NCBI GenBank assembly: GCA_016617855.1
Contig: JAECUM010003306.1
Span: 92,397-156,396, forward strand
Direction of reading: 5' to 3'
DNA: 64,000 bases
Origin: Megalonaias nervosa
Lineage: Eukaryota > Mollusca > Bivalvia > Unionida > Unionidae
Below the pieces are notes generated by a model. That model saw only the letters and a program-made list of their open reading frames with translations, made no database searches and was not told where the DNA came from. The position numbers and the translations under genes are program-made. Below, piece by piece: positions 1 to 64,000 of this stretch (position 1 is its first letter; every line of letters begins with the position of its first letter).

Positions 1-340
1 TTCCAGCAGCAGTTCCAACAGCACCTAACGCAGCTGCCTTTGCAACAGCTGTGGCTGCAGCTGCTATTAATGCTGGTATAGCTGCGAGAAGTGGAAATAT
101 ACCACCCGATTAAGCGATGTTTTTGATGGCGCCCGCAGAAAGATCAAGTTTAACGCCTTTGTTTGATTTTTTAGCGTCATTGAAGTTTTTGAACTGACGC
201 TCGGTCAACGATAGTTTATTTGCACCGGTCATCTGTTCTCGCTTTAGCGATATTTTTATTCCATAGTTATTTTTTGATGCAGATTGCAGCCTTTTAATCT
301 GACCAGGAGTCAGACTCACATTAACGTGATGATATGACAT
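1..340 (-). pseudogene. pX-like small virion core protein, partial (window edge)
   Basis: The frame starts at an ATG ending at 340 and reads 76 residues to a TAA at 110-112. The same frame then stays open to the window edge as an Ala/Gly-rich hydrophobic stretch beginning SGGIFPLLAAIPALIAA. The N-terminal part is built of short repeated blocks (LTPGQIKRL, LTERQFKNF, LSAGAIKNI) rich in Lys and Arg. Such a basic repeated head followed by a GG-FLPLL-type hydrophobic tail is what I know from the small pX-like core proteins encoded beside F54H12.2-type capsid genes in Polinton/adintovirus-like elements. It lies 57 bp downstream of the capsid gene on the same strand, as expected for a late gene block. 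The in-frame TAA between head and tail suggests a nonsense mutation in a fossil copy. Family assignment rests on pattern and context, not on a search. Confidence 0.6.
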
Positions 341-397
341 TATTAATATTATTAACGATCTAATTACATGTTTATTTACATATTTTCTACTGGAGCA

Positions 398-1761
398 TCA
401 ATAACTCATTCGTCCACCAACACCTTCGAGCAACATCGATTTATCGGTGAGTATAACAGCAATTGCTCCGTAATTAGGGATATCTACAATGTTTCTATTA
501 ACGCGAGCTCGAAAATGTGTATCTACAACAGACTGTCTGGTTAAATCTAAACGTTCTAGTGAAAAGTAATAAATCGGATACAGCAATGTAAAATCTAGCT
601 GCGATATTTGTAAACCAATATCAATGTTTTGATCACGTCCCATGAACGACATAAGACGATGATATGCACGTGCTACATGATTTTGATCGAAATTCAGTAA
701 TATATCCTCGGATGGTTCTTGATGTCCATTTATCCTTAATGAAACCTCAGAAACACCGAGTTGGTCAAATATATTACTTTGTGTGATTATTTACTCGTGC
801 AGTATTTTGAAGCGCAATAAATATATGTCGCGGTGCAGAAACACCTTGCTGAGAAGCTATCTGCCACGTAAATAAACCATTAATATTACTCTGGATAGCA
901 TCTGTGGTCATAGTTAACGATGATAACGTCGATTTACCGCCTTGACTCAAAAGATAACAACCGGTCTTCTTCAGATAATGACGGAGTCATCACTGGCATC
1001 CACAAGGAAAGTTTTGTTAGTATAACTATACCAGCATCACCAGCAGGTCGCCAGATTGCATCATCGTCTGTGCCTTTTCGTACTAGTACAACTGTGTGTT
1101 TGGCTCCAAAAATGGCTTTTCTGACATTTCTACAGAACCCAAAAATATGTGACAGTGGAATTGCACATGAAAATATTCTCCTATCACCTTTTAACATTGC
1201 TCGACGTGATCTAAATCCTAAGTTGAAATCTGGATCTACATTAATAATCATACTTTGTACATCCGCATCGGCGTTTCTAGCAAAATTTCTTCGTCGTCCT
1301 ATTTCATATTGTTGGTACTCTGGAGAATTAGAAGTATCTTTCACAAACATCATTGATGGACCAGCTGATCTTGAGTAATCGTCGCTGTATCTTGCAAGGC
1401 CAAGTATTGTCGTGGCAACGTCGACGTCCTTCTGGATTGATTCAATATTTTTTCCGTCAATCATGTACGTAGCGCTATCAAATAACGCCATAATACCATT
1501 ATTAACAAAGCCGACACTAATATCAGCGGCGTATGGTGCTGGTGCTGCAGGATTAGCGTTATTTATAATTTCACCTTCGACTTCAATAAATGCTTCAGCG
1601 GGTAGGAAATATCTACTTGTATCCTGAACCTGTAGTTCGATTCGTCCACGCTGATCTGGAATTCGTGCGTCGTAAGAATAATGCTGATAATCACGCACAG
1701 ACTCATCTTTGAGTACTGGTGCATCCATGTCAAACGCGGGGTCAGATACGCGCTTAAACAT
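398..1761 (-). pseudogene. Double jelly-roll major capsid protein, F54H12.2-like (Polinton/adintovirus type), frameshifted
   Basis: The ATG ends at 1761 and the first frame gives 275 residues. Reading continues in two further frames to a TGA at 398-400, for about 454 codons in all, a normal length for this family. Shared features are an early strand RYFLPAEAFIEVEGEI, the block ALFDSATYMIDGKNIES, a W-MP-PS-E motif (LWMPVMTPSLSEEDRLL), LFTWQIA, PRHIFIAL, a LYPIYYFSLERLD block and a SVVDTHFRARVN block near the C-terminus. All are recognisable in the uncharacterised protein F54H12.2 family, the capsid-type protein of Maverick-like elements. Frame changes lie near 940-960 and near 780-790, so the copy cannot make a full protein as read. 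It is followed by a pX-like gene and preceded by a pVI-like gene 8 bp away on the same strand. Function: the shell protein of an icosahedral particle. I am confident of the family and less sure which element subtype it belongs to. Confidence 0.82.
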
Positions 1762-1769
1762 CTTTATTA

Positions 1770-2219
1770 TTATCGTCTTCGTCTAACTCGAAGACCACTT
1801 CGGGAAGTGAGACCACTTCCTGCTATCAGACTAGCGGTTATATTTGTTTCCTTTTCCGACATCGGGATATCAGTTAACTCCGCTAGTTTTTGATTAGCGG
1901 CTTGATTTATTATTTTACTTACACTTGCGGGCATCACTTCAGTGCTAGGCAATTTCACAGGTTGAGGTCGGGTCGCTTGTGGTCTGCGTATTAATCGTGA
2001 TAGTCTATCTTTGATTGCTGAGAATGCTTTGCTAGCAAGATTACCAACAGCGCCTATACCTTTTTCACGAACAACATCAATAGCTTTCATTCCTAGCTGC
2101 TTTGCAATCGGTATTGCTTTTGGGGCTATCCTTCTAAACAGACCCTGAATAACATCACCTAATCCATCTCCGTAGGTCGTTTTGTATACCGGTAATCGAG
2201 AGTTTATTACCCTGACCAT
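1770..2219 (-). CDS. GLG-type basic minor virion protein (adenovirus pVI/pX-like)
   Basis: An intact 149-residue frame. Near residue 18 it has the signature YGDGLGDVIQGLFRRIAPKA, followed by an amphipathic, basic helix region (AIPIAKQLGMKAIDVVREKG, AVGNLASKAF). It ends in an Arg-rich tail (SGLRVRRRR). In Polinton/adintovirus-like elements the gene just upstream of the F54H12.2-like capsid typically has this G-x-G-LG-GLFR-P layout. It is compared with the membrane-active or core proteins pVI/pX of adenoviruses. Only 8 bp separate its stop from the capsid start, so the two genes sit as a tight late cluster. It is the only gene of the block with no stop or frameshift, which may be chance given its short length. 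Whether it is expressed cannot be judged from the sequence. Confidence 0.65.
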   Translation of the reverse strand: MVRVINSRLPVYKTTYGDGLGDVIQGLFRRIAPKAIPIAKQLGMKAIDVVREKGIGAVGNLASKAFSAIKDRLSRLIRRPQATRPQPVKLPSTEVMPASVSKIINQAANQKLAELTDIPMSEKETNITASLIAGSGLTSRSGLRVRRRR

Positions 2220-2286
2220 GGTAGGTCCACGTGAGTATTGTGTATGATCATTTTATTATTAAGTGACTTTATCACTAATTACATAC

Positions 2287-3411
2287 TTAGTCACTATGAT
2301 AATCATCGGCGATTTCATTAATGAGGGATCGATATACATTAATATCCATGATACCGCCTGTAAATAATCGTTTACAAATATCAGCTACTTCATTAATGAT
2401 TTCTGGGGAATTATTACCAGCTCGTTTTCCTCCAATGAGAATTTCTAATCGATCGACATCAGCAAGGACATTATTGGGACAGGTAATAAAACCACTTCCT
2501 AGACCACTTCCAGTTGTGTCAGGAGCGTCTTGAATTTCTTCTTCCTTACTTGTTTTGACTGATTGTAATCGTTTTTTTTTTCTTTTTCTAGTTGTTGTAG
2601 TTCTCGTTGTTCTTGTTCTCGTTGTTGTCGTTCTTGTTGTAGTCGTGGTGATGATGGTAATTCTGGATAATCACGAAGTGATTGCTCAAATGGTTTTGGT
2701 ATTTTTTGTTTTGGAGGTTTTTGTTTCTTTTGTTTGTTGTTTTTGTTGTCGTTCTTGTTTTTGTTTTTTCTCCTCTCTTCTTAATTGAATTAAATTATCA
2801 ATTTCCCTAATATAACCCTGATATAATGGATCATTATCTCTAGCTTGTTCAACATTCATACGAATACGATATAAATATTTTTGCCATTGTTCACTGTTTC
2901 TAATATCTTTAGCGTGTTCAGGTTTCATTAATTTATTTCTTCGACTAAAACCATCCACAGCAAACTCAACTAGTTCATCTCGGTTCATTTTATTAATTGC
3001 CTTAATAGTTTCTTCAAATTTATTTATCAATTCAGCAGTACTTAGACCTACTGATTTTGGTTTAGGGGCTAGTGCTTCGGCACCTTCAGGTTGATCTTCA
3101 TCCTCAAGTATTTCCGGGACTGGCATCGCAGCAGCTATTTCGGCTGGAAGTTCACGTAAAATTTCTTTTGTCTTTTTTGTTCTTCTTGCTATTTTTCCAG
3201 TTGCTTCAGCGGTTTTCTCTAACACAGGTAGAATACCTTTAGTAGTCTCAGTGATAGGTTTAAATACTTTTTTTGTATCTTCAAATTCAACTTGAGATTC
3301 CTGACGCGATTGTAGTTGTTGCTTAACAGAATCACGAACAGGTAGATATTTTTTAATTGCCTCTAGTCGCTCTCAAGCTAATTTAGCTGAGTGTGATTCT
3401 CCAATACTCAT
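2287..3411 (-). pseudogene. Unidentified charged coiled-coil protein of the virus-like block, broken
   Basis: The most upstream gene of the block. An ATG ends at 3411 and the frame carries a TGA at codon 13 (3373-3375). It then stays open through an acidic linker (EDEDQPEGAEA) and a long Lys/Glu/Gln-rich coiled coil to 2686. Reading passes into a second frame somewhere in 2715-2750 (PKQKIPKPFEQSLRDYPELP) and back into the first frame at a 10-T run at 2572-2581 (plus-strand bases). The C-terminal part (CPNNVLADVDRLEILIGGKR and MDINVYRSLINEIADDYHSD) ends at a TAA at 2287-2289. The total of about 375 codons, with the two shifts cancelling, argues for one ancestral gene. Its position before the pVI-like and capsid genes suggests a structural or morphogenesis role, but I do not recognise the family. 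Confidence 0.55.
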
Positions 3412-3445
3412 TATTGATAATATCTATAATGGCTGTTTAATTTTT

Positions 3446-3614
3446 AGCAGCAGAGAGGGTGGACGACAAACGTATGTGACCAGCACGTGAAAAAATTTGG
3501 TCAATTAGAGAAATTCTCATTATTAAGGCAAAAACTTTTTCAGCCTTCGTAGGAACCCTTTAATTTCAAAAATAAGGTCTCTACAAAGTTGTAGGGTCCA
3601 CCCTCTCTGCTGCT
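3446..3614. repeat. 169-bp foldback unit with perfect 19-bp inverted repeats
   Basis: AGCAGCAGAGAGGGTGGAC at 3446-3464 is the exact reverse complement of 3596-3614. The pairing continues weakly inward. No clear target-site duplication flanks it. It sits 35 bp upstream of the first virus-like gene, so it may be a terminal or subterminal structure of that element, a hairpin near its promoter, or an independent MITE. Confidence 0.75.
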
Positions 3615-4383
3615 CAAAGTAAACATCTTTTTTAAACTACGAGAAAAGACAGGTAGGCCTAAACTCTACTCTCAGTCACAGACAAAAGCACACTATATAA
3701 TATTAAATATACATAACAGGAAACAATTAACAAGCTGCAACATGAATATATGAAAATTCCTTCTTTAATTAATAATTACAAAACACAGTTCTCAGAAAGT
3801 GAAAGGAATAAATTTCCACTGTTGAGGTGGCATTATAGATACTTTTGTAAGAAAGCATTATATGGCTATGAAGGTTATTCAGATCTAGTATAAGGTTCTC
3901 TAGATCAGGAAAGAAAATGGTCAATCTTTGGATTATGTAAATAGTTGGCAAAAAAAGGGACAAGAAGTACTTTAAGGTCTGTCAGTGGAATATTAGTTGG
4001 ATGCTTTCTGCTGATACAGTATATGAAAGTATGATTAATCTGCAAAGTATCAATCGACCAGAGGAAGACACAAAAATGCTTAGGGATATACCTATTCTTC
4101 AGTTCGAAAATATATGTTTTGAGTGCAAATATGTGTGTGAACATGAAGCAGGAATACATATTGGCATCTAATTGCAAAAATTGCAACATAATGTTGAAAC
4201 ATACAATGATATCTCTGATGGTTTATGCCTCTGAGGAAAATCCACCATGCCCCCATCATACTTATATTTCCCAAAAGCTGTCTTATGGATGCAGAAAGTG
4301 GCTTGCAAAACTGAGCTAAAATTAGCCCAACACTGAGGCATGTGTAATGGGCTGTACTGGCCCTGGTATTGCAGGACAGAAGG
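3615..4383. other. No gene recognised
   Basis: AT-rich DNA with only short chance reading frames on both strands. No coding signature, tandem repeat or transposon end was seen. This probably marks the return to host flank after the virus-like block. Confidence 0.5.
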
Positions 4384-4660
4384 ACGTGTGTGTGCATGTG
4401 TGTGTCTGGTTTGCATTTTAAACATAGCTTTAACAATTTTGCAGTCATATTGCTAGGATGTCTACAGAATGGCATTTTATAGTGATGTCTAGTACTGGGG
4501 CATCATGCCGCAGACATGTAGCATCATGTCCCACCCAGTCCCATTATCCTGACACCAGGCCAACCAATCCCAACACTAACCTCTTAATGCTGAGTGCCTA
4601 GCAAGGCAGCTGTTAGTATCATTTCGTAAGTCTTTGGTATGATTTGGCAGGGGTTCTAAT
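4384..4660 (-). mobile_element. tRNA-derived SINE, head-truncated copy
   Basis: It matches the SINE at 21748-22080 over its body. Shared blocks include TAGCTTTAACAATTT, ATGTCCCACCCAGTC, ATTATCCTGACACC, CTTAATGCTGAG and AAGTCTTTGGTATGA. The GT-rich tail (minus-strand CA) is at the low-coordinate end. The copy breaks off at the start of the tRNA-like promoter head, so it could not be transcribed by itself from an internal promoter. Confidence 0.7.
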
Positions 4661-6560
4661 TTCCGTAATGAGTTTTCTAAAGTCAGATCTTTAAAGGACT
4701 GAAATTCCATTAATAACAGACAGCCTCTTTGTTCTGTTACAAATAGCATAAGCTTCCAAACAATTTTTACAAAAATCTTATTTTTATTATCAACCAATCC
4801 TGGCCAGACCCATATATACCCTATTTAATCTTCATCCATTTCTAAATTGGTTCATATTCTTCTATTATAATTAGTACCATGACTCACCGTACTAATGATA
4901 TACAGTATAAGAATTGGAACCAGTCTAGGAATTGATGAACAAAACATACTTTATAGTATACATGGGTTTGGCTGGCCAGGTTTGTTTGATAAAGTAAACT
5001 TTTAGTCAAAGGAATCTGAGTTTATCTTAGTTGTAACTGAAAAAAGTAGACAATGTTTAACTTATGGAATTTCAATCCTTTTACAGAGCGTGACTGGAAA
5101 ACTCCTTTCTGAAATTAGCTCCTGATTCACTGGTGTGGAAATGAAAACACATTTCAAACACATGTAGAGCCATAAAATGCCTCAAACCTTTATGGTTTTT
5201 CTCAACAGATAAACTGGAACTAAGGATGCATTTGTGATGATAAATATAGATATGATCATATACATTCAGAAACTTAAAGTTATTGAATATTTAATATCAT
5301 GATGTTTGCATGGGTCTACTATGGGAGTTGAATTAGTTTCTGCAGTCTTATAGAGAACAGCAGCCCTTCAGTGGTTCCACACATGCATAAGCAATTAACT
5401 TTACATAAATGCAAATTATTACCTCAGAGTGACTTTCAGGGGGGTATTACACATGCTTTCAGATACGGCAATTACTGCCCTGAACGAGGGAGGAGGTCGA
5501 TCTTAACGTGTGGGTATTTTTGACTACTAGTTTCAGTGTTTTGGACACTGGTTAATATCTATTCAATCAGATATATAGAGTTTATACAAGTTACCATTTA
5601 TACAGTAATTATGGTAAGCAATGTGATATTTCCCAGTTGTATTTTCAAACATGCTTCAGATCTGATCACTTAGATCTTTTACACTATGCTTAATGATGAT
5701 GACTCCACACGATTCTGTTTTCCAACAAATTCAACAAATGATTACAAACTTACATCAATGAGTATATTGTATGTGATTGAGACAATAACTTGTGCTTTCC
5801 CAGAGATTATCTCCCTTTTTCTTTCACATGTTCCCAACTTTCCAGACTCCTGTCCCTTGGACGATATATTTAACAAGAGAAATTACTTATTAATTTCCTT
5901 GGAGTTCTTAAGACTTCTCTTTTGACAGAAAAACTTGGACTGACAAATTTTGCAAGGAAATTACTTAGAACCTTGAATTTTGTCTGGGAACAGCACCCCC
6001 ATTATTTCATTTAGCAAATCAATATTAGCTTTCTCAAACAGCCAAAATTTTAACACTCCCATCGAATTCAGAACAATTCTTTCTAGTCTGTTTTTATTAA
6101 CAAATATACTGGAAGTATTGTTGTTATAGGGTTTAACGCCATTTTTCAGCACAAGATAGGCATTTTTCAGCACAACCACCAACCCACGAGAAGCTACTGG
6201 CAAGCTTTCTCGCATACCCACATACTCATGCAGACAGAGGTGAGATGGCAATGATCTGTAACGAACCACTGGGCCATTCGGGGGTATCATTTTATGACAC
6301 ATTTCAAACGTCTCAATATTTCCCAAAATTTGTCTCTACTTCACCCTACACTGACATATCTTTCAGACCATTATCCTAGTGGTTCCTAATTAAAATCCAC
6401 TCATCTTTCAAACAAGAGATGTTATCTGTCACAACCTATCAATTTACGGATAACCTAGCCCATACGTCAGTCTTAATCGTTGTGTGTCACACTGACCAAA
6501 ATAAAATGTACTGCAAAAATATCTTCAAAATTTTGTACCATTGCAGACCTTATAGAAAAA
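4661..6560. other. No gene recognised
   Basis: AT-rich sequence without extended coding frames. Reading frames at 5686-5925 and 5961-6326 have no recognisable domain or biased composition beyond that expected by chance. Confidence 0.45.
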
Positions 6561-6564
6561 AAAA

Positions 6565-7960
6565 GGGAAAAGAAAAGAAAATGAACTGTTGAAGGAAATT
6601 GGTTATTTGGAAAATGTATTAAAAACAAATTTTAATATATTGAATTCGGATGTACTTTAAGGTTTGAAAATTCAGCTTTAAGAAGAAATGGAAAAGTAAA
6701 AGGGTTGATTGTTCAATCAAAAAATTAATCTGTAGAAGTAGAAAAAAATGACAATATTTTGGTAGCTTGGAAAAAACATTTTATGAACAAAACAGTAACA
6801 AGTGAAAAATGTTTCAAGTCAAAATATTCCGACCAGTTCAAAATTTTGAATGAGGTGAGAAAGTTCTATGATACATTATTTAGTAAAAAAGATAATACAA
6901 GTAAAATAAAACTTTGATATACTGGGAAGATTTGAGATTCCTAAATTTACAAACAGTGAATCAAAACAATCATTGAAATAACTTTTGGAGGTTTCAAAAT
7001 GCCTAAAGAACATGAGTGTTGGTAAAAAGTTCAGGAAGTGATGGATTCATTATTGAATTTAATAAATTCTTCTGGAAGGATTCAAAGAAGTGATTTTATC
7101 AGTAACACAGAGGGAGGGAATTATCACATTATTGCAGGAAAATAGATGTAGAAAATTTCTGAAAAATTCGAGACCTATTACTTTGTTAAATATTTCCTTG
7201 GAAATATTTATAGCTATAGCTACAACTAATACAGTTATAGCTAGCAGAATTTAAAAACGTATATGCCAAAATACATTAAAGTAAAATTGGCTTATGAAAG
7301 AAAAGTATATTGGGGATGTAGTCAGGTTGATATATAAATTATGCGCTTTACTGAACTGAACAGAATAGTATGAATGGTATTATTTTACAGGCTGATCTTG
7401 AAAAGCCTACAGGAAGTGCTTTCTTTAATTTTGGTGAACAAATGAAGTATTTTATATATATTCAACAGAAATGCAAAACATGTGATTTAAAATAGATTCG
7501 CACAATCACAGTTTTTCATAGTGGACATGGATGTTGTCAAGGGGATCCACTCTCCTTATTTGTGTCTATTTGTAGCAAAAACTATAGAAATTATATTTCA
7601 GAACAATGATATTGAAGGCATATGCATAAATGGATCTGAAAATAAACTGGTACAATATGCTGATGATACATGGTTCTTGTTAAATGCATCAGAGAATTCC
7701 TTGCATGCCTTGGTAGAAACATTTGATGCATTTGGATCAATGTCGGGACTAAAAGTGAATATCAACAAAATTATAAAAACAAGGGCATTTAAGAATACTG
7801 AGACAGATTTTTACAAATTTAGAATTTCATTGGGTTTCAAATTTCTCTTTATCAGGAGCTGAATTATCCATAAATACAGAAGGCATTGTAGAAATACATT
7901 TTGAAAACAAATTCAGGATGTACAAAAAATTTTAGGCAAATGGAATCAAATAAAATGGAA
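6565..7960 (+). pseudogene. L1/Tx1-like LINE reverse transcriptase remnant
   Basis: Read in several frames on the plus strand, this stretch gives the successive blocks of an L1/Tx1-clade reverse transcriptase. Near 7010-7060 is a GKSSGSDGFIIEF-type block. Near 7090-7200 is a GIITLLQENRCRKFLKNSRPITLL block. Near 7300 is a KYIGDVVRLIY-type block. Near 7525-7560 is CCQGDPLS, and at about 7650-7670 the catalytic box QYADDTWF, followed by SGLKVNINKI. The only sizeable open stretch is 7521-7862. Stops and frameshifts are frequent, the endonuclease is not visible, and the 3' boundary is unclear. This is an old, 5'-truncated copy. Confidence 0.72.
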
Positions 7961-9317
7961 TAAGATACATTTGATTCATAATAAGGTTACTTTGGATATA
8001 AAATTATAGTGGCTCTAGTTTATAACTGACGATAACCTACTGACTCTATATAGTCTCTTATTTAATATTAGGTTTTGTAGCTGAGGTGCTTTTCTGTAAT
8101 AGTGAGGAAGAAATGGAGAAAACTTTTTCCAACTGTTTTGCTTGTGAGATTTTGGGGTCTGGTTTTACATTTTTGTTGAACTGAGATTGGAACAAATTTC
8201 AAGATTTTTGAAATTCTTATTATATTTGAATAATTAAATGAACCTTGCAGTCAAATTTTGTACATATTTTTAGCAAAATATATTATGTTTAGATCGAAAT
8301 TTGAAAACAAATCTGCAAGAGCTTTACATTGATATGATATTTCATTTTAAATTTGAAGCTAATAAGTCTGGCCTGGGAAATCCAAAAGTACAAGAGTTAT
8401 TTACTAAATGGAATCATGTGAAAACATTTTAGAGGGAAATAGGGTAGTGGTTTTAAAAATGGTGTAAATTAGCCATAGCCGGATACAAATATCCCTCAAG
8501 ACGTCAAAGCCATCAGGATTAGACAACATTGATGGGTAATTAAGCATACTCTCTCCCAGGTGGATTACACTGTGAAACTTAATTAGAAACCATATATTAT
8601 CAAGGTGACCCTTGTTTGATGTTAGTTAAACCATTAGCATTGGTACAAGAACCAAACATGGGCAATGAACAGTACATATCTCATTAGTTTTATCAATTTC
8701 TTTTGTTCATTAGTACTTTCTTTTGAGCTTCTTCAGAAATGGGCATTGATGAGCCACTTTAGGCTAGTTAGAAGAATAAGTTGAATTTGACAGAAAATTT
8801 GCATAAAGAGACTTTTTTTAAATAAAAGAGTACATGGTGTTAGGCTATAAATTTATGTAATAAGCTATGTTTTAAGTTGGAGGTATTAGGATACTGAAGA
8901 TGGTGTATTGTTGATTTGCATCTTACATGTTCATGCATAATGGCAACCAGAGGAAATGACTGCTATATCATACCTGTCATATCATACATTATAACATTCC
9001 CACTGTAATATATTTCTCACCCATGCGACAGAGGAATCTAGCTGTTTTGCTAACCTTACTTTTCTTGTCTCAGTCCAGTCATCTCATACCAGTCATCTCG
9101 GTCAAGGTGTCCACGTGCTAGGGACTACTTTTAAAAAATAAACCTTTGTTGTCTTCTGCTATGCCTACGTAGTTGTTCTAAAATGAAACAAAAACAACAA
9201 ACAAATTTATAACAAAACATAGTAACTTAAGGACTCTCCATTTTTGAGAAAACACCATACAAAACATTTCGAGAGAGACAGACATAAGCACACGATGTTG
9301 AGCTTTTTGGTATTACG
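7961..9317. other. No gene recognised
   Basis: AT-rich DNA. The first few hundred bases may be the decayed 3' part of the LINE before it. Nothing else is supportable. Confidence 0.4.
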
Positions 9318-9539
9318 ATAGTTCGTTCCATACAGCGTAGTTTTATCCTATCTGCAAGCCTGACTCAGTACATTTTCAGGTTAGCGTTATTAAATGTAAC
9401 TAAAGCTACCTAACTAGTTTTAAATACTTCGTGTGAAACAAATTATATACTATTAGCTACATTTAATGACGCTGACCTGAAAATTGACTGTGCCACAGAT
9501 AGGATAAAATTCTCAAATGCTGTGTGTAATGAACTATGA
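9318..9539. repeat. Long imperfect inverted repeat (foldback/MITE-like)
   Basis: Arms at 9318-9408 and 9455-9539 are reverse complements over roughly 85 bases with scattered mismatches. Paired words include TTTTATCCTATCTG with CAGATAGGATAAAA, and CATTTTCAGGTTAGCGT with the matching ACGCTGACCTGAAAAT. The loop is about 46 bp. No coding capacity and no clear target duplication were seen. Confidence 0.75.
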
Positions 9540-10401
9540 CAGAAAACACTGATCCATGCACATAGACTATAGACCTATACACTTCATAGCCTCCCAACTC
9601 TCTTAACAACTACAGAAAACTTAGTGACAGCCAGAAATGTGTTATGTCAAACATGCTTTATTCTACTTTTGTTAAGCATCTCCATTGCGCCCTAGTTGAA
9701 TCAAAAATATACCTAAAATATTGAATGACAAATAATGCACTTACCAGCCAGAATGAATCATTTATCCGTCAACACTAATCCATAAGCAATTTTCACTGCA
9801 ACACTTGCCATATTTCCAAGACAGAAAAATAAATTTTCAAAGAAGCAGATGGTTATCCGCTGGGGTCCGTATTTGGAGGGTTTTTTTTTATACACGGAGG
9901 TACTTTTACAATCAATATTAATTACAACACAAGTATGTCACAAACAGTTTCACCTCTAAAGAAAAGGAGAGTTATATATGATAGTGACACGGATCTCTAA
10001 CTACCCGTGAAGAACCCAAGCACGGACACTCATGCTACATGTATTTACACTACAACAGAGCTGTGGGCTGAGTGTAGTATCATTATGTACAATATAATTT
10101 TCTAAATTGGAACTAATGAAAAATGAAATATTTTCTTGTAATAAATATTAATTACTTTTATTGTTAATTTCATATAACATCCATATATTAAATGTGATAA
10201 TACCTAAAAACTATGCAACATTTAATTTGTTATTTTGTTTTGACTCGTGCATAAAAACTATACTTCGGATGACACGTCACGCCACAGTCCTCATTAACAG
10301 TTGTATTAATGCACCGCATGTAAACATTGGCGCGTGAACTATATTGCACAAGGGAGGAGTTCTTTCTTACTTTAAAGGATAATATTGGGTGAGAAAAATA
10401 A
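9540..10401. other. No gene recognised
   Basis: Non-coding AT-rich spacer between two foldback structures. Nothing else was seen. Confidence 0.4.
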
Positions 10402-10549
10402 TCTACGTTGGGGTTTGGACCGAGACGTAGAAATCCCAGTCGCAGGATTTTATAAAATGTCTCCCCACTCGGCAAGCCCCGTGGGGAGACAAATAATGTA
10501 ACCCCTTGACTGGGATTTCCTTGTCTCGGTCCAAACCCCAGCATAGATT
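10402..10549. repeat. Near-continuous 148-bp hairpin
   Basis: The left arm contains GGGGTTTGGACCGAGAC and AAATCCCAGTC, the right arm GACTGGGATTT and GTCTCGGTCCAAACCCC. The centre adds TGTCTCCCCAC paired with GTGGGGAGACA. Pairing runs almost to a ~10-base loop near 10475. It is clearly more GC-rich than its flanks. It looks like a foldback MITE; no target duplication could be fixed. Confidence 0.78.
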
Positions 10550-13466
10550 CTATATATATGTAACCATCTAATAGTTATAATAGTTTACACACAAATGTAT
10601 TGAAACAGGTCAATCAAGTTTATTTTTTTAAGTTATGTTTTTGACATTTAAGTAGGTTGCATGAAATTAAGAAATAGTTAAAAGTTCTATATTTAGCTAC
10701 CCTTGGCAAGGGTAAGATTTAAATGACTCACCGTCTTTATTATTCTTCACTAATAAAGATGGGAGATGATATACAATTTTGTCAATTAATTTGTGTTCAT
10801 TCATGTATACATTTGCCTGTTTCTGTGTTTGATTTTTTATTAGTTTGTTAGGCCCTCAATATTTGTAAACCAGTTTCATCCACTCCCATGAAAACTGAAA
10901 TATGGATGTTTAAGTGACATTGTTTTCATTAGCTGTGGAGTCATTACACCTTTGCTGTACTGAACCGTATTTCATCTTCACATATGTAAATTGGTATGTT
11001 GAGTAGTATATAGAGTAGCATTGGTAGGTGGATATATCTCAATGGAAATAATTCAGCCTCAACAAGAGTAAGTCAGTGCCACCCAATATTCATGCTTGAG
11101 AAATCAAGATTTTCAGCTACTGTTCATTACACCCTCAACATCTCGGACCCTACTGCATGGCCCTAAACTAACAACTGATATCCAGGAGGAAAATTCTACC
11201 ATGTGAAACCAGTTTGCATTTTTTGTTGTAATGGTTGTGTTTTATTTATCTTTTCATCACACCCCAAATATATTTGAGCATTTTCATATATCTTAGGGTG
11301 AATAACTCAACTGCACCAAAAGTATGTCTTTGAGTCTCTTGTGTGAGTGTTCTTTGCAACTTGAACTCTCCATTTGTTATGCACTACTTATCTTGATTCT
11401 ATTTCAATTACTATTTAAATCTAGCAGCAGGCAAACTTGATGGTCATACCACATCAAGGAGCGGTCATTTTAGACAACTGTCTCCAATGTAGGTCACAGA
11501 TGCCTAGTCTTCCCTGTTCTGATTCTAACTTTTTAGGACTCATTTTGTCTAGTCCTAAGGAACCATTCATACAAATACAATGAGCATCAGTCTCTCTCGT
11601 TCTTTTCTAACGTAAACTAGTACCAGCATATAAAACTTCATGCCCCAGCTAAAGCATTTTTGTTAACTTAAGGTAGTTTTAAAATGGTTATATAGAACGA
11701 ATACCTGCATAGAATTAAATTTTTTTTAGTGGTTCCGTAACAATTGGCAACAAGTACATTTGTCCTGTGCCTTTTTTTAATGAACAGGGAATGGCCAGCA
11801 TAGTATCTGGGGCTTTCAAAGTACAAATACATTTATCGCCCTTTTCCTTTTGCACTCTACAACAACTTTAAAACTGTTTCACATACTTTTTCTGTCACGC
11901 TTTCCTTTCTGCCCTATTACTCTGAAGCAATTTGAGATAATGAAAGTATCTTAGTACGTCACTACTTGAGACATGTTGCACACAATATTTTTGTATCCAG
12001 TCTTCAAGAGCAACATCAAGCTTTCTTGCACTTTTGCATTGGTATTTTAACCAAGGAGCCATTTCAGAAAAATGGACTACACTTTACATAAATTGTATAA
12101 TTATCAGAAAGTCTGTAGTATACCAAATGCTGGATTCGATTTTGATGGCCAAGATTATGTGTAGATCGTTTTAATTAAAAGTTGTCTGGAAAACAAGGAT
12201 GAACCTTGGAAGACTTATTTTGTGTCGAGTATAATTCTGTATGCATACCAGTCAAAATGGCACGAAGGTCACTGACAACTTTAACTCATCCTTTTCCCCA
12301 TTGTGTCCTATTACTTAATGCCTTTGAGATGAATCCATGAATGTTTTTACGAAAATGGATGTATTACATTCAGAGTCATCTTACAATGTATGGATCAAAT
12401 GTCATCATCACTTATCTGCTGACTGTTGCAATCAGTATCACATTTTTATGGCCAAAGTCTTATGAACACAATTGTTCTGCAATACAATATGCAAACTGTT
12501 AATGTCAATATTGATTTCTTCTCGTGTAATAATCAACAATCAGCACAAAAACGTAGGGTATAATGCAAAAGACATGTTAAATTTACTTTTGAATAAAACT
12601 GCATTAATCATAAAAGTGATTTGTAAATATTGACTTGTATTTTTCAGATATACACAACCCGATAAGCAACAGGTGGCTGTCTAGGAGAATACTCTGAAAA
12701 AGAAAATATACTGTTCAAAATTATGTGCTATACCTTGCGGATGAGAGGTTTCTTTAAATTGGTCAGGTTACACAAGTTGTGACCTCAGTGGTAGCACTTG
12801 AACTATACAAAATGAAAGAATTTAAAGTGTCACTACGATCCTTAAGGCTGCTGAGAATGTCATTCAAGGATATTATGAAGACTTAGTGGTATTTTTCTTG
12901 ATAAAAGATGCACTAACAATAAAGGGGCTGATTAAAAAGAAATTTGTGTTCAGGTAAATATTGTTTTATTAACAAGGAATTGTGGCATAGTTTTGTAGTC
13001 ATGGATGTTTGTCTTTATATAATGTACCCATCAGACCACTAAGAAATTTATTTTGTTTGTATATATAATATTCAAATACTATAAGAATCTTGACACTCAA
13101 GAAACATGTCACAGTTTAATAATTCCTTTCCGTTACTTATCGTTTGTTTCCTTGCCAAAGTAGCTCTTGTTTAATGTGTAAAAAAAATTCGCACCTCATC
13201 ACATGGTACTTTTCATATGCATGCTGTATTCATCAGTTCAATTTTCATGTGGAATCTACACCCTTTCAGTTCGGTGTGCAAATATTTAGTGAATTTAAAA
13301 CTTGTTTTAAAACTTTTGGCTTTTTCTAGGTTTTGTATGCATCAGTATTATTGTTGGTCCAACTCTGTTGAACATTTTGTATGAAATTTAAATTTTGGTC
13401 CGAGCGATAAGAAAAAGAACTTCAGTTTAGGAGCTTTGTATATATTGTCTCCAGTATATTTACCAT
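10550..13466. other. No gene recognised (2.9 kb)
   Basis: AT-rich sequence with no coding signature, long repeat or transposon end that I could support on either strand. It could be intron or intergenic DNA. Confidence 0.4.
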
Positions 13467-13995
13467 TAGAGGCCACAAGCATTATGCAAATATTTGGCCA
13501 AGCATACAATTAGCCAAAATTGCTTTTACTTCCTATGAGCCATACATGTATGATATGAAAACGGACATTACAGTGGCTAGCCAAATTTGGTTAAAGATAC
13601 ATTTAGCCAAATTTGGCTTTCAAAGACTCGTACCTAATTTCGGTTTCTAAGAGTCATACCTGTACGTTATGCTAAAGGGCATTGCAGACACTGGTCAAAT
13701 CTCGGCTAAGCATACATGTACATTGTGGAAAGAGACTGAGGTTGATGGCCAAATTTTGGCTAATCATACAGATGCTTCAATTGGGTTTCTAACAGCCATA
13801 CAAGAGGGATATGCTAAAAGGCATTGCAGGCACTAGCCACATTTAGGCTAAGAAAACATTAGCAAACATTTGGTTTCCTCCTAAGAGGACAAATTCTTGT
13901 GATGTGCAACTTTGTAATAAATAGCTGAATTTTGCTAAATATACATTACTTGGTAACAAGCCACACTGAGAATACTTAGCCAAAATTTGGCTTAC
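13467..13995. repeat. Degenerate tandem array carrying the palindrome AGCCAAATTTGGCT
   Basis: The words GCCAAATTTGGC or GCCAAAATTTGGC and close variants recur near 13496, 13580, 13607, 13752 and 13978. They lie among repeated phrases such as TATGCTAAAAGGCATTGCAG, CTAAGCATACATGTA and AGAGTCATACCTGTA. The unit appears to be about 100-130 bp but is strongly diverged. The core is a perfect 14-bp palindrome. Confidence 0.6.
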
Positions 13996-15167
13996 TTAAA
14001 GTCCCCCTGGTTGCTCCAGCAGACAAAACTATTCAATAGTTATATAGGGATTTGACCAGGCATTGGTCAAAAGGTCTACAAGATTCTCATTAGGTGCATT
14101 TAGTAAAACTGCGTCAAGAGATTTTAACCCATAGCAGAGCCTGATTTGATTAAATGGAAAAACTGAGTGAAATCGGAAGCTGTTATATAATATAGAAGTA
14201 TCACACTTATGCACTCACCACACAATATACACGAACATAAGTATCAGGAAGCGTAAAACTTCATCAGAACCGAGGGCCCATCTACATCTGAAAGCAATTA
14301 TTCCAAGCATTGCTAATCCGGTTCTATCCTCTTTTATATTTCCTTGCTCTGAGTAAACTGATCCAAAGATCTAAATACCTATCAAGTAAATACGGAACTG
14401 CAGATTTCGACAAACAGTGCATTTACATTGCAATAATACGAGACACAGAAACTGCGTAAACCTTTTTACGAATGGTTTTCGTATTACTAAACCGGAGCCT
14501 AAACATCTAAAGTTGTGCAAAGAGGTTAAATAAGACTTAAGGTTAGGAACTACACTGATTGTGGGGATTACAATGGGGTAAAATAGACATACATATAAGT
14601 GGAAAAGGTTGAAAAAGGCGAAACAAACAAATGATAGTTAAATGCGGAATGCGAACAGATCTGAAATGAGGAATTGGCAAATATTAAAGGACTGTATTAA
14701 AGGAGTAATGAAAATGGCAACTCAGATGTATTAGAAAGGGGTGAACGGGATCGAATGATGTCAGTAAGGCAGAACGAGGAAAATTGCAAATCAGAAGGCA
14801 GAAGGAAAAATAGCTTTGATAAATATAAACAGGGGAGAAGATAGCAAGTAACGTGGAAAGAGAAGAAAAAGAAATGATATGGGATGTTAGTTCCATATTT
14901 AAAGTCCAGATCTCCCCGATGCATTATAAGAGATTTTATCTTGTAAGTAAATGTATTTATCTTTTGACATTTTTAATGTGGAACAATGTACAACGACAGT
15001 ATTTATGGAAGCTATGTAATGCAAACATTTCTGTAGCTAATGATCATATATAAAAATCGTTATAGTAAAGGCTCTTAAGAGCTAACGGATCACTACTGTA
15101 AATGGAATATACAATAATAAATCTTGGTTTGGACAAAATTTGGAAGCAAAGTAAAGAAAACCGAGAT
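13996..15167. other. No gene recognised
   Basis: AT-rich, with a purine-rich plus strand around 14580-14880 that generates spurious minus-strand frames. No feature can be supported. Confidence 0.4.
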
Positions 15168-15232
15168 TACATACATACATACACACACACACACACATAT
15201 ATACATACATACATACATATATATACATATAT
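15168..15232. repeat. Compound microsatellite (CATA)n/(CA)n
   Basis: CATA repeats flank a CA run and TATATACA variants. It is simple sequence; the reading frames across it are artefacts. Confidence 0.9.
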
Positions 15233-15589
15233 GGTAATGTAAATGAAGAAAGAAAGAAACAAAAGGAGGAAGTGAATTGCAAAATTAAGGAAGCAATGGA
15301 CGGAAAGGTCCTGGGGTGGGATGGAGGTGGAATCTATAACCATAATTAGCTTATTCTATGTGAGGAGAGTTATATAGCAAGGAGTCCAAACCTTTCTTTG
15401 CTGCGACACCAACTTCACAACAGAATCTCCAAACCCTTTCTGGTACTTGTCTGCATCAAAACAGAAAAATGTTATGATTACCCTTTGCGACCCAAGTGAG
15501 GAACCCCAGAGCCCCTGGTTTGGATATTGACCTTCAATTAGAAACCATTATTCTATAACAAATGTGGCTGTAGTATATGTGGCCAGTGT

Positions 15590-15900
15590 GGAACTTTTTT
15601 TTCGTCGTAAATTAACATTAGTATTTCTGTGGGACGTATGGAAAATTTATCATTTAGTTCCATAGAATGTTAATATCTAAAACCCTATAAAAAAAAAAAA
15701 ATGAAATAATGTTCCATTTGGGGCTCTGTGTTTCTTACTAAAATCTGAAATTATCGTCCACTATGAATAGTTAACATTGATGGCTGGTTTGGACCTACGG
15801 AAAATTTAATGTCGTGGGCTACTGTGGGTCTTATTGCAATTTAATAATGGGACCTCTTTGATGTCCTATGGAAATTAAACCATGATCTGCTAGTCTGGTG
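15590..15900. repeat. Degenerate tandem repeat with a TATGGAAAATTTA-type core
   Basis: GTATGGAAAATTTATC, CTACGGAAAATTTAATG and CTATGGAAATTAAACC recur at roughly 60-140 bp spacing near 15637, 15798 and 15866. They are accompanied by GGTCTTAT/GGACCTC-type words. Related words recur at 17360-17860, so the two may be parts of one old array. Confidence 0.4.
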
Positions 15901-17359
15901 ACCTTATAGTGATTTGGTATGGATGCGACAATTGTTTGTTGTGGAACTTAAAAATGAAGGACTGGTAGAGTTCCCTACTATCAAACACACATCCTTACAA
16001 TTTGGTTCCCATTTCTTAAACGATAATCAGTTTTGTTCTGAACTTTATTGCAAGGGACACAGTAATTGTAACAAGATAACCGAGTTGGGATTTCGGACTC
16101 TAACAGAGCACTGTTGATGGTAATACAAATATAATGTTTATTGATGTATGATTTAAATAAGAAAATAAATATGATACTTGCGTGTGTGGGTCCAAATACT
16201 GGACAAATTAACATAATACGCACGAAACCTATAAATGCAACAAATATAAATACAAATGAATGACTTTACGTAACACAAGGACAAGGTGAACAAATCACAG
16301 CAATTCCACAGGATGAAAATAATGGGTGTTTTACTGAAATAGTAAAATGAGGTAAATTGATGGAGAGATATTCTACAAAAATATCTTATACACTCCCAAA
16401 ACAATGGGTATAACAAAACCCAAAAATTAGCCCACGGCTAAAAGATTACATGCATGGAGTAACAAAAAAACACTCCGTCAAAATTACACTTGGCTACCAG
16501 TCGCACTGGTCAATCAAGTATGTATATTACAGGTAGTTACCGACCACCTTTTAATTCCTTCTGTGGTTAGCTTTGTAGCTGGTACCACGTCGACCACGAT
16601 CCCTCTGATCAGTCTCGTCAGCTCTACACCCTGGTCGCTCTAGTCTCTAGTCAGCTCTACAGATGCTATGTTCACTCTAGTCACCCTGGTCACCTGAAAA
16701 TACAACTAATACCGCGTACTATTCACGACACAGGCATACAAGACAAAACGTGATGACGTTATATACAATAACGTATGTAAATTACATTATCGGAACAATA
16801 TTACAGAACAATAAACAGGTTCGAAAGTGAACTCGTGTCCGATGAGATTCCTATGGTATTAAACGTTTCTTAAAATGCAACCATATTGCTAATATAAGAT
16901 CTCTTGCTAAGTCACAACAAGAATAAAATATTTGCGTTATACTACGCAAGCCAAAGCTACATTGAAAACATACAAAAATGAACGTGGTAATACCAAAAAT
17001 AGCTATAACTTACAATATACAAAATAAATAATATACATAAGGAATGTATAAATTACATACCTCTACAGCCGAAGACATGCAAGTCCCTAAGTAGACTGCT
17101 TACTGACAAGACTTTCCGTAATGTGAAGATATCACATTACTGTGAGGCTTTTATACACATTGGATGTAGTCTGCTAGATGTAAATCGGTTTTTTTCCATC
17201 AAGAGCACTTCGCACGTGCGGCAGGGATGAACCGTAGTCACTATTTCGAAATAATGTACACGATACATAAATCACCCTCGGGTATCGTTGTACACATAAA
17301 CAAAAAAACGAAACCCGAGTACATGTATTAAATAAATAGAGAGAGTCACACAATTCCGT
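15901..17359. other. No gene recognised
   Basis: Short reading frames only. A locally GC-richer patch at 16490-16690 has repeated words such as CTCTAGTCAGCTCTACA and CCCTGGTC. It could be an old LTR or a promoter-like patch, but no diagnostic ends were found. Confidence 0.35.
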
Positions 17360-17860
<501 letters not shown>

Positions 17861-17879
17861 GGAATAAAACATGAGAGAG

Positions 17880-18740
17880 TGTCAGACAAAACACATACCT
17901 AAATGACTGACAAACACTCACGTTACCTGAAAATCACCTACCCTACAATCAAACACCATACACTTAACAATTAAATAGGTCTAGGATGAAGAATTAAGCA
18001 TGCGTAGATGCATTTGATTCGTTCTCGACTTTTATGTGTATTTTGTACAATAATGGAAATTATTGAAGCGATGTTTTCAACAGGAAATGAAATCAACTGA
18101 TAAATTTGTCTGCTCAGTGACGTAACTGCGGAACGCGAGAGTATAACTGCAGTCAGTGACATTGTTAATTGCGAGTGAGAAAGAGAGAGTTTTAGTTTCT
18201 CTAGTTTGCATTACTGAATACGACATATAGTCGCGGACTATGCAAATTTTAACATAATGGATATAAAGATAAATACATACCTAACGACAAACAATTACTA
18301 TTACAGACAAACAGATTCATACAGTCTAATATCCCACTGTTACAAACACAAATTAGTCTGTCTTGGAGGGATAAATAATCACTATTGCAAACAGTTTGCT
18401 TAATTCGTTGTTTTTCATATTTGAATTATATTATTTGATAAGAAAATATAGGTCGGGTGGTTAAATTAGTGAATAAAATTCATTACTAATCTTGTAGCGT
18501 ACTTAACTATGCTATTGAGGAATACGATATTATCAGTTTTACAAAGAGGGGATTCACTCAGTGTCTCCGCTAAATATAGTGTTAACGAGATAGCGAGAAA
18601 CAAGGAAATTATAAGCGTTTTCATTAATTCGATATTTTCATGTCTGTTTTGTATTATTCGTTAGGAAAATATAGGTACCGACTATGGGAAAATTAATTCA
18701 ATTCAAAGACAACAATCACATACCAAAACACACATCCTTA
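17880..18740. repeat. Possible old tandem repeat, unit about 400 bp
   Basis: Similar phrases recur near 17900, 18280 and 18720 (CATACCTAA..GACAAACA-type) and near 18120 and 18560 (CAGTG..C..GCGAGA-type). AAGAAAATATAGGTCG and AGGAAAATATAGGTAC lie near 18440 and 18664. Divergence is high, so this is tentative. Confidence 0.35.
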
Positions 18741-19075
18741 GAACCCCAAATATCATACTTATAAACGAGTATGATTTGGAGTATACAGGCAATCTCTAGG
18801 CTGACAGCACCATTTTTTCCTCACGTAGTACATAACCGGAAATAATATCACTTATTAATATAAGGGAAGATGCTGACCATCTTTTCTACTTAATCACTAG
18901 ATTTCCATTAATGTTGTAAAAATCTAGCGTATGGCTACCCTCTTCAAGCATAACATTTTGCAACACAGATTCAGATTTTCATCCTGGAAAATTTAAAGGA
19001 ATTTAAATGTTGACCATAGTGCAGAAATTTTTAATCTTCGTAGTTGGAAATAGTTCATTTTTTCGATATTTATGG

Positions 19076-19114
<39 letters not shown>

Positions 19115-19116
19115 AT
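19076..19116. repeat. Microsatellite (AAAT)n
   Basis: About ten uninterrupted AAAT/TAAA units, just outside retrotransposon copy 2. Confidence 0.95.
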
Positions 19117-19349
19117 TCATTGCCAGGTTAGGGTATTGGTGTTTCTTATTGTAATGTTGACTTCTATGTTTTTTGAAGGATGTGAACACTCTGTTTCATT
19201 ATATTATTAATAATACTTAAAGTCAGAATATTTGCACAGATACTCACTTCCCAAAAATGAAATGGATTTTCTGAAACATCATCCTTCCTGAATGTAGAAT
19301 TTCCATTAAAACTTCACAATAATTCCACGCAATCTGGTTTTAGAGACTA

Positions 19350-21690
19350 TGCTCTTAAATTAAATAACAGAAAACAGTGAAAAGCAATAAGGTTTGTAAA
19401 ATTCAACAAATAAGTTATTTTTCTTGAATGCAAAGTGAAAATTAATAAAAGAACTTACGGTATTGCGAATTAAATCCTAAAATAATGCAAGACCTACAGA
19501 CAAGTACTAATAATTTATTGTCCTGAATAAATTTTATTTGAAATCCAAATTAAGTTTAACGCTGATAGTGTTGATGTGCCTGTGGTGGCCTGTATTGTGT
19601 TGTTCTTGAAGCAGTCTTTTTTTGAAACTCATTCATATAATTCCAGGTTTGAATCCAAGATAAATCCTAGAGAATGTCTCTGTCCAAGAATAATATTTTT
19701 AATGAGCGCTCTGCTTCTCCAGAGAAAAATCACTTGAATAATTTGAAGAAATAAATTCCAGCCCAAATGAGCTACTGGTCGCAACGTATTGATTCTGCTA
19801 GATCTTAAGCAAGAATGAATACTCTTTCCTGCGACAAGATTACAAAGTCCTCTAGGTGACCTCAGGTTAGAATTAACAGTTTCTAGAAAAAAATTACCTA
19901 ATAGGAACTAGGAATGAATCAATTCTCTCTTTATATACATCTCCATGACTCGATTACGATTTTATGATCCAATACCTCCTACGTGACTTATGTCCCATCA
20001 TCACCCACCTTACTTCCGTCACAACACAACTCACCCAACTTAATCATGTAATGTGAAATTGGATAAAACTATACACAGGTTCAATACGTAGAACACAAAG
20101 TCAAACAAATATCTACTTTCATGGACCAAAAGCTAAATACACAAAAGAGATATACATAGAACCTCTCCTCATAAAACAAATACTTATATATTAAATCTTT
20201 CTTTTATATCCTAACCAAACATAATGTGATCCTATACTAATAAAATTACATAGGAAAGGTTTTTATGAATGACACAAAATATATACAAAATAAAGCAATA
20301 TAGTACTTCTATGCACGTGAAAGTGCATCTGCAATCAGATTAACACTAGGTGATCCACACAGTTTTTGTCTTTTTGATTTAAACTCCACCAATCCTGTAT
20401 CTATTACATCAACAAACATTCCAAATAATTGACTGAAATATGGAGTTGAAAGAACTTGTAAACTTTTTACTATGGTTTTTAACATATTAAAAGCCCTGTG
20501 ACATTTGTCAGATCAATAAAACTTGTTGTTCTTACACAATACAGTTGCAGAGAATCTGCAATTGGGGAAACAATTTAACAAAATTTCCGATAATACCCTG
20601 GCATATTCAATTCTTTAAATTAACTGGCAAATTTGCATGACTGAGTCTATCAAAGAATTTTCGAATGGTCTATAAATGGTCTGTCCGGTGTCGTTGTGGA
20701 TGATAACGTCATTGATGTAAGCGTCACACGTATCTAGACATGATTTACTATATTAATTAAACTTCGGAATATCAAAAGAAACTTGCTGATACCAAATGTT
20801 ATCATCTTGTAGTGAAACAATCCAACAGGAGTTGCAAATGCTAAAATTTCTTTCGCTCTTTCCTTGAACGAAATTATGAAGATCCTTTCAAAAGGTCGAA
20901 CTTCCTGACACAGTTTTCATTTCCAATTTTCGCAACTCAACCATCGATTCTTGTGTTGAAAATGAACATGTTTTGGTGACACTATTCACTTTTCTGTAGT
21001 CAGCACAGGTACGGAAAGTACTAACTGGTTTAGACAGAAGTGTATATGGTGGATTCCAATTACTATAACTTGATTTAAGGAATGAATTCTCCAAGAAATA
21101 GTTGATGGATTTTGTCAAAACACTCCTGCGGGAGATGAATCATATGGTAAGGATGCTGTTTTAAGGTCATGGTAGATTGCATTTGTTCGTGTTGGAGCAT
21201 ATGGAAACAAGAGCTCATATTGCCATATCAGCTGTTCTAATTCACTATTCTCTTGTTGCAGTAGATGTGAACGTTTCTGTTTAATATTTCCGTATTCCAA
21301 AGATTGCTAATTAAAAATCACTGCAGAATAATTGCACGCCATCATATAAATCCTCGCTGTGTGCAACTTGTACAACTGATTTGAATGTTTAACATAGCTA
21401 TCTCTTTTAATACTCTTCTAACATAGTTGTTCCCTTCGTAGCTCACAGGAATGTTGATGATATAATTTAAGTCACTTACTTTCTTTTCAACTTTATAAGG
21501 ACTATATGTCGAAATATCTCCTACGTGAGGTATGTCGTAACATATTCGGCCTGACTTAATCATCTATTGTGATATTTATCCCCAAACTGTACCCAGGTTC
21601 AGCATATAGAACACGGGAACAAATAAATAATCTATTTTATATCTCAGTGCAATCTATTGTCATGGAGAAAATGTTAAAGACACAAGATGG
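19350..21690 (-). mobile_element. Gmr1-like LTR retrotransposon, copy 2 (deleted)
   Basis: A diverged relative of the 53.3-59.9 kb element. Its 3' LTR lies at about 19350-20170 and shares ACTTACGGTNTTGNGAAT and an ATTGAATCCAGGTTNGAAT-like block. A purine-rich tract at the LTR edge is followed (minus strand, upstream) by RNase H and reverse transcriptase remnants at about 20300-21300. These include the box YIND (20708-20719) and CADYRKVNSVTKT near 20960-21010. Upstream again is an integrase C-terminal GPY/F-like block, YSPYKVEKKVSDLNYII, at about 21470-21500. At 21530-21690 the sequence turns back into LTR, matching 19990-20160, so gag, protease and most of integrase are missing. Stops are frequent. 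Integrase lying upstream of reverse transcriptase confirms the unusual order in a second copy. Confidence 0.75.
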
Positions 21691-21747
21691 ATATACATAA
21701 CATTACATGTGATTAATAAAAGTCCCAAGGATACAATAATAGTATAA

Positions 21748-22080
21748 AGTGTGTGTGTGTGTGTGTGTAATTTGGATTTTAACGTAGCTTTAACAATTTG
21801 TCAGCCATATCGATACGATGTCTGCAGTGTGGCAGTTTATTTTTATGTCTAGCACTGAGGTATCATGCCCCGGATACGTAGCATGATGTCCCACCCAGTC
21901 ACATTATCCTGACACCAAGCGGACCAGCCCTAACTCTAACATCTTAATGCTGAGCCCCAAGCGAGTCAGCTGCTAGTACCATTTTTATAAGTCTTTGGTA
22001 TGACTCGGCCAGGGTTCGAATCCGCGACCTCCCGCATCCGAAGCAGACTCTATAACCAAGTAGGCAACCGGAGCGGTCCT
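21748..22080 (-). mobile_element. tRNA-derived SINE, near full length
   Basis: Read on the minus strand, the first ~70 bases (22080 to about 22010) look like a tRNA-derived promoter head. There is an A-box-like TTGCCTACTTGG and a B-box-like GGATTCGAACCC at the expected distance. The body shares ATGTCCCACCCAGTC, ATTATCCTGACACC and CTTAATGCTGAG with the copy at 4384-4660. It ends in a (CA)n tail (plus-strand GT at 21748-21768). The body resembles SINEs I associate with bivalve genomes. It has no protein and would depend on a LINE partner. Confidence 0.8.
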
Positions 22081-22805
22081 AGTAGGAATGATTTAAATGT
22101 CTGAATAATGAAGATGTTTTATTTAGCGTTTCCATTCGAGTATATTGGTATTAAAATGATAAATAGGTCCACTTAATGGAAAAACTCATGATCGAACTGT
22201 TGCTGTAAAATCATGTGATCGTAATAACTTGGTCACAACGTTGAACAACTCAGACACAGAACAGGTTAAATTGTCTAGCTTTGTAATAATTCACGTAAGT
22301 ACTAACAAATCCAATCAAAGCGTTCAGGAAATATAAACAAATGAAAACAAAATTTTATCCTAGACCCTAATGCTATTTCCTATGACTGTGACCTTGCCCC
22401 AAGGTCAATGGAGCGAATGTAAAATAATATATTGTTTTAACTTCATAAAGATTCACACGAGTATGAACAAAATGAAATAAAGTGGTAAAGTCAACATTTC
22501 ACATAATAAATTGTCTTAGTTTCTTAATGGTTCATGACATAAATCTACAAAATCTATCACGCATTCTAGAAAATATATGTTAACAAAACTATAAGTAAAC
22601 CCATCATTGGAAAAATGACTGATTTGTTTTTCATCCCCATGAACGTTGATTAAAAAGAGAAAGTGAAAAAACAGTACTTGTTGTTTAACATTAATACTCA
22701 AGGATAAAGCACCAGATCCAATGCGTGACGATACACAAAATTTAAACTGCTAAAAATTTCATTGACGCATTATGAGAATATCCGTATATCAGTATATGTC
22801 GTTGT
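22081..22805. other. No gene recognised
   Basis: AT-rich spacer. A short GTGACCTTGCCCCAAGGTCA patch near 22390-22410 resembles phrases common in bivalve repeats. Nothing further can be supported. Confidence 0.35.
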
Positions 22806-22828
22806 ATATATATATATATGTGCAGGCA

Positions 22829-22863
<35 letters not shown>

Positions 22864-22879
22864 GTATATATATATATAG

Positions 22880-22949
<70 letters not shown>
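22806..22949. repeat. Compound microsatellite (TA)n(GT)n
   Basis: Interrupted TA repeats are followed by about 21 GT units. The organisation matches the microsatellite at 28101-28251. Confidence 0.95.
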
Positions 22950-22950
<1 letters not shown>

Positions 22951-25423
22951 CAGACAGAGAGACAGAGACAGAAAGACTTACTAAGACAATTAATCCAATT
23001 TACTCGGTTCATATTTTTCTCATGTGCTGAATCTGTGTTTATCAATACTAAATTCATACAACAAACACGCTTTGTTTCTAAGAATAAAACCATCAGATGG
23101 TATGCTGCTTGTAGCCAGTTAGAACATTGTCGTTGTTCCCTCATGACTGCTGGGTATAATTGTAATAGCGAAATTAAGATATAACAAGAAAGTTAGGTAT
23201 ATTATGCGTGTACTACGAAAAAACTACTGTTTCCAGTTTGGAATAATTTATAACCGTGCGTTCACTGGCGTAGACTTAGTAGAATTTAGTTTAAAGCGAC
23301 ATTTTTACCAATATTTACATGACTTTCAAAGGAAAGTTTCCTTTGTTTTCACGACAAAGTAGGCCGTAATATTAAATATACAAATGCAAATATTTATTTA
23401 ATTCTAAATTACACCATACCAGTTTGGTCTGCATTTCCACAGCAGCTGAAATAGTGAATTTAATGCCGCACAACATTGAAGTAAATTGCCATGGCCAGTG
23501 ATACGCCAAGGTAGCTAACATGGGCTTCTTTGAAAGTATGATTATAACTGGCACCATTTCCGACAGTATTTTGTTTATAAAGTATAAGAAACAATTTGAA
23601 GAAATCGCCGCGAATTTAAAAATGCATTTCCTGGAATGGCATATCTCCCTGTGAATTATGTTCCTCCACCATAACTAAATCCTTTACCAATTGTTGACTC
23701 CATTGCTGCCAGCAGAAAAAGAAACTGCTATGTGGCCCTTCCCACTATCGTTGGTCAACATCACATGTTAGTTATCTAAAATGACGCACATACACATTGC
23801 ACAACAATAAGAAAATAAATCTATTTGACTAATATATGAAGTAATTCTACTACGCTAATTTAAGTCAAATTCGAGCCCGGTCCCCAAGCAAGATGATTTC
23901 TAGTAAATAGAAACAGGATCAAATCGGAAGTGAACGAAAATATTTTTCAGCCAAATGAAGTTGTATGACGCTGACAATCAAACTCCGTTAAGGCCTTATG
24001 AGAAGTACGTTGCCAATAAAATCTACTCAAAATCGAATAAAAATCAGAAGAGTCGTTTGGTGGACCTGACAATCAAACAATATAACTCTGCTCAATGATT
24101 CAGAATTCTGAAAACCGAACTTTGCCAAAGACTAAAAAAATCATGTGGTCTTAAAAACAAATTAAATTTTGTGTAGAAACAATTCCAAATTTATTTGAAA
24201 TGCAATAATAATTAAGCGAGTGAACATGCACAAAAGAAAGTGTGCTGGTCTAAAGAGTAGAGTCTACTTCCGTTAAATGATAACATAAAATAGTGATAAT
24301 TCTGTCAAGATTGTTTCGAAAATCAAGTTCGATTGAAATCTACTTATCATAATTGTATTAATTAATGTATGGAAACAAATACTTGTGGACTGCAAAGTCA
24401 AAAAATGCAGCTCTGATTGACAATAACAACACAGGTGACGATTTACCTTACCCATTATATCATCAGTATGAAGGAATATTTCACATTTGGTTGCACTTCG
24501 AAAACAACTAAAACAAATTATGTAAGTAACAAAAATTGGGACATATTGGAAGCTGGAAGGAGAAAAGGATGGATATACGTACAGACCCCACTTAGAATCC
24601 GACATTTTCTGCAAAAGGAATTTTCCTTTCCGTTTAATGCGAACAATGGTTTCATATCACCCATAAAAATTAGGACAGTAATTATGTACACTTTTGTGAT
24701 AAAGATATTAACGACTAAAAGTTTTGTATAACCATAAAGTTGTTGGCTCATTTGATTTCTCAGTTGACACAGTTTGTTCTTTTTTTTTCTTCTATTTTTG
24801 CTATAACTTCAAACAAGGTCGAATTTGCAAAATGGTACTTACCGGATGACAACAAATTTGATGGAGCTGGCCTAATCTTACATCGAAACAAGCACTGGAC
24901 AACACCTTGACATGTTTATGGTACGATCACTTCGGAGACTTTCGATCGTTTTGGGAGAATACTAGTCGGGCTAAGAAATCATGAAAACTTGTATTAAAAC
25001 GATCTTTTTAAAGACATTTTTAATGTATGCACAGAAAAAAAAATTATTAAAACTTCTATTCAACAAGTAATTTAGTATTTTCCCAAATAAGTTTTGTAAG
25101 GAGCTGCAAACAACGTAGTCAAAGATAAAAAAGCTAGTAAATAAAAAGCAAGTAACCTGCTTGATTGCATATGATTTGATGGTAGATTTGTGTTTAAGCG
25201 CCTTGTTCAAGTTATATGTGAGTAAAATCAATCCAAATGACACAGCACTCATCAATGATTTAAACGACTGAATGATGAACATTTACATAACAGACTCGTA
25301 TTGTAATGTAAACTCTAACCTTCACATGCTTTGTCCATATGAACAATACATGTGACGTGATTCCAAAATTATATCATACGGGAAAGACACTTTTAAGTCA
25401 CAACTGTCAGCATGATAGCTAGT
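22950..25423. other. No gene recognised (2.5 kb)
   Basis: Only short chance frames, including overlapping ones at 24273-24751 with no recognisable domain. A GTAAGT-type donor on the minus strand near 24840 is isolated. Confidence 0.4.
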
Positions 25424-25566
25424 CAGTGCCGGATTAAACCCTGTAGAGGATCCTAGGCAGTCGAATAGTCGAAATCTCGGTGCCCCCCTCCTAATACTTT
25501 TTAACCCTAAAAGGCGCGGGGCCCATAGACCGGTGCCTACTCTGCCTATTGGGTAATCCGGCACTG
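25424..25566. mobile_element. hAT-type MITE with 8-bp target-site duplication
   Basis: The terminal inverted repeats are perfect over 13 bp: CAGTGCCGGATTA at 25424-25436 and TAATCCGGCACTG at 25554-25566. Both sides carry the same 8-bp target duplication TAGCTAGT (25416-25423 and 25567-25574). The CAGTG terminus plus an 8-bp duplication is diagnostic of the hAT superfamily. The 143-bp body is non-coding and less AT-rich than its flanks. It must have been mobilised by a transposase encoded elsewhere. Confidence 0.93.
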
Positions 25567-25735
25567 TAGCTAGTACATGATGACTGGGTTGTTGTTTCTG
25601 CCTTTTTCATCTTCCATTTTTGTTCCTGTATTGACAATCTTTAGTAATGCGTTGATTGTAGGCAAAGCTCTAGCCTCGTTTGGATGAGATATATCTCTGC
25701 TCAGTTGAGATGCTGTTGGTATGTATGAAACAAAT

Positions 25736-25809
25736 TCAGAAAATGGAAAAATGTGTACTGTGAGTGCCTTCTTCTCCATCTCCTAGTGTAGCATCATTTT
25801 CTTGGGAAT
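25736..25809 (-). pseudogene. Possible terminal exon, paralogue of 51186-51328
   Basis: On the minus strand a pyrimidine-rich acceptor TTTTGCTTATTTTTCAG ends at 25810. It is followed by codons for SQENDATLGDGEEGTHSTHF and a stop at 25736-25738. The exon start, the acceptor and the acidic D-S-x-x-N-[DE]-A-T pattern match the exon at 51328. After THF the frame differs: a second frame gives FVSYIPTASQLSRDI, which parallels the other copy, so this copy seems frameshifted. Similarity continues into the upstream intron-like DNA to about 26150. I do not recognise the protein. It could be a host gene duplicate or part of an unrecognised repeat. Confidence 0.4.
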
Positions 25810-25829
25810 CTGAAAAATAAGCAAAATAA

Positions 25830-26681
25830 AGCAAGCTGCATTTGAAAACAAATTTGTTAATATGTAAACATGCAAGAATAATTATTTCTTTTTCATTATT
25901 AATGAGTACGTTTCCAACACCCAAGTAGGCTTGATAATCCTCAGCTGGAAGACATCTGCCTAATTGACCAGATGGTGAAAGAATCAGGATCTTTCAAATG
26001 ATTTCTACATAAATTTCTTACGTTCTTGTTAACTGCATGTATCATGAAAACAAATGTTGCAAGACTCTCCTTATTTTGCTTGTTTAATCCCATATGAGGC
26101 TACATCAGCATCGGTTATTCAATGTTATAAGGTCTTTATGCGAGTTTATTTTTTATTAAAACTGGTCAAACTATATTCAGTGATTTATTTAGATAATGTC
26201 GTTTATATACTTTTCTTCTGTGTTTAACAACTGATATTTTTTAAGAGCGAATCAGCAATATTTGTACTAAACGTTTTGGGGTTGTCCTTGGATTGATGGT
26301 ACACTGCCTAACATATATGTCTAAAGTAAAGCAATCAGACTTTCTCTTCTTAAATTTATCGTTCTTGCCGTTGTATCTATTGATTCCTTTATGATCTGTT
26401 AATGTCTCTTATATATACACACTTTTTGGTTTTAAATTTCACTTGCTATACTTATAACTCATATTAAGATATTTGTCCACTGCACAAATACAAAGTCCTG
26501 TATTTAAGATGAAATCGCCTTTCTGAAGTATGAGGTACACACTAATTAGTATATTAACCTTTGGTCTTTAATGTGATTTATCCCATATTACCAATGTGAA
26601 GTTTAATAAGTGCTTATATGAATAAAATACATTTTATACTTAAAGCAGTCTATTTTATATTTTTAAAAATGATTTTCATAG
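25830..26681. other. Intron-like DNA, partly paralogous to 51340-51680
   Basis: The first ~300 bases share words with 51390-51680, for example CAAGAATAAT and AAATGATTTCT versus GAATGATTTCT, plus CATATGAGGC versus TATATGAGGC. The rest holds nothing recognisable. Confidence 0.35.
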
Positions 26682-26790
26682 TAATGCACTAGTATGAAAA
26701 GAGTAGTAGAAACAACTTAATGCACTAGTATGAAAAGAGTAGAAGAAACAGCTTAATGCACTAGTATGAAAGGAGTAGTAGAAACAACTT
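26682..26790. repeat. Three tandem copies of a 36-bp unit
   Basis: Units begin at 26682, 26718 and 26754 with TAATGCACTAGTATGAAA and differ by only a few bases. This is a recent local duplication. Confidence 0.92.
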
Positions 26791-28099
26791 AATAATATGT
26801 TTATACAGGTTAATATAGAGCATAACTTAGTTTCTCACAAATTTGCTTTTGACAGGTGAGATGAAATATTCTGTTACTTAGACAGCCTAGAACCATGTTA
26901 TATATTATTTAACAAATTAAGTTTGACTATAGGTATAGAGGTTCCAAATGCGTAAACCCAGGGGAATCAACTATAGATGTAAGGGTCATGGCGCATAAAC
27001 ATAAAACAAGGCTGGCTGTGATTGGTGGGTTATGAAAGAGCAAACAAAATCACTGATCTTGACAACATGTGAGATTATGTTAATTTACATGCTAATTATA
27101 CTTCCCATTTTTCTAAAAATATATTTTAACTATGTGCTACACATCACTGAAATCGTATCTCTTGTGACATAACATTCTTACTCCTGTCTAGTTCAAGCAG
27201 AGCTATCTCAGTTGTTGTGGAGCGTATGGTTTTTGCCATTGTTCAATTGATAATCTAACATTGCTTTCTATGACAGTGTGTGACAGCATGCATAACTAGG
27301 TCAACTTGTATATTTATTTCACCAAACGTTAACATTGAGATTGGGTACTGTGATACCTATAGGCTCAACAGCCTCGCAGAATATCCAAAGAAATATGAAC
27401 ATCTGGGCGCCATTTATAAAATGTACTGGTACGTCTTAGTAATACAAATGAAACAAGCCTTTTCTGGTCAATTACTGTCCAGGTTTTAACAACAAAATGT
27501 ATAAGCTGTTCAGACACATGCTGGCTTAGAATGGGGGATTTTAATAAGGGGATCATACAGAGGCCTCCGTAGTAATCATCTATTTCCGGAAATGCATTTT
27601 ATAAACCAGTGAAGAGAACACGTGGGAGTTTATATAAGGTGTGTTGCTTGTTGTAGACCACCTGGTATCATATAGAAAAACCTGGCTAAGTAGTTTTAGG
27701 TAATTTATTATTGATTTCCTTCCCATTTTCTTTTCGTTTCAATGTTATGAAATATTTGTCCCGTTTTGGCTTGTTTCTTCCTTTAAAACTCTTCATACAC
27801 TGTATTCATCAAATAAATAAGTTTTCTGGTGAAAACCCCATACTAATATGGCCTCACATTCAGGAAGAGTAACATTCAATATTTTCTAGATGGCTGATAT
27901 TGCATCTGTATTGGACATCAGATCGGCACCATTTTCGTTGAGGACAAACTAAACATCGTAAGAAGTCTTTTAGTGGAAACCTCATGTTGATATGGCCAGT
28001 CATAATGCAGAAGTTTCAAAATTAATGTGTTCAATATGGCCACTGTTTTGGCTATATATCTTACCCGAGTAGTACCGTATTCATGTCCGCCCAACTATA

Positions 28100-28100
<1 letters not shown>
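26791..28100. other. No gene recognised
   Basis: AT-rich DNA with short frames only. Nothing can be supported. Confidence 0.4.
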
Positions 28101-28166
<66 letters not shown>

Positions 28167-28199
28167 TTATATATATATATATATATCTATATATATATA

Positions 28200-28251
<52 letters not shown>
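28101..28251. repeat. Compound microsatellite (TA)n(GT)n
   Basis: Interrupted TA repeats pass into about 24 GT units. Predicted Ile-Tyr and Cys-Val polypeptides are artefacts. Confidence 0.95.
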
Positions 28252-28255
<4 letters not shown>

Positions 28256-28339
28256 GTTTCGTGGTAATATAAAAATAAGTTTAAGAGGATTAACGATAAC
28301 AAAAAGTGTGCTTATGGATTAGTGGACGAATGACAAAAA

Positions 28340-29218
28340 AACAAAGAGAAAGGTAAATTCCTGAGGTTTATTAATGCGATGAAAAAGAAAGGGATAGAAG
28401 GTATAGGAAGTTTCCAGCCTTATGAAGGGGCATTACAGTTGGCCGTACCAGAACAAGACTGCCCAGAAGGTTATGATATTTCTAAACTTTGTAAAACATT
28501 GAATTGAGAATTTGACAACAAATGTTAAGAGTTGTTGATGATGAAACGATTTCTCAACTCAAACATACCAATTTTGTTTTAATGGGAACAAAATTAAATG
28601 CTGGTTTAGAACAACCAAAACATTGAGATGATAACCGCGAAGGTTCCCCACTACTACCCGTCTCGGAAAAGCAGTTGGAACATAATAAACAAATAATTGA
28701 AACGTTAGTAAAGGCAAGTTTACATCTAGAAAGGAAAGGAGTGATAGACATAGCTGGTGTTTCAGATATTCTAAAGAATCTATAGTTATCCAAGGAAAAA
28801 GATCATTACAGAACATACCGGGAATCGGAAAATTTTGGTTTGTGTTCCAACCTTGTACACTCCTGGTAAAATTTGTGATTTGATCGAGCAAGAAAACTGA
28901 TTTATGACTGGAACATACGAATCTTTATTTCAAAGATAACATGGTATATAATACAGAACGGATAAGTGAAAAGTAGTAATCAGAAACACAACATGCAGTA
29001 CGTTTTAACGACGCCTTAGGTTTCGATTGTCTAAAGAAACAGTGACAACGTTTTGAATTTGCTTTAAGATTAAAGGATAAACACGACAATATAACAGGTT
29101 TAGCATACAAAAGTAATTTAAAATTGCATTTCATATGCAATGGGCACATCTTGCCAATATTTGTTCCGTTAGATCGGCACTCACATTATTTTAATTACAT
29201 CAATCACCTACAGTTTTA
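28340..29218 (+). pseudogene. Unidentified decayed coding block
   Basis: The plus strand shows successive long, low-stop stretches with normal protein composition in otherwise stop-rich DNA. At about 28340-28508 it reads FQPYEGALQLAVPEQDCPEG and onward. At 28524-28860 are 112 codons with only two stops (LKHTNFVLMGTKLNAGLEQP, EKQLEHNKQIIETLVKASLH). At about 28992-29218 are 75 codons with one internal stop (HDNITGLAYKSNLKLHFICN, GHILPIFVPLDRHSHYFNYI). Codon use is less AT-extreme than in the flanks. I do not recognise the family. It may be one or several genes of a virus-like or transposable element, broken by stops and frameshifts. No terminal repeats were found. Confidence 0.5.
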
Positions 29219-29220
29219 AC

Positions 29221-29604
29221 ATGTCATATGTTCCCGGATTTAGGGGACGTTTTGTCCCTTTCTGTTCTCCTATAAAAAAAAAATTAAGTCGCTTCGTTCG
29301 CGGCCTGTCAGCAAACACAAAAAAGTAATCGGTCATTTCAATCATACTGAGAAACAACCCTTGATGTACTTGTCGAAATATATATAAATTTGATGGAGCT
29401 GGTGACGCACCTGTAGACGCGGTTACCACATGTGTTGAAAAAGATAAGACCTACTGTGTTCCGATCGCGACTTTGTCTCCTTCTACCGCCTTTTTGTGTC
29501 ATGTGACCAAAGTATCTCCAGATATGGTTGTCAATGGCGGTGAATTAGATCTAACGTTTCCTTGGGGAATGGAGCGCAGAGAGCACAAGGTCAATACCTG
29601 GTAA
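29221..29604 (+). pseudogene. Unidentified decayed small gene after the 28.3-29.2 kb block
   Basis: An ATG at 29221 opens a frame starting MSYVPGFRGRFVPFCSPIKK with a basic stretch. It shifts at an A run near 29320 (KVIGHFNHTEKQPLMYLSKY) and returns near 29388 to a 71-codon open stretch containing GDAPVDAVTTCVEKDKTYCV and ELDLTFPWGMERREHKVNTW. It ends at a TAA near 29604. About 125 codons are implied. The basic head resembles nucleic-acid-binding or virion proteins only in composition. Its tight position after the preceding block, on the same strand, suggests a shared origin. The function is unknown. Confidence 0.45.
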
Positions 29605-30423
29605 CTTCAGATGCCGTTTTACCCCAAAGAAAGAATATATTTTACATGAATCCCCCCTTACCGAAATATGCAGACATTATATGAGATTGCTGTTCATATG
29701 AAATAGCTCTTGCAAATTAGACATAATCTCCAATTAGATGTAAGAAAAGTTCTGAATAAGCTGACTCGAAGTTTATCGTGTCTTCAGAGTTGCTACGAAA
29801 CCGGTTGTCCTACCTTTGCAGATAGATTAAAGCTTCTCCTTATTTTTCTAACTTGTCCCACTACTGGTTGGTGATGCACAAAGGCACAATCTTAGAAATA
29901 TGAATAATTATATTAGAATTAATACTAGACTGACATTTTAACACCACTGGTAGGTAAGACAAGCAGAACAAACAGAAGATAAATCCATAAAATCAATGAA
30001 ATACAAGAATATAGCGATGAAGAAGAACCACGGACTATGGTGATGAATTTTGCACTTTTCTTGTGATTCTTATTTATGAGAATATACCAAGCATCGTTAG
30101 TACATATTTGTCTTGAAATGTTCTTTGTTATGAAAACGTTACTGAAAATCTCATTACAAATAAAGTCATTACTTGTTTGATAGCAAGTGTATGGTGTTAG
30201 ATAGGAGATAACTAAGTTTTGGTCGCAATACCGGTTTCGTTGGTTAGTGAGAATGGGATGAGAGTCTTTCAAAACAGCATGAAATGTTTAAAATCCCATA
30301 TATGTCTTTCAGAATTTGTTTAAAATATTAACATTTTAGATTTAAATTATAAAATTAGTAAAACTAAAAAAGCATTTTGTCAATTTGTGCTGATGTTAGT
30401 CTTCGCTAAATTTGGTATAGCTC
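29605..30423. other. No clear gene; possible tail of the decayed block
   Basis: Up to about 29700 there are still coding-like words (VLPQRKNIFYMNPPLPKYAD in the plus strand). After that the DNA is ordinary AT-rich sequence. A 115-codon minus-strand frame at 29925-30272 has no recognisable motif. Confidence 0.35.
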
Positions 30424-30539
30424 CTTGACAAGATCCAGCGATGACTGTGTCTCATAACGCTGTATGCGTCTAAGAAACCCATTAGCCAAATTGTTCTAAG
30501 GCACTACCAAATTATTTTTCTTGCCTTATTCCGTGACAA
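30424..30539. repeat. Dispersed repeat, copy without insertion
   Basis: It matches 40527-40805 in the same orientation. Shared words are TTGACAAG-TCCA-GCGAT, AACGCTGTATGCGTC, CCAAATTGTT and CTTGCCTTATTCCGTGAC. The family was not recognised. This copy lacks the ~162-bp segment found in the other. Confidence 0.7.
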
Positions 30540-31034
30540 TATGGAGCTTTACTGACATCACCATACATATATAAACCGTGGATAAATCAATATAGTCACA
30601 AGGTAGGTCACTACACTTGACGTGCTGATGTTAGACTGTGGGGTGATCAATAGCAGATGACTGTGTTGGATAGTAAATGTAGTATATTGTTCATACCGTT
30701 GCATCAATTATTTTGCAGTCATATTAGAGTAAAAAGAATAAATTTGAAGGTAACAAAGGTGTATAAGGATTTTATTATCGTCGCATGAAACTATATTTCG
30801 CGGTCAGGACTTGCAAATGTTGTACAATTGTTTGTGGGAAATATAGTAATAAGAAATCTCCTGACAATTCTGCATGAATGGAAGGTTGGTGTTTTTGAAC
30901 TGAATAAAACTGAAACGGATGGTAATATAGGAATGAAAAATTTGAATGTACATAACCTGATATAGAAATCTAAGACATAATAAGATGACCAGGATGTGGG
31001 TCTTTTTCAAAGAAAATTTTGAACAAATTTGTGA
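30540..31034. other. No gene recognised
   Basis: Non-coding AT-rich DNA upstream of the 3' LTR remnant of retrotransposon copy 3. The low-coordinate part of that LTR could be hidden here, but I cannot align it. Confidence 0.35.
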
Positions 31035-34000
31035 ACAAGGTGATGTCAGCTTACTTATCTTTTAGCAGCCAGCCTAACATCAGGCAGACCACATAATTTC
31101 GAAGTCGAAAACCAATGTCCTGAAATCAGAACCAAGTAAACATGTTTACAAATATTATCTTAAATGTTATTCAACAATCATGGATACAAGTTAGCTATGT
31201 AATTCGCTGTTTACAAAATAACCCTCACAATCTACAATCATCGACTAAAGTTAAACTCACAATCTCAATATACGTAACACCGCCACGTATAAAAAACGAA
31301 CTATTTATGCAATAAAACTCTTTGACATATTAATAGCATATATATAATACTATACTAATAATATAGGTAGATGTCTAATAAATAAATATACTTAAAGCAA
31401 TATAACATTTCTCTACACATGAAAGTGTATCAATAATCAGATTTTATTTTCCCTTTATGTGCCTAATATCAATGCTTTACTCCTACAACATTAAAAACTC
31501 AATCTCAACAATCTCATCTCTGGTGATTGTCATTCATTTTGTTAATGAAAGTAAGGAGGTTGTGATTACTGAACAATAATTAGTGAAGGATCCAACTAAT
31601 GTGCAAAGCGAATATCAAAGGCGGAAAACTCCTTCTTGATTGTGGATTCACTTTTCTGGTGCTTGTGTAATTATAAAAATAGCACTCTGGATACTACATA
31701 CCATAACTGTCTTCCCCCAAGCCCTACATCACTTGAATCAATTATATGACTGACTGGATCCGAAAGAACTGATGCACCTTTATGTATTGCATTTAAATTT
31801 ATCAAACGTCTCCTCACATTTGTCAGTTCAATTAAAATTGGATTGCTTACTCTATCAGTTGGTCAGGGATTCAACAATAATGGAAGAATTGTAACAAACT
31901 TAATTGATATTTATTGGCATTTGGAATTCAGAAATAACAACGGTCACACGTGTTGACATATTTTTGTGTTTCAAATTGTGCCAATGCTGTCATTGATTCT
32001 TGGCATAGGAAATGAATCTGTTTTGGTGACGCTGTTCACTTTTCTACAGTCACTACTTACATGGAAAGTATTATCTGGTTTCAGCACAAGACAATAAGGT
32101 AAACCCCAGTTACTTTTACCTGGTTCAATCAAATCATTCCCAGCAACTAGTGAATTTCTTTCTTTCAAAAATTCCTGCTTAAGATGATTCGGCCTGTAAG
32201 GATCCTGCTTAAAAGTGAAGAATCGACAAACGCAGAGTCATTGTAGATTTTATTTGTCGTGTTGGAACACCAGAGGACACGTGCTCATATTCACGTCATC
32301 GCTGTTTTAGTTTATTTTCTTCTCGTGGCAACAGATGTGAAAGTTTCTGGTCTAGATTGTTCATTATTTCTGAATTCCGAAGCCTGGTTAAAAAGGTCAC
32401 TACAGTCAGATTTTATGCCTTAGTTTTAAATCCTCACTGTATGGGACAGACAACTAAACTGAGCGAATGGTTAACTGGATTATTTCTATCAACATGCTCC
32501 TTTAATATATTCATACTTCAACTTTGAAATGGTTCCTTAACAGCAAACATCATGAATAAGATGATTACCAAAGAAACTGCTGAGAGGAAGACTTAATTGC
32601 AAGTGAAACATTGCGAGCCAAAGAATAGCCATCATCGAGCAGCATTCTCCAAAGTTTCTATCTATGCTCATCAAGATAGATCTTGACATCACTAAGGACA
32701 CAATATATGAAATGTTCAACTAAGTATGAGCTGTCTGATGTTATCGTAACCTTGGTAATTCTTCTTTGTCTTTGTACCACCTATCAAGTAGTTGTTCTGA
32801 TTCACTTGCCAATTCGACATTGGTCTGTCCAGGTTCTGTTCTACATTTTCTCATGCATCAAGTACCAGATCATAAACCATCAAGACATATTCCTTAACCA
32901 AATTCACAATCAGTACTTTGTTGTATCGATAGTGAAGTGTATGATTCAAGAGCTTTGTAAATAAGTACACTTTATTATAAAAACGCTAATTCTCTGCTGG
33001 CCATTGCAAATGTTCAGGATTTGTTTTCTCAGAATGGGGAAAGTATTCATCTACTTAGTTTTCTTTAAAAGTGGTGCTAACCTAAACTTTCTGGTAACAT
33101 CAAAACCTGAACCAGTTTATAACAGAGAAGAGTGCTTTCCGCCTCCAGCTCTAATGTTTCCATTTCTTCTTAATTTTCTTTGTCTCTGCATATGTATCTC
33201 CTCTCTTCATTTTGTTGCCTCTCCATTTCTACTCTCTTTTTTTTGTATTTCTGTCTCTTCCTTGTCGCTTTGCATTTGCCATTTTATCTTCCTGCCTGTG
33301 ACCCTTTCCTTCTTCTGCAAATATATTTGTTTTTTCTTTTTTCGATTTTGTACTTCCATCATTTGTTTCTGAAGCTGAACCTTTCTTAACACTAGTTGCA
33401 AATGGTTTTGAAACTGCAATTTAATTTACTATACAGTCAGATTCATAAACGCTTGTCAGACCCAACGCACTTCACTCCTACAAATTCTTTATCACCAAAT
33501 ACTAAATCAATCTATACTCTACAGCTTGCTTAGTTAAAGAAGCCTACGCTTCAGAAAGATCGTACTGTCTAGCCAAGTTCAAGAATCTCGTCCTTTTTGA
33601 AAGATTCTAACCCTTCCTGAGCAGGATTTTAAACAAAATTCAGTACTTTAGATGATGAGATTGCAAAAGCTTGTTGGTTTCTCTAAAAATATCTTAAATA
33701 ATATAACTGAAATTAAACGTTTTTCCAGGACCAGCCCACCAATTTTTTTTTTATGACTCAATATTCTTAAGCAAAGTAATAAAAAAAAATCAATCCTAAC
33801 CAAAACATATAGGAAATATTTAACAAAAAACTTATTTCCGTAGAAAACATGGTGTAAATTTAACAGGAATTGACAGTTTTATGTATTAAATCCCAAATGA
33901 TTCTAAATGTTCTGTAAACAGTCCAAGGGGAGAGGTTTCCGAATAAATTCCAGTATTCAACATGCTGATGCGCCAGTAGATTCTAATGTGCTCATGTAAA

Positions 34001-34497
34001 ATTATATAACCCAGAATGCCCCGAATGAATTCACAATAATCGCAAAATGATTATATAGTTTAAATGCCAATCAGCAATTTGCATTTCAATTATTTTAAAT
34101 TAAAATATCCGCTCAAATTATAGCTGAACTCTACTTAAAGACTGATTCCAATAGACACGTATTAAAATAGGAATGGATCTTAATTATGTGTGCAACCTAA
34201 TATACATTCCCACTTGACCTATGTTGCAATATTCTTTTCTGAAAAAGGTCATCTTAATGAATAATAACCCCAAAGTGTAAATGCTGTTACATCGCTTTAG
34301 TTAAATTTTAGCCAAACAACCTGACAAATATCAGGTAGACCGGGAGTTTCCGGGGGGAAAACAGTGTCCAGGATGTTATTGTTAGGCTTCGTCTACAATC
34401 ATGGACAAAGGCTAGCTACGCAATGTATTGTTTACAAAATACCATTGCAATCTACAATTATGCCCAATATATAAGCACACAATATAGATATGCATAA
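31035..34497 (-). mobile_element. Gmr1-like LTR retrotransposon, copy 3 (deleted)
   Basis: The outer LTR lies at about 33750-34497 and a truncated inner LTR at about 31035-31281. They share TCAGGCAGACC/TCAGGTAGACC, TACAATCATGGA-ACAA and TGTTTACAAAATA. The primer-binding-site region at 33724-33741 is a mutated version of the one in the 53-60 kb copy. Gag remnants lie at about 32590-33640, including the N-terminal LSEA-like block, the Lys/Glu-rich region and capsid fragments. RT remnants follow at about 31800-32390 (DCRKVNSVTKTDSFPMPRI) and an RNase H remnant at 31500-31700. Protease and integrase are missing: gag runs almost straight into the RT linker near 32400-32540. It is non-functional. 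Confidence 0.75.
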
Positions 34498-34555
34498 CAC
34501 GGGAAGAAATTAAATATTTTGTAGCAAAGTTCCCGTGACAACGCAAAACTAAATT

Positions 34556-35187
34556 GACAGACAGACAGACAGAAAGAAAGACGGAAAGATAGAAAGAAAG
34601 ACTGACAGACAGAAGACAGACAGAAAGACATAGACAGACAGAACGACAGCAAAAACGACAGACAGACTGAACAACGGAAAGAACAACAAACAGACAGACA
34701 GAACGACCGAAAGACAGACAGACAGAAAAAAAGAAAGAACAACAGACAAAGAACGATAGACAGGCAGACAGACAGTCAGGCAGAAGGACAGAACGACAGA
34801 ACCTCAGAGATAGACAGAACGACAGACAGAGCGACAGGCAGACAGACAGACAGAACGACAGACAGAACGACAGACATACAGAGAACGACAGACAGACAAA
34901 GAAAGACGGAAAGACAAAGACCGACAGAAGACAGACAGAAAGACAGACAGACAGACAGAACAATAGAAAGAACGACAGACTGACAGAGAACGAGAAAAAG
35001 ACAGACAGAACGACAGACAGACATACAGAACGACAGAACGACAGACAGAGACCAAACGACAGACAGAACGACAGACAGACAGACATAACGACAGGCAGGC
35101 AGACCGACAGAAAGACAAAAAGAACGACAGACAGACAGACAAGGAAAGAAAGACAAACAGAAATACAGAAAGACAGACAGACAGAAA
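34556..35187. repeat. 630-bp GACA-rich simple-sequence array
   Basis: The plus strand consists almost wholly of GACA, GAACGACA, GAAAGACA and GGCAGACA variants, with no pyrimidine-rich interruption. The minus strand therefore reads as Cys/Ser/Leu/Val-rich pseudo-proteins in all frames, which are artefacts. It begins about 60 bp after the outer end of retrotransposon copy 3. Confidence 0.95.
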
Positions 35188-37269
35188 TCAATAAAAACCG
35201 AGAAATATGTTACGTGTATAATTTAAAATTAATTTTACATTGAATAGTACATTATGGAATTACACTTTACACCTCAATCTTGTGTGAAAAGTATGTACTG
35301 GAATTGTGGTCTACGGTGTCTCGTCAAATACAGGTTTTCTACACAATATTAATTTGTAATATAGAAGCCGATATTTTACTATTCTGTGTAAAATAGACCT
35401 ATGAAATTGGTTATATCTCTTAAGAGACCTTCTTTTGGCATGCCCTAATTAGTTTACCTAGCCCTAATTAGTTTACTTAGCTGTCTCAGAGTAGTTTAGA
35501 AACACAAAAGAAAACATACAAGCTTGTACTTGTTAAGTGTGTAGGTTAATGATCATAACCATGGAGAAGAAAATGACCTGATGAGTTGTAAAGAGGTGTC
35601 GATGCAACTGCAGCACAACGTACAGTATAATCCAGTAAAGCCAATAAGATGGGAGTACAACGGCGGAAATGTGGACTTGAACACATTCCCTGATTCCTGT
35701 ATGTCTGCTCACAACTACAAAGGACCATGGCGAATCTATATCCCTTAACTCGATGGATCTGCATGACGTGCAGGTAGATAACTTGCATAATAAATTTAGG
35801 ACGACAGCAATTCACAAATGTTCTACAAAACAACTGGTGAATCGTTATTTTAGCATATGAAAATTAACTAAATAACGAACACTTCTATAAAATACATATT
35901 GACAGGGACTTTAAAATTTCTGCGTTGCCCTTCACTCAGTTTGTGACATTGTATGGTCAGTATTATAAGGGAGTTTTACAAATTCTTCCTTATTGAAAGC
36001 TAAGGTCTGCTAGGCGGACACTAATATCGTCTTTAATACTGACTGTACATAGGGAAGTTATACATGCCAGAATGTGTGGGTGCTCCTTCCAATTCTGTCA
36101 AAGCATTAGGCACACAATCCAACAATTGGATCCGATCTACCCCTACAGTAACAGAAAGGAAATGCATAAAGAAAGGAGATTGACTTTGCTTACCATCTCG
36201 TAGCGCTCGTAGCACCAAGCTTTCAGTTTCTAAATATTTTTCTCATTTACTTGTCGTCCACACAGATATCCAACACTCAAATATCTCCTTAATCATATCT
36301 TGAGAAATTACTTTGACGGATTGTTCCATCTTCCTATGTCAAGTGTTCTATCAATAAACAGTGACATTAGAGAAAAAATAATATAGAAAGCTCCACAAGT
36401 GAGAAATGCCTGTTGGACAAACACTTCCTCATCTCTGGCAGTTCAACTGTAAATTAAAAGATAGACAAACAAACAGACTTGTCAGCTGCAGTTGTCTATG
36501 AAGGAGAAACAAATGAAGGTGCCTGAAAGCACTGCTCCAACGTCTGAAACGCCAGTGCACCAGAGGAGAACGGGACATAATTCGTTACTGCTCTAGGGTG
36601 ATGCAAGCTGTGAAAACCTTTATAATTTGTTAAATCTTGACTGTTGATCAGTTCGTGCCGTTGTTCCAAACGTACATCTTTTATAGCATCAGACTTGTTT
36701 TTGCTCTCACATTGTACAGTTTGGTTTGCCTATGAGCGTGTCCCCAATCTCTAAATTACATATTAATGCATCAGACACTGGTAGATTGCAAGATAGCAGC
36801 ACATTCCAACTTTTCTTTCAAGGAGTAGTTTAACTGCTACTGCCTTTGGCGATATCAGAGCTCACAGAGGACTATTTAATCGTTCATGGATTGCTGCTAA
36901 AAAAAGCCTTGAGCAATATACATAAAACTCTTGTGCTATACCAAATGCATTTATTTTCGGAAACTTTACGACATATGCAGCATTTATTTTGTCTAAGTAA
37001 TATTATATTAGTGGGGGGGGGGGGCAGGGCATGTTTGTATTAATGACCAAATCAGTTTGTAGGGACAATGGGAAATGTGATGATAATTAGACTAATGATA
37101 AATTCCCATTGTACTCATTTACAATAATGTTAAACGTATGCCACGTTTTGTAAACGGCACCAAAATGCCACACCATACTACACTTCACCCTGTATTTTGA
37201 GTAAATCCACAACTTTTCATTTGGTTGAGTGATTTCAATGAAATTATGAACATGTGTCAAGGGACAAAT
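35188..37269. other. No gene recognised (2.1 kb)
   Basis: Short frames only. A 12-G run lies at 37013-37024 and a 21-bp direct duplication of CCTAATTAGTTTAC-type words at about 35440-35480. A slightly GC-richer patch at 35580-35790 has no recognisable product. Confidence 0.4.
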
Positions 37270-39187
37270 GTTCACCACTTCCAACTACCTTCTCTCTAGT
37301 CGACCTTCCGGACCTGTTTGCAAATTTCTTCCGTGACAAAGTACAAACCATCAGAGGTGAACTTGACAACACAATTTCAGTTGACTCGTCGTCACCATAT
37401 AGTTGCGATACAGAATTTAAGCGGTAACCGTTAGCTGCATTTGAACACGTCTCTATGGATTTAGTACGTACAATCGTGATGAAGAGTGCACCAAAGTCAT
37501 GTGAACTTGATCCGATTCCGACATCATTGCTGCTTGAGTGCTTAGATCCAATATTGCCTTCACTAACTGAAATTATTAATACTTCTCTCTCATCCGGGGA
37601 ATTCCCATCATTTTTCAAAACTGCCATTGTAAAGCCTCTTCTGAAGAAACCAACACTGGACCATAACGATTTACAGAACTACCACCCAGTTTCTAATCTC
37701 CCATTCATGTCAAAAATCTTAGAAAAAAGTTGTTCTATCCCAACTTGTATCTCGTCTGAATTCAAACAGTCTTTTTAGTAATGTACAGTCTGCATATCGC
37801 CCTTGCCACAGTACTAAAACTACTCTTCTGAAAGTAGTTAATGACCTTCTCTCTGCTTTGGATAGCGGAATGATTACAGTCCTCACTCTCCCTGACTTGT
37901 CTGCAGCATTTGACACAATAGACCATGATATATTACTTCACCTTCTCCAGCATGTATTTGGCATTCACAATACAGCCTTACTATGGTCAAGTCCTACTTG
38001 GTCAACAGGACACAAATTGTGTCCGCAAATGGAAAACACTCCAGCCCAGTTGATCTATGTTGTGGTGTTCCACAGGGGTCAGTTATTGGACCTGTTCTCT
38101 TCATTCTATACACTCAGCTTCTCTCAAGTGTCATAGATCATCATCCAGTGTCTCACCAATTGTATACTGATGACATCCAAATATACAAATCTAGCCACCC
38201 AACTGAAGTTGAAGCTACCATCCAAGGTGTAGAGAGGTGCATTTCCGATGTGAAATCATGGATGACATGTAACAAGCTGCAGATGAATGATGACAAAACT
38301 GAAGCCATTCTGATTACAACACAAAGACTTTCTCATTCACATCCTTTACCTCAGACAATAAATATCAGCAACACCAACATTAAATTCACACAGTCAGTAA
38401 ACCTCGGTATTACTCTCGACAGTACTCTCATCGCACCAACATGTCATGAACATATGAAAAGCTGCATATCTTGAGCTGTGACGCATCAGCTCCATTCGCA
38501 AGTATCTTTCAGTTGATGCCACTAAAACACTTGTGTGTTCCTTAGTACTTTCAAGACTGGGCTATTCTAACTCAATTCTGTCTGGTTCGTCTCAATATCT
38601 ACTCCAGAAACTTCAAAAAGTTTAAAACACAGCTGCTCGGATCATCCTTAGAGTACCACGATCAGAGCACGCCTCCCTCCCCCCGCTCTGTACCCTACAT
38701 TGGCTATCCATTTGATCCAGAATTAAACACAAAATTTGTTCTCTGTGCTACGTTTCACTGACGGGCTCCAGTCCAACATACCTATCTGACCTCACCCATG
38801 TGTACACACCAGCAAGACACTTACTCTCCTCTTCTGACACTCGTATTCTCATTATTCCCACTATGAAATGAAATCATATGGACAACGTTCTTTTGCATAC
38901 CAGGGCCCAGCAACGTGGAACGAATTGCCCACTGAACTTGGACACAAGACACAGTGATCTGATTCAAGAGTGCTCTTAAAACCCTCCTATATCAACTGGA
39001 AGAACAGACTTAAAGACCTAAAAATGTTTCATTACCTTAAATATTTACAGCATGTTTTCTGTTTTCTAATTTCGTGGTGTTTGCTTTTATTTTTGTAATC
39101 ATATCATTATGTTTTTTTAGTGTTGTCAAATGTTGTAAAGCGCTTAGAGATTCTAAAGATTAGGCTTTATACAAAATCCTCATTATT
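37270..39187 (+). pseudogene. L2/CR1-like LINE, 5'-truncated and frameshifted
   Basis: The plus strand reads the C-terminal half of a CR1/L2-group ORF2. In order it has a linker LPDLFANFFRDKVQTIRGEL, then APKSCELDPIPTSLL, LQNYHPVSNLPFMSKILEK, DLSAAFDTIDHDILLHLL, GVPQGSVIGPVLFILYTQLL, the catalytic box YTDDIQIY (normally YADD) and SWMTCNKLQMNDDKTEAI. Near 38900 is FAYQGPATWNELPTELG, typical of this group's C-terminus. The longest open stretch is 37983-38474. At least three frame changes and several stops make it dead. The 3' end carries GTAAAGCGCTTAGAGATT and TTAGGCTTTATACAAAA followed by TCATTATTAT, which I know from L2-type tails. The endonuclease is absent. Confidence 0.85.
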
Positions 39188-39189
39188 AT

Positions 39190-39480
39190 GTGTAACTTTA
39201 AAAGGCATAGTGTGTCGCTACCGAACACAAGCACTCGTTAAAGGTTACATATGGGGTTCAAATGTCAATATGGTTATATTTGTGTCATGTCCGTAATTTT
39301 TAAAAGAAACTTTGCACTAACGTGTATTATACTAGATGATGCGTTGTTAACCAAACTAGGACCCATTGTTGAATCAACAAAGTGATTTTAATGACACTTT
39401 GCATAAATGTGTATCTTGGCGTGGTGCTTGCCACACCCATTTCAGTCGCCACAAGGTCGATGTCACAGACGGGGTTAAAA
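39190..39480. repeat. Old dispersed repeat resembling bivalve intronic repeats
   Basis: AAACTTTGCACTAACGTGTAT and CACTTTGCATAAATGTGTAT recur about 90 bp apart with ACCAAACTAGGACCCATTG between them. AGGTCGATGTCACAGAC follows. Such AACTTTGCATAAATGTT...AAGGTCA phrasing is familiar from repeats in bivalve genomes. Recognition is from memory only. Confidence 0.35.
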
Positions 39481-39689
39481 AGATCTACAGGGAGATTTTA
39501 ATATCTATGATATACCGTTTGAATGAATTTTCCGATTTTAATTATGTAACAGGATTGAAACCGATTGGATACTTTGAATGAAAACGCAACACAATGTGAG
39601 GGTATGAAAGTTTATGAAACAAACAAGATGAATAAATAAATGTTCACTACAACAAATATAAAAATTGACTCGCACACACCCCCACTACA

Positions 39690-40045
39690 AATAATAAACT
39701 ACTACTATACTGAACATGTTACACATACCCGTATGTGTAACAAGAATACGACTATGGTTCTCACATTCCTCATGTGCACAATGAAAATAGTGTGATTTAA
39801 GGAGTCATACGAGACAAAATGAACAGACACGAGTACGATTCACGGAATCTTATGATGCAAAATAAAATAAGTATGGTTCACATAATCATATAGCACCAAT
39901 TAAAAATAAGTGGTTCACAACCATATGATAACAATAGAAAAATATGGTTCACACAACCAAATGCCACAAAATAAAGTATGGTTCAAATAACCACGTGTTA
40001 CAAAGCAAATTAAATATGGTTCACAACCACGTATCATTGTATACA
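39690..40045. repeat. Degenerate minisatellite (GGTTCACA-ACCA units)
   Basis: Units of about 40-50 bp contain TATGGTTCACACAACCA-type cores, with AAAATAAA spacers, at about 39869, 39910, 39943, 39976 and 40013. More diverged units lie upstream. The core GGTT...AACC is itself near-palindromic. Confidence 0.65.
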
Positions 40046-40526
40046 TTACACGACGTAATGAGAATTCACGTCATAATTCCTCGTCCTTCTCAAGGCTTAT
40101 ACGTTCATATTCATCAATTCCCACCATAAAACATATACACTGTCAGTTGAAATGGCTTCACTTCCACACTATGGATAATAGCCTCACCATCCTGGTTATT
40201 CTATCCGATCTATCCGTCTATCTATCCATCCATACATACAGACGGACACGACAGCTGTAAATAAATTAATCTGGTCATAAGGAATAAACAAAATACAGGA
40301 GAAATCGATAAATATATGTTATTAAATTGTTTTATGTCAAATAAAATCCTTGGCGATAAATTATAACATACCGACTGTTTCTCTAGTGTATTAAACCCGC
40401 AGAATAACAAAGGCAGTAAATTGAAGAAGGGCATTTGAACTATAAAAATACACTTACAAACTGGATTTGTATAAAATTTAACACTTACCTTTATGGCTAT
40501 AGTTCGATGTAAGAGTATTAACACTC
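40046..40526. other. No gene recognised
   Basis: AT-rich spacer with a short TATC/CATA simple stretch near 40200-40245. Confidence 0.4.
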
Positions 40527-40805
40527 TTTGACAAGGTCCAAGCGATCACTGTATCGCATATAATAATAAGCTTCCTATAAATACATGAGAAAAAAATGTA
40601 CACGACCAAGGGCGAAGTACCCCTGCATACCTTGCTATACAAGTATCTCGCCGCGAGCGACCTACGACGAGATGCATGTATTGTTCAGTCTTACAAAGCA
40701 GAAACAATGAACCACCCTAGGTAACGCTGTATGCGTCAATGAAGTTAATAACCAAATTGTTTTTAAGGCATTCCAAATTATTATCTTGCCTTATTCCGTG
40801 ACCAA
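40527..40805. repeat. Dispersed repeat with a ~162-bp internal insertion
   Basis: It matches 30424-30539 at both ends. Extra sequence at about 40560-40721 interrupts it exactly where the other copy reads CTCATAACGC. Here the flanks read GCATA and TAACGC, compatible with a TA target duplication. No clear terminal inverted repeats were seen in the insert, which is GC-richer than the flanks (CTCGCCGCGAGCGACC). Confidence 0.65.
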
Positions 40806-41449
40806 TTAAACCCTTGTGATCAAGGCCAAGATCAGATGCGGAAATCTTACGTGAACTTATTATATTCGTACCATTCCTATACGTCTGCTAACATATTTCT
40901 ACCACAACAGTTGACTGCAGGAAACATTCCATTGATCGAATACATATTTCTTTGATATAATACCTTTGAGCTGGGGGTTTTTGTGTCTCATTAAAACGTT
41001 TATTGTTAACAATAGAAAGTCATTTGCTTATTTGGACAACATAAAACGTGATATGTTTTGCAAGGAAAATACTCGCTGTTATAAATAACTTGCGTTCATA
41101 TGGAAACCCCAGTTTTTCTCCGTAACTGCTTAAAATCCTAAAAATTGCTTTTGAGTTTTGTTTCATTAGAGCCGTGCACTCCTTGCCTCAGTCAGTTTCG
41201 TGACGGAATGTAGATTGAGATGTCAATCATTTGTTGGAAAGTGACACTTCAAGAAACAAATGAAACACTACTTTTATATCAAACAACCACTGTATAATTT
41301 TCACCTGAATTTGTAACATTTGTGTTTTAATAATCCATTTCAGAGGAAGAATAAAGAAAATCAATTGTTTTACTTGATTTTCTTTATAATATGATAAAGG
41401 TCTTTATGACTTTAAAATCATTTATCCCATGAATCCCATTTTAGGACTT
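40806..41449. other. No gene recognised
   Basis: Non-coding AT-rich DNA. Nothing can be supported. Confidence 0.4.
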
Positions 41450-42110
41450 ACGTGCAATTATATTCAGATATGTTTTAAACATTAGTGTTAAATTCTATTC
41501 GGACATATTCAAACTATTTACACGTTTCTGAGCAATGGTATGTCTTTTAAATATATTACGACTAACAACCCTTTTGATCAATTAAAATATATCTGAAATA
41601 TTTGCTATTGAAGTAAAGACTATTCGGACCAACGAACCCATTGTTGTCAACTACTTTCGGACTAACAAACCGTCTAACTTTTCAACATTTTCCTTCGGAT
41701 CAATGACCTTTCATAGAATTAAACCATATATTCTTCCAAGATTAAAACAATCGAGCTTTGGGCTTAAATGTACCGAAAAAAGTGATATTTTCCAGAAATA
41801 TTTCAGAATTATAACCTTTTGGACAAATGAAAACACCTAGGAGTTACTTGATAAATTCTCATTTGTTTCCATGATCTAATCCATGAATGAGTTACAGTAT
41901 ATTTCTTGAACTATTTGATTAGTCTTACATATTATTAGTATATTAGTCTTACAAAGTATGAGCATATTAACCTTACAGATTATAAGTATATTCGACTTAT
42001 CAAGTTTTACTACATTAGTCTTCCAGTATGTATAATAGGCTTACAGAGTAGTAGTACATTAATCTTAAAGGATATATTTATATTACTTTTAACAGAGTAT
42101 GACTATTGGT
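41450..42110. repeat. Two adjoining degenerate arrays
   Basis: At about 41490-41710 the phrase ATTCGGAC-AA, TTTCGGACTAACAA and TTCGGATCAATGACC recurs every ~50-70 bp. At about 41920-42100, TATTAGTCTTACA-type words (TTAGTCTTACATATTA, TTAACCTTACAGATTA, TAGGCTTACAGAGTA, TTAATCTTAAAGGATA) recur every ~30 bp. Confidence 0.5.
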
Positions 42111-44149
42111 CTATTTGTTGTTAAAGTATTTGGTTGTCATTTTTATATGATGATGTCACAGTGTAGACACATATTTCAAAATTCGGAATTCTTGTTAAAA
42201 GCTTTTCTTGCGTCTGATGCTTAAGCAAGAATTAACGTAAATCTCATATATGATATCCTCTCTTATTATATTTGGTCTCACAGATGAGGGTAGCCACACA
42301 TCTTTAAAGGCCATGAAAATTTATTTAGTTCTTTCATTTTGAAATTCCATCGCCGGTATGTAAAATGGTAATATCTTTCCTCAATCGTACTTCAGTTGTA
42401 TTACCTGCAAGTTTGTAGGCATATTCTGTAATTTGCAGATCAAATAGCGTAAAGAAGGAACCTGGAAAAACTAATATACTAGAAAACGATATAGAAACTA
42501 AAAAAAGCAGGAGTTGTTGATGTTTAATAGCACATGGCACATTTGTGATGCAGTGATACGCAGTATTTAAACCTCTTACACTTTGTGTTATGTTTTTCTA
42601 TATGTTCGGAGTTATGAATTTAATATGCGATTCTATGAAATTACTATGCAATTTACAGCAATTTGTTACCTGGGTATGCATCCGCAACCATCAATGCAAC
42701 AATAAATATACACTCATATTTAAATTGTTGTTTTGATGATTGGTATAAATCACTAAGTTGTGGTTGCTTGGTTTTGTTTCCAATTGGCGTCAGGATATAT
42801 AAGAACAAAGAAAGCAAATGCACCATCCATGTTGTTTATGGGCTGTATTCTTTAATTCAAGTAGACCAATTTTGTTCCTGTATTTTCATTGAACATTTCA
42901 ATGTTTTTCTTTTCTGTAATACGTGCATAAATTCGATTGGGTCTTTCCATTTAAGTTACTGCATTATTGCATAATAGGGATAAAATAAATCATACAATAA
43001 ATTAGCTCCTCCAAATGTCAGACCATTACGTATTAAACCACACAGCCTAATGAGTGATGTCTTGGGGGATCCTTATTAATCGAAAATAGTATATGGAAAT
43101 GATTTTGTGCGTCTACCTGTAATATAATATAAAAGTCAAGGTTATGCTATGATTCCACGTACAAGTTTTCAAACATTTTATACGATCCTCATTTCTTTTT
43201 TATATGGTATACATGTTATGTATCAATTGTGAGTGGTAGTATTTGATGTGTTGTTTGAACCTTGCCAATATCCAGGATACCATATTGTTCATTTTATCAC
43301 CATTTAAAATCTTTGCCCTAATTACTTAGTTTTCCTTATCATACAATGAAAAGCCATTTGTCATACTTAATGAATCTCGTGCGAGAATCAAGGTAAACGT
43401 ATGTCGCCTCACTCTTCATCAAACCTGATTTTGATTTCGTTCATTTTTAGTAACAGATACAAACCTCGCTGTACCCATTTCTTCATTCAGTAGAGATTTG
43501 AATGTCTGAATGTCTTCTTCTATGAGTTCGCTCTTCCACCTAGCACTCGGGCCTTTCCATGTACTTTATTTCTGATTTATATGTTCCCTCTAATAAGCTC
43601 TCGAAGCATTTTTGTCTGCTAAGTTTTTATTACATCTCTTTCTGTTGTAAATTCTTGTTTCAGATCAGATAAATCTGCTATCAAACGTTTCACCCTTTTT
43701 CTGTCTTATCCACATCAACAGCTATTTCCTTGCCAATATATTTCTTTGCGTCCATTTTAGGGTTTTCAGTTTTATGACTTCATTTCGAGGGGTTGCTTAG
43801 ATTTGGTCTTTAACAGTGTTGATCATCTCCTTGATATGAATAATTAAAAGCGCGTATACTACCTCTGTTCATTTGATACTGATTTCATTCATATCTATCG
43901 TGCTCTTGCTGCTCTCTCTCTATTCCTAGAGGCGTCATTGAGATTGTTCTGCTTCTTTAATTGCGAAATGCTATAGGCGAGTTGTTTAACTTGTTTATTT
44001 TCCACCTGTATCCATGTAGCTTCGAAGATATTGAAGTACTTATTTCTAGTGTTAATATATTATTTGTTTATTCTTGAAACAGTTTTTGTCGGTGAATATA
44101 ATATAATTTGTCTTCTTGAAATAAAACTCACTGACTTTGACAGTTTTAA
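42111..44149. other. No gene recognised (2 kb)
   Basis: AT-rich DNA with only chance frames, such as 42663-42974, which lacks any known motif. Confidence 0.4.
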
Positions 44150-45600
44150 AATCGGAGCCTATTGAGTTATAGCAAACATCAGGTCTAAGTTTCACAAAGG
44201 ATCTGAAGGTATTGCTCTACTGACAAGAGAAGGGTTATCGATAATCATCAACACATTCAAAAGTGACCTAGACTATGTATTTTGCTTTTGGATTAAAAAA
44301 TAAATATCCTAGATAAATGACAATATATCTTTTTGGTTTAGCATACATACCCTTGCGTCTTCAAATTGTAGAGATAAAACAGTTGGAGTTCTTCAATGCA
44401 ATAAATGCAAAACTGAGTGAACGAATGTGTATATTAGATGGTGACATTAATGCTCGGAAGGGTTGTTTTGATCATTGTGATGTTAGTAGTCTCTTGTTAG
44501 ATATTCATATGTAAGTGATATTGAATGTATGCTCTGCTTATGGGTACCAATTAAACAAGCTAGTGCTTGCCAAATCGAAAAGTAAATATGCAAGTGAATT
44601 ATTGCAAATGTGAGCAAATAGCAATATTTATATATGTAATGAAAGTCTTGGTAATAACAAAGACATTGTTACATGTACTACCAGAGGTGTAAGTGTTATA
44701 TATTATCTCTAATCACCGGTTAGTAGCTTTTGTTTGGTAAATTCTATTAACATATCAGTTTTACTGTGTTTATGAGATGTACATAATGAATTATAGTATT
44801 CAATTGATTGTAAATATGTGTCAGTACCTGGGTACAATAAAATAACAAAAGTAATCTAGAATGTGGATCCCAGACAAAATAAAATCTTCATAGTTCATAT
44901 TCATAACGGAGTTTTTGACAGAATACACGAGAATGATTACAAATTGTTATTGAACGCGTAAATGAATGTATAAAGGAATATATACATACTATCCTTGGTC
45001 AAATCAGCTCAATTGTCCTTTTAAGTACAGGTTTATCTTTTACGTAGAAGTTATTATGTAGCAATACATTTACATAAATATTTTGGCTTGGTAAGTAATG
45101 TAGAATTTTGAAAAATGATTCCACTTATCAAAAAGGTTTAGTCCTTAGCAAGATATGTGAATATTACACAAAATATGCCTCAAGCGAGCATTCATTAAAA
45201 ATTAGTCATGGGATGACATGTTGCTTGGTTCAAACATAAGGTATTTGAAAATATACGACAGACTCAAACAAGGGACCCTAAACAGTTTGTAAATTTTATA
45301 AATAACATCGCTCAAATATAAAGAAATTCCTGCATCTGTAGACACAATGTGTAATCATTATTAACACCCTAAAAAGTGCGGACGATTCAAATACTTCCAT
45401 TGAATGTAAAAATAAATAAGAAGATGACTGAAGATAAGATAAAACAGTTAATGCAAGCATTGGAAACTAGTAAAGAACCATAATACGATCGGAGTTATCA
45501 CTGGAAGTATCAAGAACAATGACTCACTTGTGCCATCAATAGGATCAAAACATTTCAACGTAATGTTTGCCAAGAACACTTCCTGATAAATCTTCATTAG
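44150..45600 (+). pseudogene. Possible LINE endonuclease/RT remnant
   Basis: The plus strand at 44390-44515 reads ILDGDINARKG, resembling the conserved GDFNAR box of APE-type LINE endonucleases. A few hundred bases earlier is an SKGIAVLVR-like remnant in broken frames. A GVSVI-DY-like block near 44690 would fit the next endonuclease motif. At 45240-45560 fragments such as YDRLKQG and GIKHFNVMF-like words fit the linker before reverse transcriptase. No YxDD box was found. Decay is severe, so the assignment is tentative. Confidence 0.4.
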
Positions 45601-46849
45601 GAATATAACAACCTTTATATACAAACGAAGATTGTGTATTGGATCCTAAAAGCTATTGACTTACAACATTGTAATAATGTTCTTGAATTATTCAGTGTAG
45701 AAACTACCATACTCAGCGACGTGATTGTTAACCATATTGATCTTTAGACTGATTTTTAATGAATATTTTTTCTAAAATCTACAGTGTTTATACTTTATTG
45801 TTATTACATATTAAATATTAAAGAATAGTTTTCTAGATATGTTGTGCTTATTGTTAACATTTCTCATAACCCTGCAAAAATGTCAACATTTATTTACAGA
45901 AAATTATGGTTTAAAATATGCACTTCATAAATTTTTAAAATTTCAATTTCACTTTTAATCTTGTGTAGTGTCATATACATTGTTTAAATGAAATGCTGTA
46001 AAAAGACGGTGAAATGTTATAGAATGACCGCTTACGTGAAAACAGAAAAATAAAATCCTGGTCCAAGGCAACATTTATTGCTGATAAAGCATGAGTAGAT
46101 TAAAGCTCCGTTGTGTACATTGTACATGTTTTCACATAAACTTGTAGACCCCGCAATGTTGGCTGGTGAACATATAAATCTCTTCATTTTTAAACACATA
46201 CCAGCAATTTCATAGTATAAATTGCTAAATATGTCTTATAGCCATTCAGCTAAAAATGGTTGCTGGTAAGACCATCAGACACAAATCTTATCCTCTGCAT
46301 CTCCCAGCAACATCTTATTATTTTTCGTAATTAGTATTTTCTCGTTTACCATGATCCTGGCCGCTGACATTTAGACCCCAGAATCTGTTGGTTTCTGCGT
46401 TACCCTACATGCAAGCCCTCCATAATGTTTAGTCAGTGAAGCATTTTCTTTTAATTTTGACCTTGCTTTTTGTTTGAGCCAGACGTCAATAAATTCTCTT
46501 TTTTGTTTGTTTGATCCCAATGTCAATATGTTTATTTGTTACAACAAATGTAAGCTGTTAACCATATAACTGTGATTAAGAAATAATATCTTTTGGAATA
46601 TACTGGTCTTCTTTCAGTCACGGTGACATTGACCTCCGAAAATGACATACTTTAGAATTACTTCATACAGAAGATACTCAGAACGTTTGTTGAAGCTATG
46701 TGATATGCTGTATAACTGAAACTATCATGTGGATAAAGAAAAATTAACTGACATATGGCAAGAAAGCATCATATTACAATATACACTATCAAAATGACAG
46801 GCATATACAATCAAAGAGTGATTAAACATGAAAGATCACTCAGAAGTGT
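45601..46849. other. No gene recognised
   Basis: AT-rich DNA. Two diverged TAGACCCC-CAATGTTGG / TAGACCCCAGAATCTGTTGG words near 46147 and 46372 hint at an old ~225-bp duplication. Confidence 0.35.
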
Positions 46850-46922
46850 AGTATCAATAAATGTGTGAAACAATAAAGCTATAAAATAATCCTGAATAAT
46901 GACAGAATGGTATAGTCTTCAA

Positions 46923-46965
<43 letters not shown>

Positions 46966-47530
46966 TTTGATGAGGGTAACTAAGTTCAAATGTACTATTC
47001 TCCCATGAGACCTTCATGCTAATAAACTATTGGGATAGCAAAAAGGAAAAAAAAAATACAACAAAGCACACTTAAATACAGCGAGTATAAAAATATATAG
47101 TGTATATGATATGCAAGAAGAGAATAATTGTAATGCGTGTATTTCAATATTTGTAATGAAAACTGCTTTTCAAGATGACAGTCATATATTTATCTCCCAC
47201 GAGACCTTCACGATGAAGAAACTATTGTAAATACACACCCACCCACCTATAATATTTAAGCATGCTTGAATACAGTAAGAACAACTAATTCATCTTGTAT
47301 AATATATGCATCAACATAATAATAAGAAGTAAAGAGAAGAAGCAGATGAAGAAGAAAAGATGATGGTGATGAAGATGAAGGACTTTATGAGTGTGACTCA
47401 GCTCTAATGTATATTCTCCCATGAGATTGTAAGTATAAACTAACAATAATTGTGAATGCCCAAAAAATAACAACACAATAAACCATGCTTAAATACAGCA
47501 AGTATAAGAAATACATTGAATGAATAACAT
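46850..47530. repeat. Three-unit tandem repeat (~190-220 bp) containing (TAA)n
   Basis: TCTCCCATGAGACCTTCATG, TCTCCCACGAGACCTTCACG and TCTCCCATGAGATTG lie near 47000, 47192 and 47414. Each is followed about 80-90 bp later by CTTAAATACAGCGAGTATAA-type words. A (TAA)13 run at 46926-46965 precedes the first unit and an AAG/ATG-rich stretch the third. Confidence 0.7.
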
Positions 47531-49059
47531 CTTCTAATTTTCTTCATTATTTGATATATTCGAAATTCCATTTGTTAAATAACTAAAGTGTATATTACAT
47601 CTGTTAACAATATACACATCACCAGTTATACTTTTAATTTCGAATTGATTTGGGAGCTTACTGTTTCTAAATGGATTAAAATTCTTTAGAAATATTTCAA
47701 ATATTCAACTGATTATCATAGGTTTGTAGGTGTGCCACATATTGTCTGTTCAGTGTGGCTTCATGCATGTTAGTACAAAGCCATATAAGATATTGTTGAT
47801 ATGTGAGTGTTTAACTCTTTTTGCTTTAAAAGAAGCAAGCACATATTAAAGGTGTTCAAACTTCTTAATTGTTTAAATTCAAAGAGGGAGCCACGAATCC
47901 ATTTTACAACACTCTCACTAAATTGTATTGTACAGACAAAACCTGTTTCTATCATCTACCTGACATTTAGTGCTGGAAGTTGGACACTGTATAAAGCAAA
48001 GCAACACACTTGCATGTGGTAGGTGTGTGACATTGGGGGCAAAACCAGTATACTGAGACCCTTTTGTAGTACTTAAATGTTAGAGTTCTCTTCATACTGG
48101 CTTTTTCTATTACTGTGCTCGGGCTTTATTATTTTTCAAAGGCCACAAGTAAGTTTACACTGAATGTTTAAAACATACTAGATAGATTTTAACAGTTTAT
48201 GTTTCCTTCTATTAGCTTAAAATATATTTTAATTCAGAGTAGCAATGGTCTGGATTTGAGGATTAACTGTAATCATTTAAAAATTTCTATAGAAGGTCAT
48301 CCTATATCATGACACACCTTCATGTATATAATAGGATGTATGATATTAACAGTATGCTAGCTTAACACAATATTTGTTTCCAGTGGTACGCATAGTGGTG
48401 CCTCTTCACTGTACCTAGTTACATTGCTGCGTTAAGCACGGCGGGGAAGAAACTATCAATATATTTTTATTAATCACATTAAACGTCCGGTGAAAGAAAC
48501 AAATAATCAATGAGATGCATATACAACGTTTAGAAATTTAGCGATTTTACTATCTGCCACAAGTCAGCTGTGCAGACTATTTTCTTTTTATGAAAACCGA
48601 TGTAATCTCAATAATATTGTCATATTTAAGAAGTTCACTCACCAGCATACCCTTCCTTGTATCTGATAACAGGAGTTTATGATATTCATCTTGCGCACAT
48701 ACCATGAGGTTTAAAAATTTCATTGCAATTAATGACAAGGCGCTTTATTGATAATAATCCTTACCTGCGAATACATATTCTAAATTTTAATAAGCACCTT
48801 CTTGCCAGGATTGTGTTGATCTGCCATTAACACAGATACATATATAAATACATACTTCAGCTAAAGCGGTACAAGAATCTTCAGCTAAATTCAATGCAAG
48901 AAAATGGACACCTGCCTAAACATTTGTGTAGTGATTGTGGATTGCTTGTTCCATAAACACATGTAAAATATCACTTTTTCAACAATTTAAATAATTCAAC
49001 ATATTGACAGAGATCATCCTTAAATGACGGCTAGTCTGTGATCAATATTGACTATAGTT
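47531..49059. other. No gene recognised
   Basis: AT-rich DNA. Overlapping short frames at 47770-48022 lie on opposite strands and carry no motif. Confidence 0.4.
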
Positions 49060-49600
49060 CAACATGGGAATAAGGTAAGATAAGATTTATTTAATGTTGG
49101 CATGATTTAAAACAACAAAGGTAATGTGCGCTTGCATGCTACAACATTTTGGTAGGTGTTAATCACGTGGAATAAGGTAACTTCCAAGTGCATAATACAG
49201 CAGTTCGATACGTGTTCTACACATAACAATATAGTAACTGCAGGTTATAGTAAAGCAGTTTGTTATGTGCGATACATATATGAATAAGGTAACTTGCAAT
49301 TACATTATACAGCAGTTTGGTGTGTGCTATTTACACAGGGAATACGGTAACTTGTAAGTGAATAATGCAGTAGTTTGGTGTGTTGAATACACATGGGAAT
49401 AATGTAACAACAATATGCATAATACAACAGCGTGGCGTTTGCTATACACACAGGAATAAGATAAGTTGCATTAGGCAAAGCACAGCAGTTTCGTATCTGC
49501 TACATGCATGAATAAGGTAACTCGCAAGATGTATAATGCAGCCGTTTGGTATGTGCAGTACACGTTAGAATACGGTGACTTGCAATATGGATAACAACTT
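49060..49600. repeat. Minisatellite, ~57-bp unit, about nine copies
   Basis: The unit GAATAAGGTAACTTGCAAGT - GCATAATACAGCAGTTTGGT - ATGTGCTATACACATGG recurs with substitutions throughout. Good examples are near 49170, 49288, 49345, 49398 and 49510. No coding potential. Confidence 0.8.
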
Positions 49601-51185
49601 CTCATCATTTAATTAGTAGTTGGCTTTGTGGGTTATGTTACATTATAATACAATGGTTAAGAAGCGATACATACATGAATAAGTTATTTGTTTTCTACTG
49701 TGATTCTATTATTTGCTGTTCTTTTCTGTTGTTTGCAAAATAGTTGTTTGAAAGCTACTGTGCATCCTAATCATGATACCTTTAGGTTATTTACTGATAT
49801 ATTACACCATATTTGTTCCCATGTGTGATACATACTCAGTCATAGACCCAAATTAAACATAATATTATATGATGTACATTTTGGTTTATGATGTGCCTTG
49901 TATTGAAGATTTTAAGAAAAATATTTCAAATGGGCTCCTGCTATATGAGCACCAATAATTTCGAACTGATTCCATCTAAATTTAGATACATAATAAGCAT
50001 TTAATTCACCTTGAAAGGTCAGTGCACTTATAATATAAGTTTATTTGGCATGATAGCAGTGACTTGACGTTAGTATAAACCCCGTATTGGTGAGCACCCA
50101 TGACTGGTCACATTCTATGATTCTATCAACCTCAATCTGAAATCATCACCGTACTTTAATGTAATAAATAAAATAGCCAATGGAAAAATGAAAACATTTT
50201 ATACGTCCGTCAAAATGTTCAGGGCGAGCAATTGAAATGGTATATGACCAGCAGTCAGCTAGTATGTTGGAACGCGCACAAACCTGCAAGGAAGAACCAT
50301 TTGACAACATGGCAGCAGGTTTACCGTAAGAGCCACCTTGACCTTTACATAGAGCTGAATAAATAATATCTCTATTAGGGATGAACGACGATTGTGGATT
50401 CATAAATACCTGTATAATGAAACTCTTTTTGAACTACAATTTGCACGCATTTTGCATAAATAAATTTAAGATGCAGCATGAAGTATCATTCATGTTGTAA
50501 AACAACTTTAATTTTCAATTACTTACTTTATACGACAGCCAATCTGTGCCGATGCTGTTTCACAAGTGGGTGGTTGCTAAACATCGATTAGTACAGGAGA
50601 TAACATCAACTAATGGTAAGTATTGTTTGCTTTGAACTTAGACAATTTCAGTTTTCAGGAAATAAATAATGCTAGCCTAAGAGTTTGGTTCATATTATTT
50701 CACTGCCAAATATTTGGTTTTCATTCTGCCCTACAAGTTTCAACCGCCTAACAGCATCAGATGGGCATAAGCTGCTTACACTAAAACAACCCTCACCCAG
50801 ACTGTTGAGATGCCAGCAAATTTTGTATACAGCGAAACGGTCATTAGTATTATTTACCAAGTAAATTCAACATGGTATATCGCCATTACGAATGTACAGT
50901 GTACACCCAACTGCGAACAACGTAGTCCAAAATGAAACATTCAGTATAATGAACAGCAAATAAGATTACAATAGCATATACTTCGGTGGCAGATCTGTTT
51001 GGTAAAGGTGTTTGGTGCAAGTCGTTGCATAAGAGCTATTACTGAATGACTGGTGGATATTCCTTCTGTCATTTTTTTATTCTGGTTCTTTTTAGTTCTT
51101 TTAGTTCTTCCATTCAATCTGTGGTAGTGTTTCATTGTAGGCAAATTTCAAGTAGCAAATACATATGACAAGTTGTGTAGATGGG
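49601..51185. other. No gene recognised
   Basis: AT-rich DNA. A GC-richer 85-codon minus-strand frame at 50146-50403 has no motif I recognise and no visible splice context. Confidence 0.4.
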
Positions 51186-51328
51186 CTATATCTCTGTTTC
51201 GTTGACAGTTTCATTTAGTGTTTGTGCAACAGGGTCTGTAAGTTGGACAAATCGTGTAATAGGAATGCCTTCTTTCCCATTTTCAACAGTAGCCTCATTG
51301 TCATGGGAGAAGTCATAATCACTAGAAT
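51186..51328 (-). CDS. Possible terminal exon of an unidentified gene
   Basis: On the minus strand a good acceptor (TTTTGCTTTCTGTTTCAG) ends at 51329. It is followed by 47 open codons: SSDYDFSHDNEATVENGKEG, IPITRFVQLTDPVAQTLNET, then VNETEI and a TAG at 51186-51188. The composition is acidic and polar, like a cytoplasmic or disordered C-terminal tail. A paralogue with the same acceptor position, exon phase and D-S-x-x-x-N-[DE]-A-T pattern lies 25.5 kb away at 25809, on the same strand. Matching splice position plus conserved protein pattern is the main support. No upstream exon was identified, and I do not recognise the family. Confidence 0.42.
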
Positions 51329-51339
51329 CTGAAACAGAA

Positions 51340-52019
51340 AGCAAAAGAAATATATTTTATATAAAATCTTCATTGGTATATATATCTACATTTACAAGAA
51401 TAATGATTCGCTTAAGAAATAACAAGAAACTTTTATTTCTATCAAAAAAGCGAAGTGGACGTGAGATTACTTACAATGATGACACATGCTTAATGGAACA
51501 GAATTGGCCAAGAAATACGAATTTGTTGAATGATTTCTGTGGAAGTTGCTCCTAATTATGTCGATTGCCCAAGTCATACAATCAAATGCTGAAACTTTCT
51601 TTATGATTTGCACATTCATCCATATATGAGGCACATCGGAATCACTTATCCAATAGTTAAGGCTGTTATTTCAGGGTGTTTTTTATTATAATATGTGAAA
51701 TTTCTATTAAGAGATTTGTATTAATAGGTAAAGTTGTTTCAGTGAGTTTTGTACTCTTTCTTGAAACAAAGCTATTTGTGAAAGCAGATTGTCGTCAATG
51801 GTATAAGGGGCAATTTTTGTCATATTTGCTCAAACTCTGTTTAGCATATTTAAGAACAAGTTCTTTATGGTTTTTATTTAATTATAGAATCAGCTGCCAC
51901 AATTGCTGTGGATTGGAATCATTTGTAAAAGATTAAAAGGCTATCAAGCAATGATACTTTCTACCATCTTTGGTCAGATTCTATTGAATTTTTATTCTGA
52001 AGATTTTTAAAAGATTTTC
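51340..52019. other. Intron-like DNA, no gene recognised
   Basis: Up to about 51680 it is weakly similar to 25835-26150. Beyond that it is AT-rich, and the first degenerate unit of the following array may start within it. Confidence 0.35.
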
Positions 52020-52560
52020 TGTTTTAGTAACAACAGGCGTATTTGATGATCAATCATCATCGTTTGTACAAAGTTCACAATCCTTTATGCCAGAATTTTT
52101 GCTTAAATTTGGTCTTATTCTGGCTAGCAGGGTTTGAGAAATTGTGTAAAAGGTTTCAATACTTTTCGCAATGGTATTTACATTTGATGGCAAATCAGAA
52201 TCCTTTGTGCAATTTGTAAAGCCCTTTATGTAATGATATTCTTTTCTTCAAATTGGTTTATATTCTGTTTAAAGGCATTTGACAAGTTGTCATCGTAATG
52301 TTTTATACTTTTCGTAACATGGTTATATTTGACATTGTTTCAGAATTATTTTCATAAATCTGAAGCCACTTATATCAGAACATTTTATGATAAAAGTAGT
52401 TAAATTCTGTCAATTTGATTCTGAAAAGAAGTCATTTTCAAACATTATTCTTTTAGTAACAGTGACAATAACTGATGTGCAGATCAATGTCATTTGTGTA
52501 AATTTTAAAGACTTTTATTATTGCATGTTTTATTCAAATTTAGAAAACTTTTCTTTACCA
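52020..52560. repeat. Degenerate tandem array, ~142-bp unit, four copies
   Basis: Units begin near 52022, 52168, 52308 and 52450 with TTTTAGTAACAA, ACTTTTCGCAATGG, ACTTTTCGTAACATGG and CTTTTAGTAACAGTG. Each continues with TTTGATG-CAAATCAGAAT-TTTGT-CAATTTGTAAAG-CTTTAT-type sequence. Spacing is about 140-146 bp. Confidence 0.6.
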
Positions 52561-53225
52561 GATGCTGAAAAGCTCTGATTTAAGTTCTTAGTTTGATGAA
52601 AGACCCCCCAAAATAAGAAACACTTAAGGGACTGAGACTTTACTGTCCAATGGCAATTTCCAGGAATCCAAGATAAATCAATTTCTTCCTTTTAAGTGCA
52701 AAGTTTTGAAAACATTCTGATATTCCTGAGAAACACCAAATACTAAATTTGGGAACAAAGCTATCTTCTTATGTATAATGTTGATTTAGCACCATTTACA
52801 TTTAGAACCACCTAGACATTATTAGGAAACATTGCTTTAAACCAAATGCCAATGAGACCATCAGTTTCGGAGAATTAACCAGAAATTTATATTTAAGTTG
52901 GCCACCAATCGGACCATATTGTCTATTAGATAAATACATTTTTTTTTTATATCATAAACCAGACATGGTGAAATCTTTTGGAGAGACTGCAAAGAAGTTA
53001 TGTCCATCCAGTTAGGAGACGTAGCGATAAGAAGATTTGACGCTTATTTGGAGGTCAGCTTGTTACCATTTTCGTTTAATACCAAGCTGACAAGCCCATT
53101 CACAAGTATGTCCAAGGGGCACTATTTTAGTCTCCGAGTCGTTAGAGATCATAATAAGTATTCGAATGAAAATCTCACGTCAAGATGGCATACTGTCCTG
53201 AATGAGTACCACACAGACTGAAATA
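52561..53225. other. No gene recognised
   Basis: Non-coding. A 73-codon plus-strand frame at 53000-53221 shows no motif. Confidence 0.4.
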
Positions 53226-53319
53226 AGAATTGAGATTTTCTTGCTTTAGGACATGAGCCTGTTCCTTACTCTTACTAACAGAATGTGTTCTTCACGCCAT
53301 GGGCCTGTGCTCTTAGTAT
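53226..53319. repeat. Minisatellite, left part (interrupted by the LTR element)
   Basis: It contains GCTTTAGGACATGAGCCTGT, TACTCTTACTAACAGAATGT and CACGCCATGGGCCTGTGCTC, diverged units of the ~40-bp repeat that resumes at 59904 on the far side of the retrotransposon. Confidence 0.75.
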
Positions 53320-54241
53320 TGTTACGTGCAGGCTCCTACAAATGTAACAAAAGGAAAGAGTAAAGTCAACAAGCTTTGTAAATTTTAACAAAATAATTTA
53401 TTTCTCTAGAAAACAATGTAAAAATAGGAAATAGGACTTACGGTTTGTGAATATAATCCAAAAATTAATACTAAAGTTGAAAAATATAAGTCCAATCACT
53501 AAACAGTTGTAATTGAATCCAGGTTCGAATCTCGATGAAATTCCAATATGGAGGCGATGACGTCAGATAAGGTTGTTGTACTGGTGGCAATAGATCCTCG
53601 ATTGAATCACAGTTTATAATGTTTTCATTTATAATTCCAGAATAAATTTCCACTAAATTTCTTTCTCCCAGAACTTTTATAAATATGAAGCACTTGTTTA
53701 GTTTTCTAGAGAATAAATTATTAAATTCCAAAAAAACAGATGAACTTCAAAACAATCTGACATCAGCAATTGAAACACCTTGTACCTTCAAGGTGTAAAC
53801 ATACGATTGACTGGAAAGCTCTCAGAATGAGTATTAAACCCATCTAAAACGTCATTTCATTCCCGCGTGATGGGTCACGTAATCACTTAATCATGAAACC
53901 GCGCAATAAAAAAAAAAACTGTCATTTGTCACTACGTTAGAATAGCCCTATCTAAGAATCAAATTCTCAACGCTAGAAATAAATCTAAAAATAAAACGTT
54001 GTTTATTCAGACTAACACGTAGGCTTAAATGACCTTGACAATAGCCAATCGTTATTACTCGATGTTTACAAAATCTGTGAGCTAATAATAGTGCTGAAGC
54101 AACGTTAAGATCTAATCGGGTCATGCCAATTTTCGGAAAAGAGATTCAAATCCAATGAAAATTATATTTAGAATAAAATGCAATGAAACAAAAATAAAAT
54201 AAAAAAGAACACACAAGAAATTAAATTACATATACTTAACA
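53320..54241 (-). repeat. 3' LTR of the Gmr1-like element
   Basis: 922 bp, nearly identical to 58973-59903. In plus orientation it starts TGTTACGTGCAGGCTCC and ends ATATACTTAACA, so the LTR has the usual TG...CA ends. A conserved 86-codon frame (53471-53731, minus) is also present in the other LTR with a single visible residue change (GER versus GDR). Confidence 0.9.
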
Positions 54242-54250
54242 CTTCCCCCC
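54242..54250 (-). other. Polypurine tract
   Basis: On the minus strand GGGGGGAAG lies directly before the 3' LTR start TGTTAAG, the expected plus-strand priming site for reverse transcription. Equivalent purine-rich junctions are seen in copies 2 and 3. Confidence 0.75.
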
Positions 54251-54375
54251 ATAAAAAAAGAAAGGTTTATACAATAAAATTTTCTTTTTATCATATGTAA
54301 ATTATACATGAGGTAAAACACAATTGCATAAGAACACTCTTATGAATCATATAAAGTGTACATGAAGTATTATTT

Positions 54376-55765
54376 CTATACACGGGAAAGTGCATCTGCA
54401 ATCGAATTGTCTTTTCCTTTGATGTGCCTGATGTGAAGATTATATTCTTGCAAAAACAAACTCCACCTTAATTATCTTTGATTTTTTTTTTCATCTTGTC
54501 GATGAAAGTAAGGGGCTTGTGATCACTAAACACAACAACTGGAGAAGGAGCTGAGCTAATGTAAACTTCAAAATGCTGTAATGCCAATATTAAAGCCAAA
54601 CATTCCTTCTCGATTGTTGAGTAATTTCTTTGATGCTTATTTAATTTCTTAGAGAAATGGCACACTGGGTGAGCAACACTATTTCTATCTTCTTGAATCA
54701 ATACTGCTCCAACCAAAGCATCACTTGCCTCCACAGATAATTTAAAAGATTGATTGAAATTTGGAGCTTTGAGAACATGCACACTTTTGAGTATGGCTTT
54801 TAATCCATCAAAAGCCTTCTAACATTTTTCAGTCCAAAGAAACTTGTTTTTCTTACTCAACAAATTTATCAGAGGTTCAGCAATATTAGAAAAATTGAAA
54901 CAAAATTACCGATAGTAGCCGGCCATACCCAAAAATTGCATCAGTTGCTATTTACTGACAGGCACAATGAAATCAGAGATAGCCTTGACCTTAGCATCTA
55001 TAGGTTTAACTTGACCATGTCCCACAATATGTCCTAGAAATGTACACAAGCACGGCAGAACTCACTTTTAGATAAATTAATTGTCAAATTTGCATCAGTG
55101 AGTCTTTCAAAGAATTTTCTAATCGTGGCTAGATGTTCTTTCCAGGTGTCGTTGTAGATGATGACATTATCGATGTAAGCATCACAATGATCAAGACCAG
55201 AGGTAATCATATTCATCAAGCGTTGAAACGTACTTGGGGAACCATTCATTATTTTATATTTATAGAGTCTATCTGGAGTCACAAATTCCAAAATTTCCTT
55301 TGCTCTTTCCGTAAGTGGAATTTGCTAAAATCCTTTCAGAAGGTCAAATTTCGTGACGTACTTGGCATTTGCAATTTTATCAATACAATCATCGATTCTT
55401 CGTAATGGAAATGAATCTGTTTTTGTCACACTGTTCACCTTCCTATAATCAGTGCACATACGGAAAGTTTTATCTGGTTTTGGAACAAGTACACATGGTG
55501 AACGCCAATCACTTTTACTGGGCTCTATAAAATCGTTCTACAGCAAATACTAAATTTCCTTTTTCAGGTATTTCTGTTTGAGAGGGTTCATCCTGTATGG
55601 TTGTTGTTTCACAGGTTTTGAACCTACAATTTCAACGTTATGAAAAATGTTGTTTGTCCTCGTAGGAATATCTGGAAACAAGTGCTCATATTCGAATAAT
55701 AACTGTTTAAGTTCATTCCTTTCTTGTTGTTGTAAATGCAAAAATTTCTGGTCCAGATTTTTCAT
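54376..55765 (-). pseudogene. Pol, reverse transcriptase and RNase H domains
   Basis: From 55765 the N-terminal linker runs through LFEYEHLFPDIPTRTNNIFH. RT blocks follow: DYRKVNSVTKTDSFPLRRI near 55400-55450, YKYKIMNGSPSTFQRLMN near 55210-55260, and the catalytic box as YIDN (55166-55177), where YxDD is expected. RNase H (54782-54468) has EASDALVGAVLIQED, in which the usual first Asp is Glu, then STIEKECLALILAL and VFSDHKPLTF. After a T-run frameshift near 54481-54490 it resumes with HIKGKDNSIADALSRV, the typical RNase H end, and stops at 54376-54378. Several stops and frameshifts interrupt it, and the altered aspartates argue against activity. Confidence 0.88.
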
Positions 55766-55919
55766 AATTTCCGAATTCTGAAGATTTGTTGCTCCAAGAT
55801 CAACAGAGTCCTCCTGAATTTCTTCAGTTAAATCCTCAGTTGGTGGGACAGGTACAACTAAATTAATTGCATGATTTTTTGGCCATCTCTAGCAATATAC
55901 TAGTACTCCATTAATTAAT

Positions 55920-56640
55920 TTAGACCAGAGTACTATAATTATAATTTAACTCATTCATTTTCTTCTTTACTTTGTAAGGGCCGTAAAACCTAATTTGAGT
56001 AAACTTTTGAAGAATAAGAAAGCGAGAATGAACTCTATTATAAGACTCAAAACTTCTCTCAATTAAAGTTCTGTGAAACCATGATTTCACTTTTGACATG
56101 AATTGCAGAATGCCAAATTCAAGCATAACTAGCTGGAAAATTCCAGATATAAACTTTGACCCTTGACCTGATTGGACAGATTTGGGAAGGCTAAATTGAG
56201 TAAAGAACTTTATCAAAGCTTTTACTATGGTTTTGGTTTTAATATTCCTCAAAGGATTTGCCTCTGGGAATCTTGTTGACGCCCACATAATGGCCAACAA
56301 ATATTGGTTGCCTGGCTTGGTCTTAGGTAAGGGACCAACACAATCTACCATAATTCTGCTAAATGGTTCGTCAAATGCAGGAATAGGTTGCAGATGAGCC
56401 TTAGGTATCTTCTGATTGGGTTTTCCTACCATGTGACAAGTATGACAAGATCTACAAAATTTACAAAGATCACTTTTGATTTTTGCCCAATAAAAGTGAA
56501 ACTAGATCTTGTGATAAGTTTTATTTATCCCTAAATGACCAGCCAGAGGAGTTTCATGGGCCAAACTAAGTATTTCCTGTCTGTAAGATTTTGGAATTAG
56601 AATCTGATAGTTCACTGACCACTCGTCACCAGCAGGTACC
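55920..56640 (-). pseudogene. Pol, integrase domain (H2C2, core, GPY/F)
   Basis: The zinc-binding domain spans HETPLAGHLGINKTYHKI and, after an in-frame TAG at about 56500, CKFCRSCHTCH, completing an HHCC pattern. The core begins at FSRIMVDCVGPLPKTKPGNQ (first catalytic Asp) and continues LLAIMWASTRFPEANPLRNI. The second catalytic block reads QSGQGSKF where QSDQGS-F is expected, so that Asp is lost; the third (Glu) block is degraded. A GPY/F module, YGPYKVKKKMNELNY, ends the domain at about 55930-55985. Lying upstream of RT, it defines the Gmr1-type order. Confidence 0.85.
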
Positions 56641-57019
56641 TCGGGAGGTCTCCATTTTCTCATAAGAATTCCATTTTTAATGAAATAACAGACAGGAACT
56701 TCAGTGGCTTTAGTTTTACTAATGGCCCTCTGAAACAAACAGGAGATCTCAGGATCTTCCTCCTGTTCGACGACAAGTGATTGTTGTTTATCACCCAGAT
56801 TAGATAAAAGAGAATGAGTATTTAAAAGAGGATCACTGTAATCAATACGTTTTGATTCATCCAAATTAGGAGTGAAAGTGACCTCATCAAAAGCCTGACC
56901 AATGCATATGTCAGCTAAAGGAATACTTTCCTTATCATAATCATTCTCATGAGCTTTCTTTGCCATAACTCCGGTAACTGCACAAGCTGGGTATACATCA
57001 GTAAATTCTTTTTCAATAG

Positions 57020-57440
57020 CATAAATTTTCTGATTAAAAGAAGGCTTGTCAGTTACAAGTGGATTAACCACAACCTTGTCTACAGCTAGGTCGTTGCCTA
57101 GTAACAAATAAATGCCCTCAACGGGTAAAGAAGACACTATACCGACTATCACAGGTCTTGAAACTAAGTCTGATGACAAATTTACAGAATGGTGAGAAAC
57201 ATTAACAAAACCGCACTCTACTCCCTGAATAAGAACACTCTCATTAGAAGAAGACTTCTCAGAAAGAGGCAAATTACCTGATAATTAAAGACTCTGAGAA
57301 GCTCCTGTATCCCTTAAAATTTTAATAGGGATAGGATTGGCCAAATCACCCAAGAGTGACATAGAACCCTTCGACATGTATGGTTCATAATTCTCCATAA
57401 TAAGATCAGACTGGGGTTTATTAGACCCAACAAATGTATT
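57020..57440 (-). pseudogene. Pol, aspartic protease domain
   Basis: The active-site motif reads ILRDTGASQSL, with DTGAS at 57297-57311. It is followed at once by an in-frame TAA (57285-57287). Downstream the frame is open with VLIQGVECGFVNVSHHSVNL and the C-terminal IYLLLGNDLAVDK, corresponding to the hydrophobic-LGxD motif of retroviral-type proteases. It would cleave Gag-Pol in virus-like particles. The TAA makes this copy defective. The open frame then continues to 56502 through a linker into the integrase zinc domain. Confidence 0.82.
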
Positions 57441-57443
57441 GCT

Positions 57444-58803
57444 TTAAATACATGACCGTGACTTTGACCTCTTAGAAATAAGCGCATTTGGGATAGGTCT
57501 ATCTTGATTCTGATGCCTATATTTCAATTTGAAGCAATCAGAAATGACGTGTCCTTTTTTCTTGCAATAGGCACACGTAGGAATAGACAAGGATATTGAA
57601 TCAAGTTTACCAGAAGCTTGATTTTTAGAAGTTGTGCCAGACTGAGTTTTAGGAGGAGTCGTAATAGGCTGAATTACCATTCTTTCAGTAGGCTGCTGAG
57701 TGAATGATTTGCCTGCAACAGGATATTTATGAGTTAAGGAATACTCATCAGCAGCAAGAGCAGCATTTTCCAAGGTTTCAATCTTATGCTCTTCATGATG
57801 ACTCTTAATGTCATTGGGAACACAATTCTTGAATTCTTCAAGTAATACAAGTTGTTCGCGACTTTCATAATCATGTTCAACTTTCTTGGCTAAGCACCAT
57901 CTCTTAAATAACTGCTCTTTTTCTCTTGCAAATTCAACATAAGTTTGTCCAGCTTCCTTTTTATAATTTCTCAAATTTTGCCGATAAGCCTCAGGGACTA
58001 ACGCATAACCCCTTAAGATGCACTCCTTAACCAAATCATAGTGAGAACTTTGTTGTAATGACAGAGATGCATGGATATCTCGGGCCTTGCCAAAACATAC
58101 ACATTGCAATAATTGACTCCAATGCTTCCTTGGCCATTTCAAATTTTTAGCAACATTTTTAAAATAAATAAAATATTTGTCTACTTTTTTTGTCTCCAAA
58201 AGGGGGCTCTAACCTGATATTTCTTGTAATGTCAAAACTTGAATTTGTATGTGAAGTGGTTATGTGCTTTGGACTTACCAGCTCAAATTCTTTCATTTTA
58301 ATTTGAGATTCCCTTTCATCCTTCTCTTTTTGTATTTGCATCTGTACGTGCATTTGTTCTTTTTGTCCATTCACTTGCATTTGCTTATCTTTCTCCCTCT
58401 CCTGTCTCTCCTCTTTCTCAAATTGTAATTTAATTTATTTATCATCCTCTCTTTGTTATCTCTCTCTCTCCTCTTTCACAAATTGTAATTTCATTTGTTT
58501 ATCATTCTCTCTTTCCTCTTTCTGAAGCTCGAGCTTCCTTAACTCCAATTCCATCTTGTATTTCATTTTTAATTCCATTACTTTAATGTCAGAGTCTGAT
58601 ACCGACTTACTGACCGAAGTCAAAACACTTTTATCAAGAACATTCTTCTCTACCAAATATTGAATCAAAATGTTTTTAATTTCTTGTTTCATCAAGGAAG
58701 CTTTTGCCTCAGAAAGATCGTATTTTCTGGCAAGTACAAGCAACTCATCTTCTTTCAAACTATCCAACTGCTCCTGAGTAGGACTAGAAGGAAAGGTCTC
58801 CAC
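57444..58803 (-). pseudogene. Gag with SCAN-like capsid and CCHC zinc knuckle
   Basis: The start codon ends at 58803. Residues ~12-55 form a SAP-like helical block (LKEDELLVLARKYDLSEAKA). Next comes a Lys/Glu-rich coiled coil with two in-frame TAA codons near 58415-58458. A frameshift near 58200 leads into a 251-codon stretch. Its capsid part (VPEAYRQNLRNYKKEAGQTY, VEFAREKEQLFKRW) strongly resembles SCAN domains, which are known to derive from Gmr1-like Gag. The nucleocapsid end has CAYCKKKGHVISDCFK, a CX2CX4HX4C knuckle, and a basic tail. It would form the particle and bind RNA if intact. The combination of SCAN-like capsid and the pol order makes the Gmr1 assignment firm. Confidence 0.87.
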
Positions 58804-58945
58804 TTTTAATTATATTGTGAATGAAAGCCTGTTGTTTTCACTAATTATTTCAAACAAAATGTAAAATAGTACTTGAGATTTAAAACCTAGGGGAATTTAA
58901 ATTTCAAAAAACAGTTTTCTGAAATATTTTAGCCAAAGTTCATAT

Positions 58946-58963
58946 ATCCAGGACGAGCCCCCA
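58946..58963 (-). promoter_or_regulatory. Primer binding site, proline-tRNA-like
   Basis: On the minus strand TGGGGGCTCGTCCTGGAT differs at one position from the 18-nt site complementary to the 3' end of tRNA-Pro, as used by murine leukaemia viruses. It lies 9 nt inside the 5' LTR. A degraded equivalent is at 33724-33741 in copy 3. Confidence 0.8.
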
Positions 58964-58972
58964 ATTTTCTCT

Positions 58973-59903
58973 TTTTACGTGTAGGCTCCAACAAATATAA
59001 CAAAAGAAAAGAGTGAAGTCAACAAGCTTTGTAACTTGTATCAAAATAATTTATTTCCCTAGAAAACAATGTAAAAATAGGAAATAGGACTTACGGTTTG
59101 TGAATATAATCCAAAAATTAATACTAAAGTTGAAAAATATAAGTCCAATCACTAAACAGTTGTAATTGAATCCAGGTTCGAATCTCGATGAAATTCCAAT
59201 ATGGAGGCGATGACGTCAGATAAGGTTGTTGTACTGGTGGCAATAGATCCTCGATTGAATCACAGTTTATAATGTTTTCGTTTATAATTCCAGAATAAAT
59301 TTCCACTAAATTTCTATCTCCCAGAACTTTTATAAATATGAAGCACTTGTTTAGTTTTCTAGAGAATAAATTATTAAATTCCAAAAAAACAGATGAACTT
59401 CAAAACAATCTGACATCAGCAATTGAAACACCTTGTACCTTCAAGGTGTAAACATACGATTGACTGGAAAGCTCTCAGAATGAGTATCAAACCCATCTAA
59501 AACGTCATTTCATCCGAGTGATGGGTCACGTGATCACTTAATCATGAAACCGCGCAATAAAGAAAAAATTGTCATTTGTCACATACGCTAGAATAGCCCT
59601 ATCTAGGAATCAAATTCTCAACGCTAGAAATAAATCTAAAAATAAAACGTTGTTTATTCAGACTAACACGTAGGCCGAAATGACCTTGGCAATAGCCAAT
59701 CGTTATCACTCGATGTTTACATAATCTATGAGCTAAAAGTAGTGATGAAGTAACGTTAAGATTTCATCGGATCATGCCAATTTTCGGAAAAGAGATTCAA
59801 ATCCAATGAAAATTATCATTAGAATAAAATGTAATGAAACAAAAATAAATAGAAAAGACTTTTAACACTAACACACCTGTAATCAAATTACATATACGTA
59901 ACA
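58973..59903 (-). repeat. 5' LTR of the Gmr1-like element
   Basis: 931 bp. It starts on the minus strand with TGTTACGTATATG and ends in ACGTAAAA, where the other LTR has ACGTAACA. It would contain the promoter and polyadenylation signal. The frame at 59124-59384 repeats that of the 3' LTR. Confidence 0.9.
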
Positions 59904-60930
59904 GAATTATAATTTGTGTTTCAAGCCTTGTGTTTGTACTCTTAGTATTTGAATTTGTGTTTTAAGCCACGGTTTATACTCTTAGTATTATAATTTGTGT
60001 TTTAGGCCATGGATTGTACTCTCGATATTAAAATTTGTGTTTTGGTCATGGTCTGTTGTCTTAGTATTAGAATATGTGCTTTAGGCAATGGCCTATGCAC
60101 TTAGTATTAGAATTTATGTTTTAGGCCATGGATTATACTCTGAGTATTACAATTTTTGTTTTGGCCCTGGTCTGTAGTCTTAGTATTAGAAGTTGTGTTT
60201 TAGGCCATAGTCTTTACTTTTAATATTTGATTTGTTTGTTTTAGGCTATGGTCCATAATCTAAGTATAAGAATTTGTGTTGTAGGAAATGGGTCTTTACT
60301 CTTTGTATTAGTATTTGTGATGTAGTCCACGATATGTACTCTTATAGCTGCAATTTATGCTTTTGGCCATCGTCTGTAGCCTTAGTATCAGCATTTGTGT
60401 TTTGGGCCCTGATCTGTACTCTAATATTTGAATTTGTGTATTAGGCAATGGGTCTGTGCTATTAGTATTATAAATTTAGTTTTAGGCCAATGGTCTGTAC
60501 GCTTAGTATTATAATTTGTGGTTTTGTTCATGGGTCTGTACTCTTAGTATTAGAACTTGTGTTCTAGGCCATGGTCTGTACGCTTAGTATTAGAATTTGT
60601 ATTGTAGGCCATGGGTCTGTACTCTTAGTATTAGAATTTGTGCTTTAGGCAATGGACCTGTACTCTTACTAATAGCATTTGTGTTTTAGGCCATGGATCC
60701 ATAATCGTAGTAATATAATTTATATTTTAGGCCACATGTCCGTATTTTTAATATTTGAATTTGTATTTTAGGTCATGGAACCATCCTTGTCGTATAAGAA
60801 TTTGTATTTTAGGCCATGGGTCTGTTCCTGTACCATTAGTAGTAGAATTTGTTTAGGCCAAGGGTCTGTACACTTAGTACTAGAATTTATGCTTTAGTCA
60901 ATGGGTCTGTTCTATGATTCTTATTAGTAG
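59904..60930. repeat. Minisatellite, ~40-bp unit, about 25 copies
   Basis: The unit reads approximately TTAGTATTAGAATTTGTG + TTTTAGGCCATGGTCTGTAC + TC. It recurs without interruption with substitutions and small indels. Units also occur at 53226-53319, showing that the retrotransposon landed inside the array. Confidence 0.92.
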
Positions 60931-61489
60931 GACTTTTATTAAAGAGAAAAAAGATTCTGGCGATGCTTCATTTCAAAAGTATAAATGTAATCTATAAATT
61001 TCTAATTATTTGTAAGTTATGCCTTTTAATATGTGAAATGTCCTAAAATGATTCACCATAATATGATAACATGAATAATAAATTTTTCAGGCACTTTAAC
61101 ATAGCAATATTACTATTTGATAAACTATATTTTACTCCACATATCATATTTTGTTCCACATATCTATATACATTCAAATCTACTAAGAGTTCCTTTAAAT
61201 TAATGAGCTGTATAAATTTACGGCTTTAACAAGTACAGCAGTTTTGGCTTGGCTGGGCTAAGAATAAAGCAAATAAAAAAAACGTTTGATAATGTAAAGA
61301 CACAGTACAACGAGATCAAATATAAATAGTAAAGATAATAAAACTCTGCAAAAGTAATTGAAACAAAACAAATTGAATTTATAGCATACATTCTGTGGTC
61401 TAATTCTAACTGCATTGAGTTACTTCAGCATCCGCAGATATCTCAATTAATAAAAAAGTATATACCTTGATGATATCAGTCGATTAGAT
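60931..61489. other. No gene recognised
   Basis: AT-rich DNA. Nothing can be supported. Confidence 0.4.
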
Positions 61490-62200
61490 TACTTACTAAG
61501 TTTAGTAAAACTCTTATAAGAAATAGTCAAGTTCTGCCAATCAGATGCAAGATCACCTCATCAGTATGCATTGATATTGGTCATAATTGTACCTGTCTAA
61601 GATAATTGATGTTTTAAACTCACTTTATCAGGTTTATTCATAATTGGATCATACATGCATTCTCTTGAGTGGTAACAAGCTCTGCCCATCAGGTGTAGAA
61701 TTAATCTGAGTGGATATCGCTCGTTATAGAACTTACGCAGCATCTTGATAACATAAGATTATATATTTAAATTTGAATGAAAATCAAATCAGAAATTTGG
61801 CTTGCAGAGTGATAACATGTTCAGTACATCAAAGGCAAGATCGATTCATTGTTATACATGTCTCACTCATTGCTGAACTCACCCTAGATCTTTGTGAAAT
61901 ATGTCTATATTCCAAGTTTGATCAAAATTGGATAAAATGTAGCTTCCGGAGCAGTAACAAGCTCAGCAAATAAGATCCGAGATGACCTGGTCTAGATCTT
62001 GTTCATTATCAAATTCATCCGAAATCGTGTAAGCAAACTCAGATTAGAAATATAGCCTTTATATGGGCAAGAACGTCAGCTAATCAGGTGCGAGAATAAT
62101 ATAAGCCAGTGTTCCAAGGTTTCATCAGAACAAGACTTGAAAGATGGACTCCAGAGTGGTATGAAGCAAATTTTAACAGAATGATGGCAGACAACACATG
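61490..62200. repeat. Degenerate tandem array, ~140-bp unit, five copies
   Basis: The core TGGTAACAAGCTCTGCCCATC-AGGTG recurs near 61527, 61674, 61813, 61955 and 62070. Between cores lie blocks such as CCAAGTTTGATCAAAATTGG and AAACTCAGATTAGAAATATAG. The last unit ends with AAATTTTAACAGAATGATGGCAGAC and GAGCTAAAATATAAGTTCA. I know this wording from widespread repeats in bivalve and other molluscan genomes. Confidence 0.6.
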
Positions 62201-62699
62201 ATGCATGATGAATGCAGAGCTAAAATATAAGTTCATTGGGTCCTACTGTGCGAAAATAGTTTACAATGTTCAGATTAGTAATGCTAATGCTCGTCAATGG
62301 ATATTATGAAAAATTTGAAATAAAATCAAGTTTAACAGTGTTGCCATAATTGGTGTTAGTCTATACCATGGGTACATAAATTAATTTTAATTTGTAAGCC
62401 TTGGCATTATTCAAATATATAACCTCAAGTCTTCTGCATGTAACTCAAATTAGAAGCATGTTGAGCATTTTGCACATGTGAATATGCGCCAGCCTCTCCC
62501 ATATCCCTCCCATCCTCCCATATCCTCATGATGGAGATGTGATTATAAACAAAACATGCATAATTCGCATGAATATAGTGTGAGTTAACATGCACATCCT
62601 CTGAGGATTACCATAATCTTATATCGTTTGATAGCAATCAACTAACAGAGTGATTCCATTCATAAATTGCTGTCATATATTGCATCCATTTGTAAGTCA
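62201..62699. other. No gene recognised
   Basis: AT-rich DNA with a short TCCCATATCC duplication near 62500-62525. Nothing else was seen. Confidence 0.4.
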
Positions 62700-62775
62700 G
62701 AAAGGATGGTAATTCTTACTAAAAGGGATGCTAACGAGTACCAAAAGGATGGTAACTCTTACTAAAATGATATGA
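62700..62775. repeat. Short direct repeats (GGATGGTAACTCTTACTAAAA)
   Basis: AGGATGGTAATTCTTACTAAA, GGGATGCTAACGAGTACCAAA and AGGATGGTAACTCTTACTAAA lie in tandem, about 23 bp each. Confidence 0.75.
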
Positions 62776-63573
62776 GCACAAAGACCTGTCAACAAAACTC
62801 ATCTTCAGGTGATAACTATAAGATGTACATAATTTTACAGCCAGCAACAACAAAAAAAGATGAAAGTTAAAATGCATTCATGAGATTTTGTCTAACTTTA
62901 CTTTCAACTGCAAGAAACAAAACCCATGAAATATGTCTGCCCAAAATTGTTTTAAAGCTAGACCATAATCTTTGGAAGGCACAATATTTAATCAGGCCAT
63001 ATAAATGTTTGCATGGTATATTATTCATAAATTTAGAAAACATGCTCACACTATTGTCAGCAGGATACAAGTATAAGCATTCCAATGTGTTTAGAGGCCT
63101 GCTATATTTTATGAACTGTTTGGTTAGAAAAGAATAAAGAAACCAAGAACGAATAGCTAGGTATAGGAGAAGCAGCTCAGATTATCTGCATGATGCAGAC
63201 TCAACTGCATAATCAGGTTGAAAAGTATAGTAGAATTGCAAGTCATATATTCCACTGAAGTAAATGTTTACTATCTAATGCAGTTAAAGCTTATGCCAAG
63301 ATGCTGTCCATAAAGATGATGTGAACTTAATCCCATTTAGAATCATTCTACAGTGTATTAAGGCTACCTGCAATTTCAGAATGTAACTTTGACATATGTA
63401 CTCATCAATATTCATACTTTCATAGAAACCCTGCTGGTGTGTACAAAATATACACATGTAACAATTTAATTCTACCCAAGTCTGTGCGTCAATCATTTTT
63501 AGCCAACTGAAATCTGTCATAAAAGGCCCATAAGGCCATACAGACTGATACAAGAAAAAACTTTAGTATTGCA
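62776..63573. other. No gene recognised
   Basis: Opposed short frames at 62867-63137 and 63284-63553 have no motif. Probably non-coding. Confidence 0.4.
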
Positions 63574-63712
63574 CCTGGCTGCCAGGTTGTAACTTAGCTA
63601 ATTAGGTATGCTCTCTTGTATCAATTGTGATATAAACATGGCTGCCAGTTTGCAGCTGCAGCAAATGAGGCATGCTTTCTCGTATGGCTTTTGGATACAT
63701 TGATATCAAAAT
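63574..63712. repeat. Two-copy tandem duplication, ~65-72 bp
   Basis: CCTGGCTGCCAGGTTG...GGTATGCTCTCTTGTAT...ATTGTGATAT is followed by CATGGCTGCCAGTTTG...GGCATGCTTTCTCGTAT...ATTGATATCA. Divergence is moderate. Confidence 0.65.
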
Positions 63713-64000
63713 GGCTGAAAAACGTCTTGATGTCAAGCATCAAGGTTTAGACATTGGTAACTGAAAAGAGAATGAGTGTTTCGCCTATCCTTCAGTGCCT
63801 TAAATAATGCATACATTGCAAGAACCGTAACCGTATTGTCCAACGTTTGCCAGTGTATATCATTCGAGGAAGTAATATTATAAGATTATGCTAATTTCAC
63901 ACATTTAATGCAAAAGAAAGTGCAAAAGAATCGTGCAGAAGAATGCAAGAGTTATCTTTGATTGCTTCATTAAATCTCCCTTATATCTAGAAAATGCCCT
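63713..64000. other. No gene recognised
   Basis: Nothing can be supported to the window end. Confidence 0.4.

What the first reader, a model, noticed from the sequence alone, without database searches (positions are those of the whole stretch)
1..3411. Fossil late-gene cluster of an F54H12.2-type double jelly-roll virus or Polinton
Four consecutive minus-strand genes (charged coiled-coil protein, GLG pVI/pX-like protein, jelly-roll capsid, pX-like core protein) form the morphogenesis module of a Maverick/adintovirus-like element inside an otherwise repeat-rich animal genome. The gene order and 8-57 bp spacing are preserved although most of the genes are broken. Replication genes (DNA polymerase B, integrase, ATPase) would be expected to the left of the window.
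Basis: partly seen in the sequence, partly recalled or inferred. Interest (0 to 1): 0.75.

Follow-up and report, generated by a model that had tools for sequence, protein, structure and literature searches.

The report
Thousand-copy endogenous DNA virus family
The left edge of this window is one end of a decayed, virus-derived element that carries genes for a virus shell and, just outside the window, its own copying machinery, and pieces of the same family occur in thousands of places in this animal genome.

Summary

In a sample chosen by terminal repeat, 13 of 14 capsid genes are broken, yet median dN/dS between such copies is about 0.18, so the lineage spread while capsid function was selected. 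Best reading: a fossil of an endogenous virus lineage that inserted many times. New variant of a known kind.

The parts
3446..3614 (.). Right terminal inverted repeat (169 bp), itself bounded by inverted 19-mers (3446-3464 and 3596-3614); partner repeat is L010:7926-8124 (contig C2771, left of the window)
3615..3619 (.). Target-site duplication CAAAG, right copy; left copy precedes L010:7926
2287..3410 (-). Charged coiled-coil late protein, broken (early in-frame stop; frame change in a low-complexity tract); one frame of at least 336 aa in the copy L004
1770..2219 (-). pVI/pX-like 'GLG' minor virion protein; 35 homologues, none listed with a Pfam domain
376..1761 (-). Double jelly-roll major capsid gene, broken: three tblastn pieces in three frames (stop-to-stop frames 934-1782, 774-986, 398-790)
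110..340 (-). pX-like core protein, N-terminal part, ending at an in-frame stop (110-112); other copies read on
1..109 (-). Same core-protein frame after the stop, running off the window; continues in L009

Best explanation
Window 1-3614 is the late (virion) end of a 15,689-bp integrated double-stranded DNA virus of the polinton-like kind with a Tlr1-type replicase (contig C2771:80322-96010). Inferred working of the intact lineage: the PolB-like/SF1-helicase protein copies the linear genome; the A32-type ATPase packages it into a capsid of the double jelly-roll protein with pVI/pX-like core proteins and a fibre-like protein, matured by the adenain-like protease; phospholipase A2 helps entry; the RVE integrase inserts the DNA by its terminal repeats, making 5-bp target duplications. 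Shown here: gene content, fold of a capsid relative, terminal repeats, 5-bp duplications, copy number, purifying selection on the capsid between copies, and decay of this copy. Inferred: virion formation, reinfection, and the role of each enzyme. This copy is a fossil: capsid, coiled-coil and core genes are broken, while the 1,080-aa replicase frame is still open.
Against: No profile hit to a PolB family, so the polymerase part rests on motifs read by eye and on a published description. Protease-like and penton-like genes have no convincing profile or PDB match. No free virus was found: four scans of IMG/VR gave nothing, though the tool may leave out records near this genome. Capsid model confidence is moderate. 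In the sample chosen by terminal repeat only 1 of 14 capsid genes is open.
Confidence: 0.88

Rival explanations
1. A canonical Polinton/Maverick or adintovirus with a protein-primed PolB that has its own exonuclease.
For: RVE integrase, packaging ATPase, double jelly-roll capsid, terminal repeats, adenain-like gene and pX/pVI-like genes.
Against: The only polymerase-like gene seen ends in an SF1 helicase and no PolB profile is hit. The target duplication is 5 bp in 7 of 11 full elements and 6 bp in none, against the 6 bp reported for intact vertebrate Mavericks (PMC8097293, passages).
Confidence: 0.08
2. A self-replicating transposon that kept capsid genes only as passengers and multiplies inside the genome without virions.
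For: Thousands of copies; 13 of 14 sampled capsid genes broken; a 648-bp internally deleted copy with its own 5-bp duplication points to movement in trans.
Against: Median capsid dN/dS is 0.18 over 91 pairs among 13 elements chosen by terminal repeat plus the window copy, so capsid function was kept between insertions.
Confidence: 0.2
3. A domesticated host locus that uses the capsid or peptides from it.
For: Many copies have open capsid frames in a list ranked by similarity.
Against: Thousands of copies with terminal repeats and target duplications; this copy is broken in several genes.
Confidence: 0.03

Closest known systems
Tlr1 element of Tetrahymena and polinton-like viruses with Tlr1-like helicase (pPolB-S1H)
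   Same: RVE integrase (Tlr1), packaging ATPase, double jelly-roll capsid; replicase with PolB-like motifs followed by SF1 helicase and a nuclease motif; first Asp of motif C replaced
   Different: Animal host, PF21738-type capsid, adenain-like gene (PMC4028283 says the protease is absent in Tlr), parvovirus-type PLA2, thousands of copies
Vertebrate Mavericks/Polintons (PMC8097293)
   Same: About 17 kb there, 15.5-17.7 kb here; integrase, ATPase, capsid; mostly decayed copies; purifying selection on capsid genes (passages)
   Different: 6-bp duplications and a separate pPolB; totals of 101-135 in four named genomes and hundreds of defective copies in two others, against thousands here
Adintoviruses / meldviruses (PMC11071296)
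   Same: Adenovirus-like virion gene set with a retrovirus-like integrase; some chimeras carry virion proteins like those of larger DNA viruses (section read)
   Different: Defined by PolB with an OTU-like domain and a BLASTp-recognisable hexon, neither shown here
Protist Maverick-Polintons/PLVs with thousands of copies (PMC10120064)
   Same: 2,224 and 4,841 capsid genes in two Trichomonas genomes, 2,535 in Polarella, 3,251 in Paulinella (passages)
   Different: Those hosts are protists; only cnidarian capsids are said there to fall outside the main metazoan Maverick cluster

Membership tests
Polinton/Maverick | RVE integrase | tested here: met
   PF00665 E 8.6e-9, 36.0 bits against 32.6, on L010:9285-9998
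Polinton/Maverick | Protein-primed PolB with exonuclease | tested here: inconclusive
   Only a PolB-motif/SF1-helicase fusion was seen; no PolB profile hit
Polinton/Maverick | 6-bp target-site duplication | tested here: not met
   5 bp in 7 of 11 full elements, 4 of 5 bases in 1, none in 3; no 6-bp match in any
Polinton/Maverick | Terminal inverted repeats and DJR capsid with packaging ATPase | tested here: met
Tlr1-type polinton-like virus | PolB palm motifs followed by SF1 helicase in one protein, no exonuclease | tested here: inconclusive
   Helicase by profile; PolB motifs A, B, C by eye, motif C ATDS; no fold made
Tlr1-type polinton-like virus | HNH or GIY-YIG nuclease at the replicase C-terminus | tested here: inconclusive
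   CASC/CLECN motifs in the replicase frame in L013-L015 (in L013 with a stop between them), out of frame in this copy; the 86-aa piece has no Pfam hit
Tlr1-type polinton-like virus | DJR major capsid and RVE integrase (as in Tlr1) | tested here: met
Adintovirus | PolB with OTU-like domain; hexon recognisable by BLASTp | not testable with these tools
   No adintovirus reference set was at hand; definition read
PF21738 double jelly-roll proteins | Profile match above curated cut-off | tested here: met
   29.3 bits against 27; 28 of 28 relatives match at E<=0.001

The most novel reading that the evidence does not exclude
An animal genome has been overrun by 6,000-7,000 insertions of a capsid-making, Tlr1-type polinton-like virus, on the order of 4-5% of the genome if full length. 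The lineage still passes through virions, perhaps today, as suggested by open capsid frames in many copies, terminal-repeat pairs 97.6-98.9% identical in 6 of 10 elements, and capsid dN/dS of about 0.2.
Probability: 0.4. Interest if true: 0.82.

Novelty: new variant of a known kind. Interest (0 to 1): 0.68.

Why it matters
In vertebrates Mavericks mostly reach low copy numbers (PMC8097293), and whether such elements are viruses or transposons is argued case by case. Here thousands of copies of one family, young and old, sit in one animal genome, with a replicase of a kind described from ciliate and protist-associated elements and a capsid under purifying selection. That makes the question directly testable by sequencing particles, and gives a dense fossil record of a DNA virus lineage, probably in molluscs.

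Tried and rejected
Searches that found nothing: IMG/VR by capsid, by two capsid profiles and by replicase; phage records by capsid; PDB by capsid sequence (no rows, two chance-level rows), by penton-like gene and by protease-like gene, chance-level rows only. Term F54H12.2: 0 papers. Freshwater mussel with Polinton: 1 paper, on freshwater gastropod viruses (listing only). A bivalve transposon paper (PMC10294476, passages) names Mavericks among superfamilies present in all mollusc genomes it analysed, with no count in the passages shown. (a search term too short) was retried, and that adintovirus paper is not held; (a barred sign in a term) was retried.

I tested whether each terminal repeat moves alone as a small element, since each is bounded by inverted 19-mers. 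Rejected: 7 of 8 units examined are ends of larger elements and 1 is a 648-bp deleted copy.

I first computed dN/dS on intact copies ranked by similarity to the window (0.231 over 91 pairs, 14 of 19 loci with frames of 440 aa or more; 0.244 over 78 pairs). That choice is biased to low dN, so I repeated it on elements chosen by terminal repeat. Fifteen were fetched; C29 has no capsid and C147 only a partial one, and both were dropped before the count; 13 plus the window copy give 91 pairs, median 0.178. Codons with gaps or stops are not counted. Terminal-repeat identity is not a clean clock: C27 has an open capsid frame but repeats only 79% identical.

Other points: the fold searches list no entry named Tlr1. 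From memory, not checked in any call: a genome paper on the mussel Megalonaias nervosa reports Polinton amplification, so the scale may be partly in print.

Full report

The rest of the element. The window lies at C2771:92397-156396 of a 2.19-Gb assembly in 54,709 contigs. The 12 kb to the left hold, reading away from the window: the end of the core gene with an adenain-like protease (GTHWVGY by eye, no profile hit), a fibre-like gene with phage tail-fibre-type repeats, a penton-like pair of frames (by eye; no match), an HNH gene, the 1,080-aa replicase frame, RVE integrase, parvovirus-type phospholipase A2, a zinc-ribbon gene and an A32-type ATPase. The left terminal repeat (L010:7926-8124) matches the right one (window 3446-3614) in inverted orientation at 75% over 202 columns, gaps included, and both are flanked by CAAAG. 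That gives 15,689 bp. Further left, L011 holds a LINE-like reading frame by eye.

The replicase. Pfam, PHROGs and PDB agree on an SF1 helicase of the RecD/Pif1/Dda kind in the C-terminal third. No PolB profile is hit. By eye, motif A (DMVACYP), a motif-B-like KIIGKF and motif C (ATDS) lie before it, with HNAHAW upstream and a CASC...CLECN nuclease motif after it. Motif C is ATDS in this copy and in 3 of 3 other copies looked at; motif A was found in 2 of those 3 with the strict pattern; the nuclease motif is in the replicase frame in those 3 (with a stop inside in one) and out of frame here (L009 and L012 are the same copy). PMC11071308 (abstract and passages) describes this layout for Tlr1-like helicases, including loss of the first Asp of motif C and C-terminal HNH or GIY-YIG nucleases. 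PMC12721341 (passages) agrees that PolB comes first and helicase last in Tlr1. I take this as the most likely assignment, not as shown.

Scale. The 19-base end motif has 5,960 + 5,943 exact matches and 0 + 0 in the reversed control. A 24-base capsid motif has 3,492 + 3,399 matches, control 0 + 0. A back-translated replicase motif has 3,110 + 3,019 matches, control 0 + 0. Of the 100 capsid-motif rows listed I examined 58 (C1 to C159): 27 of 58 have a replicase motif on the same strand 7-14 kb downstream. Eight elements with both outer ends matched measure 15.5-17.7 kb. If all 6,129-6,891 were full length they would be about 96-108 Mb, 4-5% of the genome; this is an upper-side inference, since copies can be partial. 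Uncollapsed haplotypes could inflate it, but no two of 14 compared capsid genes are identical (lowest pair dS 0.035). Homeodomains in number (95 matches, 0 of 14 control genomes) show an animal-like genome; that it is a freshwater mussel is inferred from the named relatives only.

Decay and selection. In 15 elements chosen by terminal repeat (10 with both ends, 5 by one late end), 14 carry a capsid and 1 of 14 (C27) is one open frame of 469 aa. Across 91 pairs (13 of these copies and the window copy) median dN is 0.109, dS 0.681 and the ratio 0.178 (range 0.115-0.615). Broken copies are expected to drift neutrally, so the low ratio must come from the time before each insertion. This is the argument that PMC8097293 makes for vertebrate Mavericks (passages). 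Terminal-repeat pairs in the ten other elements range from 79% to 99% identity, six of them at 97.5% or more, so younger and older insertions seem to coexist.

Target duplications. Of 11 full elements, the window's included, 7 have a perfect 5-bp duplication (C2, C12, C23, C72, C79, C129, window), 1 has 4 of 5 bases (C78) and 3 have none (C27, C65, C147); no 6-bp match was seen. A 648-bp internally deleted copy also has one, ATTGG. Chance is about 1 in 1,000 per pair (inference).

What is known. Thousands of polinton-like capsid genes are on record for protists (PMC10120064, passages). In the vertebrate passages read, totals for four named genomes with intact copies are 101-135, and hundreds of defective copies are mentioned for two others. 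The listings of my paper searches showed nothing on this family in freshwater mussels; most subscription papers are not held, and I recall one mussel genome paper that mentions Polinton amplification. The element is therefore best called a new variant of a known kind.

Noticed in passing
window 53319-59856 (-): LTR retrotransposon: paired repeat segments 5.65 kb apart (97% and 92% identical) around RT, RNase H and integrase frames, with a gag-like frame that matches the SCAN domain (E 2.2e-12)
   Followed up: partly
window 7491-7859 (+) and 37929-38471 (+): Two broken LINE-type reverse transcriptases (RVT_1; the first is below the curated cut-off)
   Followed up: no
window 59892-60923: Degenerate tandem array with a period of about 40 bp, next to the LTR element
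   Followed up: no
window 34538-35202: Long GACA-rich simple repeat
   Followed up: no
window 4417-4624 and 21777-21984: Two copies of a 208-bp dispersed repeat, 81% identical, possibly a SINE
   Followed up: no
L044 (C21:406013-406660): A 648-bp internally deleted copy with both ends and a 5-bp duplication, which points to movement of non-autonomous copies in trans
   Followed up: partly
L010:8962-9306: Parvovirus-type phospholipase A2 gene inside the element (PF08398, E 4.7e-13); PMC4642659 (passages) notes such lipases in some Polintons
   Followed up: partly
terminal repeats, e.g. L024, L025, window 3446-3614: Both ends of each of these terminal repeats carry the same 19-mer in inverted orientation, so each repeat could form a hairpin; the reason is not known
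   Followed up: partly
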